DNA of 64,000 bases, from contig NZ_SZQF01000011.1 in the NCBI RefSeq assembly GCF_005869935.1, positions 1 to 64,000 on the forward strand, written 5' to 3'. Positions within the stretch are counted from its first letter, which is position 1. Each line of letters opens with the position of its first letter. Below, one piece after another: positions 1 to 64,000 of the stretch. A model generated the notes under the pieces. It was not told the origin of the DNA. It saw only the letters and a program-made list of their open reading frames with translations, and made no database searches. A program made the position numbers and the translations under genes. The DNA is from Winogradskyella algicola (GTDB lineage: Bacteria > Bacteroidota > Bacteroidia > Flavobacteriales > Flavobacteriaceae).

Positions 1-159
1 AGCTCCGCTTTGAACATACTTCAAACAAAAAAATGCTCAAGCAAGCTTGGCAACTAAACAACTTCATTAACAAATCAGAGCTCAATGGATTGCTGACGCA
101 TCCCTTGAGCTCCGCTTTGAACATACTTCAAACAAAAAAATGCTCAAGCAAGCTTGGCA
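1..159. repeat. 52-bp direct repeat pair downstream of tRNA-Arg
   Basis: Bases 1-52 and 108-159 are identical, an offset of 107 bp. Each copy holds the left outer arm ACATACTTCAA and the A-run/ATGC half of the hairpin described for 135-165. Only the second copy is followed by the matching right half, so the first looks like a partial duplication. The first copy begins at the window edge and may extend further left. No open reading frame lies in this stretch. Confidence 0.85.
78..112. repeat. Imperfect 13-bp inverted repeat
   Basis: GAGCTCAATGGAT (78-90) and ATCCCTTGAGCTC (100-112) can pair with one mismatch around a 9-base loop. The right arm runs into the second copy of the 52-bp direct repeat. 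It looks like a small palindromic intergenic element; function unknown. Confidence 0.7.
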
Positions 160-165
160 TTTTTT
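135..165 (-). terminator. Probable intrinsic terminator of tRNA-Arg
   Basis: On the minus strand, just after the tRNA, an A-run/ATGC arm pairs with GCAT/T-run around an inner CAAG/CTTG stem with one bulged base, ending in a run of Ts. A further 11-bp inverted pair (121-131 with 170-180) encloses it, making a long two-part palindrome. Position and T-run fit termination of tRNA transcription. Confidence 0.65.
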
Positions 166-185
166 CTTATTGAAGTATGTATTCG

Positions 186-259
186 TGACCACGGTAGGAT
201 TCAAACCTACGACCGCTGGAGCCGAAATCCAGTGCTCTATTCAGCTGAGCTACGTGGCC
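186..259 (-). tRNA. tRNA-Arg (anticodon UCG)
   Basis: The reverse strand folds as a cloverleaf. The acceptor arms GGCCACG and CGTGGTC pair with one G-T wobble. The anticodon stem CTGGA/TCCAG encloses loop TTTCGGC, giving anticodon TCG, which reads CGA and related arginine codons. The T-loop is GTTCAAATC. The discriminator base is A and CCA is not encoded. It lies 7 bp from the end of yqeY on the same strand. Confidence 0.93.
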
Positions 260-266
260 AATTACT

Positions 267-719
267 TTAGTTAGATAGTTTTGCTTTTACGATTGTAGAA
301 ATGGTCTTTCCGTCTGCTTGACCTGCCAGCTCTTTACTCACAATACCCATAACCTTACCCATATCTTTCATGCCTTCTGCACCAATACTGTCTATGGTCA
401 TTACAACAACTTTCTCAATTTCTTCTTCGCTTAAAGCTTCTGGTAAAAATTGGCTTATTACTTCAGCTTGGTCTAGTTCCGGTTGTGCCAAATCGTCTCG
501 TCCTTGTTCTTGAAAAATAGCTGCACTGTCTTTACGTTGCTTTACCATTTTAGAAAGAATCTTTATCTCTTGTTCTTCTGTTAACTCATCACTACCATCA
601 GAAGCAGTTTTGGCTAATAAAATCTCAGATTTTACAGCTCTTAATGCTGCCAATGCTGTTTGATTTTTTTCTTTCATAGCTGCCTTCATAGCAGTCATAA
701 CGTTATCTTGTAAACTCAT
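267..719 (-). CDS. yqeY: GatB/YqeY domain-containing protein
   Basis: A 150-residue protein with the full-length YqeY fold, a helical domain related to the tail domain of GatB. It starts with the typical MSLQDNVMTAMKAAMKEKN and carries the ALRAVKSEI segment near residues 26-34. YqeY proteins are inferred to aid tRNA-dependent amidation or tRNA binding, but the exact role is unsettled. It lies downstream of ftsZ on the same strand, as in many Flavobacteriaceae, but a hairpin terminator at 795-831 separates the two, so it probably has its own promoter. The start is ATG. Confidence 0.9.
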   Translation of the reverse strand: MSLQDNVMTAMKAAMKEKNQTALAALRAVKSEILLAKTASDGSDELTEEQEIKILSKMVKQRKDSAAIFQEQGRDDLAQPELDQAEVISQFLPEALSEEEIEKVVVMTIDSIGAEGMKDMGKVMGIVSKELAGQADGKTISTIVKAKLSN

Positions 720-794
720 AATTACCTTAATCTTTTAGAAGTACGAAGATACTAAAAAAGTTAGGTTTCTTCTTGATTAGGAACCTTTGAAAAC

Positions 795-831
795 AAAAAG
801 CCCAAAAAGTTTGAGGGTACTTTTTGGGCTT
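795..831 (-). terminator. Intrinsic terminator after ftsZ
   Basis: A perfect 12-bp stem, AGCCCAAAAAGT (799-810) with ACTTTTTGGGCT (819-830), has an 8-base loop. On the minus strand it is followed by TTTTTGTTTT. It lies 36 bp past the ftsZ stop and probably ends the dcw transcript. Confidence 0.88.
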
Positions 832-866
832 GACATTGGTGTGATAACACTAAACTGAATTTGCTA

Positions 867-2789
867 TTAATCTACGTTATCGTGTAAAAATGAATTATTA
901 CTTCTTAACTGAATGTCATCATTATCATCTGTACCAACAGACAGTCTAGAAGCATTGGTCTCAGAAGAATGCTGCGCATCTTCTAAATTTACACCTTGTC
1001 TTTTGTAAGCAGGCTCTTTTTCTATTTCGTCAATCTTAGCTGTATTGAACTTATAGTTAAATTCTTTCATGTGCTTTCTGCGTTCGTCTGCACGTGCTTT
1101 TATTAAATCTGAAATTGGACTGTTCATTGGGTCAATTTCATCCTCTGAAATGGCTTCTGTTTCTTCAACAGGAAGTACTTTCTTTTCAAAAACAATTTCC
1201 TCTTTAACCTCTTTCTCTACCTTTGTATTAATTGAGGATTCATAGGTTTCTACATCATCTAGCGCATAACGCTTTTCTCCTTCTTCATTAACTTCTGTTA
1301 CTGATATAATTTCTACAGGCTCATTAACTTTGATATCTTTTACGTCTTCATCTAAACTAAAAAACATCATCTCCTCACCAGACTCTGGCTCTTCAATTGT
1401 TTCTGGTTCATTATTCGATAAAGGCAAATCAAAAGTTAATGTAATCTGCTCTTCTTGTTCTTCAATAATAGGCTCAGCTTTATTTTCAATTGGTGTAATA
1501 ATGAATTCCTCTGGCTCTACATTTAGTTCTGCCTTAGCATCTAACACTTCATCATATACTACATCCATATTTCTCAATAAATCTGTAGTAGCGATTATAT
1601 CCATATTATGCGTTGCTGAAGTTTCTGTGTCATCCTCATCTAAAAGTGTATGACGCACTATCGGATCTTCTTTCTTTTCTTCAAGAACTATATCTGGTGT
1701 AATAATCGCTGGCTCTTTTTCTTGTGTACTTACTTCTTCAATTACCTCTTCTTCTAAAGCATGAATTACTTTTTTGGTTTCGGTATTTGAAATTTCGTTT
1801 TGCTGATCGATATCAAAACCAGTAGCAATAATAGTTACCGCAATAGATTCTTCTAATGAATCATCTTCGCCAACACCCATAATAATGTTAGCACCATGAC
1901 CTGCTTCATTTTGAATATGGTCGTTAATCTCACCGATTTCGTCAATAGTAATTTCCTGAGAACCTGAAACGATAAGCAACAATACGTTTTTGGCTCCAGT
2001 AATTTTGTTATCATTAAGTAATGGCGAATCCAAAGCTTTCATAATAGCTTCTTGCGCTCTGGCCTGACCAGAAGCTGTAGCCGATCCCATAATGGCTGTT
2101 CCGCTGTTACTCAATACTGTTTTAGCATCACGTAAATCGATGTTTTGTGTGTAGTGATGTGTTATAACTTCCGCTATACCTCTTGATGCTGTTGATAAGA
2201 CTTCATCTGCTTTAGAGAAACCTGCTTTAAATCCAAGATTACCATAAACTTCACGAAGCTTATTATTATTAATTACAATCAGCGAATCCACATGCTCTCT
2301 TAGGTTTTCGATACCACGTTGTGCCTGCTCATTACGCATTTTCCCCTCAAACTGAAATGGCATAGTAACGATACCTACAGTAAGTATGTCTAATTCCTTA
2401 GCCATTTTTGCGATGATTGGCGCTGCACCAGTACCTGTACCACCACCCATTCCGGCAGTGATAAATACCATCTTTGTGTTGGTATCTAGCATTCTTCGGA
2501 TATCTTCTAAACTTTCTACTGCTGCCTGTTCACCAACATCTGGGTTAGCACCAGCACCTAATCCTTCGGTTAAGTTAACTCCTAATTGTATTTTATTTGG
2601 AACACCACTACTTTGAAGCGCTTGTGCATCTGTATTGCAGATTACAAAATCTACACCTTTAATACCTTGCTGAAACATATGATTAATGGCATTGCTACCA
2701 CCTCCACCAACACCAATAACCTTAATAACGTTAGATTGGTGTTTTGGTAAATCGAATGCGATGTTTCCAAATTCGTTGCTGTTACTCAT
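867..2789 (-). CDS. ftsZ: Cell division protein FtsZ
   Basis: Tubulin-like GTPase that polymerises into the Z-ring at the division site. The N-terminal GTPase domain shows GVGGGGSNA (residues 26-34) and the tubulin signature GGGTGTG (115-121); the C-terminal tubulin-like domain follows to about residue 330. Residues 335-620 form a long, acidic, low-complexity linker, giving 640 residues against 380-400 in E. coli or B. subtilis. Long FtsZ linkers are usual in Bacteroidota. The end, NNSFLHDNVD, is probably the conserved C-terminal peptide that binds FtsA and other partners. It is the last gene of the dcw cluster, 46 bp after ftsA, and is followed by a strong hairpin terminator. Confidence 0.98.
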   Translation of the reverse strand: MSNSNEFGNIAFDLPKHQSNVIKVIGVGGGGSNAINHMFQQGIKGVDFVICNTDAQALQSSGVPNKIQLGVNLTEGLGAGANPDVGEQAAVESLEDIRRMLDTNTKMVFITAGMGGGTGTGAAPIIAKMAKELDILTVGIVTMPFQFEGKMRNEQAQRGIENLREHVDSLIVINNNKLREVYGNLGFKAGFSKADEVLSTASRGIAEVITHHYTQNIDLRDAKTVLSNSGTAIMGSATASGQARAQEAIMKALDSPLLNDNKITGAKNVLLLIVSGSQEITIDEIGEINDHIQNEAGHGANIIMGVGEDDSLEESIAVTIIATGFDIDQQNEISNTETKKVIHALEEEVIEEVSTQEKEPAIITPDIVLEEKKEDPIVRHTLLDEDDTETSATHNMDIIATTDLLRNMDVVYDEVLDAKAELNVEPEEFIITPIENKAEPIIEEQEEQITLTFDLPLSNNEPETIEEPESGEEMMFFSLDEDVKDIKVNEPVEIISVTEVNEEGEKRYALDDVETYESSINTKVEKEVKEEIVFEKKVLPVEETEAISEDEIDPMNSPISDLIKARADERRKHMKEFNYKFNTAKIDEIEKEPAYKRQGVNLEDAQHSSETNASRLSVGTDDNDDIQLRSNNSFLHDNVD

Positions 2790-2835
2790 ATTTTTTGAGA
2801 TTATGGGATTTTATATTTCTTGATTAATTAATGCT

Positions 2836-4167
2836 CTACTCTGCGTTATCTAAAAATTCTTTAACACGCTCTGTTAACTTATCTAAGAATGAACGACGCT
2901 CTTTCTTAGGTTCTTCTGTTACAATGTCTTGTTGCGCTTCAGAAATTGTTCCTTCCTCTTCAGCCTCAACAACCTCGTCAGCAACTTGTTCAGCTTTTTT
3001 ACGGTCTTGTCGTTTAAGACCATCCATTACTAAACCTACTGCTGTAGCAAATAATGGGCTGGCAATATCTTCATCGCTATCACCTGCTAAATGCTCATTA
3101 GGATATCCTATTCTGGTATCCATTCCGGTAATATATTCTACTAATTGCTTTAAATGTTTTAACTGGCTTCCACCTCCTGTTAAAACAATACCTGCAATCA
3201 GTTTTTTCTTTTGCTCTTCGTGTCCGTAGTTTTTGATTTCTACATATACCTGCTCAATGATTTCCACCACTCTGGCATGTATAATCTTCGACAAGTTTTT
3301 TAAAGTAATCTCCTTTGGCTCTCTTCCTCGTAATCCTGGAATAGACACAATTTCGTTGTCCTTATTTTCGCCTGGCCACGCTGAACCAAACTTTATCTTT
3401 AATAATTCGGCTTGCTTTTCTATAATTGAGCAACCTTCTTTAATGTCTTCTGTAATAACGTTACCACCAAATGGAATGACTGCAGTATGGCGAATAATAC
3501 CATCTTTGAATACGGCTAAATCGGTTGTACCACCACCTATATCAATCAATGCCACTCCCGCTTCTTTCTCTTCCTGACTCAATACTGCATTTGCGGATGC
3601 TAAAGGTTCTAAAGTGATGCCTTCCAAATCTAATCCTGCACTTTTAACACATCGACCAATATTTCTAATTGATGACACCTGACCAACTACAACATGAAAG
3701 TTAGCCTCTAGCCTTCCGCCATACATACCTATTGGTTCTTTGATTTCTGCTTGACCATCAACCTTAAATTCTTGTGGTAAAACATGAATAATTTCCTCTC
3801 CTGGAAGCATTACCAGTTTATGAACTTGGTTTATTAAACGGTCAATATCTGTTTCATCAATGACCAATTCAGAATTTGGTCTGGTGATGTAATCACTGTG
3901 CTGTAAACTACGAATATGCTGGCCTGCAATACCTACGGTTACATCTTCTATCTTTTCTGATGCAGCAGCTTCTGCTTCTTGCACTGCTTGCTGGATAGAT
4001 TGTATCGTCTGTGTAATGTTGTTTACCACACCACGATGCACACCTAAACTTTTAGATTTACCTACACCAAGTATCTCAACTTTACCATACTCATTTTTGC
4101 GACCAATCATGGCCACAATTTTTGTGGTTCCTATATCTAAACCTACCGAAATTTGATGCTTGTCCAT
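2836..4167 (-). CDS. ftsA: Cell division protein FtsA
   Basis: Actin-like ATPase that tethers FtsZ to the membrane. The phosphate-1 motif GLDIGTTKI is at residues 9-17 and a second actin-type motif, IDIGGGTTD, lies near residue 208. The last 17 residues (FLDKLTERVKEFLDNAE) make a plausible amphipathic membrane-targeting helix after a charged linker. At 443 residues it is slightly longer than E. coli FtsA (420). It sits 3 bp after ftsQ and 46 bp before ftsZ, the canonical order. The start is ATG. Confidence 0.97.
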   Translation of the reverse strand: MDKHQISVGLDIGTTKIVAMIGRKNEYGKVEILGVGKSKSLGVHRGVVNNITQTIQSIQQAVQEAEAAASEKIEDVTVGIAGQHIRSLQHSDYITRPNSELVIDETDIDRLINQVHKLVMLPGEEIIHVLPQEFKVDGQAEIKEPIGMYGGRLEANFHVVVGQVSSIRNIGRCVKSAGLDLEGITLEPLASANAVLSQEEKEAGVALIDIGGGTTDLAVFKDGIIRHTAVIPFGGNVITEDIKEGCSIIEKQAELLKIKFGSAWPGENKDNEIVSIPGLRGREPKEITLKNLSKIIHARVVEIIEQVYVEIKNYGHEEQKKKLIAGIVLTGGGSQLKHLKQLVEYITGMDTRIGYPNEHLAGDSDEDIASPLFATAVGLVMDGLKRQDRKKAEQVADEVVEAEEEGTISEAQQDIVTEEPKKERRSFLDKLTERVKEFLDNAE

Positions 4168-4170
4168 AGT

Positions 4171-4890
4171 CTAAATTTTGGTGCAAATCACTTGTTCGTC
4201 AAATTTGAGATTTACAAGCTTATAGTTATCTAAAATCTTATCTTTTAAAGCCTTCTGATAAAAGGCTTTGAAATTATTTATCTTCTTTTGAAGCTGATTT
4301 AAGGTTCCTAAGTGAACTTTAAAATTGCTTTTTCTAATTCTAAAATCAATGGTTCCATCATCGTTTTGATGTATTTCAATGACATGCTTTTTTAAGAATT
4401 CGTCCTCATCTACAGCCTTTGCAAATTGAAATACTGTATTGAGGTTATTTTTCTTAATATTACCAGTAACTAATGGCACTCTAGCTGCAAAATTTGAAGA
4501 CAAGGGCATATACGAGCCTTCATCATCAATGTAATACGATGCATTAGTATGCACTCTAGCGATAGGTCGTTTTTGTTCAATTTCTGCTGAAAGCTCACCT
4601 TTTACTGACATAAACACCTCTGCTTTCTTTATCATCGGATTAGAATTTAGGGCAGCTTCTAAATCGTTCAAATCTATAATTTCTTTAGGTTGTCCCGTAA
4701 CTGCGGCTTGATTTTGTATTAACAATTTACTAACAGTTGACTCGGTAATAAATAACTTATTTTCACTTGTAAATTCTATGTTTGGCTCAGACACTTTTCG
4801 GTTGTCATTTCTGTAATTAGAAAACGCAAAAAGGAAGCTAACCAAAATCAGCAATACCATGATTTTTATGTAGTTAAGATTAACTCGCAA
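4171..4890 (-). CDS. ftsQ: Cell division protein FtsQ/DivIB
   Basis: Bitopic division protein linking the Z-ring to septal wall synthesis. One membrane segment (about residues 9-24) follows a very short cytoplasmic tail. A POTRA-like region and a C-terminal FtsQ domain follow, 239 residues in all. Sequence divergence is high, so the name rests on topology, size and position between murC and ftsA. The start is TTG at 4890, inside the end of murC (11-base overlap). The first in-frame ATG (4860) lies within the membrane segment and would remove most of it, so TTG is preferred. Confidence 0.9.
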   Translation of the reverse strand: MRVNLNYIKIMVLLILVSFLFAFSNYRNDNRKVSEPNIEFTSENKLFITESTVSKLLIQNQAAVTGQPKEIIDLNDLEAALNSNPMIKKAEVFMSVKGELSAEIEQKRPIARVHTNASYYIDDEGSYMPLSSNFAARVPLVTGNIKKNNLNTVFQFAKAVDEDEFLKKHVIEIHQNDDGTIDFRIRKSNFKVHLGTLNQLQKKINNFKAFYQKALKDKILDNYKLVNLKFDEQVICTKI

Positions 4891-6289
4891 TACTAAAGGC
4901 TTCTTTTATATATTTTACTTCTACTCCAATATCTCCTGCACCTATTGTTAAAACAACATGTGCATCAGAAACTTTAATTTCATCTATAATAGCTGACTTA
5001 GAAATCAGCTTTTTATTAGGATTTTCAATTTTACTTAATAGCCATTCCGACGTTACTCCTTCAATCGGTAATTCTCTTGCTGGATAAATATCTAACAGCA
5101 GTATTTCATCGAATTTTGAAAGACTTTGTGCAAAACCATCAACAAAATCCCTGGTACGACTGTACAAATGCGGCTGAAATATAGCCAACACCTTTTTATC
5201 AGGATACATTTCGCGAACTGCTTGGTGCACTGCATTTATCTCTTCAGGATGATGTGCATAATCATCAATAAATACAAAATCTTCAGTTTTAATCTGGTAT
5301 GTAAATCGTCGTTTAACACCCTTGTAAGATGCTAAACCCTTGGCGAGCTGGTTGTAAGGGCAACCGTAGTCAGCAGCCATCGCCAAGGCGATTATTGCAT
5401 TCGACAAATTATGTCTACCAGGTAGGTTAAATTGAAAATCTTTATGTGTTCCGTTAGGTGTTTTCAAATCAAACACATAACTACCATTTACTATTCTAAT
5501 ATTTTTTGCGCTATAATCAGCGTTGTCATCCACTCCGTATGTAATACCTTTTAGTGGCAACCCATTTTTTACAAAAAGCTTACCATGAGGTTTTATACAT
5601 TCAGAAAATGCTTTAAACGTTTTTGTAAGTTCATTAGCATCACCATAAATATCGAGGTGATCTGCATCCATCGAAGTGATGCATGCCAAATCTGGTGATA
5701 AGGTCAAAAAAGAACGATCGAATTCATCCGCCTCCACTACGGTAACCTCAGTACCATTTAGGATTAAGTTAGAATTGTAGTTTTCGCTAATTCCACCTAA
5801 AAATGCTGTAACTGGAGTATTACACTCATTCAATAAATGTCCTAAAATGCTGGTTGTTGTAGTCTTGCCATGTGTTCCTGCAACAGCAAGACATGTCGTT
5901 TGCTTGGTAATTTCACCAAGTATTTGAGAACGTTTATACACCTTGAAACCATTACTCCTAAAGTAGTTTAACTCAGAATGATCTTTTGGAATTGCTGGCG
6001 TATACACAACCAATGCCGTTTCTTTATCTAAAAACTCTTGTTTAACCTCTGAAATACTATCACTAAAATGAACCTCAACACCCAACTCTTGTAAACTCGT
6101 TGTAATATCTGAAGGTGTTTTATCATAACCAGCAACCTGTTTCCCGTTAGCCACAAAATAACGTGCCAATGCACTCATACCGATACCTCCAATACCGATA
6201 AAATAGATGTTAGAAGCCCATCCCAAACCCTTCCCAGAAGGAAGGGCTTTTTTACTGATGCTTATATTTTTTTTGTCTTTTTTATTCAT
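4880..6289 (-). CDS. murC: UDP-N-acetylmuramate--L-alanine ligase
   Basis: ATP-dependent ligase adding L-alanine to UDP-MurNAc, the first step of stem-peptide assembly in the cytoplasm. The Rossmann UDP-binding start [18 protein letters not shown] is at residues 28-45, the ATP loop GTHGKTTT at 138-145, and the central and C-terminal Mur ligase domains follow (469 residues). Residues 14-26, before the conserved start of the fold, are encoded by a palindromic element (6214-6250) and look like an in-frame insertion in a dispensable N-terminal tail. The ATG overlaps the murG stop as ATGA; the 3' end overlaps ftsQ. Confidence 0.97.
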
Positions 6290-6332
6290 TTGCTTTGAGT
6301 TTCTTCCCTTTGGGAAGACGGAAGATGGGCTT
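6214..6332. repeat. 119-bp palindromic composite element across murG/murC
   Basis: The ends are perfect 9-bp inverted repeats, AAGCCCATC (6214-6222) and GATGGGCTT (6324-6332). Inside are two hairpins: CCCTTCC/GGAAGGG with loop CAGAA (left) and CTTCCC/GGGAAG with loop TTT (6303-6317). The halves look like two related elements in opposite orientation. The unit covers the last 15 or so codons of murG, the ATGA overlap and the first 26 codons of murC, so it is translated on both sides of the junction. It resembles a MITE or a pair of REP-type elements. Confidence 0.7.
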
Positions 6333-7431
6333 TATTCAATAATTTTTCTACCTCATCAACAATATCATTGGTTGCATTCACCAATGCTAAGGCTTCAATA
6401 TTTTTACTAAGTTCTGTCTGTTTTTCTTCATTAGTAATTAATTCAGAAAAATGCTTCTGAAAGTCATTATCTAAATCACTCTCCTTTATTAAAATCGCTG
6501 CATTTTTTTCCGCGACAGCAAGGGCATTCTTTGTTTGATGATCTTCTGCCACATTAGGCGATGGTATAAAAATGGTTGGCTTACCAACAATACAAAGTTC
6601 AGAGACTGAAATAGCTCCAGCTCTAGAAATAATAACATCTGCAGCCGCATACGCCATATCCATATTATTCAAAAAAGCATGCACCTGAACATGTTTTAAG
6701 TCATTATGTTGCTTGTATCTATCGTAATACAACTTACCACACTGCCAAATGAGCTGTACGTTGTGCTCTTCAAAAAAATCGAGATTCGCCTCAATTAACT
6801 CATTGATGCGTCTAGCACCAAGACTACCGCCTAACACCAACAATGTATGTTTACTATGAATAAGATTAAAAGCATCTTTACCTTCAATATGCTTTCCCTT
6901 TACAGCCAACAACTCTTTTCTTATTGGATTACCTGTGAGCTTTAATTTTTCTTTTGGAAAGAACTTTTCCAAACCATCATAAGCCACACAAATCGTGTCA
7001 ACTTTCTTGCCTAACAGTTTGTTTGTAATTCCCGGAAACGAATTCTGCTCCTGTATTAAGCAAGGCACACCTTTGGACGTTGCCATTTGTAATAGTGGTC
7101 CGCTTGCAAAACCACCAGTACCTATTACTACATCGGGCTTGAAGGTTTTAATGATTTTTCTAGATCTCAATAAGCTTGTCATTAACTTAAAAGGAAAAAT
7201 TAAATTCTTTAATGTTAACTTTCTTTGAATACCAGAAATCCATAGTCCTTCAATTTTATAACCTGCCTGAGGTACTTTATCCATTTCCATACGGTCAGAG
7301 GCACCAACAAATAAAAATTCAGCATTTGGATAACGCGATTTTATTTCATTGGCAATAGCGATAGCAGGATATATATGACCTCCTGTACCGCCTCCTGAGA
7401 GGATGAATTTGTATGGTTTATTGTTGTTCAA
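6286..7431 (-). CDS. murG: Lipid II synthase (N-acetylglucosaminyltransferase) MurG
   Basis: Membrane-associated GT28 glycosyltransferase that adds GlcNAc to lipid I to make lipid II. The N-terminal glycine-rich loop [11 protein letters not shown] is at residues 13-23. The C-terminal donor-site segment has [12 protein letters not shown] and [14 protein letters not shown]. The length, 381 residues, is slightly above the usual 355-365 because the last 15 or so residues ([13 protein letters not shown]) are encoded by a palindromic element. The start is TTG at 7431: an in-frame TAG lies 18 bp upstream and no ATG precedes the conserved loop. The stop overlaps murC by ATGA. Confidence 0.97.
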
Positions 7432-7440
7432 TTTTTTAAA

Positions 7441-7467
7441 ACACCCCTAAAGTCCCCTCAAGGGGAC
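7441..7467. repeat. Short C/G-rich palindromic element between ftsW and murG
   Basis: CACCCCTAAA is followed by GTCCCC-TCAA-GGGGAC (7452-7467), a perfect 6-bp stem with a 4-base loop. It lies in the 97-bp gap before murG. Its make-up stands out against the AT-rich surroundings and resembles the elements at 6214-6332. No T-run follows in the minus direction, so a terminator is unlikely. Confidence 0.6.
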
Positions 7468-7528
7468 AATCCATTCAATTAATTTTTTGTTTCAACTTTA
7501 AGTACTTAAAACTTTAGACACTTTTAAC

Positions 7529-8725
7529 TTAAATCGTTTCACTTAAAATATCTAAAGGATTATCACCTTCTAAAACTTCATTTTCTTTTATTTCTTGACG
7601 CTTTGCGCTCACACTTAATATTATTCCTATTGCCATACAGGTCATCCAAATGGACGTACCACCACTACTTATTAATGGCAAGGTTTGCCCTGTAACAGGA
7701 AATAATTCAACTGCAACAGCCATATTAATTAATGCCTGAAATACAATCGGCAACCCAACACCCAGCACCAACAACATACCGAAAGTGGTATCTGCTTTTT
7801 GTGACACCACAACAATTCTAAATAACAGCCAAGAGTACATTGTCAATAAAAATATTCCGCCAAACAAACCGTATTCTTCAATGATAATTGCGAATATGAA
7901 ATCTGATGACGATTGTGGTAAAAAGTTTTTCTGAACACTCTTCCCTGGACCTAATGGCTTTATACCTGTTGCAATTGCAATTTTTGCTTTTTCAATTTGA
8001 TAGTCTGCTTCTGTATCTTCACCATTTGCAAAATTTTCAATTCTGCTCATCCATGTATCCACACGATTTGGCATGGCATCTGGAAATGCCTTCGCTACCA
8101 AAATAAATAGCACTAAAGCCAACAATCCTGAACCAATAATTACTGCGAGATACTTTATTGGATAACCACCTATGAAGGCCAGCATCATTACCATAGTAAA
8201 AATGATTGCTGTTGTAGAAAAATTAGCAGGAAGAATGAGAATTAGAACAAAAAAAACAGGCCCCCAAAGTGGTAAAATAGTTTCTTTAAAACTTACACTT
8301 TTCTCTCTAATCTTAGAAAGGTATCGAGCCACATAAACCATTAAAACAACTGCCGCAAATGTTGATGTCTGAAACGACATATTTACAATTGGAATTTGTA
8401 TCCAACGGCTTGTGTTTGTGCCTTGACTGTTAGTTGAGCCTTGTAAAATTGTAATTAAAAGAAGTACTAAAACTACAGGAATCAACACCATAGAAAGTCC
8501 TTTGAAATACCTATACGGAATTTTATGAACCGCATACATTATTGCAAAGCCTAATGAAAGATGCATAAAGTGTTTCACAAAAAAAGAAAAGGTATTACCT
8601 GTACCACCAACATATGCCAAATTACTGGCAGCACTATAAACTGGCAAAAATGAAAATATCGCCAATAGTGTTGCTATTGCCCATATTGCTCTATCTCCTT
8701 TTATTTGTGAAAAAATATTTTGCAC
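7529..8725 (-). CDS. ftsW: Septal peptidoglycan polymerase FtsW (SEDS family)
   Basis: Polytopic SEDS-family glycosyltransferase that works with FtsI to polymerise septal peptidoglycan. The 398 residues are mostly hydrophobic, with about ten membrane segments. A large periplasmic loop lies around residues 215-265, and the C-terminal signature region VFQALINMAVAVELFPVTGQ and PLISSGGTS is clear. The start is GTG at 8725, placed by the conserved IKGDRAIW segment that follows. It lies between murD and murG with gaps of 45 and 97 bp, the second holding a palindromic element. Confidence 0.96.
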   Translation of the reverse strand: MQNIFSQIKGDRAIWAIATLLAIFSFLPVYSAASNLAYVGGTGNTFSFFVKHFMHLSLGFAIMYAVHKIPYRYFKGLSMVLIPVVLVLLLITILQGSTNSQGTNTSRWIQIPIVNMSFQTSTFAAVVLMVYVARYLSKIREKSVSFKETILPLWGPVFFVLILILPANFSTTAIIFTMVMMLAFIGGYPIKYLAVIIGSGLLALVLFILVAKAFPDAMPNRVDTWMSRIENFANGEDTEADYQIEKAKIAIATGIKPLGPGKSVQKNFLPQSSSDFIFAIIIEEYGLFGGIFLLTMYSWLLFRIVVVSQKADTTFGMLLVLGVGLPIVFQALINMAVAVELFPVTGQTLPLISSGGTSIWMTCMAIGIILSVSAKRQEIKENEVLEGDNPLDILSETI

Positions 8726-8770
8726 GCTTAACCTTTTATCGTTGCCTCCCTAATTCAACGTTTTAAATTT

Positions 8771-10102
8771 TTATAGGTTTCTCACAGCATCTTTAAATTG
8801 ACGCCCTCGATCCTCATAGTTTTCAAATAAATCGAAGCTGGCACATGCTGGTGACAACAACACATTATCACCTGCCTCAGCTACTTTGTAAGCAATCTTA
8901 ACAGCCTCACTCATGTATTGGGTTTCTACAATAACATCTACCATATTACCAAAAGCTTCTATTAGTTTTTTATTATCTACACCAAGACAGATTATTGCTT
9001 TTACTTTTTCGTTCACAAACTGAAACAATTCTTTATAATCATTGCCTTTATCAACACCACCAACAATCCATACTGTTGGTGCATCCATACTCTCTAACGC
9101 AAAATATGTCGCATTAACGTTTGTTGCTTTAGAATCGTTGATGTACTGCACTTTATTAATTTTAAGCACTTGCTCTAGACGATGTTCCACACCTTGAAAG
9201 TTCTCTAAACTCTCACGTATAGTTTGCTTTCTTATTTTAAGCAAATGTGCTACTGTAGAAGCAGCCATAGCGTTTTTAACGTTGTGCTTACCTTCTAAGG
9301 CTATATTTTCTGTTGGCATAATTATTTTGTTGTTATCTATTGTTATTATTATTTTATTGTCTTTATAGTATGTACCTTCTTCGATTTCTCTTGTTAGTGA
9401 AAAAGGCAACTTTTTAGATTGAATTTGATTGTTTTGCAACCAGTCCATAATCACAACATCATCTGCATCGTAAATGAAATAATCATTTTCAGTTTGGTTT
9501 TTTACAATTCTAAATTTTGAAGCGATATAGTTTTCAAACTTATAATCGTAGCGATCTAAATGATCTGGTGTTATATTGGTTAAGACTGCTATTTTTGGTT
9601 TGAAATCATGGATGTCATCTAACTGAAAGCTACTCACCTCCAATACATAGTTATCATGGTCTTTTTCCAAAATTTGCTTTGCAAAACTGTCGCCGATATT
9701 TCCTGCCAACCCAACACCTAACTCTTGTTTTAACACGTGATGTGTTAGTGTTGCCGTTGTTGTTTTGCCATTACTACCCGTTATTGCAACCAATGTGGCA
9801 TCTGTATAGTTTGAAGCAAATTCAATTTCGGACACTACTTTAATACCCGCTTCTCGAATCTGCTTCACCAAAGCCACCTTATCTGGAATACCAGGACTTT
9901 TCATTACGATGTCTGCATTTAGAATTTTAGTTTCTGTATGCTGTTCATCTTCAAATTCAATCTCATTATTTAAAAGAACGTTTCTGTACTTTTCTTTAAT
10001 TTTTCCTTTGTCGGACACAAACACGTCATATCCTTTTGCCTTTCCTAAAAGTGCTGTACCTACACCACTTTCTCCACCGCCAAGAATCACGAGCCTTTTC
10101 AT
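8771..10102 (-). CDS. murD: UDP-N-acetylmuramoyl-L-alanine--D-glutamate ligase
   Basis: Cytoplasmic Mur ligase adding D-glutamate to UDP-MurNAc-L-Ala. With the start chosen here it has 443 residues, beginning [15 protein letters not shown], and the ATP loop GSNGKTTT falls at residues 109-116. The reading frame stays open for 19 more codons upstream, but these overlap the end of mraY and come before the conserved nucleotide-binding start. The chosen ATG overlaps the mraY stop by one base (TAATG), the usual coupling in this cluster. Confidence 0.97.
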   Translation of the reverse strand: MKRLVILGGGESGVGTALLGKAKGYDVFVSDKGKIKEKYRNVLLNNEIEFEDEQHTETKILNADIVMKSPGIPDKVALVKQIREAGIKVVSEIEFASNYTDATLVAITGSNGKTTTATLTHHVLKQELGVGLAGNIGDSFAKQILEKDHDNYVLEVSSFQLDDIHDFKPKIAVLTNITPDHLDRYDYKFENYIASKFRIVKNQTENDYFIYDADDVVIMDWLQNNQIQSKKLPFSLTREIEEGTYYKDNKIIITIDNNKIIMPTENIALEGKHNVKNAMAASTVAHLLKIRKQTIRESLENFQGVEHRLEQVLKINKVQYINDSKATNVNATYFALESMDAPTVWIVGGVDKGNDYKELFQFVNEKVKAIICLGVDNKKLIEAFGNMVDVIVETQYMSEAVKIAYKVAEAGDNVLLSPACASFDLFENYEDRGRQFKDAVRNL

Positions 10103-11343
10103 TACCTGATCTTCAATGTCACTATAGATATTATGGCTAATAGGATTCCTACAATCCAAAAGCGAGTGACTATTTTACTTTCGTGATATCCTGATTTTTG
10201 ATAATGGTGGTGTAGCGGAGACATCTTAAAAATCCGCCTGCCTTCACCATATTTTTTCTTTGTGTATTTGAAATAACTCACCTGCATCATTACCGATAAG
10301 TTCTCAGCTAGAAAGATGCCACATAGCACAGGTATTAACCATTCTTTTCTTACCGCAATGGCTATTACAGCTATGATTCCTCCAATAGTTAAACTTCCTG
10401 TATCTCCCATAAATACTTGTGCTGGATAAGCATTATACCATAGGAATCCGACGAGTGCTCCCACAAATGCTGCGATGTATATCGTGATTTCCTCTACTTG
10501 AGGGATATACATGATGTTGAGATATTTAGAAAAAATGATATTACCAGATACCCAAGCAAAAATCCCCAAAGTCAATACTACTATAGCAGATGTTCCTGCT
10601 GCCAAACCATCAATACCATCGGTTAAATTTGCACCATTGGATACAGCCGTTACAATAATAATGCTCACCAACACGAAAATGATCCAAGCGTAGCTTTCTA
10701 AATCTGGGCTTATCCAAGTGATTAAATCAGAATAATCAAACTCATTATTTTTTACAAAGGGAATTGTCGTTTTTGTTGACTTTTCAGCCACATCAAACAA
10801 TTGCGCTTCTGGTATATTAGGATTTTCAGCCAACAATTCTTGTTGTTGCTGAAGCGGCAATTCTTCTTTTATGGTTACATCGTCATGAAAATATAAAGTC
10901 AAACCAACGATAAGCCCTAAGCCAACTTGACCTAGAACTTTAAACTTTCCTTTTAGACCTTCTTTATCATTTTTGAATTTTTTGATGTAATCATCTATAA
11001 ACCCAATAGTTCCCATCCATAGTGTCGTAATGATGAGTAGAATGATATAGATGTTTTCAAGTTTAGCTATTAATAATACAGGAAGTAACGTCGCCAGTAT
11101 AATTATAAGTCCACCCATAGTTGGTGTACCTGCTTTTTCTACCTGACCTTCTAAGCCTAAATCGCGTATAGTTTCACCAACTTGCTTTTTACGTAAAAAC
11201 TCTATAATACGTTTACCATAAATAGTAGAAATCAACAATGACAAAATAACTGCCATTGCCGCTCTAAAGGTTAAGAACCCAAACAGTGATGCCCCAGGAA
11301 ATTGGAATTGTTTTTCTAAATATTCGAATAAATAATAAAGCAT
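10102..11343 (-). CDS. mraY: Phospho-N-acetylmuramoyl-pentapeptide transferase
   Basis: Integral membrane transferase that moves phospho-MurNAc-pentapeptide to undecaprenyl phosphate, giving lipid I. Visible motifs are [10 protein letters not shown] (about residues 113-122), [18 protein letters not shown] and the C-terminal [10 protein letters not shown]. It is 413 residues against 360 in E. coli; the extra length is a roughly 50-residue hydrophilic loop (about 170-220, rich in Q and E), a common Bacteroidota feature. The ATG abuts the murE stop, and its own stop overlaps murD by TAATG. Confidence 0.98.
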
Positions 11344-12807
11344 CTACTTCTGTAATTGTTTTAAAAATTCTTGCACTATTTTATAATCATCAAAATCAAA
11401 GCGTTCGCCTTTTATTTCTTGATACGTCTCGTGCCCTTTACCAGCAATTAGGATGATATCCTTAGCTTCCGCCATCTGACATGCTGTTTTTATGGCTTGT
11501 TTTCTATCTGTAATTGATAATGTCTTTTTGAAATTTTGAGGCTCTACCCCTTTTTCCATATCCTCAATGATTGCCTCAGGAACTTCTGTGCGTGGATTAT
11601 CGCTCGTAAAAATCACTTTTGTGCTTAATGCCGAAGCAATATGTGCCATCTTTGGTCGTTTGGTTTTGTCTCTATCTCCTCCACAACCAACAACTGTAAT
11701 TAGCTCTTCATTTTTAGTACGAATACTATTTACGGTTTCGAGTACATTCTTTAGAGCATCTGGCGTGTGCGCATAGTCAACAATAGCAGTTATTTTTTCG
11801 TCTGAAATAAAATATTGAAAACGACCAGAGACATTATCTAATTCGCTTATTAACCTTAAAATTTCATCTTTTTCTAAGCCTAATAATTCTGCTGCACCAT
11901 AGATTGCCAAAATGTTGTATGCGTTAAAACTTCCGATAAGCTTTGTCCACAGCTCGCTATCATTCACCTTTAACAACAAACCACTGAATTCGTTTTCTAA
12001 AATCTGTGCTCTGTAATCTGAATAATTCTTTAAAGCATAAGTATATTTCTTCGCTTTAGTATTTTGAAGCATTATCAATCCATTTTTATCATCCATATTA
12101 GACAATGCAAATGCATTTTTTGGTAAGTGATCGAAAAATGATTTTTTTACATCTCTGTATTCTGCGAAAGACTCATGATAATCTAAATGATCATGAGATA
12201 GATTTGTAAAAATGCCTCCTGTAAATTTTAAACCTTCAGTTCTGCTTTGATGTATACCGTGCGAACTCGCTTCCATAAAGCAAAATTCCACGCCTTCTTC
12301 ATTCATAAGTTTTAGATACTTATTAATGGTTAAAGAATCTGGTGTTGTATGGGTTGCCTTATATTCGGTATTATCAACCATAATTTTTACGGTAGACAAT
12401 AAGCCAACTTTATAACCTGCTTTTTTAAACAACTGATACAACAAACTCGTTACTGTTGTTTTACCATTGGTACCTGTAACACCAACAAGTTTTAAATTCT
12501 CAGAAGGGTGCTCAAAGTAATTTGCAGCCATAAAAGCCAATGCTTGGTTAGAATTAGCAACTTCCACATAGGTAATTCCATCTTGCAAAGTTTCAGGCAA
12601 CACTTCACAAACTACTGATGTTGCACCATCTGTAATTGCTTTATCTATATACTTATGGCCATCAGTAAGCGTTCCTCTTACGGCCACAAAAACATCATTG
12701 GTTTCAACCTTGCGAGAATCGAATTCAATTTTATTAACAGAAACGCTCGTGCTTCCTGCAACAGCATTTATAGTAACCTTATACAATATGTCTTTTAAAA
12801 TCTTCAT
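11344..12807 (-). CDS. murE: UDP-MurNAc-L-Ala-D-Glu--2,6-diaminopimelate ligase
   Basis: Mur ligase adding the third stem-peptide residue. The ATP loop GTNGKTT is at residues 112-118. The segment TSDNPRTE carries the DNPR motif associated with meso-diaminopimelate-specific MurE, so a meso-DAP wall is expected. At 487 residues it is full length. The ATG overlaps the ftsI stop by 4 bases and the stop abuts the mraY ATG. Confidence 0.97.
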   Translation of the reverse strand: MKILKDILYKVTINAVAGSTSVSVNKIEFDSRKVETNDVFVAVRGTLTDGHKYIDKAITDGATSVVCEVLPETLQDGITYVEVANSNQALAFMAANYFEHPSENLKLVGVTGTNGKTTVTSLLYQLFKKAGYKVGLLSTVKIMVDNTEYKATHTTPDSLTINKYLKLMNEEGVEFCFMEASSHGIHQSRTEGLKFTGGIFTNLSHDHLDYHESFAEYRDVKKSFFDHLPKNAFALSNMDDKNGLIMLQNTKAKKYTYALKNYSDYRAQILENEFSGLLLKVNDSELWTKLIGSFNAYNILAIYGAAELLGLEKDEILRLISELDNVSGRFQYFISDEKITAIVDYAHTPDALKNVLETVNSIRTKNEELITVVGCGGDRDKTKRPKMAHIASALSTKVIFTSDNPRTEVPEAIIEDMEKGVEPQNFKKTLSITDRKQAIKTACQMAEAKDIILIAGKGHETYQEIKGERFDFDDYKIVQEFLKQLQK

Positions 12808-14819
12808 GATGCTTCAAGAACTATTGTTTGGTTAGACTTTAATTTTTGATGTTTTTCAACAGATTGTGATTTTATTGTACCACTACCTTTTAATTTCACC
12901 TTAACATCTACCTGAAGATTTTCCAATAATGCCATAGCATCCATCGCTGGCATTCCCACAACACCAGGCATTAACTCCTTGTACTTATTTACATTATCGA
13001 AATAATTTTCATAATCTTCATTAACGAACTTACTCTTAAAATCTAATGTTTTTACCTCGTCAACTAATGGTGTGTCTGTGTATATTTTTTGAGCGATTCG
13101 TTTAAAAACAGGGCCAGAAACATCTGCACCATAATAGCCTATTTTAGTACTTGGCTTATGAATTACTACAATGCATGAATACTTAGGATTTTCAGCTGGA
13201 AAATAACCCGCAAACGATGAGACGTATTTTTTATCTTTTTTCCACTCTTCAAAGTTGGCATAATCTGTCCAAGCAGTTCCTGTCTTTCCTGCCATAGAGA
13301 ATGTCTCAGAATACATACTTTTACCAGTACCTCGAATAACAACATTCTTAAGAATATCTTGAATTTCATTCAAAGTTTTATCTGAACAAAGCTTCTCAAC
13401 TAAAACCTCTTTTTGAAAGGTTTCAATGGCCTTATCAAAAGATTTTACTGAACGTATAAACCTTGGCTTAATTAGCTCTCCATCATTGGCTATCGCATTA
13501 TAAAATGCTAAGGTTTGTAAAGGAGTCATTTTCATATTGTACCCATAAGCCATTGATGGCAAGGCATTTTTACTCCAATTAGCTGCACCTGGTCTTGGAA
13601 TATCTGGCTTGCCCTCACCAATTATAGACACGCCAAGCGGCTGGTCTAGTTTCCACTTACTTAAGCGATCTAGAAATTTTTCTGGCTTTTTTGAATAATA
13701 ATCATCTACAATTGTTGCCAAACCAATGTTTGAAGATACCTCTAAGGCTTTTGCAGCAGAAATTTTACCATAACCACCACGATGCGAGTCGCTAATAGTT
13801 CTGCCATAAAAATACTTTGTTCCGCTTTTTGTATCAATTATAGTAGCGGTATCTATCACTCTATCTTCTAAAGCAGCCATTAAGGCCATGGTCTTAAAGG
13901 TAGATCCAGGTTCATGGCTCTCACCCACAGCATAGTTTAGTTTCTCGTAATATGTTCCTTTAGAAGTTCTTGCCAAATTAGAAATTGCTCTAATCTCACC
14001 TGTTTTTACCTCCATAACAACAACGCAACCATGCTCAGCTTCGTAAGTTTCTAGCTGTTTTAAAAGCGAATGATGTGCAATATCCTGAATATTCACATCT
14101 ATAGTTGTATACACATCATAACCGTCTTGCGGTTCAACTTGATCAAAATCAGCAATTGGTTTCCATTGCCCATTCCCTATTTTCTGTTTTAAGCGTTTTC
14201 CTTTAACACCTCGTAAATATTTTTCACCGAAAGCACCATCAATCCCAACTCTGGTTGCATACTGATTCTCATCAATACGCTCATAACCTATGGATCTTGC
14301 TGCTATCTCACCCATTGGATGCTCGCGCCTTGTAGTCTGCTCCACAATTAAGCCTCCGCCAATAGCACCTTTATTAAGAAGCGGAAAGTTTCTTAATCTT
14401 ATATAATCTGAATAACTGATATTTCGAGCTAGCAAAAAGTATCTATTCTTATTTCTACGTGCCTTACGTATAATATCTTTATAGTAACTTGCTGATTTAC
14501 CTTTGTAAGCTGAAAGCGAATCTGCCAAAGCACTAATATGCTCATCAAAAACGGCTTGCTGAGCTTGTACCGCATCAAGTCTTATATCGTACTTAGGTAT
14601 CGACGTAGCCAATAAACTTCCATCAGCAGAATACACATTACCTCTATTAGGCTCAATATCAAAATCTTTTACCGTACGCTTTTCTGCCAATTGACGGTAT
14701 TCTTCACCCTGAATAAACTGAATGCTAACCAACTTAAATACCACAGCAAGTGCAAACACAAACATGCTACCTGCCACAAAGTATAATCTGTTTAATATGT
14801 TAGTTTCTGTTGTTGCCAA
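12804..14819 (-). CDS. ftsI: Septal transpeptidase FtsI (class B PBP) with PASTA domain
   Basis: Division-specific penicillin-binding protein that cross-links septal peptidoglycan with FtsW. An N-terminal membrane segment (about residues 12-35) precedes the PBP dimer domain. The transpeptidase domain shows STFK (306-309, nucleophile S306), SSN (362-364) and KTGT (512-515). A C-terminal PASTA domain (about 608-671) follows, as in Gram-positive PBP2x and other Bacteroidota FtsI proteins. The start is TTG, two codons after the ftsL stop. The next ATG (residue 19) falls inside the membrane segment. Confidence 0.96.
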   Translation of the reverse strand: MATTETNILNRLYFVAGSMFVFALAVVFKLVSIQFIQGEEYRQLAEKRTVKDFDIEPNRGNVYSADGSLLATSIPKYDIRLDAVQAQQAVFDEHISALADSLSAYKGKSASYYKDIIRKARRNKNRYFLLARNISYSDYIRLRNFPLLNKGAIGGGLIVEQTTRREHPMGEIAARSIGYERIDENQYATRVGIDGAFGEKYLRGVKGKRLKQKIGNGQWKPIADFDQVEPQDGYDVYTTIDVNIQDIAHHSLLKQLETYEAEHGCVVVMEVKTGEIRAISNLARTSKGTYYEKLNYAVGESHEPGSTFKTMALMAALEDRVIDTATIIDTKSGTKYFYGRTISDSHRGGYGKISAAKALEVSSNIGLATIVDDYYSKKPEKFLDRLSKWKLDQPLGVSIIGEGKPDIPRPGAANWSKNALPSMAYGYNMKMTPLQTLAFYNAIANDGELIKPRFIRSVKSFDKAIETFQKEVLVEKLCSDKTLNEIQDILKNVVIRGTGKSMYSETFSMAGKTGTAWTDYANFEEWKKDKKYVSSFAGYFPAENPKYSCIVVIHKPSTKIGYYGADVSGPVFKRIAQKIYTDTPLVDEVKTLDFKSKFVNEDYENYFDNVNKYKELMPGVVGMPAMDAMALLENLQVDVKVKLKGSGTIKSQSVEKHQKLKSNQTIVLEAS

Positions 14820-14822
14820 AGT

Positions 14823-15146
14823 TTATTTTTCAACTGATGATTTAACTTTAATTTTTGTTGGTGGAATCTCAGAAATGTGGATTCCTTTGTCCGCTACTTT
14901 TCTTATTATAGTCGATTCCATTTTTAACCGCATTAGCTTTGAACGACCATCAACGAATGCAGATCTTAATTCTTTTACTTCATTATTCAATTTTGCAATT
15001 TCATGTACTTTTTTATCAGCACTATGAGAGCTCGCAATCATTATAATGGCGAGGAACGAAATAAAAATGATGATGCGCCAATTTTTAAACGAATCATCAC
15101 TGATTAGAAACCTACCTCTTAATATGCTGTAGATACTTTTCTTCAT
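14823..15146 (-). CDS. ftsL: FtsL-like cell division protein
   Basis: A 107-residue bitopic protein. A basic N-terminus of about 25 residues is followed by one membrane segment (about 26-43) and a periplasmic helix with heptad-like spacing (about 46-90), the architecture of FtsL. Sequence identity between FtsL proteins is low, so the call rests on topology and position between rsmH and ftsI. The start is ATG. Its 5' gap to rsmH (77 bp) holds two small palindromes. Confidence 0.85.
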   Translation of the reverse strand: MKKSIYSILRGRFLISDDSFKNWRIIIFISFLAIIMIASSHSADKKVHEIAKLNNEVKELRSAFVDGRSKLMRLKMESTIIRKVADKGIHISEIPPTKIKVKSSVEK

Positions 15147-15151
15147 ACGAC

Positions 15152-15169
15152 TTACTGCGTAGGCAGGAA
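15152..15169. repeat. Hairpin element (ATTCC family) between rsmH and ftsL
   Basis: On the minus strand TTCCTGC and GCAGTAA pair with one mismatch around CTAC. It resembles the elements at 17684-17704 and 58616-58635, which share an ATTCC...GGAAT-type stem with a 4-base loop. It lies just upstream of the ftsL ATG. Confidence 0.5.
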
Positions 15170-15195
15170 TCTTTTATTCTTTATTCTATTTCGTT

Positions 15196-15218
15196 GTGGC
15201 TTCGAGAGCCTCAGCCAC
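15196..15218. repeat. Palindromic element, CTTCGA/CTCAG family, copy 1
   Basis: GTGGCT (15196-15201) and AGCCAC (15213-15218) form the outer stem. TC is bulged, and GAG/CTC with loop AGC forms the inner stem. It lies 6 bp past the rsmH stop. The same layout appears at 38042-38066 and, inverted, at 38101-38124; looser relatives lie at 19435-19455 and 37702-37725. Confidence 0.75.
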
Positions 15219-15223
15219 CACTC

Positions 15224-16120
15224 TCATATTTTTTCAGCAATTCGAAGTTTTGCACTTCGCGCTCTATTGTTCATTTTTATTTCTGATTCTGTTGGTACAA
15301 TTAAGCCACCTACTTTTTTTAATGGCACTTCAAAATTGCCAAACACATCGCGTTCTGGCTCTCCTTCAAACATGCCGTTTCTTATAAAGCGTTTTACCAA
15401 TCTGTCTTCTAGCGAGTGATAAGAAATAAAACTCAACCTCCCACCTTTTTTTAAAATCTCTGGCATTTGCAAAAGCAACTCTTTTAAAACTTCAATCTCT
15501 TGATTGACCTCTATTCTTATAGCTTGATAGATTTGGGCTAAAATCTTATTCTCCTTCCTATGATTCAGAAACTTCTTCAACACCAATTTTAACTGCTCAC
15601 TTGTTTCAATGGGATCATCCTTGCGTTCCGAAACTATCACTCTCGCCATTGCTGGCGCTTGCCTTAACTCACCGTACTGCAACAAAACATCTCTTAGCTG
15701 CTCTTCCTCATATTCGTTGATGACCTCATAGGCAGATAACTTCTTATCCTGATTCATTCGCATATCCAACTTTGCTTCAAATCGTGTTGAAAACCCGCGT
15801 TCAGCAACATCAAACTGATGCGAAGACACACCGAAATCCGCTAAGACTCCATCAACCTCTTTCACACCATAAAACCTCAAAAAACGCTTGATATACCTAA
15901 AGTTTTCATTGATAAGAACAAAACGGTCATCATCAATTTTATTTGCTAAAGCATCTTTGTCCTGATCGAACGCATATAGCTTTCCTTCATCACCAAGTCT
16001 AGATAAGATTTCCCGACTATGTCCACCACCACCAAATGTGACATCCACATAAACACCATCTGGTTTTATGTTTAAGCCATCAACCGTTTCTTTGAGTAAA
16101 ACTGCATTATGATATTCCAT
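15224..16120 (-). CDS. rsmH: 16S rRNA (cytosine(1402)-N(4))-methyltransferase
   Basis: SAM-dependent methyltransferase acting on C1402 of 16S rRNA. The protein begins MEYHNAVLLKETVDGL; the SAM loop VDVTFGGGGHS is near residues 25-35 and SYHSLEDRLVKRF near 240. The family-typical length is about 298 residues with this start. Three further ATGs lie just upstream in frame (to 16132), but the residues they add (MMMT) are outside the conserved start, so 16120 is chosen. Either choice overlaps the end of mraZ. Confidence 0.96.
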   Translation of the reverse strand: MEYHNAVLLKETVDGLNIKPDGVYVDVTFGGGGHSREILSRLGDEGKLYAFDQDKDALANKIDDDRFVLINENFRYIKRFLRFYGVKEVDGVLADFGVSSHQFDVAERGFSTRFEAKLDMRMNQDKKLSAYEVINEYEEEQLRDVLLQYGELRQAPAMARVIVSERKDDPIETSEQLKLVLKKFLNHRKENKILAQIYQAIRIEVNQEIEVLKELLLQMPEILKKGGRLSFISYHSLEDRLVKRFIRNGMFEGEPERDVFGNFEVPLKKVGGLIVPTESEIKMNNRARSAKLRIAEKI

Positions 16121-16577
16121 TGTCATCATCATCTTGTCCCATTACTTCTTCTGCTAAATCCGCAAAATCAGACGCAGCATCATCAATAGCCTGTTCATAT
16201 TTGTCCTTATCCCATATTTCAATGATGTTTACCGCAGAAGCTAACACTACTTCTTTTGTAATTCCGGAGAAACCAACTAAGTCTTTTGGAATTAATAAGC
16301 GACCTGCACTATCAACCTCTACCACCTTAACACCTGCCGTAAAACGTCTAATGAAGTCGTTATTCTTTTTCTTAAAGCGATTAAGCTTATTAATTTTCGC
16401 CATCAAAGCATTCCACTCAGACATAGGATACAACTCCAAGCAAGGTTGAAACACAGCACGCTTAAGCACAAAACCATCTTGTAAAGCAGCAGACATTTGC
16501 TTTTTTAGAGCAGCAGGAACCATTAACCTCCCTTTTGCATCTGCTTTACACTCGTATGTTCCAATAAATGAATTCAA
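16107..16577 (-). CDS. mraZ: Transcriptional regulator MraZ
   Basis: First gene of the dcw cluster; a DNA-binding protein that usually represses its own operon. The 156 residues hold two SpoVT/AbrB-type half-domains, with FIGTYECKADAKGRLMVPA near the N-terminus and VEVDSAGRLLIPKDL in the second half. The start is TTG at 16577: no ATG occurs before residue 19, and the family start aligns with LNSFIGTYEC. A promoter -7 box lies 34 bp upstream, and three 10-bp direct repeats overlap the promoter's upstream half, fitting autoregulation. Confidence 0.95.
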   Translation of the reverse strand: MNSFIGTYECKADAKGRLMVPAALKKQMSAALQDGFVLKRAVFQPCLELYPMSEWNALMAKINKLNRFKKKNNDFIRRFTAGVKVVEVDSAGRLLIPKDLVGFSGITKEVVLASAVNIIEIWDKDKYEQAIDDAASDFADLAEEVMGQDDDDNGIS

Positions 16578-16610
16578 TACCCTTGATTTTCCACTTTAAC
16601 GTTTAAGAAT

Positions 16611-16618
16611 CAAATATA
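16611..16618 (-). promoter_or_regulatory. Probable -7 box of the dcw promoter
   Basis: The minus strand reads TATATTTG, an exact match to the Bacteroidota -7 consensus TAnnTTTG, about 34 bp before the mraZ TTG start. The -33 region coincides with the MraZ repeats at 16625-16654. Confidence 0.65.
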
Positions 16619-16624
16619 TTGAAA

Positions 16625-16654
16625 ATTTTACCACATTTTACCACATACTCCCAC
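16625..16654 (-). promoter_or_regulatory. Triple 10-bp repeat, probable MraZ operator
   Basis: The minus strand reads GTGGGAGTAT, GTGGTAAAAT, GTGGTAAAAT head to tail. This is three TGG(G/T)A boxes with an exact 10-bp period, matching the known architecture of MraZ sites in E. coli (TGGGN boxes spaced by 5 bp). The repeats lie directly upstream of the -7 box, where bound MraZ would block RNA polymerase. The rest of the 284-bp gap to the next gene (16578-16861) shows only two -7 boxes. Confidence 0.8.
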
Positions 16655-16825
16655 TTTTGTTGATAAGTTTTAAATTTTCGAATTGAGAAAAATCAAAAAG
16701 CACAATGAAATAAACCTCCAGCGCTTCAATTTTGAAGTGGTAATTGTTAACAACGCTCAGTCGCAAAAAATCACTTCAAAAGCATTCAATAGGAATAATT
16801 GTATTTATTTTAAAAAGGATTTAGT

Positions 16826-16833
16826 TATATTTG
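16826..16833 (+). promoter_or_regulatory. Probable -7 box upstream of the hydrolase
   Basis: TATATTTG matches TAnnTTTG exactly, 28 bp before the hydrolase ATG. No well-placed -33 TTTG is evident. Confidence 0.5.
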
Positions 16834-16861
16834 TTTTTAACACTAAGCACTGATATTATAG

Positions 16862-17626
16862 ATGGCACACCTTTTAAAAAAAGAAAAGGATTATAGATAT
16901 ATTGAAGTAGGAGAAGGCACACCAATCATAGTGCTTCACGGTTTAATGGGAGGTTTAAGTAATTTTGATGCTGTAACTGGTTTTTTTAGTAAGAATGGCT
17001 ATAAAATTATCATTCCAGAACTCCCAATCTACACAATGTCGCTTTTAAAAACCAACGTTAAAAGTTTTGCAAACTACTTAAAGGATTTTATAGAGTTTAA
17101 GGGCTTAGAAAATGTTATCCTTTTAGGAAATTCACTAGGTGGACATATAGGACTCTACCATACTAAATTATATCCCAAAAAAGTAAAAGCTCTAGTAATT
17201 ACCGGAAGCTCTGGCTTGTATGAAAGTGCAATGGGAAGCGGCTACACAAAGCGCAGTGATTATGAGGTTATTAAGAAAAAAGCCCAAGATGTTTTTTACG
17301 ATCCTGCTGTTGCTACAAAGGAAATTGTGGATGAAGTTTACGAAACTGTAAATGACAGAAATAAACTTGTAAAAACGTTAGCTATTGCCAAAAGCGCCAT
17401 AAGGCACAACATGGCAAAAGACTTACCTAAAATGAATACTCCAACGTGTATTATTTGGGGAAAGAATGATAATGTAACTCCACCTGAAGTTGCGGAAGAA
17501 TTCCACGAACTTTTACCAGATTCTGATTTATTCTGGATTGATAAATGCGGACATGCAGCAATGATGGAACACCCTGAAGAATTTAATAAAATTTTGAATT
17601 CTTGGCTTGAAAAGCGTGGATTTTGA
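16862..17626 (+). CDS. Alpha/beta-fold hydrolase
   Basis: A 254-residue single-domain alpha/beta hydrolase of unknown substrate. The oxyanion segment is VLHGLMGG (about 24-31), the nucleophile elbow GNSLGG has Ser91, and the other triad members are probably Asp203 (WGKNDNVTPP) and His231 (KCGHAAMMEHP). There is no signal peptide, so it is probably cytoplasmic. It is divergent from mraZ and upstream of engB, an arrangement seen in related flavobacteria. The start is ATG. Confidence 0.85.
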   Translation: MAHLLKKEKDYRYIEVGEGTPIIVLHGLMGGLSNFDAVTGFFSKNGYKIIIPELPIYTMSLLKTNVKSFANYLKDFIEFKGLENVILLGNSLGGHIGLYHTKLYPKKVKALVITGSSGLYESAMGSGYTKRSDYEVIKKKAQDVFYDPAVATKEIVDEVYETVNDRNKLVKTLAIAKSAIRHNMAKDLPKMNTPTCIIWGKNDNVTPPEVAEEFHELLPDSDLFWIDKCGHAAMMEHPEEFNKILNSWLEKRGF

Positions 17627-17683
17627 ACCTCTCGCAAAGTTGCTATGGCAAAGATTATAATTCAATAAGTTTAACTTAAAAGA

Positions 17684-17704
17684 GATTCCCACTTTCGTGA
17701 GAAC
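17684..17704. repeat. Hairpin element (ATTCC family) before engB
   Basis: GATTCCCAC, TTTC, GTGAGAAC form an imperfect stem-loop of the same design as 58616-58635. It ends 5 bp before the engB ATG, so it occupies the ribosome-binding region. Confidence 0.45.
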
Positions 17705-17709
17705 TAAAG

Positions 17710-18324
17710 ATGAAGATAAAATCAGCTGAGTTTGTAATGAGTAATTCTGATGTGGCAAAATGCCCTAAGAATCGTATTCCTGAATATGCTTTTATTGGTA
17801 GAAGTAATGTAGGCAAATCTTCGCTTATTAATATGCTTACGGACAGAAAAAGCTTAGCAAAAACCTCTGGACGACCAGGAAAAACACAATTAATCAATCA
17901 TTTTATTATTAACGATGAGTGGTATTTGGTTGATTTGCCAGGTTATGGTTATGCCAGAGTTTCAAAAACTTCTAAAAAGACCTTTCAAAAGTTTATAACC
18001 AATTATTTTGAACAAAGACAACAATTGGTTTCTGCTTTTGTTCTTGTTGATATTAGACATGAGCCTCAAACTATAGATTTAGAATTTATGCAATACTTGG
18101 GTGAAAATGGAATTCCGTTTGGAATTATTTTCACCAAAGCAGATAAGCTAAAACCCAATGCTATAGATAATCATGTTGAAGACTATTGCAAAGAACTATT
18201 AAAAACTTGGGAAGAGTTGCCTCCTTATTTTATTACATCGTCTTCTAAGAAGATAGGTCAGGATGATGTTTTAAACTTTATTGAGGCTACTAATGAAGAG
18301 ATTGAGGCTTTGAAAAACGAATAA
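17710..18324 (+). CDS. engB: Ribosome biogenesis GTPase EngB/YsxC
   Basis: Small TRAFAC-class GTPase needed for late 50S ribosomal subunit assembly. The G1 loop GRSNVGKSS is at residues 30-38, the G3 motif DLPG near 76-79 and the G4 motif TKAD near 142-145. The length of 204 residues is typical. It starts with ATG 83 bp after the hydrolase. Its stop and the end of the convergent permease gene are 2 bp apart. Confidence 0.96.
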
Positions 18325-18326
18325 GA

Positions 18327-19418
18327 CTAAGTTTTTACATCCAAAGCATCTCGCAAGGCATTACCTACAAGCATAAATGCCATTACCAAAAGCATGATAC
18401 AAATCCCAGGTATTAATGCCAAATACGGTTTCCCAAGAATGATGTAATTGTAATGATCTTTAATCATTGCTCCCCAACTTGCCATTGGCGGTTGTGCTCC
18501 AATACCTAGAAAGCTTAAACCACTTTCTATTAAAATTGCTGCAGCAAAATTAGCTGCGGAAATTACGATTAATGGCCCAAAAATATTTGGTAAAATATGC
18601 TTTGTAATAATTCTATAATCCGTGTAACCTAAAGCTCTTGCTGCAGTGACGTATTGCATTTCCTTTGCACTTATTATCTGCCCTCTAACAACTCTTGCAA
18701 CCTCAACCCACATGGTTAAACCCACGGCAATAAATACTTGCCAAAAGCCTTTACCCAATGCTAATGTTATCGCTATGACTAAAAGTAAGGTTGGTATGGA
18801 CCAAGTTACATTGATAATCCACATAATTACAACATCTACTTTACCTCCATAATAACCTGCTAAACTACCCATGAGCAATCCCATAACCAATGAAATAAAA
18901 ACTGCAATAAAACCTATGAAAAAGGAAATACGAGAGCCTATTAATATACGGCTTAAGTAATCTCTACCATATTTATCTGTACCAAAAACGAAACTCCTAT
19001 TTTCTATAAAAGATTTGTAATCGGAATTAGGAAAACGATCTAAATTTATTGACTTTTCCAAGCCCTGGAGACCATCTGAGGCATATTCAACGTAAGTCAA
19101 TACGTCATCTTTTACAGCATAAGATTGTATCGGAATTTCGGTATCAGTATTTTCAGAACCAAAAAAAAGTTTAGATAAAAAACCTTGCTCAGATTTAATA
19201 CTTGAGGGAAGTGTAAGCATCTGCACTTTAAATCCAGGAGGTTTTGAATGAATAGACAAATGCATTTGATTGGCATTCTTAGAAGCATCTGGCGCAAATA
19301 TGTATGCAAAAACCGAAACCAAACCTATACAAACAATTATCCCCAAACTGAAAACGCCCCAAAAGTTTTTTTTAAACTTTTGAAGCGCTAGACTTGTTAG
19401 TGAGTTGGTTCTATTCAA
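18327..19418 (-). CDS. ABC transporter permease (DppC/OppC type)
   Basis: Inner-membrane permease of a peptide/nickel-type importer. An N-terminal membrane segment (about 17-38) is followed by a periplasmic stretch of about 110 residues and a five-segment permease domain. The EAA-like loop ARALGYTDYRIITKHILPN is visible, as is LSFLGIGAQPP. The periplasmic stretch is longer than in E. coli DppC. No partner permease, ATPase or binding protein lies in this window, so it is an orphan here. The start is TTG at 19418, chosen because the conserved start LALQKFKKNFWG follows and no ATG is near. Confidence 0.88.
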   Translation of the reverse strand: MNRTNSLTSLALQKFKKNFWGVFSLGIIVCIGLVSVFAYIFAPDASKNANQMHLSIHSKPPGFKVQMLTLPSSIKSEQGFLSKLFFGSENTDTEIPIQSYAVKDDVLTYVEYASDGLQGLEKSINLDRFPNSDYKSFIENRSFVFGTDKYGRDYLSRILIGSRISFFIGFIAVFISLVMGLLMGSLAGYYGGKVDVVIMWIINVTWSIPTLLLVIAITLALGKGFWQVFIAVGLTMWVEVARVVRGQIISAKEMQYVTAARALGYTDYRIITKHILPNIFGPLIVISAANFAAAILIESGLSFLGIGAQPPMASWGAMIKDHYNYIILGKPYLALIPGICIMLLVMAFMLVGNALRDALDVKT

Positions 19419-19434
19419 AATTAGCTTATAAAAA

Positions 19435-19455
19435 ATGCTTCGACAAGCTCAGCAT
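19435..19455. repeat. Palindromic element, CTTCGA/CTCAG family, copy 2
   Basis: ATGCT (19435-19439) and AGCAT (19451-19455) pair around TCGACAAGCTC. It shares the CTTCGA...CTCAG core of the family with a different stem. It lies between the protease and the permease genes. Confidence 0.65.
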
Positions 19456-19471
19456 GACATCCAAATTTTAA

Positions 19472-21649
19472 TTAATTCTTTACTTCTGCTACTTTATTTT
19501 TTATAGCATAGGTCATTTTTAAATCGTGCAGTACATTTAGAGCCTCCTCGATATAAACATCCTTGGCTAAACTTTGATGCCAGCGATTACGCTTTTCTTT
19601 AAGCACAGAGTCTTGTTCCATAAGCTTAATTTCGTATGGCAATGAGGTAAAGGTTAGATTTGTTTGATACTCTGATAATTTTTCAAAACGCTTTGCCTCT
19701 TCTTCATTGAGCTCCATTTCTCTTTTGTAGTTTTCATAATTTAAAGAATAGCTCTCGCGATCTCTTATTTTCTTTACCCATTTAGCATTAGCATCGATTA
19801 ACTTTAATTGTTCGTTAGCTGCCATACGTGCCTTGCTTTTAGCAATAGTAGTATCGTAATCAAAATAATTACCCCAAACATCATAATCTACAGCATCTAT
19901 TTTATCCCAAGGCAGTGGGTTTTCTTGATCTTTTTCACCTATATCGATATAGCTATATCTATCTGGCACTACCACATCACTCTTAACACCTTCTAGCTGG
20001 GTAGAACCTCCATTTACTCTATAGAACTTCTGCGTTGTAAACTTTAATGCTCCTAAATCTCCATTGGAATTATTTCGAACCAATCGGTTTAGGTCTAACA
20101 CATTCTGAACAGTTCCTTTTCCGTAAGTTTGCTTACTACCAATCACTATTGCACGTTTATAATCTTGCATTGCTGCCGCTAAGATTTCAGATGCTGAAGC
20201 CGATAATTCATTTACCAAAATCACCAAAGGCCCATCCCAAACAATAGATTTGTCTCTATCTTTTAAAACCTCTTTTGGCTGGCCAGTCTCTTTAACCTGC
20301 ACCACAGGTCCTTCTTCTATAAATAAGCCTGCTATATCTACAACCGTCTGCAAAGATCCGCCACCATTATTTCTTAAGTCGAGCACTAAACCTTCAACGC
20401 CTTCTTGCTTTAATCTAATAATTTCTTGTTTTATATCTGATGCAGCATTTCTGTTCTTATAGTCTTCAAAATCGACATAAAATTTTGGAAGGTTTATGAC
20501 GCCAAATTTTTTATCATCCTTTATAACAGTAGATGACTTTGCATAGGTTTCTTCCAATTCTACGATATCTCTAGTAATTGAAATATCTTCGATAGTACCA
20601 TCAACTTTCTTTAGGGTTAAAACTACTGTTGTACCTTTTGGTCCTTTTATCAACTTAATAGCATCATCGAGACGCATACCAACAATATTCACTGGCTTTT
20701 CTTCATTTGATTGACGTACTTTTAAGATTTGATCACCTACTTCTAATTCATTAGCTCTCCAAGCAGGACCACCACTAATGATTTCATTTACCATAATAGC
20801 GTCCATTTTCTTTTGAAGTCTAGCTCCAATACCTTCAAAATTACCAGACATCGCTACATCAAAACGGTCTTTGTCTTCTGGTGCAAAATAGAATGTGTGT
20901 GGGTCAAACTCTTCAACAATGGCATTGATGTAAACCGCAAACCAATCTTTGCGTTGTCTGTCATCAATGAAATCGTATAACTCATCAAGAGAACGTTTTG
21001 TTGCTTCTCTTGCTTCCTTTTCTAGGGCTTTTAAAGATTTTTTTTCTTTTGGTTTTGATTTTTCATTTTGAGCTGAAAAGACACTTTCTGGAAGCGCATT
21101 GGCCTCTAGATCTGTATTTCGCTGTGAAATGGCATCATCATAATTAGCAATGGTTGAAAACTTAAGTTGTTGCCTCCAACGCTCTTTCATTTCGCGCTTG
21201 CTCTTAACGTACTCTAAGGTTTCATAATCAGCCGTATAACTTTCGTCTTTTGTAAAATCGAATGGCTTTTCTAAAATTTCTGCATAAATAGCTTTAGACT
21301 CTTCAATTCGCTTTAACAAACGCTCGTGCGTTAAATTGAAAAATGCCACATCGTAATCCTTAATCTGATCATCTAATTGTGTTCTAAAGGCCTCAAATTC
21401 CTTGATGTCAGACTCATAGAAATAACGCTTAAATGGATCTAACTGATTTAAGTAATCTTCAAATACATTTTCAGAAAAATTATCATTTAAATCTTGTGGA
21501 TTAAAATGACCATTATCCAGTACATAGGTAATTAGCTGTATAAGCAATTTATCTTTATCTGGATTATCATCAAATTTCTTACTCGTAAAGCTACATGAGG
21601 CAAATGCTATTAAAAATGCCAACAGTAAAAACTTATAATTCCCTTTCAT
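19472..21649 (-). CDS. Carboxy-terminal processing (tail-specific) protease, S41 family
   Basis: Periplasmic protease of the Tsp/Prc type (725 residues; E. coli Prc 682). A lipoprotein signal (AFASC, Cys19) comes first, then an N-terminal helical domain, a PDZ domain (about 270-355) and the S41 domain. The Ser/Lys dyad region is visible: ELSASASEI (481-489) carries the serine and TYGKGTVQ holds Lys511. A C-terminal DUF3340-like region follows (about 575-725). It probably trims or degrades envelope proteins. The start is ATG, upstream of and co-directional with the permease. Confidence 0.94.
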   Translation of the reverse strand: MKGNYKFLLLAFLIAFASCSFTSKKFDDNPDKDKLLIQLITYVLDNGHFNPQDLNDNFSENVFEDYLNQLDPFKRYFYESDIKEFEAFRTQLDDQIKDYDVAFFNLTHERLLKRIEESKAIYAEILEKPFDFTKDESYTADYETLEYVKSKREMKERWRQQLKFSTIANYDDAISQRNTDLEANALPESVFSAQNEKSKPKEKKSLKALEKEAREATKRSLDELYDFIDDRQRKDWFAVYINAIVEEFDPHTFYFAPEDKDRFDVAMSGNFEGIGARLQKKMDAIMVNEIISGGPAWRANELEVGDQILKVRQSNEEKPVNIVGMRLDDAIKLIKGPKGTTVVLTLKKVDGTIEDISITRDIVELEETYAKSSTVIKDDKKFGVINLPKFYVDFEDYKNRNAASDIKQEIIRLKQEGVEGLVLDLRNNGGGSLQTVVDIAGLFIEEGPVVQVKETGQPKEVLKDRDKSIVWDGPLVILVNELSASASEILAAAMQDYKRAIVIGSKQTYGKGTVQNVLDLNRLVRNNSNGDLGALKFTTQKFYRVNGGSTQLEGVKSDVVVPDRYSYIDIGEKDQENPLPWDKIDAVDYDVWGNYFDYDTTIAKSKARMAANEQLKLIDANAKWVKKIRDRESYSLNYENYKREMELNEEEAKRFEKLSEYQTNLTFTSLPYEIKLMEQDSVLKEKRNRWHQSLAKDVYIEEALNVLHDLKMTYAIKNKVAEVKN

Positions 21650-21818
21650 GTTTCTAATTTTTCTAATTACAATAAGTGGATAGTGATTAATGTTACTAAA
21701 ATAGAAGAAAAAACCATGCCATAAAAAATCATGGCACTAATTTTTTGTTAAAGGTATAAATACTTCTACTTCTTAAGGTTTTTAGTATTTTTACGCTAGT
21801 TAAAACCTCTAGTAGATT

Positions 21819-22589
21819 ATGGCAAATCGCCCTTTAATTTTAGTGACTAATGATGATGGCATAACTGCTCCTGGCATACGTACACTAATTAGTATAATGA
21901 ACGCTATTGGAGATGTTGTGGTCGTTGCACCAGACAGTCCGCAGAGTGCCATGGGACATGCTATTACTGTAAACTCAACACTCTACATAGAAAAAGTAAA
22001 TATTGACGGAAAACAGCCAGAATACAGCTGCTCTGGCACACCTGCCGACTGTGTTAAACTGGCAGTTAGAGAAATTTTGGATCGTAAACCAGATATTTGT
22101 GTTTCTGGCATTAATCATGGTTCTAACTCTTCTATAAATGTGATTTATTCGGGTACTATGAGTGCTGCTTTAGAGGCTGGTATCGAAGGGATTCCAGCGA
22201 TTGGTTTCTCGCTTTTAGATTATAACTGGAATGCTAATTTTGAGCATTGCAAATCTTTTGTTGAAACCATTACCAGACAAGTTTTAGAACATGGCTTACC
22301 TGATGGAGTGGTATTGAATGTCAACTTACCCAACCTTCGCAAAAAAGATATTAAGGGTATAAAAGTTTGTAGACAAGCACGCGCCAATTGGGTTGAAGAG
22401 TTTGATAAACGTATTAATCCAATGGGTAGAGAATACTATTGGTTAGCAGGAAAATTTGTGAATATGGATAATGGTGAAGACACAGATGAATGGGCTTTAG
22501 AACATGGCTATGTATCAATTGTTCCTGTTCAGTTTGATTTAACTGCTCATCATACTATTCAATCCCTCAATACATGGAAATTGAATTAA
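21819..22589 (+). CDS. surE: 5'/3'-nucleotidase SurE
   Basis: Metal-dependent phosphatase acting on nucleoside monophosphates. The metal-binding start VTNDDGITAPGI (Asp12, Asp13) and the Ser43 region PQSAMGHA are present, with SGINHGSN near 92-99. At 256 residues it is full length. The ATG begins a plus-strand series with a small membrane protein and lpxB. Confidence 0.95.
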   Translation: MANRPLILVTNDDGITAPGIRTLISIMNAIGDVVVVAPDSPQSAMGHAITVNSTLYIEKVNIDGKQPEYSCSGTPADCVKLAVREILDRKPDICVSGINHGSNSSINVIYSGTMSAALEAGIEGIPAIGFSLLDYNWNANFEHCKSFVETITRQVLEHGLPDGVVLNVNLPNLRKKDIKGIKVCRQARANWVEEFDKRINPMGREYYWLAGKFVNMDNGEDTDEWALEHGYVSIVPVQFDLTAHHTIQSLNTWKLN

Positions 22590-22602
22590 TCTTCAGAATG
22601 AA

Positions 22603-22917
22603 ATGACATTAACACCAACTAAAAATGCAAATTTAAATAAAGATATAGCTATTGGGTTTTTAGTTGCTATTATTGGTACATTTTTAGGGCTTTTAATAAC
22701 TACACAAATTTTTGGAAATGACGATGATTGGCTATTAGTGTTAAGGCAAAGTGTACATCGTGGTATTTTAACCAAGATGATTAGTCTCGGTGCTTTGCCT
22801 AATCTGGCGCTTTTCTTTTTCTTTTTAAGAAAGAAAAAAGATCATAGAGCGCAAGGTGTTCTTATAGCGACAATGTTAATTTTTATAATAACTATGATTA
22901 TTAAATTTTTTAATTAA
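22603..22917 (+). CDS. Small membrane protein of unknown function
   Basis: I do not recognise a named family. The 104 residues hold three hydrophobic segments (about 16-37, 60-76, 84-101) with a basic loop RKKKDHR between the last two. It lies 13 bp after surE and 2 bp before lpxB, so it is co-transcribed with both. The position next to lpxB hints at an envelope role, but nothing in the sequence proves it. Confidence 0.75.
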   Translation: MTLTPTKNANLNKDIAIGFLVAIIGTFLGLLITTQIFGNDDDWLLVLRQSVHRGILTKMISLGALPNLALFFFFLRKKKDHRAQGVLIATMLIFIITMIIKFFN

Positions 22918-22919
22918 TA

Positions 22920-24038
22920 ATGAAATATTACATCATTGCTGGCGAAGCCTCTGGCGATTTACATGGATCTAACCTTATGAAAGCTTTATTAAAAGAAGAT
23001 CGTAAAGCCGATATTCGTTTTTGGGGAGGTGATTTAATGAAAGAGGTTGGTGGTAAATTGGTGTTGCACTATAAGGAGCGTCAGTTTATGGGTTTTGCTG
23101 AAGTGATTATGAATCTTAGAAAAATTTCTGGTCATATAAAATTCTGCAAAAAAGATATTGCGCAGTTTCAACCAGATGTCATCATATTTATAGATAATTC
23201 TGGTTTTAACTTAAGAATTGCCAAATGGGCAAAAGAACAAAACTTTAGAACGCACTATTATATTTCTCCTCAGGTTTGGGCATCTAGAGCAAGTCGTGTT
23301 GAAAAAATAAAACGTGATGTGGATGCTATGTATTGTATCCTTCCGTTTGAAAAAGCGTTTTATAAAACGTATGATTATGATGTTAATTTTGTTGGCCATC
23401 CATTAATTGATGCCATTGCAGACCGACCACAAGTTGACGAAACTGAATTTAGAAAAACACATCGGTTAAATAATCAACCTATTATTGCATTATTGCCAGG
23501 AAGTAGAAAACAAGAAATCACCAAAATGCTTGGTGTTATGCTGAGCCTGGTTGATGATTTTAAAGATTATCAATTTGTAATTGCTGGTGCTCCGAGTCAA
23601 GATTATGAGTTTTACAAAACCTTTATCAAAAAGAACAACGTTAGTTTCATTTCCAATAAAACCTATGACCTGCTGAGCATTTCTTATGCTGCTTTGGTGA
23701 CATCTGGTACTGCCACCTTAGAAACAGCATTATATAAAGTTCCGCAAGTTGTATGCTATAAAGCAAATGCTATTTCTTATCATATTGCAAAGCGCATTAT
23801 TACTTTAAAATTTATTTCGCTCGTAAACCTTATTATGGACAGAGAAGTTGTTACTGAGCTTATACAAGGTAATCTCAACAAAAAGCGTTTAAAACAGGAG
23901 TTAAACGCTATTTTAAATTCAGATAAACGAGACCAATTATTTTTAGATTATTTTGAACTTGAAAAGAAACTAGGAGGTAAAGGAGCAAGTGCAAAAACGG
24001 CTAAACTTATTGTTGAATCAGTAAACAGTATTCAGTAG
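22920..24038 (+). CDS. lpxB: Lipid-A-disaccharide synthase
   Basis: GT19 glycosyltransferase joining UDP-2,3-diacylglucosamine and lipid X in lipid A synthesis, at the inner membrane. It begins with the typical YYIIAGEASGDLHGSNL (residues 3-19). ISPQVWASR lies near 115-123 and ALLPGSRKQEI near 190-200, with SGTATLETAL toward the end. The 372 residues match the family. The last six codons lie in a 7-bp tandem array (24020-24054). Confidence 0.96.
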   Translation: MKYYIIAGEASGDLHGSNLMKALLKEDRKADIRFWGGDLMKEVGGKLVLHYKERQFMGFAEVIMNLRKISGHIKFCKKDIAQFQPDVIIFIDNSGFNLRIAKWAKEQNFRTHYYISPQVWASRASRVEKIKRDVDAMYCILPFEKAFYKTYDYDVNFVGHPLIDAIADRPQVDETEFRKTHRLNNQPIIALLPGSRKQEITKMLGVMLSLVDDFKDYQFVIAGAPSQDYEFYKTFIKKNNVSFISNKTYDLLSISYAALVTSGTATLETALYKVPQVVCYKANAISYHIAKRIITLKFISLVNLIMDREVVTELIQGNLNKKRLKQELNAILNSDKRDQLFLDYFELEKKLGGKGASAKTAKLIVESVNSIQ

Positions 24039-24054
24039 ATAGTATTCAGTATAT
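24020..24054. repeat. 7-bp-period tandem array (AGTAnnn x5)
   Basis: Five consecutive heptads, AGTAAAC, AGTATTC, AGTAGAT, AGTATTC, AGTATAT, share AGTA in phase. The array starts inside the last codons of lpxB and ends 8 bp before the next ATG. A related array in the opposite orientation is at 60590-60617. Confidence 0.75.
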
Positions 24055-24062
24055 AAAATCTT

Positions 24063-24575
24063 ATGAAAAAAATTATATTACTTATTTGTGTTATTACCGT
24101 CTTAACGAGTTGTAAAGCCAAAAAATCATATTCTACCGCAAACAAGCGACAAACACATACAGTAAAAGTAAACCCAAATATTAAACCTACACAAGAAGGA
24201 GTAGCTATTGCCAGATATGCTAAAAAGTTTAATGGCACACGTTACAAGTATGGTGGCACTACAAAGCGTGGTATGGATTGCTCTGGATTGGTCTACACTA
24301 CATTTAAAAACAATAACGTTTCTGTACCAAGAACAACTGGTAGCCTATCCTCTTATGGAGATTGGGTAGATCTAAAAGAAGTTAATGTTGGTGACTTGGT
24401 CTTCTTTGCTACAAAAAAAAATAGCAGAAAAGTTAATCATGTTGGTATTGTAACCAATGTACAAACTGGTAATGTAGAATTCATACATGCCTCAACAAGT
24501 AGAGGAGTTATGATTTCTTCTTTAGCAGAAAAATACTGGTATTTTGCATTTGTGCAGGCTAGGCGCGTACTTTAA
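24063..24575 (+). CDS. NlpC/P60 family lipoprotein (C40 peptidase)
   Basis: Probable cell-wall endopeptidase cleaving D-Glu-DAP bonds in peptidoglycan stem peptides. The lipobox LTSC (Cys17) predicts a lipoprotein. The NlpC/P60 domain (about 45-170) has the triad Cys73 (MDCSGL), His126 (NHVGIV) and His142 (FIHAS). The 170-residue size matches Spr-like proteins. It follows lpxB by 24 bp. Confidence 0.92.
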   Translation: MKKIILLICVITVLTSCKAKKSYSTANKRQTHTVKVNPNIKPTQEGVAIARYAKKFNGTRYKYGGTTKRGMDCSGLVYTTFKNNNVSVPRTTGSLSSYGDWVDLKEVNVGDLVFFATKKNSRKVNHVGIVTNVQTGNVEFIHASTSRGVMISSLAEKYWYFAFVQARRVL

Positions 24576-24685
24576 TGATACGACTTATTTATTATCATTC
24601 TATTTATTAATAATTAAATAACAAAGTTTACGATAGAAATACTTTTTCTTAATGATGCATTGAAAATGTGTTAATACTGTCCAAG

Positions 24686-24693
24686 TAGTTTTG
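24686..24693 (+). promoter_or_regulatory. Probable -7 box upstream of the PhoX-like gene
   Basis: TAGTTTTG matches TAnnTTTG exactly, 25 bp before the ATG at 24718. The 142-bp gap after the NlpC/P60 gene holds no other clear signal. Confidence 0.5.
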
Positions 24694-24717
24694 TATTAAT
24701 TAATCAATATAACTACA

Positions 24718-26172
24718 ATGAAAACATTAAAACACATTACATTATTAGTCATTTTTGCTTGTTTTGCATCGTGCAAAAACGATGATAACAACAGCCAACC
24801 TCAAAATTTGGTTGAGTTAAACTCTCACTCTCAGACACCAGTTTTTTTAAAACTAGAACCTGAGTTTTCTAACGTAAGTATCTATAATTTTTTATCTTCC
24901 GAAGATCAGCTAGCAGACACACCAAACTTTGTATATGGTTCTATGGCAGATGGTGCTGGCCTCTTAAAAAACTCAGACAACACTTACACGCTTATAAATA
25001 ATATTGAGGCAGATTACTCTATTGCTAGAGTTACATTAGATGAAACTTTTAAACCTATCGCTGGCGAATATATACTTAATGCCGCTGCCACTGCTGCTAC
25101 TGCTCAATGCTCTGGCTCTTTAATCACAATGGAAGAGCATGGATTTGGCCCACTATATCTTTCTGGTGGTGAATGGGGAGGTGCATCCAAAGGTGTATTT
25201 GCAACAGACCCTTATAAACCTGCAAACTCTGCCTCTTCTGCGTTAATGTTGCCTGCTTTTGGGCAATGGTCTACAGAAAATGCTGTGGTAATAGGCAAAG
25301 ATGCTTACCCAAATAAAACGGTTGCTTTTATTGGCGACGATCATTCAGACAACGCAATTCCTTCTGGACAATTAGGTATGTATGTTGGTGACTTTGCTGA
25401 TTTAAATGGTGGACAGCTTTACGGACTAAGAGTAACACAAGCTGGTATTAACTTTGAAATGGATATGCAAGAAGGGCAATCTTACCCAATTGATTTTGTT
25501 GCTTTAAACGAAACTAATATCGATTTGTTAGATGCTGAAGCTAAAAACAAAGGGGTAATGGGCTTTTCTAGACTAGAAGATATTGATTGGAGAAGAGGCT
25601 CTGCATCAAACAATAGAGAAATTTATTTCTGTGTTACTGGCAGAAAAAAGCCAGATTTAGTAGGTAAAGGGACAATTTACGGCCGTATATATAAAGTTGT
25701 TTTAAATGATAATGATCCTACAGGTGCTGGTACAATAACATGCGTATTAGACGGTGATTTACAAAATGGCATCGCTAAAGCTTTTCATAGCCCAGACAAT
25801 ATTTTAGTAACAGAAAACTATGCGTACATTCAAGAAGATCCAAATGGTTACTTTGATAATGCAGACAAAATGCACTACGCTCGTCTATATCAATATAACC
25901 TAAATACTGGTGCCCTAAAAGTTGTACTAGAATGCGACCAAGAAACAGCTTCTGCTCAAGGCTACGGTACCACTACTGGTGTTTGGGAATTAACTGGTAT
26001 GATTGATATCTCGGATATCATTGGTATAGATGAATCCTTTGTTTTAATTACCCAAAATCACGGTTGGGAACCTGCAGATGGTTCTGCTTTTACTGACCCT
26101 AATGCCAACCCAGCAGCAGATAGCAGAAAAGAAGGAAGTATGTTATACGTATTACAAGGATTAGATAGATAA
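24718..26172 (+). CDS. PhoX/DUF839-like secreted lipoprotein
   Basis: A 484-residue predicted lipoprotein (lipobox CFASC, Cys19). The middle and end resemble the DUF839/PhoX phosphatase family: MGFSRLEDIDWRRG (about 280-293), IYFCVTGRKK, GTIYGRIYKV and FHSPDNI follow in the PhoX order, a beta-propeller with Ca/Fe at the active site. I cannot confirm the metal ligands, so phosphatase activity is inferred and the protein could be a non-catalytic relative. It is followed after one base by a cytochrome c peroxidase-like gene, implying a joint operon. Confidence 0.6.
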   Translation: MKTLKHITLLVIFACFASCKNDDNNSQPQNLVELNSHSQTPVFLKLEPEFSNVSIYNFLSSEDQLADTPNFVYGSMADGAGLLKNSDNTYTLINNIEADYSIARVTLDETFKPIAGEYILNAAATAATAQCSGSLITMEEHGFGPLYLSGGEWGGASKGVFATDPYKPANSASSALMLPAFGQWSTENAVVIGKDAYPNKTVAFIGDDHSDNAIPSGQLGMYVGDFADLNGGQLYGLRVTQAGINFEMDMQEGQSYPIDFVALNETNIDLLDAEAKNKGVMGFSRLEDIDWRRGSASNNREIYFCVTGRKKPDLVGKGTIYGRIYKVVLNDNDPTGAGTITCVLDGDLQNGIAKAFHSPDNILVTENYAYIQEDPNGYFDNADKMHYARLYQYNLNTGALKVVLECDQETASAQGYGTTTGVWELTGMIDISDIIGIDESFVLITQNHGWEPADGSAFTDPNANPAADSRKEGSMLYVLQGLDR

Positions 26173-26173
26173 G

Positions 26174-27979
26174 ATGAATATAACCACATTAAAAAAGGCA
26201 TACATTTTACTGGTATGCCTTTTTGCTTTAAATTACAGTTGCAAAAACGACAAAGATTATACTGCTGTATCTCAAAATGAGAAAGCAACTCCACTTGCGC
26301 TTTTAGAAAACCACTATAAGACAAAGTTGAGCCAATGCATTAACGCTCTTGAGGCACTTGAAAATGCAACAAGTTTTGAAACCGCTCTTTCTAATTACAA
26401 AGATGCTAGAAACAATTTTAAAAGTATTGAACCTATTTTGGCATTTGTAGACAAAAACAATTACATGTCCTTAAATGCACCTAACATTTTAAAAGTTGAA
26501 GAGGAAGACGCGACAGACATAAAAATCAAAAAACCATTTGGTTTTCAGGTTATAGAAGAAAAACTGCACGAAGAACCTTTAGACCTTAAATCTGTTGCAA
26601 AAATTACCGAAAAAACCAAAAATAGATTACAGCTTATTGAACAAAACACCTATGTAAAGCTTAAAGATTATCATGTCATTTGGCTTATTAGAGATCAAAT
26701 TGCTAGAATTGCTCTAACTGGTATTACTGGTTTTGATTCGCCCGTATTAGAAGCTTCTTTAACCGAAGCTCAACTGGGTTATTCAACCATAGAAAGTATT
26801 TTTAATACATATACTGAAAACTTTTCTGACCCAGCGTTATTAAAAAAGTGGAATACTGAAATTAACGCATCAATTAAAGCACTTCAAGGAGACTTTAATA
26901 GTTTTGACAGGTATCATTTCATTAAAAATCATACACATAAGCAACTAGCACTACTCAATAATACTGTGAAAGATTGGAATGTAGAGTTCCCTTTTGAATT
27001 AGCTTTCAACAATACAATGACATCGCTATTTTCTAATAACACTTTTAATATCGATTTTTTTGCAGACTATATAGAAGTTGATTCTTTAAAACAAAATAAA
27101 CAACAGCTAGGAAAGGCACTTTTTAATGACAAGAAACTATCAGCCAACAATGCGATGAGTTGTGCAACTTGCCACAAACAAGAATTAGCGTTTACAGATG
27201 GTTTAAAGATTTTTCCAAAGCAGAAACGCAATACACCAACGTTAACCTATGCTGCATTGCAGCAAAGCTTTTTCTACGATGGAAGAACAGGTAATTTAGA
27301 AGGGCAAATTGTAGATGTGGTAAACAATGTTAACGAGTTTCATAGCGATTTATCAAATTTGCAAACGGTAATAAAAACGGATAGCACTTACGTTAAATTC
27401 TTCAACAAACTATATCCAAATGGTGTTACAGATGCTAATATTAGAAATGCTATTGCAGTATACATTAGAAGTTTGAATACATTCAACTCTAAATTTGACA
27501 ATAGCATCAACGACATTGAGCAAACTATTAGCCAATCTGAGATTAATGGTTTTAATCTATTTATGGGCAAAGCAAAATGTGCTACTTGTCATTTTGCTCC
27601 AGTATTTAATGGTACAGTGCCTCCAAGTTTTACAGAAACCGAGTTTGAACTGTTAGGTGTACCAAAATCAACCAATTTGCCTGCTATTGCAGACACAGAT
27701 TTTGGAAGGTATGATGTGTTTAAAACCGAAGAGCGAAAGCACTTTTTTAAAACACCAACGGTTAGAAACATTTCTAAAACTGCACCATATATGCGCAATG
27801 GTGCTTACGCAGATTTAGAAACCCTAATGGATTTTTATAATAACGGAGGTGGTGCTGGTCTGGGCTTAGAATTTGAATACCAAACTCTCCCTCCAGATTC
27901 ATTAAACTTACAACCAAATGAAATAAAAGATATTATTGCATTTATGAATAGCCTAGAAGATAAACAACCTATACTATAA
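26174..27979 (+). CDS. Di-heme cytochrome c peroxidase-family lipoprotein
   Basis: A 601-residue periplasmic protein with lipobox NYSC (Cys23). Two c-type heme sites are visible, CATCH at 330-334 and CATCH at 469-473, in a CcpA/MauG-type domain (about 305-600). The N-terminal part (about 40-290) is an all-helical extension absent from classical peroxidases, possibly imelysin-like. The substrate is unknown: peroxide or a MauG-like partner is possible. It begins one base after the PhoX-like gene. Its first codons contain a perfect 12-bp hairpin followed by Ts. Confidence 0.85.
   Translation: MNITTLKKAYILLVCLFALNYSCKNDKDYTAVSQNEKATPLALLENHYKTKLSQCINALEALENATSFETALSNYKDARNNFKSIEPILAFVDKNNYMSLNAPNILKVEEEDATDIKIKKPFGFQVIEEKLHEEPLDLKSVAKITEKTKNRLQLIEQNTYVKLKDYHVIWLIRDQIARIALTGITGFDSPVLEASLTEAQLGYSTIESIFNTYTENFSDPALLKKWNTEINASIKALQGDFNSFDRYHFIKNHTHKQLALLNNTVKDWNVEFPFELAFNNTMTSLFSNNTFNIDFFADYIEVDSLKQNKQQLGKALFNDKKLSANNAMSCATCHKQELAFTDGLKIFPKQKRNTPTLTYAALQQSFFYDGRTGNLEGQIVDVVNNVNEFHSDLSNLQTVIKTDSTYVKFFNKLYPNGVTDANIRNAIAVYIRSLNTFNSKFDNSINDIEQTISQSEINGFNLFMGKAKCATCHFAPVFNGTVPPSFTETEFELLGVPKSTNLPAIADTDFGRYDVFKTEERKHFFKTPTVRNISKTAPYMRNGAYADLETLMDFYNNGGGAGLGLEFEYQTLPPDSLNLQPNEIKDIIAFMNSLEDKQPIL
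26192..26224 (+). terminator. Terminator-like hairpin inside the signal-peptide codons
   Basis: AAAAAGGCATAC (26192-26203) and GTATGCCTTTTT (26213-26224) form a perfect 12-bp stem with a 9-base loop, ending in five Ts. It lies 18-50 bases into the peroxidase reading frame and 20 bp past the PhoX-like stop. It could end most transcripts after the PhoX-like gene and act as an attenuator for the peroxidase. Confidence 0.55.
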
Positions 27980-28024
27980 ATAAGAAACAGACTACAAATT
28001 TTATTATATTAGTAACTCACAATC

Positions 28025-30052
28025 ATGAAGTTACTAAATTTTACCATAATAAAACTTACAGTTTGTCTTATTCTAGGCATTTGTATTGCCCATTATTTTA
28101 AACCAATTTTTAGCATAGCCATTTACCTATCCTTAGGTTTAATGGCTATACTTTTTCTCTACTATTTAATACTAAAAGGCAAGCATAGCAAACAACCACT
28201 CTTTGGATTAATTTCTTATTTCTGCATGATAAGCCTAGGAATTAATGCTTATAATTTTGAGAACGAGAAGATCCAACAAACCCATTACAGCAACTTAGAT
28301 TTTAATGCCTCAATTGAATTAAGATTAAAAATCAAAGAGCGCCTAAAATCAGATCTCTATAACGATAAGTATATTGCTTCATTGATTTCTGCTAATAAGC
28401 GTGAAGCATCAGGACAACTACTTATTAATATTAAAAGAGATTCTTCATCAAGCCCACTATTTGTTGATGCTATTATTTACACTAAATCAGTTTTAAAAGA
28501 TATTCAGAAACCGCTGAATCCGCATCAATTTGATTATAGCAGATATTTGGAACTAAGACAAGTTTATAGTCAAATTTATCTTCAACACAATCAATTCTTA
28601 ATTCTTTTTGACCAACCTAATACTGTTTATGGTTATGCTGACTTATTTAGGACTTCCATCAACAAAAAATTGATTGATGCTGGTTTTAAGGATGAAGTTT
28701 TAAGTATTATTAACGCATTACTTTTAGGTCAAAGACAGACAATTGATAAAAGCATCTATAATAATTATGTGAATTCTGGCACTATTCATATTCTAGCGGT
28801 TTCTGGTCTGCATGTTGGAATTTTATTACTGATTCTCAATTTTGTTTTTAGACCTCTACTACTCTTTAAATACGGATACGTTCTTAGACCAATAATTATT
28901 ATTACTATACTTTGGTTATTTGCCGTTATTGCGGGTTTGTCACCATCTGTAACAAGAGCAGTTGCAATGTTTAGTATTATAAGCATTGCCATGCATCTTA
29001 AACGACCTACAAATATTTACAACACACTAGCCATTTCAGCCTTTTTTATTCTACTTGTAAAGCCTACATTTTTGTTTGAAGTTGGTTTTCAGATGAGCTA
29101 TTTAGCGGTTTTAGGCATTGTGAGTATTCAACCTATTTTATATAGACTCTGGCAGCCCAAATATTGGATTTTAGATAAACCTTGGCAAATATTTACAGTA
29201 ACATTAGCAGCACAAGCTGGTGTTCTACCGATTAGTCTATTCTATTTTCATCAGTTTCCTGGCTTGTTTTTTATATCTAATCTTGTGGTGATTCCGTTTT
29301 TAGGATTAATTCTTGGTTTTGGTCTTTTTGTAATTGCTATGGCTTTAGTTGGTTTTCTTCCTAAACCTATAGTTGAAATTTATAGTTTAATTATAGAATC
29401 GTTAAACGGATTTATAGCTTGGGTAGCTCAGTTTGAAGACTTTTTATTTAAAGACATTCCCTTTACTTTAACTCAGGTGTTGTGTGCTTATAGCATAATA
29501 ATAAGCGGTATTCAGATTTATAAATTAAGAACTTTTAAATGGTTGGCTATTTGCCTTGTTAGCATTATTGCTTTGCAAGGCACTTATCTTTTTAATAAGT
29601 TTCAAAATAAAGATGAAGCTATTATCGTTTTTAACAAAAGTCGCTTTTCTGTTGTAGGATTTAAACAGAGAGACAGACTTGTGGTTCATCATAATCTAGA
29701 TACTTCAAAACTTAAAAATGATAACATTATCAAGAATTATAAAGTTGGGGAATTAATTGACAGTGTAGCTCAATCTAATCTGCAAGGTATTTATCAATTC
29801 AGAAACAAGCGATTATTAATTATAGATAGTTTAGGAGTATACAGAAATCTGTCTTTTCAACCAGACCTCATCTTACTTCGTGATTCACCAAAAGTTAATT
29901 TAGAAAGAGTTATTGATAGTATTAAACCTGAGCAAATTATTGCAGATGCAAGTAATTACAAGTCTTACATAAAACGTTGGAAAACTACATGTAGAAACAA
30001 AAAAATCCCTTTCCATTATACTAATGAAAAGGGAGCATTTATCTTGAAATAA
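28025..30052 (+). CDS. comEC: ComEC/Rec2-family competence protein
   Basis: Predicted inner-membrane DNA channel for natural transformation. Two or three membrane segments come first, then a DUF4131/OB-like region (about 90-200) and the Competence domain (about 225-500) with ILAVSGLHVGILL and SPSVTRA. The 675 residues end in a soluble stretch of about 150 residues that lacks the metallo-beta-lactamase motif HxHxDH found in longer ComEC proteins. A DNA-uptake role is the family inference. The ATG lies 45 bp after the peroxidase gene; the 3' end converges with the thioredoxin gene. Confidence 0.9.
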   Translation: MKLLNFTIIKLTVCLILGICIAHYFKPIFSIAIYLSLGLMAILFLYYLILKGKHSKQPLFGLISYFCMISLGINAYNFENEKIQQTHYSNLDFNASIELRLKIKERLKSDLYNDKYIASLISANKREASGQLLINIKRDSSSSPLFVDAIIYTKSVLKDIQKPLNPHQFDYSRYLELRQVYSQIYLQHNQFLILFDQPNTVYGYADLFRTSINKKLIDAGFKDEVLSIINALLLGQRQTIDKSIYNNYVNSGTIHILAVSGLHVGILLLILNFVFRPLLLFKYGYVLRPIIIITILWLFAVIAGLSPSVTRAVAMFSIISIAMHLKRPTNIYNTLAISAFFILLVKPTFLFEVGFQMSYLAVLGIVSIQPILYRLWQPKYWILDKPWQIFTVTLAAQAGVLPISLFYFHQFPGLFFISNLVVIPFLGLILGFGLFVIAMALVGFLPKPIVEIYSLIIESLNGFIAWVAQFEDFLFKDIPFTLTQVLCAYSIIISGIQIYKLRTFKWLAICLVSIIALQGTYLFNKFQNKDEAIIVFNKSRFSVVGFKQRDRLVVHHNLDTSKLKNDNIIKNYKVGELIDSVAQSNLQGIYQFRNKRLLIIDSLGVYRNLSFQPDLILLRDSPKVNLERVIDSIKPEQIIADASNYKSYIKRWKTTCRNKKIPFHYTNEKGAFILK

Positions 30053-30057
30053 AACCA

Positions 30058-30627
30058 CTACTCCTTAAAAGAAGGTTCGAAGTTTTTATAATACTCATTA
30101 AACTTCTCTTGGGTATCCATTTCTTTGTACTTATCTGTCTTAAATAGTTTTAAGTACAATTCTATTTGGCGTGGTTTTAAATATCCAGAAATTGGGGCAA
30201 TATACTCACCCTTTTCGTCAAAAAACACCATTGTTGGGTATGCTCTTACACCAAGTGTACGCGTTAGCTCGTGGGCACTATTACGTCTATTTGCCTTTGC
30301 AGGATCGTAATTAGGATTGGAGTATGTTTTGTCTTTATAGGTTACGGTGTCATTACCTTCACCATTAAATTTTACGGCATAATAATGCTTATTTATATAA
30401 TCTACAACATCCGCATTATGAAATGTGTGTTTATCAAGCATTTTGCAAGGGCCACACCAATTGGTGTACACATCCATAATAATTTTTTTAGGTGCTTTTT
30501 CCTGAAGCTTAATAGCTTCCTCTAAAGTCATCCAATTAATCTCTTTTTCTAAGGGTTCACTTGCGTTTTGAAACGAAACCAATGTTCCAAAAGCTATAAA
30601 GGCTATAAGTAATTTTATTTTTTTCAT
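30058..30627 (-). CDS. Thioredoxin-fold secreted protein
   Basis: A 189-residue protein with a signal peptide (about 1-20) and a thioredoxin-like domain whose active site WCGPC has Cys58 and Cys61. The RAYPTMVFFDEKG segment holds the usual cis-proline. It is probably a periplasmic thiol reductant of the DUF255/thioredoxin_7 type. It is the last gene of the minus-strand block after two transporters, but a terminator at 30687-30712 separates it from them. The start is ATG. Confidence 0.88.
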   Translation of the reverse strand: MKKIKLLIAFIAFGTLVSFQNASEPLEKEINWMTLEEAIKLQEKAPKKIIMDVYTNWCGPCKMLDKHTFHNADVVDYINKHYYAVKFNGEGNDTVTYKDKTYSNPNYDPAKANRRNSAHELTRTLGVRAYPTMVFFDEKGEYIAPISGYLKPRQIELYLKLFKTDKYKEMDTQEKFNEYYKNFEPSFKE

Positions 30628-30686
30628 TTTTATGCTGAATTTATTTCAGTAACTAATTTGTTGCAAATCTTGTACCGAACTTACAA

Positions 30687-30712
30687 AAAATGCTCCTAAT
30701 GTGGAGCATTTT
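30687..30712 (-). terminator. Intrinsic terminator after the POT transporter
   Basis: AAAATGCTCC (30687-30696) and GGAGCATTTT (30703-30712) pair perfectly over 10 bp with a 6-base loop. On the minus strand the stem runs into TTTTTTG. It lies 22 bp past the transporter stop. Confidence 0.75.
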
Positions 30713-30734
30713 CTATTATTTTTAACGGTAAGTA

Positions 30735-32510
30735 CTAACGTACTCCGTGCATTAAACGCTTTAATAATGGATGTAATGCAAATGAGACCAGTCCTAATGC
30801 AATTGGCACAACTGTAAATATTAAGAAGAAATATGACAGACCATCTTCTTTTGTAATTTTCTCAATATCACCACCTACATAATGCGCCATTTTATTACCT
30901 ATCGCTATTGCTAAGTAATATACACCAAACATAAATGCCACCATTCTAGCTGGCACTAATTTACTTAGGTATGATAATCCCATTGGTGACAAACATAATT
31001 CACCAAGTGTGTGAAATAAATAAGCCAGCACTAGCCAAATCATACTCAACTTTGCTGTTTCTGCACCTAAAGGTACATTTCTGGTAGCAAAGGCTAACAA
31101 CCCAAAGCCAATAGCCATGATTATGAGGCCCAAACCGTATTTTACAGATGCTGGCGGGTTGTATTTACTATCCCACCATTTTGTAAATAATGGAGCAAAA
31201 ACAATAATAAATAATGAATTAAGAATTGCGAACCATGTTATTTCAACTTCTTTAGCTTCTGCACTAAAATTGATATAAAGCTTATAGATTACCAAAGCCC
31301 AGATAATAACAAAACTTATTGCTAAAACAATATTTGAAAAACCTATTCTACTAAATGTTTGTCTAAATAAGCTTATTAAAACATAGGTTATAATTCCGAT
31401 AGGCACAATAGTCACAATTGCATCTATTATTTTGAATATTGAAGCTGCGTTTCCTTCTAAAACTCTATCAGTAAAATCTCTAGTGTAAATCGGCAATGAA
31501 CCCGCTGCTTGCTCAAAGGCTGCCCAAAAGAAGATTGTAAAAATACAGAAGATCGTAAAAGCAATCATTCGGTCTCTAACAACTCTTTCGTAACGAGGAA
31601 TTCTTACAACTAGAATTATAACAAATACAATTGCAGCTAATAATGCAAAAAACAGTGAGTCAGTCATACCTGCAACTGTAAAATTAAGTGTATTGATGCC
31701 ACCTATTTTACTCAATGGATCGTTAACTATAAAAATGAGTACAGAAATGATAAAAACACCTATTAAAACATAATCAACAGTCACAAAATGATTCAGCTTA
31801 CCACTTATCTTTTCTTTAGAAGCTTCTAAACCTTCAGACAATGTATCTATTATACCCTTCTTCTCATTTTTAGGTCTGGCGCCTACATCTCCAAATAATG
31901 GCTGAGCATAATAAAACTGAACCATACCTAAAAACATAAAAATACCAGCTAATCCAAAGCCATAACTCCAACCTACGTTTTCGCCAAGCCAACCGCAAAG
32001 CATAATTCCTAGAAAAGCACCAGCGTTTACTCCCATATAAAAGATATTATACGCGCCATCTTTCTTTTCATCATGACCTTCATACATTTTAGATATTATT
32101 GATGTCATATTAGGTTTAAAAAAACCGTTTCCTAATATTAAAAGGGCAATTCCTATGTAAAGAAAAGTAGGTGTTTCTACTGCCATAGATGCGTGTCCAA
32201 GTGTCATAAGCAGTGCACCTATAACAACAGCTAATCTATAGCCAATTTTATTGTCTGCTAACCAACCACCAAGAATTGGTGTTAAATAAACAAACATAGC
32301 GTACGTTCCTAATAGCGATAAGGCTGCTGGCTTATCCCAACCCCAACCAGGATTATCACCAACAAGAGCACCTGTTAAAAATATGACAAGAATAGCGCGC
32401 ATTCCGTAATACGAAAAACGCTCCCACATTTCGGTAAAGAATAGAACAAATAAACCTGCCGGATGTCCCATTACTTTAGTTTCGAAGAAATTTTCGGATG
32501 AATTATTCAT
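30735..32510 (-). CDS. POT-family peptide MFS transporter (paralogue 1)
   Basis: Proton-coupled oligopeptide transporter with about 12-14 membrane segments (591 residues). The N-terminal FFTEMWERFSYYGMRAIL carries the family motif ExxERFxYY, and FYMGVNAGAF is in the fifth-segment region. It is longer than its neighbour because of a central insertion (about 215-300) that includes extra hydrophobic segments. It imports di- and tripeptides, the likely products of the DPP-IV-type peptidase upstream. It lies 70 bp after paralogue 2. Confidence 0.92.
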   Translation of the reverse strand: MNNSSENFFETKVMGHPAGLFVLFFTEMWERFSYYGMRAILVIFLTGALVGDNPGWGWDKPAALSLLGTYAMFVYLTPILGGWLADNKIGYRLAVVIGALLMTLGHASMAVETPTFLYIGIALLILGNGFFKPNMTSIISKMYEGHDEKKDGAYNIFYMGVNAGAFLGIMLCGWLGENVGWSYGFGLAGIFMFLGMVQFYYAQPLFGDVGARPKNEKKGIIDTLSEGLEASKEKISGKLNHFVTVDYVLIGVFIISVLIFIVNDPLSKIGGINTLNFTVAGMTDSLFFALLAAIVFVIILVVRIPRYERVVRDRMIAFTIFCIFTIFFWAAFEQAAGSLPIYTRDFTDRVLEGNAASIFKIIDAIVTIVPIGIITYVLISLFRQTFSRIGFSNIVLAISFVIIWALVIYKLYINFSAEAKEVEITWFAILNSLFIIVFAPLFTKWWDSKYNPPASVKYGLGLIIMAIGFGLLAFATRNVPLGAETAKLSMIWLVLAYLFHTLGELCLSPMGLSYLSKLVPARMVAFMFGVYYLAIAIGNKMAHYVGGDIEKITKEDGLSYFFLIFTVVPIALGLVSFALHPLLKRLMHGVR

Positions 32511-32580
32511 AAATCTTAAAGTATTTAGTTAGTAGAGAAAACCCTTGTAAAAGAAAATCTATAAGGGAATTGATTTATTG

Positions 32581-33978
32581 TTAGTTATTAATGTCTGGAT
32601 CTGCTATTTCGTACTTTTCTGCTTCAAGCATTTCATGCTCGTTGTCTTCCGCACCGTGTGTTAATTTTTCTAATTTCTTTCTGAAAACCATGACCAGTAG
32701 CCCAAATGCAACACAAAAAACTGCAATACCTGTAAAGATGGTAAACTCACCTAACTTTTCTGACGCCTCACCTAATAATCCTGCTAATTTATTTCCAAAG
32801 CCAGTCATAGCAAAGTATACACCCATCATTAAAGAAGCATACTTCAATGGCGCTAACTTCGTTATATAAGATAATGCTACTGGCGAAATACAAAGTTCAC
32901 CTACAGTATGAAACAAGTAGGCTAAAACTAACCAATACATTGCAGAAGACCCTGTACTTTCAAACTGAGCTGATGCAGCAGACATAAAGAAAAACCCTGT
33001 TCCCATGATTATGAGACCAATAATCATCTTAAATAATGATGTTGCTGTTTTTCCCTTTAATTTTCGGCTAGCCCAATAGCCTGCAACTGAAGTCCCCAAG
33101 AATATTATAAACATGGCATTTAAGGATTGAAACCACGATGCAGGAACTTCCCATCCCATTAACATCCTATTGGTATTGTCCATAGCATATATATTCATTA
33201 AACCACCTGCTTGCTCAAAAGCGCCCCAAAAAACGATAACTAATAAAAACGAAATGAATAGAACAACAACTCTATCTTTTTCAACTTTAGTTAACGGTCT
33301 TTTCATAGCGGCTTTTTCTTCTTCATCTTCAGAATCTCCAGAAAAATTCCCGACAGTCTTTAAGTATTTTTGACCTATTAGATATTGCAATAATCCTAGA
33401 GCCATTCCAATACCAGCAAGACCAAATCCGTAATGCCAACCATGTACTTCCCCAACATAACCGACAATTAAACTTGAAAGGAAGGCTCCAATATTTATAC
33501 CAATGTAAAAAATCGTAAACCCTTTATCACGTCTAATATCCCCTTGTTTATACAATCCACCAACCATTGTAGAAATGTTTGGTTTTAACATTCCAACACC
33601 GGCAATAATTAGACCTAAACCTGTGTAAAACGCCCACATTTGTTCTATTGCAAGGATACTATGACCAGCTACCAATAAGATACCTCCATATAAAACAGAT
33701 TTCTTTTGACCCAAAAACTTATCTGCTATCCATCCACCTGGTATAGAAGCTACGTACACCAACATAGTGTACCAACCATAAAGCGCTAGTGCCTCCCCAT
33801 TGGTCCAACCCAAACCTGCATTATCACTAGTAGTCTGAGCTACTAAATATAATACTAGTATGGCACGCATACCATAGTAAGAAAAACGCTCCCACATTTC
33901 GGTAAAAAACAAAATGAATAAACCTACTGGATGCCCAAATAGTTCTTTTTGATGCGGTTGTTTAATTGCTGTTGACAT
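32581..33978 (-). CDS. POT-family peptide MFS transporter (paralogue 2)
   Basis: Second proton/peptide symporter, 465 residues, with the same ExxERFxYY motif at the N-terminus (FFTEMWERFSYYGMRAIL) and FYIGINIGAF. It lacks most of the long central insertion of paralogue 1. The C-terminal LFHTVGELCISPVALSYITK segment matches LFHTLGELCLSPMGLSYLSK in paralogue 1, so the two are tandem duplicates with diverged lengths. The ATG follows the peptidase gene by 28 bp, suggesting co-transcription. Confidence 0.92.
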   Translation of the reverse strand: MSTAIKQPHQKELFGHPVGLFILFFTEMWERFSYYGMRAILVLYLVAQTTSDNAGLGWTNGEALALYGWYTMLVYVASIPGGWIADKFLGQKKSVLYGGILLVAGHSILAIEQMWAFYTGLGLIIAGVGMLKPNISTMVGGLYKQGDIRRDKGFTIFYIGINIGAFLSSLIVGYVGEVHGWHYGFGLAGIGMALGLLQYLIGQKYLKTVGNFSGDSEDEEEKAAMKRPLTKVEKDRVVVLFISFLLVIVFWGAFEQAGGLMNIYAMDNTNRMLMGWEVPASWFQSLNAMFIIFLGTSVAGYWASRKLKGKTATSLFKMIIGLIIMGTGFFFMSAASAQFESTGSSAMYWLVLAYLFHTVGELCISPVALSYITKLAPLKYASLMMGVYFAMTGFGNKLAGLLGEASEKLGEFTIFTGIAVFCVAFGLLVMVFRKKLEKLTHGAEDNEHEMLEAEKYEIADPDINN

Positions 33979-34006
33979 ATAATTTAATTTAGTTAGTTAT
34001 TATTAG

Positions 34007-36238
34007 CTAGCCTTTAATCTTAGATGACTCTTTTTCTTCTTTAAGAGTATTTTCTCTTTTATCACCTAAAGTTTTATGGATAAAATTTGTCATCTTTTTA
34101 TAAAGGTGTAATCTTGTGTTACCACCATATATTCCATGATTTTTATCTGGATAAATCATCCATTCAAATTGCTTATCTGCTTGTATTAAAGCTTCAACCA
34201 TACGCATGGTATTCTGCACATGTACATTATCATCTCCTGTACCATGTACTAATAAGAAATCACCTTTTAATTTATCGACGTGGTTTATTGGAGAATTGTC
34301 GTCATAACCACTAGGATTTTCATCTGGTGTGGTCATATAACGTTCTGTGTAAATAGTATCATAAAACCTCCAACTTGTAACAGGTGCTACTGCAATGGCC
34401 ATTTTAAACACGTCATTGCCTTTAAATAAAGCATTACTACTCATAAAACCTCCATAGCTCCAACCCCAAATTCCGATGCGAGAAGCATCTATATAAGGCA
34501 GTGACCCTAACTTTTTAGCCGCTTCTATTTGGTCTTCAACTTCATATTTCCCTAATTCTTTCTGCGTTACTTTCTTAAAGTCTGCTCCTTTAAAACCTGT
34601 TCCTCTACCATCAACACAGACTACAATATAGCCTTGTTGTGCCAGCATTTGATACCAATAATCATTAGCACCATTCCAACGGTTGGCAACCTGCTGAGAA
34701 CCTGGACCCGAATATTGATACATAAATAATGGATACTGCTTATTTTCGTCAAAATCAGCAGGTTTTATCATCCACATATTTAAATCGTTGCCATTAACAT
34801 TTATAGTACTAAACTCTTTTTTAGACGTTACATAGTCTCCTACTTTTTGAGCTAAGCGATCGTTATCCTTAATTCCTTTTACAAGATTTCCATTCTTAGA
34901 ATCATGCAAGGTATATTCGTAAGGTGTGGTTGCACTAGAATGCGTATTGATAAAATAAGTAAAATCAGCACTGAAAGACGCACTATTAGTGCCTTCGGTT
35001 TTTGTTAATTGTGTTTTATTCTTACCATTTAGCTTAATGGAATACACATCTCTGTTTATGGAACCGTTTTCAGTAGATTGATAATAAATAGTATTGGCCT
35101 TTTCATTAAAGCCATAATAATCTGTAACTTCCCAATTGCCATCTGTTACCTGATTGATTAACTTTCCTGATTTGTCATAGTGATAAATATGATTAAAACC
35201 ATCTTTTTCACTCGTCCAGATAAAGCTATTATCTTTCAGGAATGTTAGATTGAAGGTTACATCGATATACGCATCATCCTTTTCTTGCAAAACTAATTCA
35301 TAATCTATAGCATAGGTATCTATAAACCAGAGGTCTAATTCATTTTGATGACGGTTCATGTATTGGGCACTTAGCACATTAGGATCGTTTGTCCACTTTA
35401 TTCTTGGAATATAAAAGTCCTCATAAGTCTTATCAACCTCAAGTTCTTGTAGTTTATTTGCCTGTAAATCGTATAAATGAAGTGATACTTTAGAGTTTTT
35501 CTCACCAGCTTTAGGATACTTAAAAACCTGCTGTGTTTGATAAAGACCAGAACCATAAACATCCATAGAAAACTCTGGCACTTCAGATTCATCAAAACGT
35601 ATAAAAGCGATTAAGTTGCTATCTGCATTCCAATCAAACGCCCTCACAAAACTAAATTCTTCCTCATAAACCCAATCTGTAATACCATTGATAATTTTAT
35701 TCTTCTCACCATCATCAGTGATTTGTGTTACTTTACCTGAATTTAAATCTTTTATATAGAGATTATTTTCAAACCCATAAGCAATTTTAGTTCCATCTGG
35801 CGATAAAGTTGGTTCTTGCACCATTTGATCAGACACCTTAGTCAACTGCTTCGTATTGATATCGTATACATAATATTCACCTAAAGCAGATCTTCTGTAG
35901 ACAGGAATTTCGTTGGTTGTTAAAACCACTTTAGACTCATCTTTGCTAAACGTATAATCAAAAAAACCTCGTATCTCTGGTATATCTTCAGAAGACACCA
36001 AGGTTTTTACCTTTTCTAAGGTTTTGTAATCGTAAATATCTATGGTAGCTGTACCGTTTTGTCTGTTGTAGTTTAATACGGAATACTGCGTACCGTTATT
36101 CATAGAATGTAAGGCTTGCATGCCTTCTGTTCTAAAGGCTCCACTCCAAATATCTTCGAGGGTAATTTGTTTATCCTGACTGTAAATCAAGGAGGTAGTT
36201 AGAAATCCAACAATGGCTACGAAGTATCTCAATTTCAT
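34007..36238 (-). CDS. Dipeptidyl-peptidase IV-like S9 serine peptidase
   Basis: A 743-residue secreted peptidase that removes N-terminal dipeptides, usually after proline or alanine. A signal peptide (about 1-20) precedes a beta-propeller domain (about 40-480) with the VYEEEF double-Glu segment at 190-195 that binds the substrate N-terminus. The C-terminal hydrolase domain has Ser594 (GWSYGG), an Asp at 669-670 (HGTGDDNVH) and His701 (KNHGIYG). It heads the peptide-use block, so it probably feeds the two POT transporters. The start is ATG. Confidence 0.94.
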   Translation of the reverse strand: MKLRYFVAIVGFLTTSLIYSQDKQITLEDIWSGAFRTEGMQALHSMNNGTQYSVLNYNRQNGTATIDIYDYKTLEKVKTLVSSEDIPEIRGFFDYTFSKDESKVVLTTNEIPVYRRSALGEYYVYDINTKQLTKVSDQMVQEPTLSPDGTKIAYGFENNLYIKDLNSGKVTQITDDGEKNKIINGITDWVYEEEFSFVRAFDWNADSNLIAFIRFDESEVPEFSMDVYGSGLYQTQQVFKYPKAGEKNSKVSLHLYDLQANKLQELEVDKTYEDFYIPRIKWTNDPNVLSAQYMNRHQNELDLWFIDTYAIDYELVLQEKDDAYIDVTFNLTFLKDNSFIWTSEKDGFNHIYHYDKSGKLINQVTDGNWEVTDYYGFNEKANTIYYQSTENGSINRDVYSIKLNGKNKTQLTKTEGTNSASFSADFTYFINTHSSATTPYEYTLHDSKNGNLVKGIKDNDRLAQKVGDYVTSKKEFSTINVNGNDLNMWMIKPADFDENKQYPLFMYQYSGPGSQQVANRWNGANDYWYQMLAQQGYIVVCVDGRGTGFKGADFKKVTQKELGKYEVEDQIEAAKKLGSLPYIDASRIGIWGWSYGGFMSSNALFKGNDVFKMAIAVAPVTSWRFYDTIYTERYMTTPDENPSGYDDNSPINHVDKLKGDFLLVHGTGDDNVHVQNTMRMVEALIQADKQFEWMIYPDKNHGIYGGNTRLHLYKKMTNFIHKTLGDKRENTLKEEKESSKIKG

Positions 36239-36358
36239 ATTAATCTTTTTTCAATAAAGCAATGCCAAGTTTACTAAAAAATATGCAAAAATCAGGCATT
36301 ATTAACAGTAAATCGGCAATAATAGTGGAATAGGGACACATTTTATGCCAATCCTAAG

Positions 36359-36366
36359 TATCTTTG
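36359..36366 (+). promoter_or_regulatory. Probable -7 box for HMG-CoA reductase
   Basis: TATCTTTG matches TAnnTTTG, 22 bp before the ATG at 36388, in the gap divergent from the peptidase gene. Confidence 0.5.
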
Positions 36367-36387
36367 CAATTCAAAATCAATTTAACT

Positions 36388-37692
36388 ATGCCAACCGCTA
36401 TTTCTGGCTTCTCTAAACTATCTAAATCTAAAAAGATCGAATGGCTTTTAGACACTTATTTCTCAAACAAGGAAAGTGCTCGAAACCTAGTGCAACAGTA
36501 TTGGAATTCCGATGCAAAACTTCAAAAGCTTCATGATGAGTTTATAGAAAACACCATTACTAATTATTATTTACCTCTTGGTGTAGCACCTAACTTTTCG
36601 ATTAACAACAAGCTTTACACTATACCAATGGCAATAGAAGAGAGTTCTGTGGTTGCAGCAGCTAGTAAGGCGGCAAAATTTTGGCTAGATAGAGGTGGCT
36701 TTAAGGCTGAAGTGATTTCGACAGAAAAAATTGGTCAAGTTCATTTTACATATACTGGTAATTTCGAAGCGTTACAATCTTTCTTCGAAATTGTAAAACC
36801 AAAACTTATTGAAGACACCAGAGCCATCACTAAAAACATGGAACGTCGTGGTGGTGGTATTTTAGATATTGAACTTAAAAATAAAACCCAAGACTTAGAG
36901 CACTACTACCAATTGCATGCTACGTTTGAAACACTAGATGCAATGGGTGCCAACTTTATAAATTCTTGTTTAGAACAATTTGCTAAAACCTTTAAGGCCG
37001 AAGCGCAAGCACAATTAGAAAACGACGTAAATATCGTAATGAGTATTCTCTCTAACTATGTACCTAATTGTCTGGTTAGAGCTGAAGTGTCTTGCCCTAT
37101 CACTGATTTAAAAAGTAAAGACATAACAAACCCATCACTGTTTGGAGAGAAGTTTAAACAAGCGGTTAACATCGCTGAAATTGAACCTTACAGAGCTGTA
37201 ACACACAACAAAGGTATAATGAACGGTATCGACGCTGTGGTTTTAGCAACAGGTAACGACTTTAGAGCAGTTGAAGCTGGTGTGCATGCATACGCTTCAA
37301 AAGATGGAAAATATAAAAGCTTAACGCACTGTTCTATTGAAGACGATACTTTTAAATTTTGGATTGAAATTCCACTTGCTTTAGGTACAGTAGGTGGCTT
37401 AACAAGTTTACATCCATTAGTAAAGTTTGCTTTAGAAATGCTTGAAAAGCCATCAGCAAAAGATTTAATGCAAATTGTTGCTGTAGCAGGTTTAGCTCAG
37501 AATTTTGCTGCTGTAAAATCCTTAACTACTACTGGTATTCAAGAAGGTCATATGAAGATGCATTTAATGAATATATTAAATCAGTTTGAAGCTACCTCAG
37601 AAGAAAAAGAAAAAATAGTAGAGCATTTTAAAACTAATGTGGTAACACATAGTGCAGTTGTTGAAGCCATTGAAAATATAAGGGAAATTTAA
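36388..37692 (+). CDS. Hydroxymethylglutaryl-CoA reductase (class II type)
   Basis: Reductase interconverting HMG-CoA and mevalonate. At 434 residues, with EESSVVAAASKAAKF near 84-98 and DAMGANFINSC near 185-195, it belongs to the class usually annotated as degradative. In flavobacteria this class probably works biosynthetically in the mevalonate route to isoprenoids; that is inferred from its presence beside a GHMP kinase. The ATG at 36388 is preferred over a TTG eight codons upstream, which overlaps the -7 box and precedes the conserved PTAISGFSKL start. Confidence 0.92.
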   Translation: MPTAISGFSKLSKSKKIEWLLDTYFSNKESARNLVQQYWNSDAKLQKLHDEFIENTITNYYLPLGVAPNFSINNKLYTIPMAIEESSVVAAASKAAKFWLDRGGFKAEVISTEKIGQVHFTYTGNFEALQSFFEIVKPKLIEDTRAITKNMERRGGGILDIELKNKTQDLEHYYQLHATFETLDAMGANFINSCLEQFAKTFKAEAQAQLENDVNIVMSILSNYVPNCLVRAEVSCPITDLKSKDITNPSLFGEKFKQAVNIAEIEPYRAVTHNKGIMNGIDAVVLATGNDFRAVEAGVHAYASKDGKYKSLTHCSIEDDTFKFWIEIPLALGTVGGLTSLHPLVKFALEMLEKPSAKDLMQIVAVAGLAQNFAAVKSLTTTGIQEGHMKMHLMNILNQFEATSEEKEKIVEHFKTNVVTHSAVVEAIENIREI

Positions 37693-37701
37693 TTTAAACT
37701 G

Positions 37702-37725
37702 GTGACTGAGCGTAGTCGAAGTCAC
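37702..37725. repeat. Palindromic element, CTTCGA/CTCAG family, copy 3
   Basis: GTGACT (37702-37707) and AGTCAC (37720-37725) pair around GAGCGTAGTCGA. The reverse strand shows the family core CTTCGA...CTCAG. It lies 17 bp before the start of the GIY-YIG coding region. Confidence 0.75.
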
Positions 37726-37741
37726 ATTATTAATCATATAA

Positions 37742-39037
37742 ATGCCAAAAGGATACGTTTATATATTAGAATGCGCTGATGGTTCTTACTATACTGGTAG
37801 TACTATTGACGTTGAAAAACGTATTGCAGAACACAATGAAGGTAAAGGTGCTAATCATACAAAAAAGCGTCTACCTGTAGCGCTAAAATATATTGAAGAG
37901 TTTCAAAGAATAGATGATGCTTTTTACAGAGAGAAACAAATTCAAGGTTGGAGTAGAGCGAAAAAAGAAGCTTTAATAAACAACAACTCTGATAAATTAC
38001 CAGAACTTTCTTTGGCTTATAGAGATAAGAAAAATCAAGATGGTGGCTTCGAGAACCTCAGCCATCAAAAATACGAGGACAACAATAAGTTGAACAAACC
38101 GGTGCCTGAGGCACTCGAAGGCACATTATATTATAAAAGCAACGGAAAATTATTAATCACTGGTGAATACGTTGTGCTTGATGGTGCAAAATCATTAGCC
38201 ATACCAACAAAATATGGTCAAAGTCTTAAAATTGAAGAAGACAACAACAATACCTTAATCTGGAAAAGCTATGATGAAAAGGGAAATGTTTGGTTTGAAA
38301 ATAGTTTCACTTTAGAAAATGGTAAGATTCTTAAAACCATTGGGAATGATAATGATATTTCTTCTCGATTAGTACAGATTCTTGAATCCGTTCAGCAACT
38401 AAATCCTAACTTTTTAAAAACTCTAAAAGGGTATAAGATTTCAACGCATTTAGAGTTTAACAGAAAATGGGGTCTGGGAACCTCCTCTACATTGATAAAC
38501 AATATTGCGCAATGGGCAGATGTTAATGCTTATCAACTTTTAGAAAAAACTTTTGGCGGTAGTGGTTACGATATTGCTTGTGCTCAGCACAACACACCAA
38601 TTACATTTCAGTTAAAGCCAACTAATTCGCCTATTGTTAACGCAGTTGAGTTTAATCCATCTTTTAAGAACAACCTATACTTTGTCTATCTCAACCAAAA
38701 GCAAAATAGTAGAGATGGCATTAAAGCTTACAGAGCATTAAATAAACTAAATAGTAACATAATTAGTGAAGTCATTTGGCTTACGGAAAGTATTATCAAT
38801 TGCACTGAACTTTCTATTTTTGAAAATCTGATAACTAAACATGAAGAACTAATAGGTCAATTAATTAATCAAACACCTATTAAATCAAGATTTTTTAGTG
38901 ATTATAATGGATGCATGAAGAGTTTAGGTGCTTGGGGAGGAGACTTTATCTTAGTAACTTCAGAAAGTGATCCTAGCAACTACTTTAAATCAAAAGGACT
39001 AGATGTTATCATTCCTTTCACTGAAATGGCAAAATAA
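37742..39037 (+). CDS. GIY-YIG nuclease domain fused to a GYDIA-type GHMP kinase
   Basis: A 431-residue two-part protein. Residues 1-92 are a small GIY-YIG nuclease domain of the UPF0213/YhbQ type: YVYILE (5-10), YYTGST (16-21), Arg27, His31 and catalytic-site Glu64 (FYREKQIQGW) are all present. Residues 96-128 are a hydrophilic linker, largely encoded by two palindromic elements (38042-38066, 38101-38124). Residues 130-431 are a GHMP-superfamily kinase starting YKSNGKLLITGEYVVLDGA, with GLGTSSTLINN and GGSGYDIACAQ; such proteins sit beside HMG-CoA reductase in flavobacteria and may be mevalonate-pathway kinases. The two halves are usually separate genes, so the fusion probably arose by insertion of a nuclease cassette. 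A kinase start near 38127 lacks an ATG. Confidence 0.85.
   Translation: MPKGYVYILECADGSYYTGSTIDVEKRIAEHNEGKGANHTKKRLPVALKYIEEFQRIDDAFYREKQIQGWSRAKKEALINNNSDKLPELSLAYRDKKNQDGGFENLSHQKYEDNNKLNKPVPEALEGTLYYKSNGKLLITGEYVVLDGAKSLAIPTKYGQSLKIEEDNNNTLIWKSYDEKGNVWFENSFTLENGKILKTIGNDNDISSRLVQILESVQQLNPNFLKTLKGYKISTHLEFNRKWGLGTSSTLINNIAQWADVNAYQLLEKTFGGSGYDIACAQHNTPITFQLKPTNSPIVNAVEFNPSFKNNLYFVYLNQKQNSRDGIKAYRALNKLNSNIISEVIWLTESIINCTELSIFENLITKHEELIGQLINQTPIKSRFFSDYNGCMKSLGAWGGDFILVTSESDPSNYFKSKGLDVIIPFTEMAK
38042..38066. repeat. Palindromic element, family copy 4, translated in the linker
   Basis: GGTGGCT (38042-38048) and AGCCATC (38060-38066) pair over 7 bp with one wobble. TC is bulged, and GAG/CTC with loop AAC forms the inner stem, the layout of copy 1. 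It encodes GGFENLSH of the fusion protein. Confidence 0.75.
38101..38124. repeat. Palindromic element, family copy 5 (inverted), translated in the linker
   Basis: GTGCCT (38102-38107) and AGGCAC (38119-38124) pair; GAG/CTC with loop GCA is inside, and GA is bulged on the 3' side. It is the mirror orientation of copy 4, 35 bp away, and encodes about VPEALEGT just before the kinase domain. Confidence 0.75.
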
Positions 39038-39041
39038 TAGG

Positions 39042-39081
39042 TTTTAGACTTTTAGATCTTTAGATTTTTAGATTTTTAGAC
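39042..39081. repeat. 8-bp-period tandem array (TTTTAGAY x5)
   Basis: Five octads in a row: TTTTAGAC, TTTTAGAT, CTTTAGAT, TTTTAGAT, TTTTAGAC. The array lies 5 bp after the fusion gene and before the terminator. Confidence 0.8.
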
Positions 39082-39102
39082 AAATAGCAAGTTATTAGAA
39101 AT

Positions 39103-39136
39103 AAAAAAGGCTTCACATTTCTGTGAAGCCTTTTTT
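39103..39136. terminator. Bidirectional intrinsic terminator
   Basis: AAAAAAGGCTTCACA and TGTGAAGCCTTTTTT form a 15-bp stem with loop TTTC. Converging genes lie on both sides, and the A and T runs serve both strands. Confidence 0.9.
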
Positions 39137-39151
39137 ATAATGTACTATATT

Positions 39152-41308
39152 TTAGTAAACTGTTTTCGCTCTGTTATCTTCGATATCTGCAGCTTTTTCT
39201 AATGCCTGATAAACTTTTCCTTGTACAGCACCACGTCTTGTTGCGTTTAGCCTGTTCATTATAGATGTGTAGTTGTCTAACTCAGTAGCTTCAGTTACTT
39301 TGGTAACTTCAATTACATAAACACCTTTTTCTCCATCTATAGGTTTAGACGTTTTACCTTGCTCTAAACCAAATGCAGCACCAATTACTTTTGGCTCCAC
39401 ACCAGCACCTGCAAGCGTTGTGTTCTTTAAAGTAAGAGCTGCAGCTGTTTTAGGACTCTGACCTTGATTCTTAGCAATTTCATCTACAGAAGATGCCTTA
39501 ATCTTCTCACGAATCATTTGAGCCTTCTTCTCTTTTCTAATTTCTGGTAAAGCAGAAACTGACGCATCTTCAACACTCATTAAACCTTCTTCGTTCTTCT
39601 CAACTAATTTTGCAACGATAAATCCAAAACCAGAGATTGGGAAATTTTTGTAATCGCCAACATCTGTAGTTTCTTCAAATGCCCAACGTACAACCTGTCT
39701 CTGACTTCCTAAACCTGGAATATTTTCATCTAATTCTTTAAACGTTATTGGTTTTACAGCCAACTCACGTTCCTTAGCTAATTCTGTGAAATCACCATCC
39801 TTTGCAGCGATTTCAAACTTAGACATACTGTTGAATACCTCATCCAATGTTTTTTGAGATGGTTCTATTTTTCTTGCTAATGTTCCAATTTTATAAGTAT
39901 CGTTAAAGTTCTTTTGCTCTAATATTTCAATAATATGATATCCAAAAGATGTACCAACAACATCAATATCACCTTTCTTGTTATCAAAGGCAAATGCTTT
40001 AAATTCTGGTGCCATTCCTGCATTGTAAGCAAATTCTATTTCACCATCATCCTCATTACTTACTTTATCTGATGAAAGTTCTAATAAATCTAAGAACTTA
40101 GTACCACTTTTAATTTTTCCTAATATACTATCTGCTGTTTTCTTAGCTTCTTCTGGTGTTTTAGTAATAGACGCGTCTGCTCTCTGGCCACCAGCAAATG
40201 GTATTAAAATGTGTCTTACTTTTACCGTATCTGGCATTTGCTGCTTAGCAAGCATTTTTGAAAGTTTAAAATACTCACCATCTCTGTAAGGTCCATAATA
40301 TTCACCTACCTGCAACTTCATTAAACTATCTTTAGCAACAGCAGGAATTTGTGCTGCTCTTAAAAATGTATCATTAAATTTAATGTCTGAATTAGAGTTA
40401 ATGAACTCAGCAACATCGGTAACACTATCAAAACCTGGAATAGTATCAGTATTTCCACTACTATCGTTATATTCTGCAGTATCACTTTTTAATTTTAAAA
40501 GTGCGGTTTTAATAGCTTCCTCGTCTTCTTTAGATGCTTCCTCTTTAAATTCTACATAAACAACTTCTCTATTTGCATCTGCTTTAAATTGCTCTTCATG
40601 ATCTTTCATGTAAGCCTTAATATCAGACTTAGACACTTGCACTAAACTATCTGCAATAGTTGTATATGGAATTTGAACAAAGCGAATATCTACATTTTTA
40701 GCATCAGCTAAGTACTCGTCTTCTGCCTCAGCTATAGTAGTACTTACTCCAGCCTTAATCATATTGTAATACGTTTGCTGAAGTGCATTTGTTGCAATAG
40801 ATTGCTCGTTATTAGTCCAGATATCGTAATTGATATTGAATGATTGTCCTGCAGAAGTTAATGGAGCAGAATCTGGACTAATATCTTTTAAGTTACTAAT
40901 GAAAGCGTTTAAACGGTTCACATCAAAATTACCGTTTTCATCCTGAAACTCTGGGTAAGACTGAAAGCTGTTTTTAAGTAAATCGCGCATTTCATCTTTT
41001 TCTACAGACAAACCAAGTGCCTCATACTCTTCAGTTAGAATGATATTGCGTAACTCTTGATTGTAGATAGCATTCATCGCCTGAGTTGAAGAAATTCTTC
41101 CACCAGCTCTATCTTGGTAATTCTTCACTTTTTGCTGAAATTCAGTTCTATCAATATCCTTTCCATTTACCGTTGCAACAACACCTTGAGAACCTGAGAA
41201 TGCATTTGGATTATCAATTACTCCTTGTATAACAAACGCAAATAGTGCTAATGCTATTACTAATATTAAGATTAGTGAACGTTGTCTAATTTTATTTAAA
41301 ATTGCCAT
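39152..41308 (-). CDS. PpiD/SurA-type peptidyl-prolyl isomerase
   Basis: A 718-residue membrane-anchored periplasmic foldase. An N-terminal membrane segment (about 11-31) is followed by a SurA_N-like domain and a parvulin domain (about 360-465) with VRHILIPFAGG and YHIIEILEQK; a second, divergent parvulin-like region may occupy the C-terminal half. It helps outer-membrane protein folding by analogy with PpiD. It is the last gene of the coaX-to-foldase block, 94 bp after the CorC-like gene, with a shared terminator downstream. Confidence 0.9.
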   Translation of the reverse strand: MAILNKIRQRSLILILVIALALFAFVIQGVIDNPNAFSGSQGVVATVNGKDIDRTEFQQKVKNYQDRAGGRISSTQAMNAIYNQELRNIILTEEYEALGLSVEKDEMRDLLKNSFQSYPEFQDENGNFDVNRLNAFISNLKDISPDSAPLTSAGQSFNINYDIWTNNEQSIATNALQQTYYNMIKAGVSTTIAEAEDEYLADAKNVDIRFVQIPYTTIADSLVQVSKSDIKAYMKDHEEQFKADANREVVYVEFKEEASKEDEEAIKTALLKLKSDTAEYNDSSGNTDTIPGFDSVTDVAEFINSNSDIKFNDTFLRAAQIPAVAKDSLMKLQVGEYYGPYRDGEYFKLSKMLAKQQMPDTVKVRHILIPFAGGQRADASITKTPEEAKKTADSILGKIKSGTKFLDLLELSSDKVSNEDDGEIEFAYNAGMAPEFKAFAFDNKKGDIDVVGTSFGYHIIEILEQKNFNDTYKIGTLARKIEPSQKTLDEVFNSMSKFEIAAKDGDFTELAKERELAVKPITFKELDENIPGLGSQRQVVRWAFEETTDVGDYKNFPISGFGFIVAKLVEKNEEGLMSVEDASVSALPEIRKEKKAQMIREKIKASSVDEIAKNQGQSPKTAAALTLKNTTLAGAGVEPKVIGAAFGLEQGKTSKPIDGEKGVYVIEVTKVTEATELDNYTSIMNRLNATRRGAVQGKVYQALEKAADIEDNRAKTVY

Positions 41309-41402
41309 TTCTTAAATTTTTCGTATAAATAAGTCTGCGAAAATAGTATTTTCTAAGAAATAATAAAAGGAGAAGTATAGTTTTTGTAAGCTATTGTTAT
41401 TA

Positions 41403-42692
41403 TTAGTCTACATCGAGGATTTTAAGTCTTACAATATCTATTTTGGTTGAAGACACTTCTTCAATGGTAAACTTAAAATTATGAATTAAAATATCTTCGT
41501 TTTTTTCAGGGATTCCTTCGGTTTCATCAACGATTAAGCCACCTAAAGTTTCATAGGTTTCACCTTCTGGAAGGTCTAATTTATAAGCTTCATTTATATA
41601 ATCTACTTCTAACCTTGCTGAGAATCTATAGGTGTTTTCGTCAATTTGTTCTTCGGTCATTTCTAGAGTATCATGTTCATCTTCAATCTCACCAAATAAT
41701 TCTTCAACAATGTCTTCTACAGACATAAGGCCAGACGTACCACCATACTCATCAATAACTACCGCAATACTTTGACGCTTCTTGGTTAAAATATTAAGTA
41801 CATCTTTTATCAAAATAGTTTCAGGAACAAAACTAACAGGAATAATAATAGACTTAATATCCTTTGGTTTTTTAAACAACTCAAAGGCATGTACATAGCC
41901 TAAAATATCGTCTATGTTATCTTTGTAAACAATGATTTTTGTTCGCCCTGTTTCGATGAAAAGTTGCGTTAAATTATCAATAGATTCTGAAATATCTACA
42001 GCAGAGATTTCTGTACGCGGCACCATAACTTCTCTGGCTTTTACTTCGGAAAATTCCAACGCATTTTGAAAAATCTGTATTTCACTGTCAACCTCTTCAT
42101 GGTCTTCGACAGATTCCATTTGCTCACTAATATAATTTCCTAGTTCTACCTTGGTCATTGCCAGTACGACATCTTCACCTTTAGCTTTAAAAACATATTT
42201 TAAAACCGCATCAGATATCCAGAGTACAAAATCAGAAATCCAACTAAAAATTATATAAAACACATAGGTTGGTAGTGCCAAAATTTTCATTAAGGTATTC
42301 GCATAAATTTGAAAAAACACCTTTGGTAAAAATTCGGCAGTGATTAAAATAATAAACGTTGATATTACAGTTTGGGTTAACAATTGTAAATCATAAAAAA
42401 GATAGTTTAAAACCGTACTGTCTGATGGCAACATGGACTGAAACCATTTTACTAAGACATCACCCATTTTTAGACCATAAATAACCAATGCTATATTGTT
42501 ACCAATTAGCATTGTAGCAATGTATTTAGACGGTTTTGCTGTTAACTTGGTTAATATTTTTCCAAGAAAATCTTCCTGTTTTTTCTCAAGCTCAATATGT
42601 ATTTTATTTGAAGACACATAAGCTATTTCCATCCCAGAAAAGAATGCTGAAAATATAAGTGTAACTATAATTATGACTATATCTAAAGTCAT
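41403..42692 (-). CDS. CNNM/CorC-HlyC family membrane protein
   Basis: A 429-residue protein with an N-terminal DUF21 membrane domain (about 1-160), a CBS pair (about 205-325, with GYVHAFELFK and VVIDEYGGTSGLMSVEDIVEE) and a C-terminal CorC_HlyC domain. Family members are linked to magnesium or cobalt efflux, and the flavobacterial relative GldE to gliding motility. No gld genes lie nearby, so a gliding role is not supported here. It follows the small membrane protein gene by 3 bp. Confidence 0.9.
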   Translation of the reverse strand: MTLDIVIIIVTLIFSAFFSGMEIAYVSSNKIHIELEKKQEDFLGKILTKLTAKPSKYIATMLIGNNIALVIYGLKMGDVLVKWFQSMLPSDSTVLNYLFYDLQLLTQTVISTFIILITAEFLPKVFFQIYANTLMKILALPTYVFYIIFSWISDFVLWISDAVLKYVFKAKGEDVVLAMTKVELGNYISEQMESVEDHEEVDSEIQIFQNALEFSEVKAREVMVPRTEISAVDISESIDNLTQLFIETGRTKIIVYKDNIDDILGYVHAFELFKKPKDIKSIIIPVSFVPETILIKDVLNILTKKRQSIAVVIDEYGGTSGLMSVEDIVEELFGEIEDEHDTLEMTEEQIDENTYRFSARLEVDYINEAYKLDLPEGETYETLGGLIVDETEGIPEKNEDILIHNFKFTIEEVSSTKIDIVRLKILDVD

Positions 42693-42695
42693 AAG

Positions 42696-42887
42696 TTAAT
42701 CTTTGTTTCTATCTTGAAATTTGCTTGCGAAACGCTTTCTAAAAAAGAACATGAACACTGCCAGTGCAACAAAAAATAAAGACATGTATGACCTGTTTCT
42801 ATCTACAGACCAATTTGTGATTGCATCCCAAAGAAATAGAATAGCAAAGATGATGTAAGCGAATTGAAATATCTTAAGAAGTTTCAT
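42696..42887 (-). CDS. Small two-segment membrane protein
   Basis: No named family is recognised. The 63 residues have hydrophobic segments at about 5-22 and 34-49, a basic stretch FFRKRFASK and a charged end. It lies between lptC (38 bp away) and the CorC-like gene (3 bp). Tight spacing on both sides supports it as a real gene. Confidence 0.7.
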   Translation of the reverse strand: MKLLKIFQFAYIIFAILFLWDAITNWSVDRNRSYMSLFFVALAVFMFFFRKRFASKFQDRNKD

Positions 42888-42925
42888 GTGTAATTTATCT
42901 AAGTAAAACTAAGTTACAAAGATAG

Positions 42926-43492
42926 TTAATTATCGAGTTCAAAATCACCACCCATTTCCAACATCTGAAAATTCTTAAAGTCTTTATCAGAATCGAACCC
43001 TATTCCATGCAATGGACCTTGAGATCTATTAAACACCCAAGGTTCGTTTGTAAATACCCACTCTAACTTTTCGTTGTAGTACAACTGATCTGTTACCAGT
43101 TTTTCGTTTTGATGTGTTGTTATAGTAACATTACCTCTTAAATCTATAATATCTGTATCTGTATAAAAAATAGCATAACGTGAGGTAATGGTTGTCATTT
43201 TACCGTCATCGTCATAGAGTTTTAATAAAATTCCTTCTGGGAATTCAGAAAACGCAAAATCTCGATTAGAATAATCGAGCATTTTAGAGCTAATTAGATT
43301 TGCTTTTAGTCTTACCGAATCTTTAATAAATTCAGTATACTTTAAATCGATACTTTCGGCTTCACCTATAGGTTGATTTTGAAGAACTCCTACATTCTTT
43401 ACATCGTTAAAGTTATTTTCACACGAAAAAAACAAAGTCACAGCTAATGCTGTGACTAAGTCTAATATAATATGTGAGTTTTTGATTCTCAT
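42926..43492 (-). CDS. lptC: LPS export periplasmic protein LptC
   Basis: LptC receives lipopolysaccharide from LptFG and passes it to LptA. With the chosen ATG the protein has 188 residues, a lipoprotein-like signal with LFFSC (Cys about 24), and an LptC-type beta domain including YAIFYTDTDIIDLRGNVTI and LVTDQLYYN. The frame stays open 13 codons further upstream, but the ATG at 43492 shares TAATG with the TPR gene stop and starts a good signal peptide. Its early codons carry a hairpin with a T-run. Confidence 0.88.
   Translation of the reverse strand: MRIKNSHIILDLVTALAVTLFFSCENNFNDVKNVGVLQNQPIGEAESIDLKYTEFIKDSVRLKANLISSKMLDYSNRDFAFSEFPEGILLKLYDDDGKMTTITSRYAIFYTDTDIIDLRGNVTITTHQNEKLVTDQLYYNEKLEWVFTNEPWVFNRSQGPLHGIGFDSDKDFKNFQMLEMGGDFELDN
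43426..43457 (-). terminator. Terminator-like hairpin inside lptC signal codons
   Basis: On the coding strand AGTCACAGC and GCTGTGACT pair perfectly over 9 bp with a 4-base loop (43436-43457). TTG and then seven Ts follow (43426-43432). It starts 35 bases into lptC, right after the coupled TPR gene. The design parallels the hairpin at 26192-26224. Confidence 0.5.
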
Positions 43493-44856
43493 TAAATATT
43501 TGGCACTGTTACAGAACGTCCTATCCAACATCCAATTCTAATAGTTTGCCCTGCATTACCTTCTGTAAATATATCTGATTTAGAAGGTGCACTTGCTCTA
43601 TAACTAGCGGCAGATTTTGCTGCGGCAGATTTTAAACGACCATCTACTCTACCTGCTTTTTCTGCTTCTAAAGCTGCTAACCAGAATACTGCTCTTTTGT
43701 TAAAGTTAGTGTCACCACAACTGTTAGCACTCTTTGCGTACATTGCTGAGATCGCTAAATAAGGTGAACCGTCAGATGGATTTAATTTCATAGACTCCAT
43801 GTAGTACTGTCTAGCTCTGCCATAGCTTCCTTTAGCCTTTAACTCATTAGCTAATTTTTTGTAAAGCTTTGCTTTCTTTAAAGGATCTGACTCTAAATCT
43901 AAGGTTTGATCAAAATACTTCTGCTCACCAGTTAAAAGATATAAGTAGTACGATGTATCTGCACTTGGCTCAATACTGTTCTTTTGCTGAACTAACTTTA
44001 AGAATAAAGGATCTTCTTTACAGCCTTTAGCATACATACGGTTCATTGCTCTTTGTAACCAAATACCATCAGTTTTGTTATCTTCATAATTCTTTTCGTA
44101 CAAAGGAATTAATACATCGCAAGTAGCTCTATCTCCCAACTTCTTGTCCATACTTGGTATAACTTGTTCTTCAAAAGCGTTTATACTAGATTCATAATAA
44201 TTTTTAAGTCTTCCTTCTTTTTTACTTAAGGTATTACCGCCTTCTTCTTTTTGCACCAATGCATTCAGCTTTGAAGTGTTCTCATCAACAATATTTTCTA
44301 TGATTTCAATTATATCATCATACTTATCAAACATTTTTTGCGCTGGTAATATACCTAGGTCAAACAAATCTACCGCTAAAGAAAAATATGTGTAAAGTCC
44401 TTTTGCATTAGTAAAGCTCTTTTTATCTTTATCAAAAGCTTCTTGAAACATTTTATATTCATCTTCAACAGAAATTCCAAGTTCATCTCTGTACTTGTAA
44501 GCTAAGTTTGCTTTATCTACTAAAACTTCACCTAAATCGTATTTTGATGGAAAAAACTCTCTACTCTGGTCGTAAAGTTTCATTAAGTCATTAATGTGAG
44601 CAACTTGTTCAGTTCCTGTTGAATTTTCAATTTTATGTGTTAAAATTTTCTCACCATGAACATAAATAGCTCTGTTAAATTTTGGACACTTCTCACGAAC
44701 TATTTTCCATGGTTCGTAGGCATCATCATATTTTTTTGTCTTTACATAACTATCAAAAATCGATAAGTTATTCATGCACTCCTCATCTTGCTGAGCTAAA
44801 CTAATATTGAAGCTTACAAAAAGAGCCGCTAGTAGTATAGTAATTCTCGTCTTCAT
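43492..44856 (-). CDS. Tetratricopeptide-repeat secreted protein
   Basis: A 454-residue protein with a signal peptide (about 1-21, ending SLAQ). The body is helical and TPR-like, clearest around 340-400 (KAKLYKKLANELKAKG, SYGRARQYYMESMKLNPSDG). It probably acts as a periplasmic scaffold in envelope biogenesis, inferred from its place between an outer-membrane protein and lptC. Its stop overlaps the lptC ATG by one base (TAATG). Confidence 0.82.
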   Translation of the reverse strand: MKTRITILLAALFVSFNISLAQQDEECMNNLSIFDSYVKTKKYDDAYEPWKIVREKCPKFNRAIYVHGEKILTHKIENSTGTEQVAHINDLMKLYDQSREFFPSKYDLGEVLVDKANLAYKYRDELGISVEDEYKMFQEAFDKDKKSFTNAKGLYTYFSLAVDLFDLGILPAQKMFDKYDDIIEIIENIVDENTSKLNALVQKEEGGNTLSKKEGRLKNYYESSINAFEEQVIPSMDKKLGDRATCDVLIPLYEKNYEDNKTDGIWLQRAMNRMYAKGCKEDPLFLKLVQQKNSIEPSADTSYYLYLLTGEQKYFDQTLDLESDPLKKAKLYKKLANELKAKGSYGRARQYYMESMKLNPSDGSPYLAISAMYAKSANSCGDTNFNKRAVFWLAALEAEKAGRVDGRLKSAAAKSAASYRASAPSKSDIFTEGNAGQTIRIGCWIGRSVTVPNI

Positions 44857-44871
44857 CTTTTTTTATTATTG

Positions 44872-46200
44872 TTAGTTGTACTTCTTTTGTCTAAACCATC
44901 TAGAGTTTAAAGATAAACTTACATTGAAGTTTATAAAATTCTCTTGAATTAAATTATTGTTAGTTGTTCCTCGTTTTCCAATTTCAAGACCTAGGTTTAA
45001 ATTTGAGAATGGATCCCGAGATCTTTGACCAACTGGTAATCCTAAACCAAAAGATATGCCAAACTCTTTTATCGATTCATTTTTTACTACCAAGCCTGTA
45101 TTTGCAAAGTTAATTCCTGCCCTGTAAACAACACGTTTAAAATATCCTGTAAAAGCATCATAATCAGGGATAAAAAATCCTCCTAAAGAAATTTGCGAGG
45201 CATTCTCAAAGGAAGAAACATCATTAGTATAAAATGGATTAGAAAAATCACTTGTGTTCTGAAATGTATACTCTGCTCCTACAAACCAAGATTGTGGTTT
45301 ACCAAGACCTGTTCCAATAGACCATCTTGAAGGTAATGTTAAATCTGTTTTTTCTAAATTTTGACTTTCTAAATCTATTTCAATAGTATTAAGTACAATT
45401 TCTGAATCTGTTGTTAAGTCCAAAACCTCGACAGTTGATATAGAACGCCTATTATCTGACTTTAGTTTACTCTGAGGAGCAAATGTAGCCGTTGCTGATA
45501 ATTCTAGTTTATCGGAAATCTTTGTTTTATACGCCAACCCAAAGTTAAGATTCAGACCGCTTAAATCAGACCTACTATCTTCTCTAGTTTGAAGCTCTAC
45601 CAACTCACCATCTTGCGTGTAAGCAAACTCAATAGCTGAATTTTGGATATTACCAAAATTATAGTTTACATCAACTCCTGCACTAAATTTATTAGAAATT
45701 TGATATCCAAAACCTGCAAACACTCTGTTTACGCCACCCTCACCTCTAAAGCGATTAACAATATCATCATTATCGTTAATGTCATCTAGTTTATATCCCA
45801 CTGAGGTATATGGCATAAGTCCAAAACCAAGACCAAATTTACCGATTGGAACTGACAATGCGATGTAATCGAAGGTAGAACTATTGCCTTCTGCTTCTCC
45901 TGAATCGCCTTTTAAGGTTACATTAGATGAAGTACCTGCTACAGCAAATTTTACTGGTCTACTCTCGCCATCATATGGATAAGCGTCTATATTTTTACCA
46001 ACGTATGATGCTGGATTTCTAAGGTTAAGGTGAATACTATCTAAATAAACACTAATACCTCCCATACTACGATTTTCTACAGTGCCCTTAAACTTAAGGC
46101 TACCTATTCCGTAAAATGAATATGGTGATGCTGTACCCTGTTGTGCAAAAACACTAGAACTTATAATTGCAATACAAATTACAATGAGTCTCTTTATCAT
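44872..46200 (-). CDS. Outer-membrane beta-barrel protein (FadL/PorV-like)
   Basis: A 442-residue protein with a signal peptide (about 1-19, ending VFAQ). Alternating hydrophobic strands and glycine-rich turns run throughout (for example FGLGFGLMPYTSVGYKLD), and the early segment NRSMGGISVYL resembles FadL or UPF0164-type barrels. It ends with aromatic and polar residues rather than the classical C-terminal Phe. The cargo is unknown. Its ATG overlaps the end of coaX by one base. Confidence 0.75.
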   Translation of the reverse strand: MIKRLIVICIAIISSSVFAQQGTASPYSFYGIGSLKFKGTVENRSMGGISVYLDSIHLNLRNPASYVGKNIDAYPYDGESRPVKFAVAGTSSNVTLKGDSGEAEGNSSTFDYIALSVPIGKFGLGFGLMPYTSVGYKLDDINDNDDIVNRFRGEGGVNRVFAGFGYQISNKFSAGVDVNYNFGNIQNSAIEFAYTQDGELVELQTREDSRSDLSGLNLNFGLAYKTKISDKLELSATATFAPQSKLKSDNRRSISTVEVLDLTTDSEIVLNTIEIDLESQNLEKTDLTLPSRWSIGTGLGKPQSWFVGAEYTFQNTSDFSNPFYTNDVSSFENASQISLGGFFIPDYDAFTGYFKRVVYRAGINFANTGLVVKNESIKEFGISFGLGLPVGQRSRDPFSNLNLGLEIGKRGTTNNNLIQENFINFNVSLSLNSRWFRQKKYN

Positions 46201-46928
46201 TATTTTGAATTAAAATCTAGAATATAATTCAAACCCTCCAATAGAAAATTTGAATTCGCAAATATGCTATTTTTTAATTGGTTTGACAAAAAATTGGTGT
46301 CACCACCTGTTAAAATAACTGTTAAATCTTGGTGTTCAGCTGTATATTGGTCTACAACACCATCAATTTCTTTAACAACTCCTATAATTACACCAGAGTG
46401 TATGGAGGATTCGGTCGAACTACCAATTATGTTTTCTGGTTGGTGCTTTTCTAATAACGGAAGGTTTGCAGTTAAATTATGAAGCGCATGATATCTTAGT
46501 CTAATTCCAGGAGAAATAGCACCACCCAAATACGCATTTTTATCAGTTACAAAATCATAGGTTATACAAGTACCAGCATCTATAATTAACACATTATTAT
46601 CTGGAAACTGACTTACCGATGCACTTACCAATGCTATACGGTCTACACCTAGAGTTTGTGGTGTTTCGTAAAGATTTTTAAAAGGTAATTTTATCTTATG
46701 GCTTAATTCCAAAACTTTTAAATCTTGCTCAACTAAATCTATTTGCTTTTTAGATAATTTACCAACAGAGGAAATAATAGCCTGTTTTAATTTCGGAAAA
46801 TCCTTTTTTAGCTTTTTATATTCCTTTTTAAATTCCAAAAGTTTAAAGCTAACCTTATGAATTAGCTCATCATTCTGAAAAACAGCTAATTTCACAAAAG
46901 TATTACCGACATCAATGATAAGATTCAT
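46200..46928 (-). CDS. coaX: Type III pantothenate kinase
   Basis: Cytoplasmic ASKHA-fold kinase phosphorylating pantothenate, the first step of coenzyme A synthesis. The motifs DVGNTFVKLAVF (6-17), GVDRIAL and DAGTCITYDF are present, as is GAISPGIRLR. At 242 residues it is typical of the family. It is the first gene of the minus-strand envelope block; the ATG is 102 bp from the divergent tRNA-Phe. Confidence 0.95.
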   Translation of the reverse strand: MNLIIDVGNTFVKLAVFQNDELIHKVSFKLLEFKKEYKKLKKDFPKLKQAIISSVGKLSKKQIDLVEQDLKVLELSHKIKLPFKNLYETPQTLGVDRIALVSASVSQFPDNNVLIIDAGTCITYDFVTDKNAYLGGAISPGIRLRYHALHNLTANLPLLEKHQPENIIGSSTESSIHSGVIIGVVKEIDGVVDQYTAEHQDLTVILTGGDTNFLSNQLKNSIFANSNFLLEGLNYILDFNSK

Positions 46929-47001
46929 ATGCTTTTTATATGGAACAAATTTATAAAATCAAATTTTACAATTTTCTTTTTGGTAATACTAAAAATGAAT
47001 T

Positions 47002-47009
47002 TATATTTG
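47002..47009 (+). promoter_or_regulatory. Promoter of tRNA-Phe (-7 box)
   Basis: TATATTTG matches TAnnTTTG, 21 bp before the tRNA. A TTTTTGG stretch ends about 19 bp upstream, fitting a -33 TTTG element at the usual Bacteroidota spacing. Confidence 0.75.
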
Positions 47010-47030
47010 CATCCGCTTAATTAAGCAATT

Positions 47031-47106
47031 GGTGCCTTAGCTCAGTTGGTAGAGCAAAGGACTGAAAATCCTTGTGTCCCTGGTTCGATTCCTGGAGGCA
47101 CCACCA
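47031..47106 (+). tRNA. tRNA-Phe (anticodon GAA), CCA encoded
   Basis: Cloverleaf with acceptor arms GGTGCCT and AGGCACC, D-loop AGTTGGTAGA, anticodon stem AAGGA/TCCTT with loop CTGAAAA (anticodon GAA) and T-loop GTTCGATTC. Discriminator A (47103) is followed by encoded CCA (47104-47106), in contrast to the tRNA-Arg in this window. Confidence 0.97.
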
Positions 47107-47108
47107 TC

Positions 47109-47138
47109 AAAAACCCGATTCGAATGAATCGGGTTTTT
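47109..47138 (+). terminator. Intrinsic terminator of tRNA-Phe
   Basis: AAAAACCCGATTC and GAATCGGGTTTTT pair over 13 bp with loop GAAT, followed by more Ts. It begins 3 bp after the tRNA. Confidence 0.93.
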
Positions 47139-47261
47139 TGGTTTTTACAGATTACCGCTTTTCAAAAAACATCACGACCTTAGTTTTTATGTAATATATT
47201 TACTTAGACACCAATCTCTTTACACAATTTTTAATATACTTGTTAAAAGAATGATTTACAA

Positions 47262-49709
47262 GTGAAAGTACTTAAGTTCGGCGGCACTTCAGTTGCCAAT
47301 TCAGAAAACATATCAAAGGTTATAAAGATTCTAGAAAGTGAATCTAAAAAAAATAAGATTGCAGTTGTTGTTTCAGCTTTAGGAGGCACAACGGACCTAC
47401 TTATTGAAGCCGGAAATCTTGCCACAAATAAAGATGAAAAATACTTAGAAGTATTTCAAAACATTGTCAATCGTCACATTAACACTGTTGAAGAATTAAT
47501 TGAAGACAAAAACAAAATAGCAGTATTAAATGAAGTCAACACCAAACTTGAAGAATTAAGACAAATTCTTCAAGGGCTTTATCTTATAAACGAATTTTCC
47601 AACAAAACCATTGATAAGATTGTAAGTTTTGGAGAACTTTTATCCTCTTTCATCATTTCTGAAGCATTACAACAAACTGTAAAAAACGCTTCTTTAAAAG
47701 ACAGTAGAGAACTGATTTTAACGGATTCAACATTCACTAATGCAGCAGTAAAAACAAAAGAAACTACAACTAATATTTCTTCGTTTTTCAAAAAGAATAA
47801 AGACAAAATTGTTATCCTGCCAGGTTTTGTTTCCAAAAACAAAAATAACGAAACCACAACATTAGGAAGAGGTGGCTCTGACTACACAGCAGCTTTAATT
47901 GCCTCAGCTGTTAAAGCAGATATATTAGAAATTTGGACTGATGTTAGTGGCATGTACACCGCAAATCCCAAATTGGTAAAACAAGCATTTCCGATAGAAG
48001 AAATATCATATCAGGAAGCGATGGAACTGTCTCATTTTGGCGCAAAAGTACTGTATCCGCCAACTGTTCAGCCAGCCTTGCAAAAGAAGATTCCGATTCT
48101 GATAAAAAATACTTTTTCACCAGATGAAAAAGGCACTTTAATTACCAAAAAAGGCAAAGACAAAAAGCAACCTGTTAAAGGTATAAGTCATATTGAAAAC
48201 ATAGCTCTATTGACTTTAGAAGGTAACGGTATGGTTGGTGTCCCAGGGTTTTCTAAGCGTTTATTTTCCGCGCTATCAAGAAACAACATCAATGTGGTTT
48301 TAATTACCCAAGCGTCATCAGAACATTCTATTTGTGTTGGTGTTTTTAGCTCTGAATCTAAAAAGGCAAAACACGTTGTGGATGAAGAATTTGTTTACGA
48401 AATTTCAAAAAAGAAAATAAAGCCTTTACTCATTGAAGACAGCCTAGCCATTGTTGCTGTTGTTGGAGATAACATGAAAAATCACCAAGGTATTAGTGGC
48501 AGAATGTTTAGAGCTCTAGGCAACAACAATGTCAATGTTAGAGCTATTGCTCAAGGCGCTTCTGAGCGAAACATTTCAGCCGTTATTTCGTACAAAGACA
48601 TAAAAAAAGCACTCACAGCATTACACAATCGCTTTTTTGAAAAACAGATTAAAACACTCAATCTTTTTATTGTTGGTGTTGGAAATGTTGGTGGTATTTT
48701 ATTGAACCAAATCAGAAAACAACACGATTATCTTAATGAAAATCTCCTACTTAATGTTAGAGTTGTTGGCATAAGCAACTCTAAAAAAATGATTTTTGAA
48801 GAAGAAGGTATTGACCTAACTACATGGAGCGAACAGTTACAAAAAGGCAAAAAGCAATCTCATAAATTATTTTTTGATACCATAAAAGAACTCAACCTCA
48901 GCAATAGTATTTTTATAGATGTTACAGCAAATGAAGACGTTGCAAAAACCTACAAAAATTATCTAATGGAAAGTATTTCAGTAATCGCTTGCAATAAAAT
49001 TGCTTGTTCTTCAAAATATTCAGATTATAAAGAATTGAAGGATTTATCAAGAAAATACAATGCTTCATTTTTATTCGAAACCAATGTTGGCGCAGGTTTA
49101 CCTGTAATCAACACACTAAACAACCTTGTTAACTCAGGTGATAAAGTCACTTCTATTCAGGCTGTTTTATCTGGAAGTCTGAATTTTATATTCAATAATT
49201 TTGATGATACGAGCAGTTTTCATGACATCGTAAAACAAGCTCAAGAAGAAGGCTATACAGAGCCTGACCCAAGAATAGACCTCAGTGGTGTAGATGTTGT
49301 CAGAAAGATTTTAATTCTCACCAGAGAAGCCGGTTATAAACTCGATTTAAAAGACATTAAAAACCAATCATTTTTGCCTAAAGAAAGCTTAGCGGCTAAG
49401 ACTGTTGACGACTTCTACAATACTTTAAAAAGCGAAGCTTCACACTTTAGCAAGCTATACAAATCAGCACAAAACAACGATTGCCAGCTAAAATATGTTG
49501 CCGAATTTAACAATGGGAAGGCAAGTGTAGGATTAAAAGAAATTGACAAAGAACATCCTTTTTACAATCTAAAAGGAAAAGACAATATTGTATTATTCTT
49601 CACCGAACGATACACAGAACAACCACTAATTATAAAAGGTGCTGGTGCTGGCGCCGAAGTTACAGCCTCTGGTTTATTTGGAGATATCATTACTTTAGGA
49701 AGAAATTAA
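47262..49709 (+). CDS. thrA: Bifunctional aspartate kinase/homoserine dehydrogenase
   Basis: First and third steps from aspartate to homoserine. The aspartate kinase half begins KVLKFGGTSVANSENISK and runs to about residue 290; paired ACT domains (about 315-455) allow feedback control, probably by threonine. The dehydrogenase half begins LFIVGVGNVGGILL near 465 and contains NVGAGLPVINTL and EGYTEPDPRIDLSG. At 815 residues it matches E. coli ThrA (820). The start is GTG at 47262; the nearby ATG is out of frame and hits a stop at once. No leader peptide rich in Thr/Ile codons was seen upstream. Confidence 0.97.
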   Translation: MKVLKFGGTSVANSENISKVIKILESESKKNKIAVVVSALGGTTDLLIEAGNLATNKDEKYLEVFQNIVNRHINTVEELIEDKNKIAVLNEVNTKLEELRQILQGLYLINEFSNKTIDKIVSFGELLSSFIISEALQQTVKNASLKDSRELILTDSTFTNAAVKTKETTTNISSFFKKNKDKIVILPGFVSKNKNNETTTLGRGGSDYTAALIASAVKADILEIWTDVSGMYTANPKLVKQAFPIEEISYQEAMELSHFGAKVLYPPTVQPALQKKIPILIKNTFSPDEKGTLITKKGKDKKQPVKGISHIENIALLTLEGNGMVGVPGFSKRLFSALSRNNINVVLITQASSEHSICVGVFSSESKKAKHVVDEEFVYEISKKKIKPLLIEDSLAIVAVVGDNMKNHQGISGRMFRALGNNNVNVRAIAQGASERNISAVISYKDIKKALTALHNRFFEKQIKTLNLFIVGVGNVGGILLNQIRKQHDYLNENLLLNVRVVGISNSKKMIFEEEGIDLTTWSEQLQKGKKQSHKLFFDTIKELNLSNSIFIDVTANEDVAKTYKNYLMESISVIACNKIACSSKYSDYKELKDLSRKYNASFLFETNVGAGLPVINTLNNLVNSGDKVTSIQAVLSGSLNFIFNNFDDTSSFHDIVKQAQEEGYTEPDPRIDLSGVDVVRKILILTREAGYKLDLKDIKNQSFLPKESLAAKTVDDFYNTLKSEASHFSKLYKSAQNNDCQLKYVAEFNNGKASVGLKEIDKEHPFYNLKGKDNIVLFFTERYTEQPLIIKGAGAGAEVTASGLFGDIITLGRN

Positions 49710-49715
49710 AAAATC

Positions 49716-50636
49716 ATGAATCAAATTAGAGTATTTTCACCTGCAACTGTTGCCAATGTATCGTGCGGTTACGACGCCATGGGTTTTGCATTAGAAACTT
49801 TGGGTGACGACATGATTTTCACTAAAACAGATAGCAAAGACGTTGTCATTTCTAAAATCGAAGGCGCAAATCTCCCATACGAAGCCAATAAAAATGTTGC
49901 TGGAGTTGTTGCTCTGCTTATGCTTGAAGACAGTAAGGCCAACTTCGGATTAGACATCCAAATTTTCAAAAACTTTAAGCCTGGTAGTGGATTAGGGAGT
50001 AGCGCTGCAAGTGCTTCAGGCACTGCGTTTGCTGTAAATCATTTATTAGGCAATAAATATTCAAATTTAGAACTTACTAAGTTTGCTATGCAAGGTGAAG
50101 TAGCTGCTTGTGGTTCTGCAATTGCAGACAATGTAGCAGCAGCAATTTACGGAGGCTTTATTCTGGTTAAAAACTACGAACCTTTAGACATAGTCAGCAT
50201 ACCAACACCTACAAATTTGGTCGCCACTATTATTCACCCTCAAATTGAAATTAAAACTGAAGATGCACGTAAAGTTGTACCAACACAAATCGATTTAAAA
50301 ACAGCTATTACACAATGGTCTAATGTAGGTGGATTAATAAGTGGTTTACACAGAAATGACTTTGATTTAATTGGCCGTTGTTTGGTTGATTTGGTGGCAG
50401 AACCAAACCGGAAAAAATTAATTCCACTTTTTGACGATGTTAAACAATCTGCAATTGCCGTAGGTGCTTTGGGAGCTGGTATTTCTGGTTCTGGACCATC
50501 AATTTTCGCACTAAGTAAAAATCTTGAAACGGCGCAAAAAGTTGAAGCAGCAATGGATGCCGTTTATAAAAACTCTGGCATTGATTATAACACTTACGTA
50601 TCTCATATAAGTAAAACAGGAACACGAATTCAATGA
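49716..50636 (+). CDS. thrB: Homoserine kinase
   Basis: GHMP kinase phosphorylating homoserine. The N-terminal SPATVANVSCGYDAMGFAL (8-26) and the ATP loop PGSGLGSSAAS (89-99) are typical. At 306 residues it is full length. It follows thrA by 6 bp and its stop overlaps the thrC start as ATGA, so thrABC is one operon. Confidence 0.96.
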   Translation: MNQIRVFSPATVANVSCGYDAMGFALETLGDDMIFTKTDSKDVVISKIEGANLPYEANKNVAGVVALLMLEDSKANFGLDIQIFKNFKPGSGLGSSAASASGTAFAVNHLLGNKYSNLELTKFAMQGEVAACGSAIADNVAAAIYGGFILVKNYEPLDIVSIPTPTNLVATIIHPQIEIKTEDARKVVPTQIDLKTAITQWSNVGGLISGLHRNDFDLIGRCLVDLVAEPNRKKLIPLFDDVKQSAIAVGALGAGISGSGPSIFALSKNLETAQKVEAAMDAVYKNSGIDYNTYVSHISKTGTRIQ

Positions 50637-51937
50637 CATATTTTAGCCTTAACCATAACTCACCAGAAGTTTCACTTGAAGAAGCTGTTATTAGAGGATT
50701 GGCGCCTGATAAGGGTTTATATTTTCCAAAGACAATTCAACAATTACCAGATTCTTTCTTTCAAAATATTGAAAACCTGAGTCATGTTGACATTGCTTAC
50801 GAAGCCATAAAACAATTTGTTGGAAATGAAATTCCTGAAGAAGATTTAAAACCAATTTTAAAAGATGTTTTAAGTTTTGATTTCCCAATAGTTGAAATTG
50901 ATGAAAACATAGCTTCATTAGAATTGTACCACGGACCAACTATGGCATTTAAAGATGTTGGCGCTAGGTTTATGGCACGTTGTCTTGGTTATTTCAACAG
51001 TAAAAATCAAAACACAAATAAAATTACGGTTTTAGTAGCTACTTCTGGTGACACAGGCGGAGCTGTTGCTAGTGGTTTTTTAGGTGTAGATGGCGTGGAT
51101 GTTGTAATCTTATACCCAAGTGGAAAGGTTAGCGATATACAAGAAAAACAACTTACAACGCTTGGTCAGAATATTACAGCACTTGAAGTTGATGGAGTTT
51201 TTGATGATTGCCAAGACATGGTTAAGACGGCATTTTTAGACCAAGACTTAAAAGGCAAACGTAATTTAACTTCAGCAAACTCAATTAATATTGCGCGATG
51301 GCTACCACAAATGTTTTACTATTTCTTTTCATACAAAACATTAAAACAAAAGGACAAAAAACTGGTCTTCTCGGTACCAAGTGGTAATTATGGGAATATT
51401 TGCGCTGGCATGATGGCACAAAAACTAGGCTTACCTATTCATCATTTTGTTACAGGCACCAATGCAAACAATATTATACCTGAATACTTAAAAACAGGTA
51501 ACTACCTAACTAAAGCCTCTATTGCTACAATAAGTAATGCTATGGATGTTGGTGCACCAAGTAATTTTATAAGGATTGAAGCACTTCACAACAACAATTT
51601 TGAGCAATTAAGAGCAAATCTTTCTGGCTACAGCTACACAGATTCTGAAACACTTGATGCCATAAACTTTTTAAAAACGCAGTACAATTATACAGCTGAT
51701 CCTCATGGATCTATTGGCTATTTAGCATTAAAAAATTACATAACTCAACATCCTGATTCTTATGGTATTTTCTTAGAAACAGCACATCCTATTAAGTTTT
51801 TACCAGTAATGCCAAAACAAATAGCAGACCAAATAGAAATGCCTTCTCAGATTAAATCTATTCTACATAAAGAAAAGAAGAGTGTCAAAATTTCTAGCTA
51901 CAACCAACTAAAACATTTTCTTTTAAACAACCCTTAA
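50633..51937 (+). CDS. thrC: Threonine synthase
   Basis: PLP enzyme making threonine from phosphohomoserine. The PLP lysine is probably Lys107 in AFKDVGARF; ATSGDTGGAVASGF near 136-149 and SVPSGNYGNICAG are conserved. At 434 residues it matches the family. It overlaps thrB by four bases. The region downstream has a strong palindrome that may serve as terminator. Confidence 0.96.
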   Translation: MTYFSLNHNSPEVSLEEAVIRGLAPDKGLYFPKTIQQLPDSFFQNIENLSHVDIAYEAIKQFVGNEIPEEDLKPILKDVLSFDFPIVEIDENIASLELYHGPTMAFKDVGARFMARCLGYFNSKNQNTNKITVLVATSGDTGGAVASGFLGVDGVDVVILYPSGKVSDIQEKQLTTLGQNITALEVDGVFDDCQDMVKTAFLDQDLKGKRNLTSANSINIARWLPQMFYYFFSYKTLKQKDKKLVFSVPSGNYGNICAGMMAQKLGLPIHHFVTGTNANNIIPEYLKTGNYLTKASIATISNAMDVGAPSNFIRIEALHNNNFEQLRANLSGYSYTDSETLDAINFLKTQYNYTADPHGSIGYLALKNYITQHPDSYGIFLETAHPIKFLPVMPKQIADQIEMPSQIKSILHKEKKSVKISSYNQLKHFLLNNP

Positions 51938-52017
51938 TTTATTTTAACTTATTTTCAAATTACAAACCTCTTAATTTTTAGGGTTAAAATTTGATTATAT
52001 CATAATTATATGTGATG

Positions 52018-52037
52018 ACCCCTAAAAATTTAGGGGT
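52018..52037. repeat. 20-bp near-perfect palindrome between thrC and glnK
   Basis: ACCCCTAAA and TTTAGGGGT pair perfectly over 9 bp with a 2-base loop, followed on the plus strand by TATATTTTTATTT. A partial copy, TTTTTAGGGTT (51975-51985), lies upstream and could pair with the left arm as an alternative fold. It could be the thrC terminator, an operator for the nitrogen genes, or both. Confidence 0.6.
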
Positions 52038-52054
52038 TATATTTTTATTTATTA

Positions 52055-52062
52055 TAAATTTG
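52055..52062 (+). promoter_or_regulatory. Probable -7 box for the P-II/ammonium transporter genes
   Basis: TAAATTTG matches TAnnTTTG, 24 bp before the P-II ATG and 18 bp after the palindrome at 52018-52037. Confidence 0.55.
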
Positions 52063-52085
52063 AACGCAAATCAAAATTTATTTCA

Positions 52086-52424
52086 ATGAAAAAAGTTGAA
52101 GCCATTATTAGAAAATCAAAATTTTCGGCTGTTAAAAGCGCACTGCATGAAGTTGGTGTAAATTTCTTCTCTTATTGGGACGTTACAGGTCTTGGTAATG
52201 AAAAAGAAGGCCATGTTTACAGGGGCGTTTCATATAGTACTAGTGACATACAAAGACGTTATCTATCTATTGTAGTGAATGACGATTTTGAGGAAGTAAC
52301 TATTAATGCCATTTTAAAATCTGGAGCTACAGGACAAGTTGGTGACGGTAAAATCTTCGTATCTGACATTAAGGAATGCTACAGAATACGAACGGGGGAA
52401 AAAGGCGGTCAAACTTTAAACTAA
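52086..52424 (+). CDS. glnK: P-II family nitrogen regulator
   Basis: Trimeric nitrogen/energy sensor that blocks or opens the ammonium channel. The 112 residues begin MKKVEAIIRKSKFSAVKSAL; the T-loop region (about 37-55) holds Tyr50, the position of the uridylylated Tyr51 in E. coli, though modification here is unproven. The C-terminal GDGKIFVSDIKECYRIRTGE is the conserved signature. It is 4 bp before the transporter gene; the pairing makes GlnK more likely than GlnB. Confidence 0.93.
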   Translation: MKKVEAIIRKSKFSAVKSALHEVGVNFFSYWDVTGLGNEKEGHVYRGVSYSTSDIQRRYLSIVVNDDFEEVTINAILKSGATGQVGDGKIFVSDIKECYRIRTGEKGGQTLN

Positions 52425-52428
52425 AACA

Positions 52429-53724
52429 ATGGAATTATTTACTACAAACAATGTTTGGATGATGATTTGCACTGCCCTGGTTTTCTTTATGCATCTTGGG
52501 TTTGCTTTCTTAGAAATAGGATTAACACGTCAAAAAAACACATTAAACATATTATTCAAAAACATTTTTATCATCACATCTGGTCTTTTACTTTATTACC
52601 TTATAGGTTTTAATCTCATGTATCCTGGCGAGTTTAACGGTTTCATAGGATTCTCTGGTTTCGGGTTAGATGCACCATTGACAGATTCTGGTACTTTAGA
52701 CTTAACCTATAATGAAGGCTACACGTATTGGACAGACTTTTTATTTCAAGGTATGTTTGCAGCAACCGCAGCTACTATCGTCTCTGGAGCCGTTGCAGAA
52801 CGCATTAAGATTGGTCCATTTATGGTTTTTGCAGTTTTATATGTAGGATTAATTTACCCTATAGCTGGCTCTTGGAAATGGGGAGGTGGATTTTTAGACA
52901 AGCTTGGATTCTACGACTTTGCAGGCTCAACGCTTGTACACTCAGTAGGTGGTTGGGCTGCATTAGTTGCTGTATGTTTATTAGGTTCAAGAATCGGAAA
53001 ATTTAAAGACGGAAAACTACAAGCTATACCTGGTCACAACATACCAATCGCCACTGCAGGAGTACTAATCCTATGGTTAGGCTGGTTTGGATTTAATGGT
53101 GGCTCTGTACTTTCTGCAAATCCAGAAGCGACATCATTAACACTTGTAACTACATGTCTTGCCGCAGCTGCCGGAGGTGTTTTTTCTGCCATAACCTCAA
53201 CAATTATGTTCAAAAATCTTGACCTTACTATGTTTTTGAATGGTATACTTGGCGGACTAGTTGGTATCACAGCAGGAGCAGATGTTATGAGTCCTACAGA
53301 TGCTATTATCATTGGCGCCGTATCCGGAATTATTATTGTACTAGCTGTTAGTTTTATTGACAAACTTAAACTAGATGATCCAGTTGGAGCTATAGCCGTA
53401 CATCTTGTATGCGGTATTTGGGGAACTTTAGCAGTAGGGATTCTTGGTTTTAAACCATTAACTAATGATGCAGGTGATTTTTTAAATACAAACGGTAATG
53501 TGGTAGCTTCTGCATTAGAAGCCGCTAACGAACTATCATTTTTGCCTCAACTTTATGGTGTCTTGGCTTATGCTGCCATCTGCCTTGCGTCTTCATTTTT
53601 AATCATTTTTTCTTTAAAGAAAACTGTAGGTATTAGAGTTTCTGAACTTGAAGAATTAGAAGGTCTTGATGCACATGAACATGGCATGGATGCTTACCCA
53701 GACTTCAGATTGAACGAACATTAA
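52429..53724 (+). CDS. amt: Ammonium transporter
   Basis: Amt/Rh-family channel for ammonium uptake, 431 residues with about 11 membrane segments. Conserved segments include FMHLGFAFLEIGLTRQKN, the DFAGSTLVHSVGGWAALVA region and the late AIAVHLVCGIWGTLAVG, the last two carrying the probable twin histidines. It is coupled to a P-II gene, the usual regulatory pair. The C-terminal tail includes a His- and Asp-rich end. Confidence 0.96.
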   Translation: MELFTTNNVWMMICTALVFFMHLGFAFLEIGLTRQKNTLNILFKNIFIITSGLLLYYLIGFNLMYPGEFNGFIGFSGFGLDAPLTDSGTLDLTYNEGYTYWTDFLFQGMFAATAATIVSGAVAERIKIGPFMVFAVLYVGLIYPIAGSWKWGGGFLDKLGFYDFAGSTLVHSVGGWAALVAVCLLGSRIGKFKDGKLQAIPGHNIPIATAGVLILWLGWFGFNGGSVLSANPEATSLTLVTTCLAAAAGGVFSAITSTIMFKNLDLTMFLNGILGGLVGITAGADVMSPTDAIIIGAVSGIIIVLAVSFIDKLKLDDPVGAIAVHLVCGIWGTLAVGILGFKPLTNDAGDFLNTNGNVVASALEAANELSFLPQLYGVLAYAAICLASSFLIIFSLKKTVGIRVSELEELEGLDAHEHGMDAYPDFRLNEH

Positions 53725-53754
53725 TCGTTATATAACTTGTTTTAATTTAAATTG

Positions 53755-53797
53755 TAAAAAACACCCTCTAACTAATTTTAGAGAGTGTTTTGTTTTA
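53755..53797. terminator. Hairpin terminator between amt and ppc
   Basis: CACCCTCTAA and TTAGAGAGTG pair with one mismatch around a short loop, flanked by AAAAAA on the left and TTTTGTTTT on the right. Converging amt and ppc can share it. Confidence 0.75.
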
Positions 53798-53818
53798 TAA
53801 ATTTTTCTGTCTGCTTTC

Positions 53819-56398
53819 TTAAGCAGAATTTCTACTTGCATTGATATTTCCGAACAAGGATCTTGTTACCATTTTTTCAAATACTGCAATCTTAGCTTCA
53901 TCCTTCTCACCTGCATTTTTTAATTCTTGCATCTTCTTTAATGCATACTGCTGAATGGTCAATAATGGTAATACTATAGATTCTCTTACAGCAATAGAGG
54001 CCTTAGCCACAGGCTCATCTTCCATTAATTCTTCAAAACCAGTAAGTTTTAAAATAAGACGTTTTGTAGTTTCATATTCTTTGTAAATCAATTTCCAGAA
54101 ATCTCCGTATTCAGGATCATCTGCCATATAACGCGTTAGGTCAAAAAATGACTTAGACAAGGACATCATGCTATTAGCAATTAAAGTTCTAAAAAATCGT
54201 GATTCTTTATACAAATGCTGCACTTTTTCAAACTCATCCTTATCTTCATAATGCTTTAGAGCTGTACCAACACCAAAGAATCCAGGTACATTTTGTTTTA
54301 ACTGACTCCAAGAACCTACAAAAGGGATGGCTCTAAGATCATTAAAATCTAAGCCTTCAGACTTACCTCGCTTTGAAGGTCGACTACCAATATTTGTCTT
54401 AGCATAATACTTCAAAGTACTCATATGCTCTAAGTAAGACAAAAATTTAGGATGCCCTTTAAAATCTACATAAGTCTGATAACTCAACTCAGCTAAGTGA
54501 TTCATAACCGCTTTATCTTCTGGAGCCATTTCTGTATTCTTATCATTAAGTCGATTCATAATACCCGAACTTATAAGTTGCTCCATATTGTATTGCGAAG
54601 AATCTAAAGTTCCGAAGTTAGAACTAATTGTCTGCCCTTGAATTGTCAACTGAATTTCTTTATCCTCTATAGTTGGACCTAAAGATGCATAAAACTGATG
54701 TGTTTTTCCGCCTCCACGCGCAGGTGGCCCACCTCTACCATCAAAGAAAATAACATCAATATCATACTTTCTAGATAACGTTGTTAAGGCTTCTTTCGCC
54801 TTAAAAATTGCCCAGTTAGCCATAAGATAACCACCATCTTTGGTACCGTCACTAAACCCTAGCATTATAGTTTGTTTGTTATTTCTATTTTCTAAATGTG
54901 CACGGTAATGCGGATTGGTGTACAACTCCTCCATTACTTTTGGTGCAGCAATTAAATCAGTCACAGTCTCAAAAAGCGGCACCACATCAGCGGTTAAATT
55001 ATCATTAAATGCTACAATTTTTAGCATAGCAAACAATTGTAACACATTCATTGTGGTTTGATTATTACTAATAATGTAACGACTACAAGCTATTTCGCCA
55101 TTAGTCTCTTGAATAGACTTCATAGCTCTTATGGTTTCTACAATATCTTGAGAAAGTTCTTCTTTAAACTCTATTGTACCAATTGAACCTTTTAAAGAGG
55201 CCAAATGTAATTTTTGGTCATCCTCGGATAATTCAAAGAAATGCTTCGGAAACAAATCACTTTCATTATCAATTAATTCACCTACGAGCGATCTAAACAT
55301 TTTATCATGCACACGACTATCTTGTCGTATATCTAGACTCGCAAAATGGTAACCGAACAAAGTGGTTTTATTAATCATTGAAGTTACCTTGTCCAAATAC
55401 AAAGACTGATGTTCTTCGACAAGTCGTGTTCTTATCTGATTCAAAGCTGTCTTTAATTCTTCAAGCGTTATTTGATTTTCCCTATTTAACAATGTATTAT
55501 GAAGCTTATGGTTCACATCTATAATGTGCTCTCTAATACCTTTAAAGGTTAATCGTCTCCTTAAGTATTTAATGTCCTTAATGTAATTTTTTACAATAGA
55601 TTCCTTTAATTTCTTAGCAACATTAAGTGTAATTTGAGGCGTCACAAACGGATTACCATCTCTATCTCCTCCAGGCCAGAATCCAATATTTACAATAGAA
55701 TTATTAATATCTTGATAATCAAAAATGTTCTGCTGAACATAATCATAAATACTTCCGAATGAATGGTAGAAAACATTTTTCAAGTACCAAATTAGGTTAA
55801 CAGCCTCATCATAAGGAGTTGGTTTATGATCTTTAAAGAAAGGGGTTTTTCCTAGTTGCCCTAATAGCTCACTAATCTCTGTTAAATTATCAGTCTTTAT
55901 TGCTTCGGCTAAGTCTGTTATAATACCTAAAACAGCCCCAGGATAAAACTGAGTAGGGTGCGCTGTTAAAACAATTCTTACATTAAAAGATTCTAAATAC
56001 TGTTTCAGCAACTCCTTTTTGTGCTGAGCAGTCGCATTTTCTTTTAAGCTTCTTAAAGAACCTACTCCTTCCATATTATTTACAATCGAAAATGCAGCAT
56101 CTTCTACAGCATCAAATAACACAACCTGACGCTCTATATATTGAATAAAACGAAATAATAAGTCTATCTGTCCTTTTTCATTCAGCTGACTTTGGTATTT
56201 TTCAAAAAAGCTATTTACTATGGTCGTTGGGTCATTTTTTTCTTCAAAACCTATTTTACAAGTTTCATAGAATAACGGTAGTAACGCTACAGTTTTTGAT
56301 AATGTATCAAAAGGAAGCGTCATAAATATACTATTGTAAATCTGATATTTAGACAACACATTTTGGTTGAAACGTGCTAATTTTGGCTCAGTGTGCAT
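53819..56398 (-). CDS. ppc: Phosphoenolpyruvate carboxylase
   Basis: Anaplerotic enzyme carboxylating PEP to oxaloacetate, the precursor of aspartate and so of the thrABC pathway nearby. The 859 residues include VLTAHPTQ (catalytic His, near 159-166), FWPGGDRDGNPFVTP and the glycine-rich FFDGRGGPPARGGG. The C-terminus NASRNSA differs from the classical NTG end but lies at the expected place. The start is ATG. Confidence 0.95.
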   Translation of the reverse strand: MHTEPKLARFNQNVLSKYQIYNSIFMTLPFDTLSKTVALLPLFYETCKIGFEEKNDPTTIVNSFFEKYQSQLNEKGQIDLLFRFIQYIERQVVLFDAVEDAAFSIVNNMEGVGSLRSLKENATAQHKKELLKQYLESFNVRIVLTAHPTQFYPGAVLGIITDLAEAIKTDNLTEISELLGQLGKTPFFKDHKPTPYDEAVNLIWYLKNVFYHSFGSIYDYVQQNIFDYQDINNSIVNIGFWPGGDRDGNPFVTPQITLNVAKKLKESIVKNYIKDIKYLRRRLTFKGIREHIIDVNHKLHNTLLNRENQITLEELKTALNQIRTRLVEEHQSLYLDKVTSMINKTTLFGYHFASLDIRQDSRVHDKMFRSLVGELIDNESDLFPKHFFELSEDDQKLHLASLKGSIGTIEFKEELSQDIVETIRAMKSIQETNGEIACSRYIISNNQTTMNVLQLFAMLKIVAFNDNLTADVVPLFETVTDLIAAPKVMEELYTNPHYRAHLENRNNKQTIMLGFSDGTKDGGYLMANWAIFKAKEALTTLSRKYDIDVIFFDGRGGPPARGGGKTHQFYASLGPTIEDKEIQLTIQGQTISSNFGTLDSSQYNMEQLISSGIMNRLNDKNTEMAPEDKAVMNHLAELSYQTYVDFKGHPKFLSYLEHMSTLKYYAKTNIGSRPSKRGKSEGLDFNDLRAIPFVGSWSQLKQNVPGFFGVGTALKHYEDKDEFEKVQHLYKESRFFRTLIANSMMSLSKSFFDLTRYMADDPEYGDFWKLIYKEYETTKRLILKLTGFEELMEDEPVAKASIAVRESIVLPLLTIQQYALKKMQELKNAGEKDEAKIAVFEKMVTRSLFGNINASRNSA

Positions 56399-56574
56399 AT
56401 GATTTTGGTTAAATTTTAAACAACAATTTCATTGGTGAATTATTAAAGATTAAAGATATTATTTTTAGATGTAACGCTAAAGCAAATACCTATTTTTAGT
56501 CATTAAATAATTGTTATTCAACATATGCATTACTTATTTTTACGTTATAAACAAGATTAACGATAGACTGACTT

Positions 56575-57048
56575 ATGACAGAGAAAGAAAAATTTATGCT
56601 AGAAGCTGTAAATGCAGCTTTAAAGGGAATGCACAATAATGAAGGTGGCCCTTTTGGTTGTGTAATTGTAAAGGATGGAAAAATAATAGGCAGAGGCAAT
56701 AATAAAGTAACCTCAACCAACGACCCAACTGCACATGCAGAAGTAACAGCTATTAGAGATGCATGCAAAAACTTAGGCTCTTTTCAACTCGAAGGCTGTA
56801 CGGTTTACACCTCTTGCGAACCTTGCCCTATGTGTCTAGGTGCTATTTACTGGGCAAGACCAGATAAGGTGTATTACGGAAGCAACCAAGCAGATGCAGC
56901 AAACATAGGATTTGATGATGAATTTATATACAAGGAAATCCCATTACCATATAACAAAAGAAGTATTCCGTTTGAACAATTAGCACCAGAGATTGCCATT
57001 AAACCCTTTAAAGAATGGGAGAAAAAAGAAGATAAAACAGAATATTGA
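56575..57048 (+). CDS. Nucleoside/guanine deaminase (CDA fold)
   Basis: Zinc-dependent deaminase of 157 residues. The zinc motif HAE (His54, Glu56) and PCPMC (Cys84, Cys87) are present. The C-terminal segment ANIGFDDEFIYKEI resembles GuaD, so guanine is the probable substrate rather than tRNA adenosine. It precedes the arsenosugar genes by 114 bp and may not belong to that operon. Confidence 0.88.
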   Translation: MTEKEKFMLEAVNAALKGMHNNEGGPFGCVIVKDGKIIGRGNNKVTSTNDPTAHAEVTAIRDACKNLGSFQLEGCTVYTSCEPCPMCLGAIYWARPDKVYYGSNQADAANIGFDDEFIYKEIPLPYNKRSIPFEQLAPEIAIKPFKEWEKKEDKTEY

Positions 57049-57162
57049 TTAACTACAAGTTTAATGCTTCTCGTTTTTTTACTCGTTTTCTGTAATCTTT
57101 AAGAATTAACCTCGACAAAAAGCATTATATTGATTTTTCGTACAATTTTAAAACTATTTTGA

Positions 57163-57498
57163 ATGTCTAAAACCTATTACGACCCAGCCGATTTAAGAAA
57201 ATTTGGAAAAATATCTGACTGGAATGAAGAACTTGGAAGCAAATTTTTTGAATATTATAATTCTGTTTTTAAGGATGGAGCACTTTCAGAAAGAGAAAAA
57301 TCATTAATTGCACTCGCTGTAGCACATACGATTCAATGTCCATATTGCATAGATGCTTACACCGGAGATGGTCTACAAAGAGGTATTACCAAAGAAGAAA
57401 TGATGGAAGCTTTACATGTAGCTGGTGCTATAAGAGGTGGCGCATCTTTAGTTCATGGTGTGCAGATGATGAATAAGGTAAACAAATTAGATGGTTAA
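57163..57498 (+). CDS. Arsenosugar biosynthesis-associated peroxidase-like protein
   Basis: A 111-residue AhpD-like protein. The redox pair CPYC (Cys59, Cys62) sits in the helix TIQCPYCIDAYT, the carboxymuconolactone decarboxylase/AhpD signature. This subfamily is found beside ArsS in arsenosugar clusters. It may keep arsenic intermediates or partner thiols in the right redox state; that is inference. It is followed by arsS after 58 bp. Confidence 0.88.
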   Translation: MSKTYYDPADLRKFGKISDWNEELGSKFFEYYNSVFKDGALSEREKSLIALAVAHTIQCPYCIDAYTGDGLQRGITKEEMMEALHVAGAIRGGASLVHGVQMMNKVNKLDG

Positions 57499-57556
57499 AA
57501 GTAAAACTCCCCAACCCTTATTCTCGTAGATATATACAAAAAAGATAAATTAATTA

Positions 57557-58612
57557 ATGGCTACCAAATCTTTACATAAACACAAGAGTGATTTAGCAAA
57601 TAGTAATCGACAGCTTGAAATTCTTTCAAATGGAATTTTTCAAAATGGTGAATTACCCACTTTTAAAGACAAAATCGCTGAAACCAATCAGTTTCCACTA
57701 AAAGCTAAAACCTTAGAAATTCTTCAAATAAATGTTGGCTATATGTGCAATCAGGTTTGTGAGCACTGCCATGTAGATGCTGGTCCAGATCGAAAAGAAA
57801 TAATGACTAGAGCAACCATGGAACAATGTTTAGAAGTTATTAAAAATACTGAAGCACACACGCTAGACTTAACAGGAGGAGCGCCAGAGATGAATCCAAA
57901 TTTTAGATGGTTTGTCGAAGAAGCTTCAAAAGCAGGCATTAAGGATTTTATAGTACGCTCTAATCTTACCATTATTAGAGCTAATAAAAAATATTACGAC
58001 TTGCCAGAGTTTTTCAAAAAGCATAATGTACACGTTGTAAGTTCTATGCCTCATTGGACGCGTGGAAAAACCGACAAGCAACGTGGTGATGGCGTTTTTG
58101 ACAAATCCATAAAAGCATTACAAGAGCTTAACGCTGTTGGTTATGGTATGCCAGACAGCAACTTACGGTTAGATTTGGTTTATAATCCATCAGGCGCTTT
58201 TTTGCCTGGCAACCAAGCTTCAATGGAAAAGGATTTTAAAAAAGCATTGATGGAAGATTTCGGTATTCAATTTCATAATTTGTTTGCCATTACTAATCTT
58301 CCTATTAGTAGATTTTTAGATTATCTTATTGCTTCAGAAAACTATGAAGATTATATGTATCAATTGGTTGAAGCTTACAATCCTGCTGCTGTTGCCAATG
58401 TAATGTGCACCAATACGCTTTCAGTAAGTTGGGATGGTTATTTATACGATTGTGATTTTAATCAAATGCTAGAATTGCCTGTAAATAGTAAAGTGAAGCA
58501 CATTTCAGAATATAATGAAGAACTATTAGAAGGAAGAAACATCGTCATTTCACAGCATTGCTATGGCTGTACAGCTGGTGCTGGCAGCAGTTGCCAAGGT
58601 ACTGTGGCGTAA
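57557..58612 (+). CDS. arsS: Radical SAM arsenosugar biosynthesis protein ArsS
   Basis: Radical SAM enzyme that transfers a 5'-deoxyadenosyl group to a methylated arsenical, giving the arsinoyl-adenosine precursor of arsenosugars. The cluster motif CNQVCEHC has Cys64, Cys68 and Cys71 (CxxxCxxC). The C-terminal DUF3641-type domain carries further cysteines (YLYDCDFNQ, HCYGCTAGAGSSC) that may bind an auxiliary cluster. At 351 residues it is full length. The stop is followed by a 20-bp hairpin element. Confidence 0.93.
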   Translation: MATKSLHKHKSDLANSNRQLEILSNGIFQNGELPTFKDKIAETNQFPLKAKTLEILQINVGYMCNQVCEHCHVDAGPDRKEIMTRATMEQCLEVIKNTEAHTLDLTGGAPEMNPNFRWFVEEASKAGIKDFIVRSNLTIIRANKKYYDLPEFFKKHNVHVVSSMPHWTRGKTDKQRGDGVFDKSIKALQELNAVGYGMPDSNLRLDLVYNPSGAFLPGNQASMEKDFKKALMEDFGIQFHNLFAITNLPISRFLDYLIASENYEDYMYQLVEAYNPAAVANVMCTNTLSVSWDGYLYDCDFNQMLELPVNSKVKHISEYNEELLEGRNIVISQHCYGCTAGAGSSCQGTVA

Positions 58613-58615
58613 CAT

Positions 58616-58635
58616 ATTCCTACGAAAGTAGGAAT
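58616..58635. repeat. Hairpin element (ATTCC family) between arsS and rhodanese
   Basis: ATTCCTAC and GTAGGAAT form a perfect 8-bp stem with loop GAAA, 3 bp after the arsS stop and 9 bp before the next ATG. It is the cleanest copy of the family also seen at 15152-15169 and 17684-17704. No T-run follows, so it is not an obvious terminator. Confidence 0.7.
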
Positions 58636-58644
58636 CTTATAACC

Positions 58645-59139
58645 ATGAAAAAGAAAATTATATACACATTATTCCTTTTCTCGGGGATTTTATCCGCTCA
58701 AGAATCCCTTTCAGAATTATTAAAAAAATACAATAACGAAAGTGTACCGTACATTTCTGTTCAAGAGTTAGCAATGCCAAAAACTAATGCCATTCTTTTA
58801 GATGCGAGAGAGCTTAGAGAATATGAGGTTAGCCATCTAAAAGATGCAATACATATTGGTTATGACGAATTCAATCTAAAAAACACCATTGAACAACTCA
58901 ACAACAAAGACCAAATGATTGTTGTGTACTGCTCTTTGGGAATAAGATCTGAAGATATTGCAGAACAACTCAAAAACGAAGGATACACGAATGTTTACAA
59001 TCTTTTTGGCGGGATTTTTGAATGGAAAAATAACGACTTTAAAGTTTACAATCTCAACAATGAGACCACTGAAAATGTTCATGTATTTTCTAAAGAATGG
59101 AGCCAATGGCTCTTAAAAGGCATTAAAATTTATGACTAA
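58645..59139 (+). CDS. Secreted rhodanese-like protein
   Basis: Single rhodanese domain of 164 residues with a signal peptide (about 1-18, ILSAQ). The active-site loop is YCSLGIRS with Cys96. It may handle sulfane sulfur or, by analogy, arsenate in the envelope; its role in arsenosugar formation is unproven. The frame remains open 29 codons upstream through the hairpin element and the arsS end, but the ATG at 58645 starts a good signal peptide. It overlaps the next gene by 8 bases. Confidence 0.85.
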   Translation: MKKKIIYTLFLFSGILSAQESLSELLKKYNNESVPYISVQELAMPKTNAILLDARELREYEVSHLKDAIHIGYDEFNLKNTIEQLNNKDQMIVVYCSLGIRSEDIAEQLKNEGYTNVYNLFGGIFEWKNNDFKVYNLNNETTENVHVFSKEWSQWLLKGIKIYD

Positions 59140-59761
59140 AACGCTCGTCATAGTGTTTGTAAAAAACACAACATTAGGTTCTGTAAAAACCAGATTAGCA
59201 AAAACTATAGGAGATTTTGGCGCACTTGAGGTGTATAAAGAACTTTTGAAAATCACTAAAAAAGCAATTTCTGAAATAAGATCAGATGTTCGTATATACT
59301 TTTCTAAAGAAATAGATGCTAACGAATGGACTAACTTTCCGAAGTACAAACAACAAGGCTCTGATTTGGGAGAACGGATGTACAATGCTTTTAATGATGG
59401 CTTTAATGACGGCTATAAAAACATTGTGTTAATTGGTTCAGATTTACCAGACATCAGCGCTAAACATATTAAAAATGGTTTAAATGCATTGCAGGAAAGC
59501 AAAGCAACTTTTGGTCCTGCAGAGGATGGTGGTTATTACCTTATAGGATTACAGCATGCGATTCCAGAACTATTCAAAAACAAACCTTGGAGTCAACCTC
59601 ACCTGCTTCAAACTACGTTACAAGAGTTACATAATCTCAATATTTCTGTCAGTATTTTAGAGACCTTAAATGATATTGATACTTATGAAGACTTAATTGC
59701 TTCAGATTTTTACAAAAACAATCAAAAATTACAAGAAAAAATACAACAACTTAATGATTAA
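59132..59761 (+). CDS. TIGR04282-type arsenosugar glycosyltransferase (DUF2064)
   Basis: A 209-residue GT-A-fold protein of the DUF2064 family. It opens with LVIVFVKNTTLGSVKTRLAK and has GSDLPDISAKHI and FGPAEDGGYYLIGL, typical of nucleotidyl/glycosyl transferases of this group. In arsenosugar clusters it is assigned a sugar-transfer role by association. It overlaps the rhodanese gene by 8 bases (ATGACTAA) and the next gene by 8 bases (ATGATTAA). Confidence 0.88.
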   Translation: MTKTLVIVFVKNTTLGSVKTRLAKTIGDFGALEVYKELLKITKKAISEIRSDVRIYFSKEIDANEWTNFPKYKQQGSDLGERMYNAFNDGFNDGYKNIVLIGSDLPDISAKHIKNGLNALQESKATFGPAEDGGYYLIGLQHAIPELFKNKPWSQPHLLQTTLQELHNLNISVSILETLNDIDTYEDLIASDFYKNNQKLQEKIQQLND

Positions 59762-60566
59762 ACAAATAACAGAAAGCACAGAATACCTTCAATCAAAAGG
59801 TTTTGACAATCCAGAGGTGGGCATCATCTTAGGTACAGGATTAGGAGAATTAATTAATGAAATAGACATCATAGCTCAGGCTAGCTACAATCATATCCCA
59901 AATTTCCCAACAGCAACTGTAGAGTTTCACAAAGGGAAATTAATTTATGGCACTCTAGAGGGCAAAAAAGTTGTGGTAATGCAAGGACGTTTTCATGTTT
60001 ATGAAGGCTACACATTTCAAGATGTTACATTTCCAGTAAGAATAATGGAAAAACTAGGTATTAAAACGCTTTTAGTATCTAATGCTGCTGGCGCAGTCAA
60101 TTTAGATTTCAAAAAAGGTGAATTAATGCTTATTGACGACCACATCAATTTACAAGGAAGTTCTCCTTTGGCATTTAAAGGAGTTTCAGAATTAGGTGAG
60201 CGTTTTGCCGATATGAGCGCTCCTTATGATACGGAAATTATTTCAAAATTTGAAAGTATAGCTGCAAAACACAACATTACACTTCACAAAGGTGTGTACG
60301 CTTCGGTTGTTGGTCCGCAACTAGAAACTCGTGCTGAATACCGAATGTTAAAAATTATTGGAGCAGATGCTGTTGGCATGAGTACTGTTCCAGAAATTAT
60401 TGTAGCAAATCATCTTAACTTAAAAGCTGCTGCTGTATCTGTTTTGACAGATGAATGTGATCCAGATAATTTAAAGCCAGTGGATATTGCAGAGATTATC
60501 TCCATGGCCAACAAAGCAGAACCTGATATGATTACATTATTTAAAGAATTAATTAAAAGTATATAG
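59754..60566 (+). CDS. Purine nucleoside phosphorylase
   Basis: Trimeric-type PNP of 270 residues. GIILGTGLGELINEI is near 22-36, the phosphate/base region GRFHVYEGY near 77-85 and GVYASVVGPQLETRAEYRM near 180-198. The ATG at 59754 is preferred; 19 more open codons upstream overlap the previous gene. Within this cluster it may split adenine from the ArsS product to leave an arsinoyl-ribose phosphate; that is inference, and ordinary purine salvage is the alternative. Confidence 0.92.
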   Translation: MIKQITESTEYLQSKGFDNPEVGIILGTGLGELINEIDIIAQASYNHIPNFPTATVEFHKGKLIYGTLEGKKVVVMQGRFHVYEGYTFQDVTFPVRIMEKLGIKTLLVSNAAGAVNLDFKKGELMLIDDHINLQGSSPLAFKGVSELGERFADMSAPYDTEIISKFESIAAKHNITLHKGVYASVVGPQLETRAEYRMLKIIGADAVGMSTVPEIIVANHLNLKAAAVSVLTDECDPDNLKPVDIAEIISMANKAEPDMITLFKELIKSI

Positions 60567-60589
60567 TATTCATAAATAATACCACTTCT

Positions 60590-60617
60590 TACTTTTTACT
60601 TCATACTTAATACTTAG
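60590..60617. repeat. 7-bp-period tandem array (TACTTnn x4)
   Basis: TACTTTT, TACTTCA, TACTTAA, TACTTAG follow one another between the PNP gene and arsM, ending 4 bp before the arsM ATG. On the other strand the phase word is AAGTA, so it is a relative of the AGTA array at 24020-24054 in opposite orientation. Confidence 0.7.
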
Positions 60618-60621
60618 AAAT

Positions 60622-61590
60622 ATGAGTTACCTAGAAACCACAAAAGATGTTTATAAAGAAGCTGCACTAACACCAGATGTTGGGTTATGTTGTACCACAA
60701 ATCCTATTTGGGAACTACCAGGATTAAAAATTCCAAGAATTATGCAAGAGATGAACTACGGTTGTGGTTCAACAGTGCATGCGCGCGATTTAACCAATAA
60801 CCCTAAAACACTTTATGTTGGTGTTGGTGGAGGTATGGAGTTGCTTCAATTTGCATATTTCAGCAGACAAAAAGGAGGAGTTATTGGTGTTGATGTTGTT
60901 GATGAAATGTTAGAGGCTTCTCGTAAAAATTTCAAAATAGCAGAAGAACAAAACGATTGGTTTAAATCTGAATTTGTTGATCTTAAAAAAGGTGATGCTA
61001 TGAATCTTCCTGTTGAAGATAATAGCATTGATGTAGCAGCTCAAAATTGTTTGTTCAATATTTTCAAAGCTGATGATCTAAAGAAAGCCATTGCAGAAAT
61101 GTATCGTGTGCTAAAACCTCACGGACGTTTGGTAATGAGCGATCCTACTTGCGAGCAACCAATGAACGACGACTTACGAAACGACGAACGCTTAAGAGCA
61201 CTTTGTTTAAGTGGTAGCTTGCCAATTGCTGACTATGTAAAAGCACTTACAGACGCTGGCTTTGGCACTATTGAAATTAGAGCACGTAAACCCTACCGAA
61301 TTTTAGATCCTAAACATTACCCAACGGATGAATTGATCTACATAGAGTCTATTGAAGTGGCAGCTATTAAAGATCCTATGCCAGCAGATGGGCCTTGTAT
61401 TTTTACTGGGAAAGCGGCCATCTATTATGGAGAAGATGATTATTTTGATGATAATGCAGGACACGTGTTGTTAAAAAATCAGCCCTTAGCTGTTTGTGAC
61501 AAAACTGCTGGTGCGTTTGCTGCCTTGGAAAGAGATGATATTTTTATTAGCGAATCTACCTTTCATTATGATGGTGGAGGTTGTTGCTAA
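60622..61590 (+). CDS. arsM: Arsenite methyltransferase (arsenosugar type)
   Basis: SAM-dependent methyltransferase making mono- and dimethylated arsenic, the substrate of ArsS. The SAM loop VGVGGGMELLQFA (66-78) is clear. Candidate As(III)-binding cysteines are Cys177 (DPTCEQ) and Cys195 (RALCLSG), the positions expected from algal ArsM; a CC pair at 23-24 may also take part. The protein ends DGGGCC, an unusual terminal cysteine pair. At 322 residues it is longer than bacterial ArsM (about 280). It lies 55 bp after the PNP gene. Confidence 0.92.
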   Translation: MSYLETTKDVYKEAALTPDVGLCCTTNPIWELPGLKIPRIMQEMNYGCGSTVHARDLTNNPKTLYVGVGGGMELLQFAYFSRQKGGVIGVDVVDEMLEASRKNFKIAEEQNDWFKSEFVDLKKGDAMNLPVEDNSIDVAAQNCLFNIFKADDLKKAIAEMYRVLKPHGRLVMSDPTCEQPMNDDLRNDERLRALCLSGSLPIADYVKALTDAGFGTIEIRARKPYRILDPKHYPTDELIYIESIEVAAIKDPMPADGPCIFTGKAAIYYGEDDYFDDNAGHVLLKNQPLAVCDKTAGAFAALERDDIFISESTFHYDGGGCC

Positions 61591-61695
61591 ATAATTTAAT
61601 ACTGTAAGTGCGTTTTGTAAGGTTTAGTATTAATACTTGACTAACATTAGGCTTTACAGTGAAGAAGGCTTCCATAAAAGAATTGCTTTTAAAAG

Positions 61696-61709
61696 TCTCA
61701 AATTTGAGA
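61696..61709. promoter_or_regulatory. Perfect 14-bp palindrome before the DUF547 gene
   Basis: TCTCAAATTTGAGA is its own reverse complement and lies 24 bp before the DUF547 ATG, in a 143-bp gap after arsM. The symmetry and position suit a dimeric regulator's site, but no regulator gene is nearby. Confidence 0.4.
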
Positions 61710-61733
61710 ATAACACATGAGATTTAACCAAGT

Positions 61734-62465
61734 ATGAGGTATCTATTTATTTTAATAACTATATCGTTGTTTAACGCTACAGGTTTAGTGAAAATATCTG
61801 ATAATACTGTAACTAGTGTGTTAATTAATCATTCTAAATGGTCAACACTATTGGAAAATTATGTATCAAATAATGGTGAAGTATATTACGAAAACTTAAA
61901 AGAAAATAAGGCAGAATTAGACTGTTATATAAAAACATTGCAAGAGGATTACGCTTTACTTGAAACAGCTTCTAAAAACGAAAAAATTGCCTATTGGATT
62001 AATGCCTACAATGCCTTAACCGTTGATTTAATTATTAGAAATTACCCTTTAAAAAGCATAAAAGACATAAAAGACCCTTGGGATCAAAGACTTTGGAAGT
62101 TTGATGACAAATGGTTAAACCTTAATGACATTGAGCATAAAATTCTAAGAAAAATGGATGAACCTCGTATTCACTTTGCTATTGTTTGTGCTTCAGAGTC
62201 TTGCCCAAAACTACAAAATACAGCATTTACTGCAGAAAACCTTGACGAACAGCTTACAAATGCCACAAAAGAATTTTTAACAGACACAACAAAAAACGAA
62301 ATCTCAGAAGATAATATTAAGCTGTCCAAAATTTTTAGATGGTTTAAGAAAGATTTTGAACAAGACGGTAGTCTTATTGATTTTTTAAATCGCTATAGCG
62401 ATATTACCATTTCCGAAAAGGCAAAAAAGAGTTTTAAAAATTACAGTTGGAATTTGAATGATTAA
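61734..62465 (+). CDS. DUF547 domain-containing secreted protein
   Basis: A 243-residue protein with a short hydrophobic N-terminus (about 1-17). The DUF547 core is visible: IAYWINAYNALTVDLIIRNYP, KFDDKWLNLNDIEHKILRK and IHFAIVCASESCPKL. The family's biochemical role is not established. It lies between arsM and a TIGR04283-type glycosyltransferase, as in other arsenosugar clusters, so a role there is plausible. Confidence 0.88.
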   Translation: MRYLFILITISLFNATGLVKISDNTVTSVLINHSKWSTLLENYVSNNGEVYYENLKENKAELDCYIKTLQEDYALLETASKNEKIAYWINAYNALTVDLIIRNYPLKSIKDIKDPWDQRLWKFDDKWLNLNDIEHKILRKMDEPRIHFAIVCASESCPKLQNTAFTAENLDEQLTNATKEFLTDTTKNEISEDNIKLSKIFRWFKKDFEQDGSLIDFLNRYSDITISEKAKKSFKNYSWNLND

Positions 62466-62498
62466 AACCTTAATCCTAAATATTCCGTAAGTAGAAAT

Positions 62499-63191
62499 AT
62501 GATTAGCATTATAATACCAGTATTGAATGAAGCCAATAACATTGGCAGACTATTGCTACATCTTACAGAGAATTCTTCACCTGAAAATATTTCAGAAATT
62601 ATTGTGGTTGATGGCGGAAGCACTGATGGAACAATCGAAACTGTAAAAAAATTCACTCGAACTGACGTAAAACTTATCTCTTCACCAAAAGGACGTGCAA
62701 AGCAAATGAATATTGGTGCAAAAGCTGCAACTGGAAAAGTTCTTTACTTCTTGCATGCTGACACCTTTCCACCTAAAAACTTTGATAAGTTGATTGTCGA
62801 CAAAGTAAAAAATGGTCATGAAGCCGGTTGTTTTAGAATGGAATTTGATAGTAGTCATTGGTGGCTGAGACTTGCTGGCTGGCTCACACAATTTAACTTC
62901 AAAGCCTGTCGTGGTGGTGATCAGAGTTTGTTTATTACCAAGTCACTATTTGATACAATTGGTGGCTACAATGAAAACTATATTATTTACGAAGACAACA
63001 TCTTAATTGGCGAATTGTACAAACGTAACCAATTTACAGTCATCAATAAAAAAATTAAAACTTCGGCACGGCTTTATAAAAAAGTTGGCATCTGGAAACT
63101 TCAATATCACTTCTGGACCATACATATTAAAAAATGGCTTGGTGCATCTGCTGATGAGATGTTGGCTTACTACAAGAAGAATATTGTTTAG
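62499..63191 (+). CDS. TIGR04283-type arsenosugar glycosyltransferase (GT2)
   Basis: Family 2 glycosyltransferase of 230 residues. SIIIPVLNEANNIGRLL opens the GT-A fold, VVDGGSTDGT is the nucleotide-binding segment, and LHADTFPP holds the DxD-like metal site. ACRGGDQSLFITK follows in the acceptor region. The subfamily is tied to arsenosugar clusters, where it may attach the arsinoyl-ribose to an acceptor. Its stop abuts the convergent metallophosphoesterase gene. Confidence 0.9.
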   Translation: MISIIIPVLNEANNIGRLLLHLTENSSPENISEIIVVDGGSTDGTIETVKKFTRTDVKLISSPKGRAKQMNIGAKAATGKVLYFLHADTFPPKNFDKLIVDKVKNGHEAGCFRMEFDSSHWWLRLAGWLTQFNFKACRGGDQSLFITKSLFDTIGGYNENYIIYEDNILIGELYKRNQFTVINKKIKTSARLYKKVGIWKLQYHFWTIHIKKWLGASADEMLAYYKKNIV

Positions 63192-63920
63192 TTATTTATT
63201 CCTACCCAATTCATTTGGATACAAATGCATTAATGTATCACTTTGAAAAACCTCCTTAGTATTAACATCTATAGCAGATAATTTTCCCGTAAAAGCAGCA
63301 CCTGTATCTACATTCCAAACATTTACTGCTTGCATTGGTTCGTACTTATTGAATCTTGTAGTTGGTGTATGGCCAATATAAATTTCTTTATAACGTTTTA
63401 ACCTGTTTGGAAATAATTCAGAATTTTGTTTAATTCTTTTATCCATTGTTAAGGCCATTTCCCAGAGTGTTCTGTCGTAATAAAACTTTTCTCTGTGAAT
63501 TTCTTTTTGTACACCATGCGTAGATGTAAAACCAGCGTGTAAAAACAAACGATTTTCGTCATCTATATGGTATAGCGGCATAGCTTCAAAAAAATCGAGA
63601 TGAGTTTTTTTTTGTGTTTTCGAAAAGCCCTCATAACTTTCTATAGTTTCTTTTCCACCGTGCACATACCAAACATCATTAACACTACCTTCTGCTAACC
63701 ATTGTTCGCACCAAACATCATGGTTTCCTTTTATAAAGATGCATTTATTATACGAGGAAAGCTCTATGAGATAATCAATCACTTGAGCGGATTGACTCCA
63801 ACCATCTACATAATCTCCTAAAAAGATAAGACAATCATTAGTTGTAACCTCAGCTCTTTTCAAAACTTGTTTTAAACCTTTAAGTCCACCATGAATATCA
63901 CCAATAGCAAATGTTCGCAT
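63192..63920 (-). CDS. Metallophosphoesterase (PPP-type phosphatase)
   Basis: A 242-residue calcineurin-like phosphoesterase. The metal motifs GDIHGG (7-12), GDYVDGW and GNHDVW appear in order, followed by GHTPTTRF near 190. It resembles the bacterial serine/threonine phosphatase PrpA/Apa group; the substrate cannot be told from sequence. The start is ATG. The 80 bp from there to the window end show no clear feature. Confidence 0.9.
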   Translation of the reverse strand: MRTFAIGDIHGGLKGLKQVLKRAEVTTNDCLIFLGDYVDGWSQSAQVIDYLIELSSYNKCIFIKGNHDVWCEQWLAEGSVNDVWYVHGGKETIESYEGFSKTQKKTHLDFFEAMPLYHIDDENRLFLHAGFTSTHGVQKEIHREKFYYDRTLWEMALTMDKRIKQNSELFPNRLKRYKEIYIGHTPTTRFNKYEPMQAVNVWNVDTGAAFTGKLSAIDVNTKEVFQSDTLMHLYPNELGRNK

Positions 63921-64000
63921 ATGATTATTTTTTTACAAAACTAATAGAATGAAAGAACGTATAATTTTTCTTCAATTAAATTATAGTTAAAAATACTGCC

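Follow-up and report, generated by a model that had tools for sequence, protein, structure and literature searches.

Short palindromes are a widespread feature of the intergenic regions of bacteria. In the window considered here, namely, a 64,000-nucleotide stretch of the Winogradskyella algicola genome (positions 1 to 64,000 of contig NZ_SZQF01000011.1), three such palindromes and a small GIY-YIG nuclease domain are found between HMG-CoA reductase (HMGR) and a kinase, raising the question of how this arrangement arose and of how the nuclease relates to the hairpins that surround it. A partner enzyme is known for GTAG-tagged REPs, whereas none is apparent for CGTC REPs in the accessible part of Di Nocera 2013 (PMC3733652).

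Results

A bracketed nuclease domain fused to a kinase

The relevant features of the window are the following.

15200-15214, + strand: solitary family-A palindrome core (motif match)
19438-19452, + strand: solitary family-A palindrome core (motif match)
36364-37692, + strand: HMG-CoA reductase, left neighbour (ORF, with the product name coming from the sequence-only reading; junction orthologous in relatives)
37702-37725, - strand: upstream hairpin, family A, GTGACTGAGCGTAGTCGAAGTCAC, left arm of the bracket (read from the sequence; core 37706-37721)
37742-38023, + strand: GIY-YIG nuclease domain, read here as 94 aa (PF01541, residues 3-75, E 2.2e-18)
37742-39037, + strand: single ORF of 431 aa comprising the GIY-YIG domain, a linker and a GYDIA-family GHMP kinase (ORF list and profile matches)
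38044-38064, + strand: downstream hairpin, right arm of the bracket, inverted relative to the first and within the fused ORF (core 38047-38061)
38102-38124, - strand: third hairpin, directly 5' of the kinase domain and within the fused ORF (core 38106-38120)

The sequence-only reading had described a GIY-YIG domain with R27 and E64 intact, preceded by one palindrome and trailed by two, in a unit situated between HMGR and a kinase. Both points are borne out, the first by the PF01541 match and the located palindrome cores, the second by the end of the HMGR ORF at 37692 and by a GYDIA-family GHMP kinase domain downstream (profile NF040656, E 4.2e-128, residues 131-429). That reading, which gave the domain as 92 residues, had missed a fusion, the nuclease being the N-terminus of a 431-aa ORF that continues into the kinase. 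Indeed, because no stop is found between the two and positions 37742-39037 form an uninterrupted frame, nuclease and kinase comprise one ORF, inside which the second and third hairpins fall. The first hairpin is separated from the ATG at 37742 by 16 bases. No separate ATG is found where the kinase part begins, although an in-frame TTG at 38090 is possible. As the kinase has seemingly lost its own ATG, a mevalonate-pathway-type enzyme may need to be translated through the nuclease. Another case of a metabolic enzyme fused in frame to a mobile-type nuclease domain was seen at L071:1474-2970 (G000:C10, at about 280.3 kb), where a Y1-transposase-like domain (PF01797, 23.6 bits) lies within a 498-aa frame and is joined, as judged by eye, to an apparent coproporphyrinogen III oxidase.

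The pattern CTTCGAN{3,6}CTCAG was matched five times in the window, as compared to a mean of 0.06 matches and a maximum of 1 in shuffled sequences. When considered as single DNA strands, the three hairpins of the window fold modestly (z -1.40, -1.70 and -2.28). All three are without a GTC tag and lie outside the format of CGTC REPs (a stem of 8-9 bp starting with AT, a loop of 4-5 and a CCA-like tail), with the family A stem carrying GA/AG mismatches. No Rfam match was obtained for region 37600-38250 up to E 1.

The window protein is a member of the GIY-YIG family, as defined by the PF01541 domain and catalytic Y, Y, R and E residues, with Y7, Y17, G19, R27 and E64 being invariant in an alignment of 42 sequences. 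By both sequence and fold, the nearest solved structures are 1zg2 and 1ywl (UPF0213/YhbQ/YazA). When an AlphaFold2 model (mean pLDDT 80) was used in a Foldseek search, the predicted fold appeared closest to UPF0213 and then, at weaker E-values, to Slx1 (Slx1-Slx4 at E 0.0097 and weaker). Unlike the cassettes described here, the yazA and yhbQ loci read (from Bacillus and E. coli, respectively) have no hairpin bracket. Slx1 together with Slx4 is described as a structure-specific endonuclease that cuts branched DNA, with Slx1 requiring Slx4 (accessible text of PMC8287910), rendering a hairpin substrate plausible for the GIY-YIG nucleases considered here. A PADLOC search for defence systems using seven nuclease members returned no match.

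The window insertion is old

Among the 30 best of 40 matching genomes of the genus, the cassette is found at the HMGR/kinase junction in seven, with a shared nuclease-kinase open frame in five of these. At six other such junctions, just 15-19 bases lie between the HMGR stop and the first aligned kinase codon. As the lengths of the open frames (G000, 431 aa; G028, 431 aa; G001, 442 aa; G023, 440 aa; and G036, 448 aa) are identical for the kinase frame and the GIY-YIG domain, the fusion recurs in five genomes. The cassette was also detected at this junction in Pontimicrobium, three named Winogradskyella, Aestuariivivens, Bizionia, Olleya and Lutibacter, as well as in MAGs called Polaribacter and Flavobacterium. 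Given that the junction carries the cassette in several genera, the insertion in the window is old, rather than fresh. In every locus read, the cassette of the window lineage was at the HMGR/kinase junction. In this lineage, dN is well under dS (0.019 vs 0.081 for G000/G028; 0.095 vs 0.398 for G000/G023). Vertical inheritance with loss by itself explains the copy in the window.

As for what this copy represents, we consider it moderately likely to be an old representative of a widespread type of small element, in which a GIY-YIG gene lies between two inverted hairpins and which would have spread by hairpin-directed cutting and host recombination.

Inverted hairpins beside small GIY-YIG genes

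The genome containing the window harbors 91 family-A cores, as compared to 11 in the reversed control. A core lies no more than 250 bp from four of its ten GIY genes, against an expectation of 0.02 per gene, with the genes at L001 and L004 having cores at 27 and 29 bp and lying inside a minus/plus pair. In this genome, minus/plus family-A pairs 335-341 bp apart occur three times; two enclose a GIY gene, while the third encloses other sequence that, by eye, is tRNA-like. Five small GIY copies lie within or beside a second, compound palindrome (CACTTCGAGTG .. TATCGAGAA; by eye) and one has neither palindrome type. Separately, the GIY genes at L008 and L220 were seen, by eye, to lie shortly 3' of a tRNA-like 3' end, in a part of the nuclease tree without recognised palindromes.

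In 80 named loci, taken as the top of a set of 516 relatives confirmed for seven proteins that had all been chosen after being seen beside palindromes, the density of CTTCGAN{3,6}CTCAG within 100 bp of the GIY gene was 5750 (upstream) and 5125 (downstream) per Mb, as opposed to 0-51 per Mb at a distance of 3.2-10 kb. According to record titles, named loci with a core within 400 bp come from Chloroflexi, cyanobacteria, Nitrospirae, a Leptospiraceae MAG and gammaproteobacteria, in addition to Bacteroidota.

The GIY genes of 41 genomes of the genus were the stronger matches listed, together with 80 further regions fetched, rather than all such genes. The 264 GIY domains found were reduced to 232 upon removal of duplicates, of which 218 small genes could be tested for inverted repeats and 222 for hairpin families. 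An inverted repeat score of at least 14 across the gene was obtained for 118/218 small GIY genes and for 52/4337 control windows, in a test that is motif-free and so is the exception among scans that otherwise relied on hairpin patterns derived from loci later counted. Ten longer frames were kept apart, with scores of at least 14 being reached by 0/3 from the genus and by 6/7 from the named loci, these seven probably being read-through frames. Using the hairpin patterns, the identical family was found on both sides of 95/222 GIY genes and 29/4419 control windows, and a hairpin on one side only of 61/222 genes and 230/4419 windows. For the remaining 66/222 GIY genes, including genes beside tRNA-like sequence, neither side presented a recognised palindrome. 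In a strict scan, in which each side had to present a perfect 7-bp stem and an outward GTC, 15/222 GIY genes and 2/2220 windows were retrieved; no GIY gene (0/222) was retrieved with any of four other trinucleotides in place of GTC.

The flanks of other genes served as a further control in the named loci. The same family was present on both sides of 30/77 GIY genes and of 0/736 other genes, while 28/77 GIY genes had a hairpin on one side or unlike hairpins on the two sides and 23/736 other genes had one on one side. The enrichment that the sequence-only reading had proposed seeking beside small GIY-YIG genes is thus present, and extends far wider than had been suggested.

This wider extent was also seen in plasmid-collection records. 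A family-C nuclease query identified homologues in 44 records, of which 11 were read, and seven records were read for the window query. With the former, the inverted repeat across the gene exceeded every control window of the same locus in Azospirillum lipoferum (42 vs 12), Shinella (47.5 vs 12), Novosphingobium aromaticivorans (31 vs 11.5), Rhizobium CIAT894 (35 vs 23), Aeromonas (23 vs 10.5), Sphingobium (28 vs 10.5) and Planktothrix (16.5 vs 10), and barely did so in Sinorhizobium meliloti (18 vs 17). No excess over locus controls was seen in Neisseria gonorrhoeae (22.5 vs 25.5), Rhizobium tumorigenes or Photobacterium. The arms beside the N. gonorrhoeae homologue resemble Neisseria dRS3 repeats (ATTCCC-N8-GGGAAT), in a locus where the repeat across the gene is under background. 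With the window query, Methylobacterium (35 vs 11.5), Sphingomonas (16.5 vs 12) and, nominally, Enterococcus (11 vs 10) were above controls, and no excess was seen for Bacillus yazA, E. coli yhbQ, Salinivibrio or Aerococcus. Several arms read CGTCAT..ATCCA. Hairpin-bracketed GIY genes hence recur in several phyla, including in Azospirillum, Shinella, Rhizobium, Sphingobium, Novosphingobium and Aeromonas.

Hairpin families tend to follow the nuclease

A nuclease tree was built from 134 GIY domains of the genus, 46 of them without a hairpin label, using an alignment from which rows with fewer than 65 matched positions had been dropped (211 kept). The tree is a rapid one based on 98 columns, a number that the program flags as small, and 54/127 inner branches remained open. 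The 88 labelled genes, representing eight hairpin families, required eight changes of family on this tree, as compared to at least 51 in 500 shuffles. When thinned to one gene per genomic context and label, the 39 genes left still required eight changes, with shuffles requiring at least 21. The set spans 47 contexts for 134 genes, and most labelled clades are found in several contexts with one hairpin family each. As such, a given nuclease lineage mostly stays with one hairpin family of its own. In cassette-bearing genomes, hairpins of some families are also dispersed without a gene, with such solo palindromes only weakly tracking the cognate nuclease (family A2, p 0.02, uncorrected for phylogeny).

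The palindromes might instead be passive neighbours, spread by another enzyme and gathering in tolerant intergenic sites that also hold dispensable GIY genes. Assorted palindromes do occur at junctions and the genome does contain one Y1-domain gene. We nonetheless regard this as highly improbable, since none of the 736 other genes was bracketed, the hairpin family follows the nuclease tree and the Y1 domain is 4.9 kb from the nearest family-A core (family A alone having been compared). Moreover, CGTC repeats are not associated with transposase genes, according to the accessible part of Di Nocera 2013 (PMC3733652). A RAYT as driver of the palindromes was likewise rejected, given the 4.9 kb separating the sole Y1 match in the genome (E <= 0.001, 23.6 bits) from such a core.

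In families A and A2, 99.1% of stem cells were paired and both-side changes were seen in all four pairs, with the covariation score being matched by 0/500 shuffles. Folding as single-stranded DNA was no better than that of shuffled sequences for two of eight hairpins (TGTCAGGCTGAGC.., z 0.23; TGTCATTTCGAGC.., z -0.51). A GTC tag outside the stem pointed outward in 72/112 arms and inward in 4/112. By family, outward GTC was found in 15/29 (A), 20/23 (A2), 11/27 (C), 10/17 (D), 8/8 (E), 4/4 (F) and 4/4 (G) arms, with family B being outside the scoring. The window clade is among the untagged nuclease clades.

Covarying stems suit RNA as well as DNA hairpins, and REPs lie mostly downstream of coding regions (accessible part of PMC3733652), both of which would agree with the palindromes being transcription terminators, RNA-stability elements or regulatory hairpins that are kept by selection on expression, rather than moved by the gene. 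Against this stand the presence of the hairpins on both sides of the gene, inverted and with the tag, where present, outward, as well as the scattering of gene-less copies (the 91 family-A cores in one genome), such that this explanation is deemed improbable.

Occupied and empty sites

Spread of the nuclease together with its hairpins, the explanation preferred here, was next considered in terms of sites that differ between relatives. In A. lipoferum 4B, a GIY gene with inverted hairpin dimers lies between sufB and sufC. Another 11 Azospirillum records with a query coverage of 80% or more lack this cassette, including three with an identity of about 94%; four of the 11 cassette-free sites were read in sequence. 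At the site of L198 (G028), the sister genome G000 (94% identical flanks) and eight other genomes contain 17-20 bases between anchors, while the junction is filled in G018, G043, G034 and G039. The empty sites in relatives that the sequence-only reading had called for are thus found, in Azospirillum, at L198 and at the family E junction described below, meaning that orthologous sites present empty alleles, as do those of homing endonuclease genes. No target-site duplication could be defined at the compared filled and empty sites, where divergence of the flanks hides any such trace. At the L198 junction of G020 (L312), a gene-less pair of family-A-like palindromes was observed where other genomes hold a GIY cassette.

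Near-identical copies in unrelated contexts are rare (nine pairs, at 82-94%), and recent transposition copies were rejected on the basis of these nine pairs only. In tandem arrays, longer units (441 or 468 bp, as GIY gene spacing) occur together with shorter, gene-less ones (173 or 130 bp), such that gene-less compound-palindrome copies are in tandem with gene-bearing ones. Two other tandem arrays, L209:1315-3939 (G034) and L208:1311-3919 (G011), contain six to seven near-identical GIY-YIG units of 427 and 381 bp, respectively, with the L209 unit including a piece that, by eye, is tRNA-Asn-like. In Sphingobium TomTYG64 (L362) and TomTYG74 (L358), a lone palindrome with CGTC at both ends is found where relatives hold the cassette. 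It resembles the joined outer halves of two arms and is a possible footprint or target. As an excision footprint it was not retained, as deletion between short direct repeats explains the palindrome equally.

The family E pattern behaves differently from the dispersed families. In the 41 genomes of the genus, 10/10 matches are arms that flank a GIY gene. Among 397 genomes sampled from the family, including three of the genus that are all without a match, 16 matches were found at 12 sites; seven sites (11 matches) adjoin a GIY gene and five do not, one of these with a mere trace (E 0.47). Family E with its gene is rare (5/41 genomes of the genus and 7/397 of the family) yet occupies a single junction in 12/12 carrier genomes. 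As read from coordinates, that junction in the 41 genus genomes holds family E in five, a different GIY clade in eight, nothing (9-109 bp) in 20 and an unresolved content in eight. The family E nucleases diverge like their neighbours, being more alike than both flanks in 15/66 pairs, so that horizontal transfer of family E is not supported by divergence. The single junctions of the window and family E cassettes and the neighbour-like divergence of the family E nucleases fit long vertical inheritance with loss.

Such fidelity could also reflect site-specific homing, in which a free-standing homing endonuclease serves one gene junction and the hairpins are parts of the cassette (terminators or repair aids), rather than the target. 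Homing would account for the rare family E being at one junction in every carrier, for that junction holding another GIY clade or being empty elsewhere in the genus, and for the confinement of the window cassette to the HMGR/kinase junction in the loci read. At the same time, a single hairpin family accompanies most labelled clades across several contexts, hairpin and nuclease co-vary, and gene-less compound palindromes stand in tandem with gene-bearing ones, leaving homing an unlikely explanation overall.

Discussion

A nuclease and its own hairpin pair form a unit that is found at many sites, where it is present or absent, with cassette-free counterparts. We infer that the nuclease cuts hairpins and so spreads the unit. 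In the mechanism proposed, the nuclease would recognise its own hairpin as a structure plus nearby bases and would cut the DNA at the hairpin or at a preferred intergenic site, with host recombination then copying the cassette or palindrome into the break. The window copy settled long ago between HMGR and the kinase and now forms an N-terminal extension of the kinase frame. GIY-YIG enzymes hydrolyse DNA and, as hydrolytic nucleases, are not known to rejoin strands, so that host repair would have to complete the spread, as in homing, making the process more homing-like than RAYT transposition. For family E and the window copy, fidelity to one site is in keeping with homing; for families A and A2 and for the CGTC type, the scattering of the hairpins is in keeping with a REP-like spread.

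In REPtrons, GTAG-tagged REPs are found with RAYT (Y1/HUH) transposases (Nunvar 2010, PMC2817692; Di Nocera 2013, PMC3733652; both as far as accessible). As in REPtrons, one small nuclease gene is flanked on both sides by inverted hairpins, in the window and generally, and solo hairpins are dispersed. Unlike in REPtrons, the enclosed gene encodes a GIY-YIG nuclease of unrelated fold, rather than a Y1/HUH transposase, the arms carry (T/C)GTC or no tag, rather than GTAG, and movement of the unit is putative. The sequence-only reading had cast the GIY-YIG nuclease as the equivalent of a RAYT for one flavobacterial palindrome family. The association, the bracket and the co-variation by lineage are in line with that role, while the restriction to a single flavobacterial family falls, given the additional families and several phyla involved. 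The analogy with REP and RAYT would thus hold in the sense of "works like."

CGTC REPs are described, in the accessible part of Di Nocera 2013 (PMC3733652), as inverted dimers with a CGTC (often TGTC) tag, an 8-9 bp stem starting with AT, a 4-5 nt loop and a CCA-like tail, and as being without a dedicated transposase. Many relatives of the window cassette carry the corresponding GTC outside the stem and, by eye, many arms of families C, D and G, together with the Azospirillum, Rhizobium, Shinella and Aeromonas arms, fit this stem, loop and tail. By contrast, the hairpins of the window do not, family A there being untagged and its stem mismatched.

GIY-YIG homing endonucleases include those of the I-TevI type and the free-standing Seg enzymes. 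The cassettes share with these the catalytic domain, a patchy, site-specific occurrence and empty alleles, yet encode proteins barely larger than the GIY-YIG domain, and we know of no hairpin bracket around a GIY-YIG homing endonuclease gene. Among the literature matches listed, which lie outside subscription papers and preprints, no link between bacterial GIY-YIG genes and REP-like palindromes was found, and the words nuclease, transposase and RAYT are absent from the accessible text of the 2025 RepRanger survey (PMC12306157).

These observations suggest small GIY-YIG nucleases as the driving enzymes of a large class of bacterial repeats, for which no enzyme was previously known. It is about as likely as not that the dedicated enzymes missing for the CGTC/TGTC REP superfamily and for related hairpins (CTTCGA..CTCAG) are such nucleases, which would define a RAYT-unrelated mobile class that spreads itself and its hairpins through hairpin-directed cutting and host recombination across bacteria. 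The lineage-by-lineage presence of a hairpin-bracketed gene makes the spread of such palindromes directly testable. If true, another nuclease fold would join the enzymes that drive small mobile elements.
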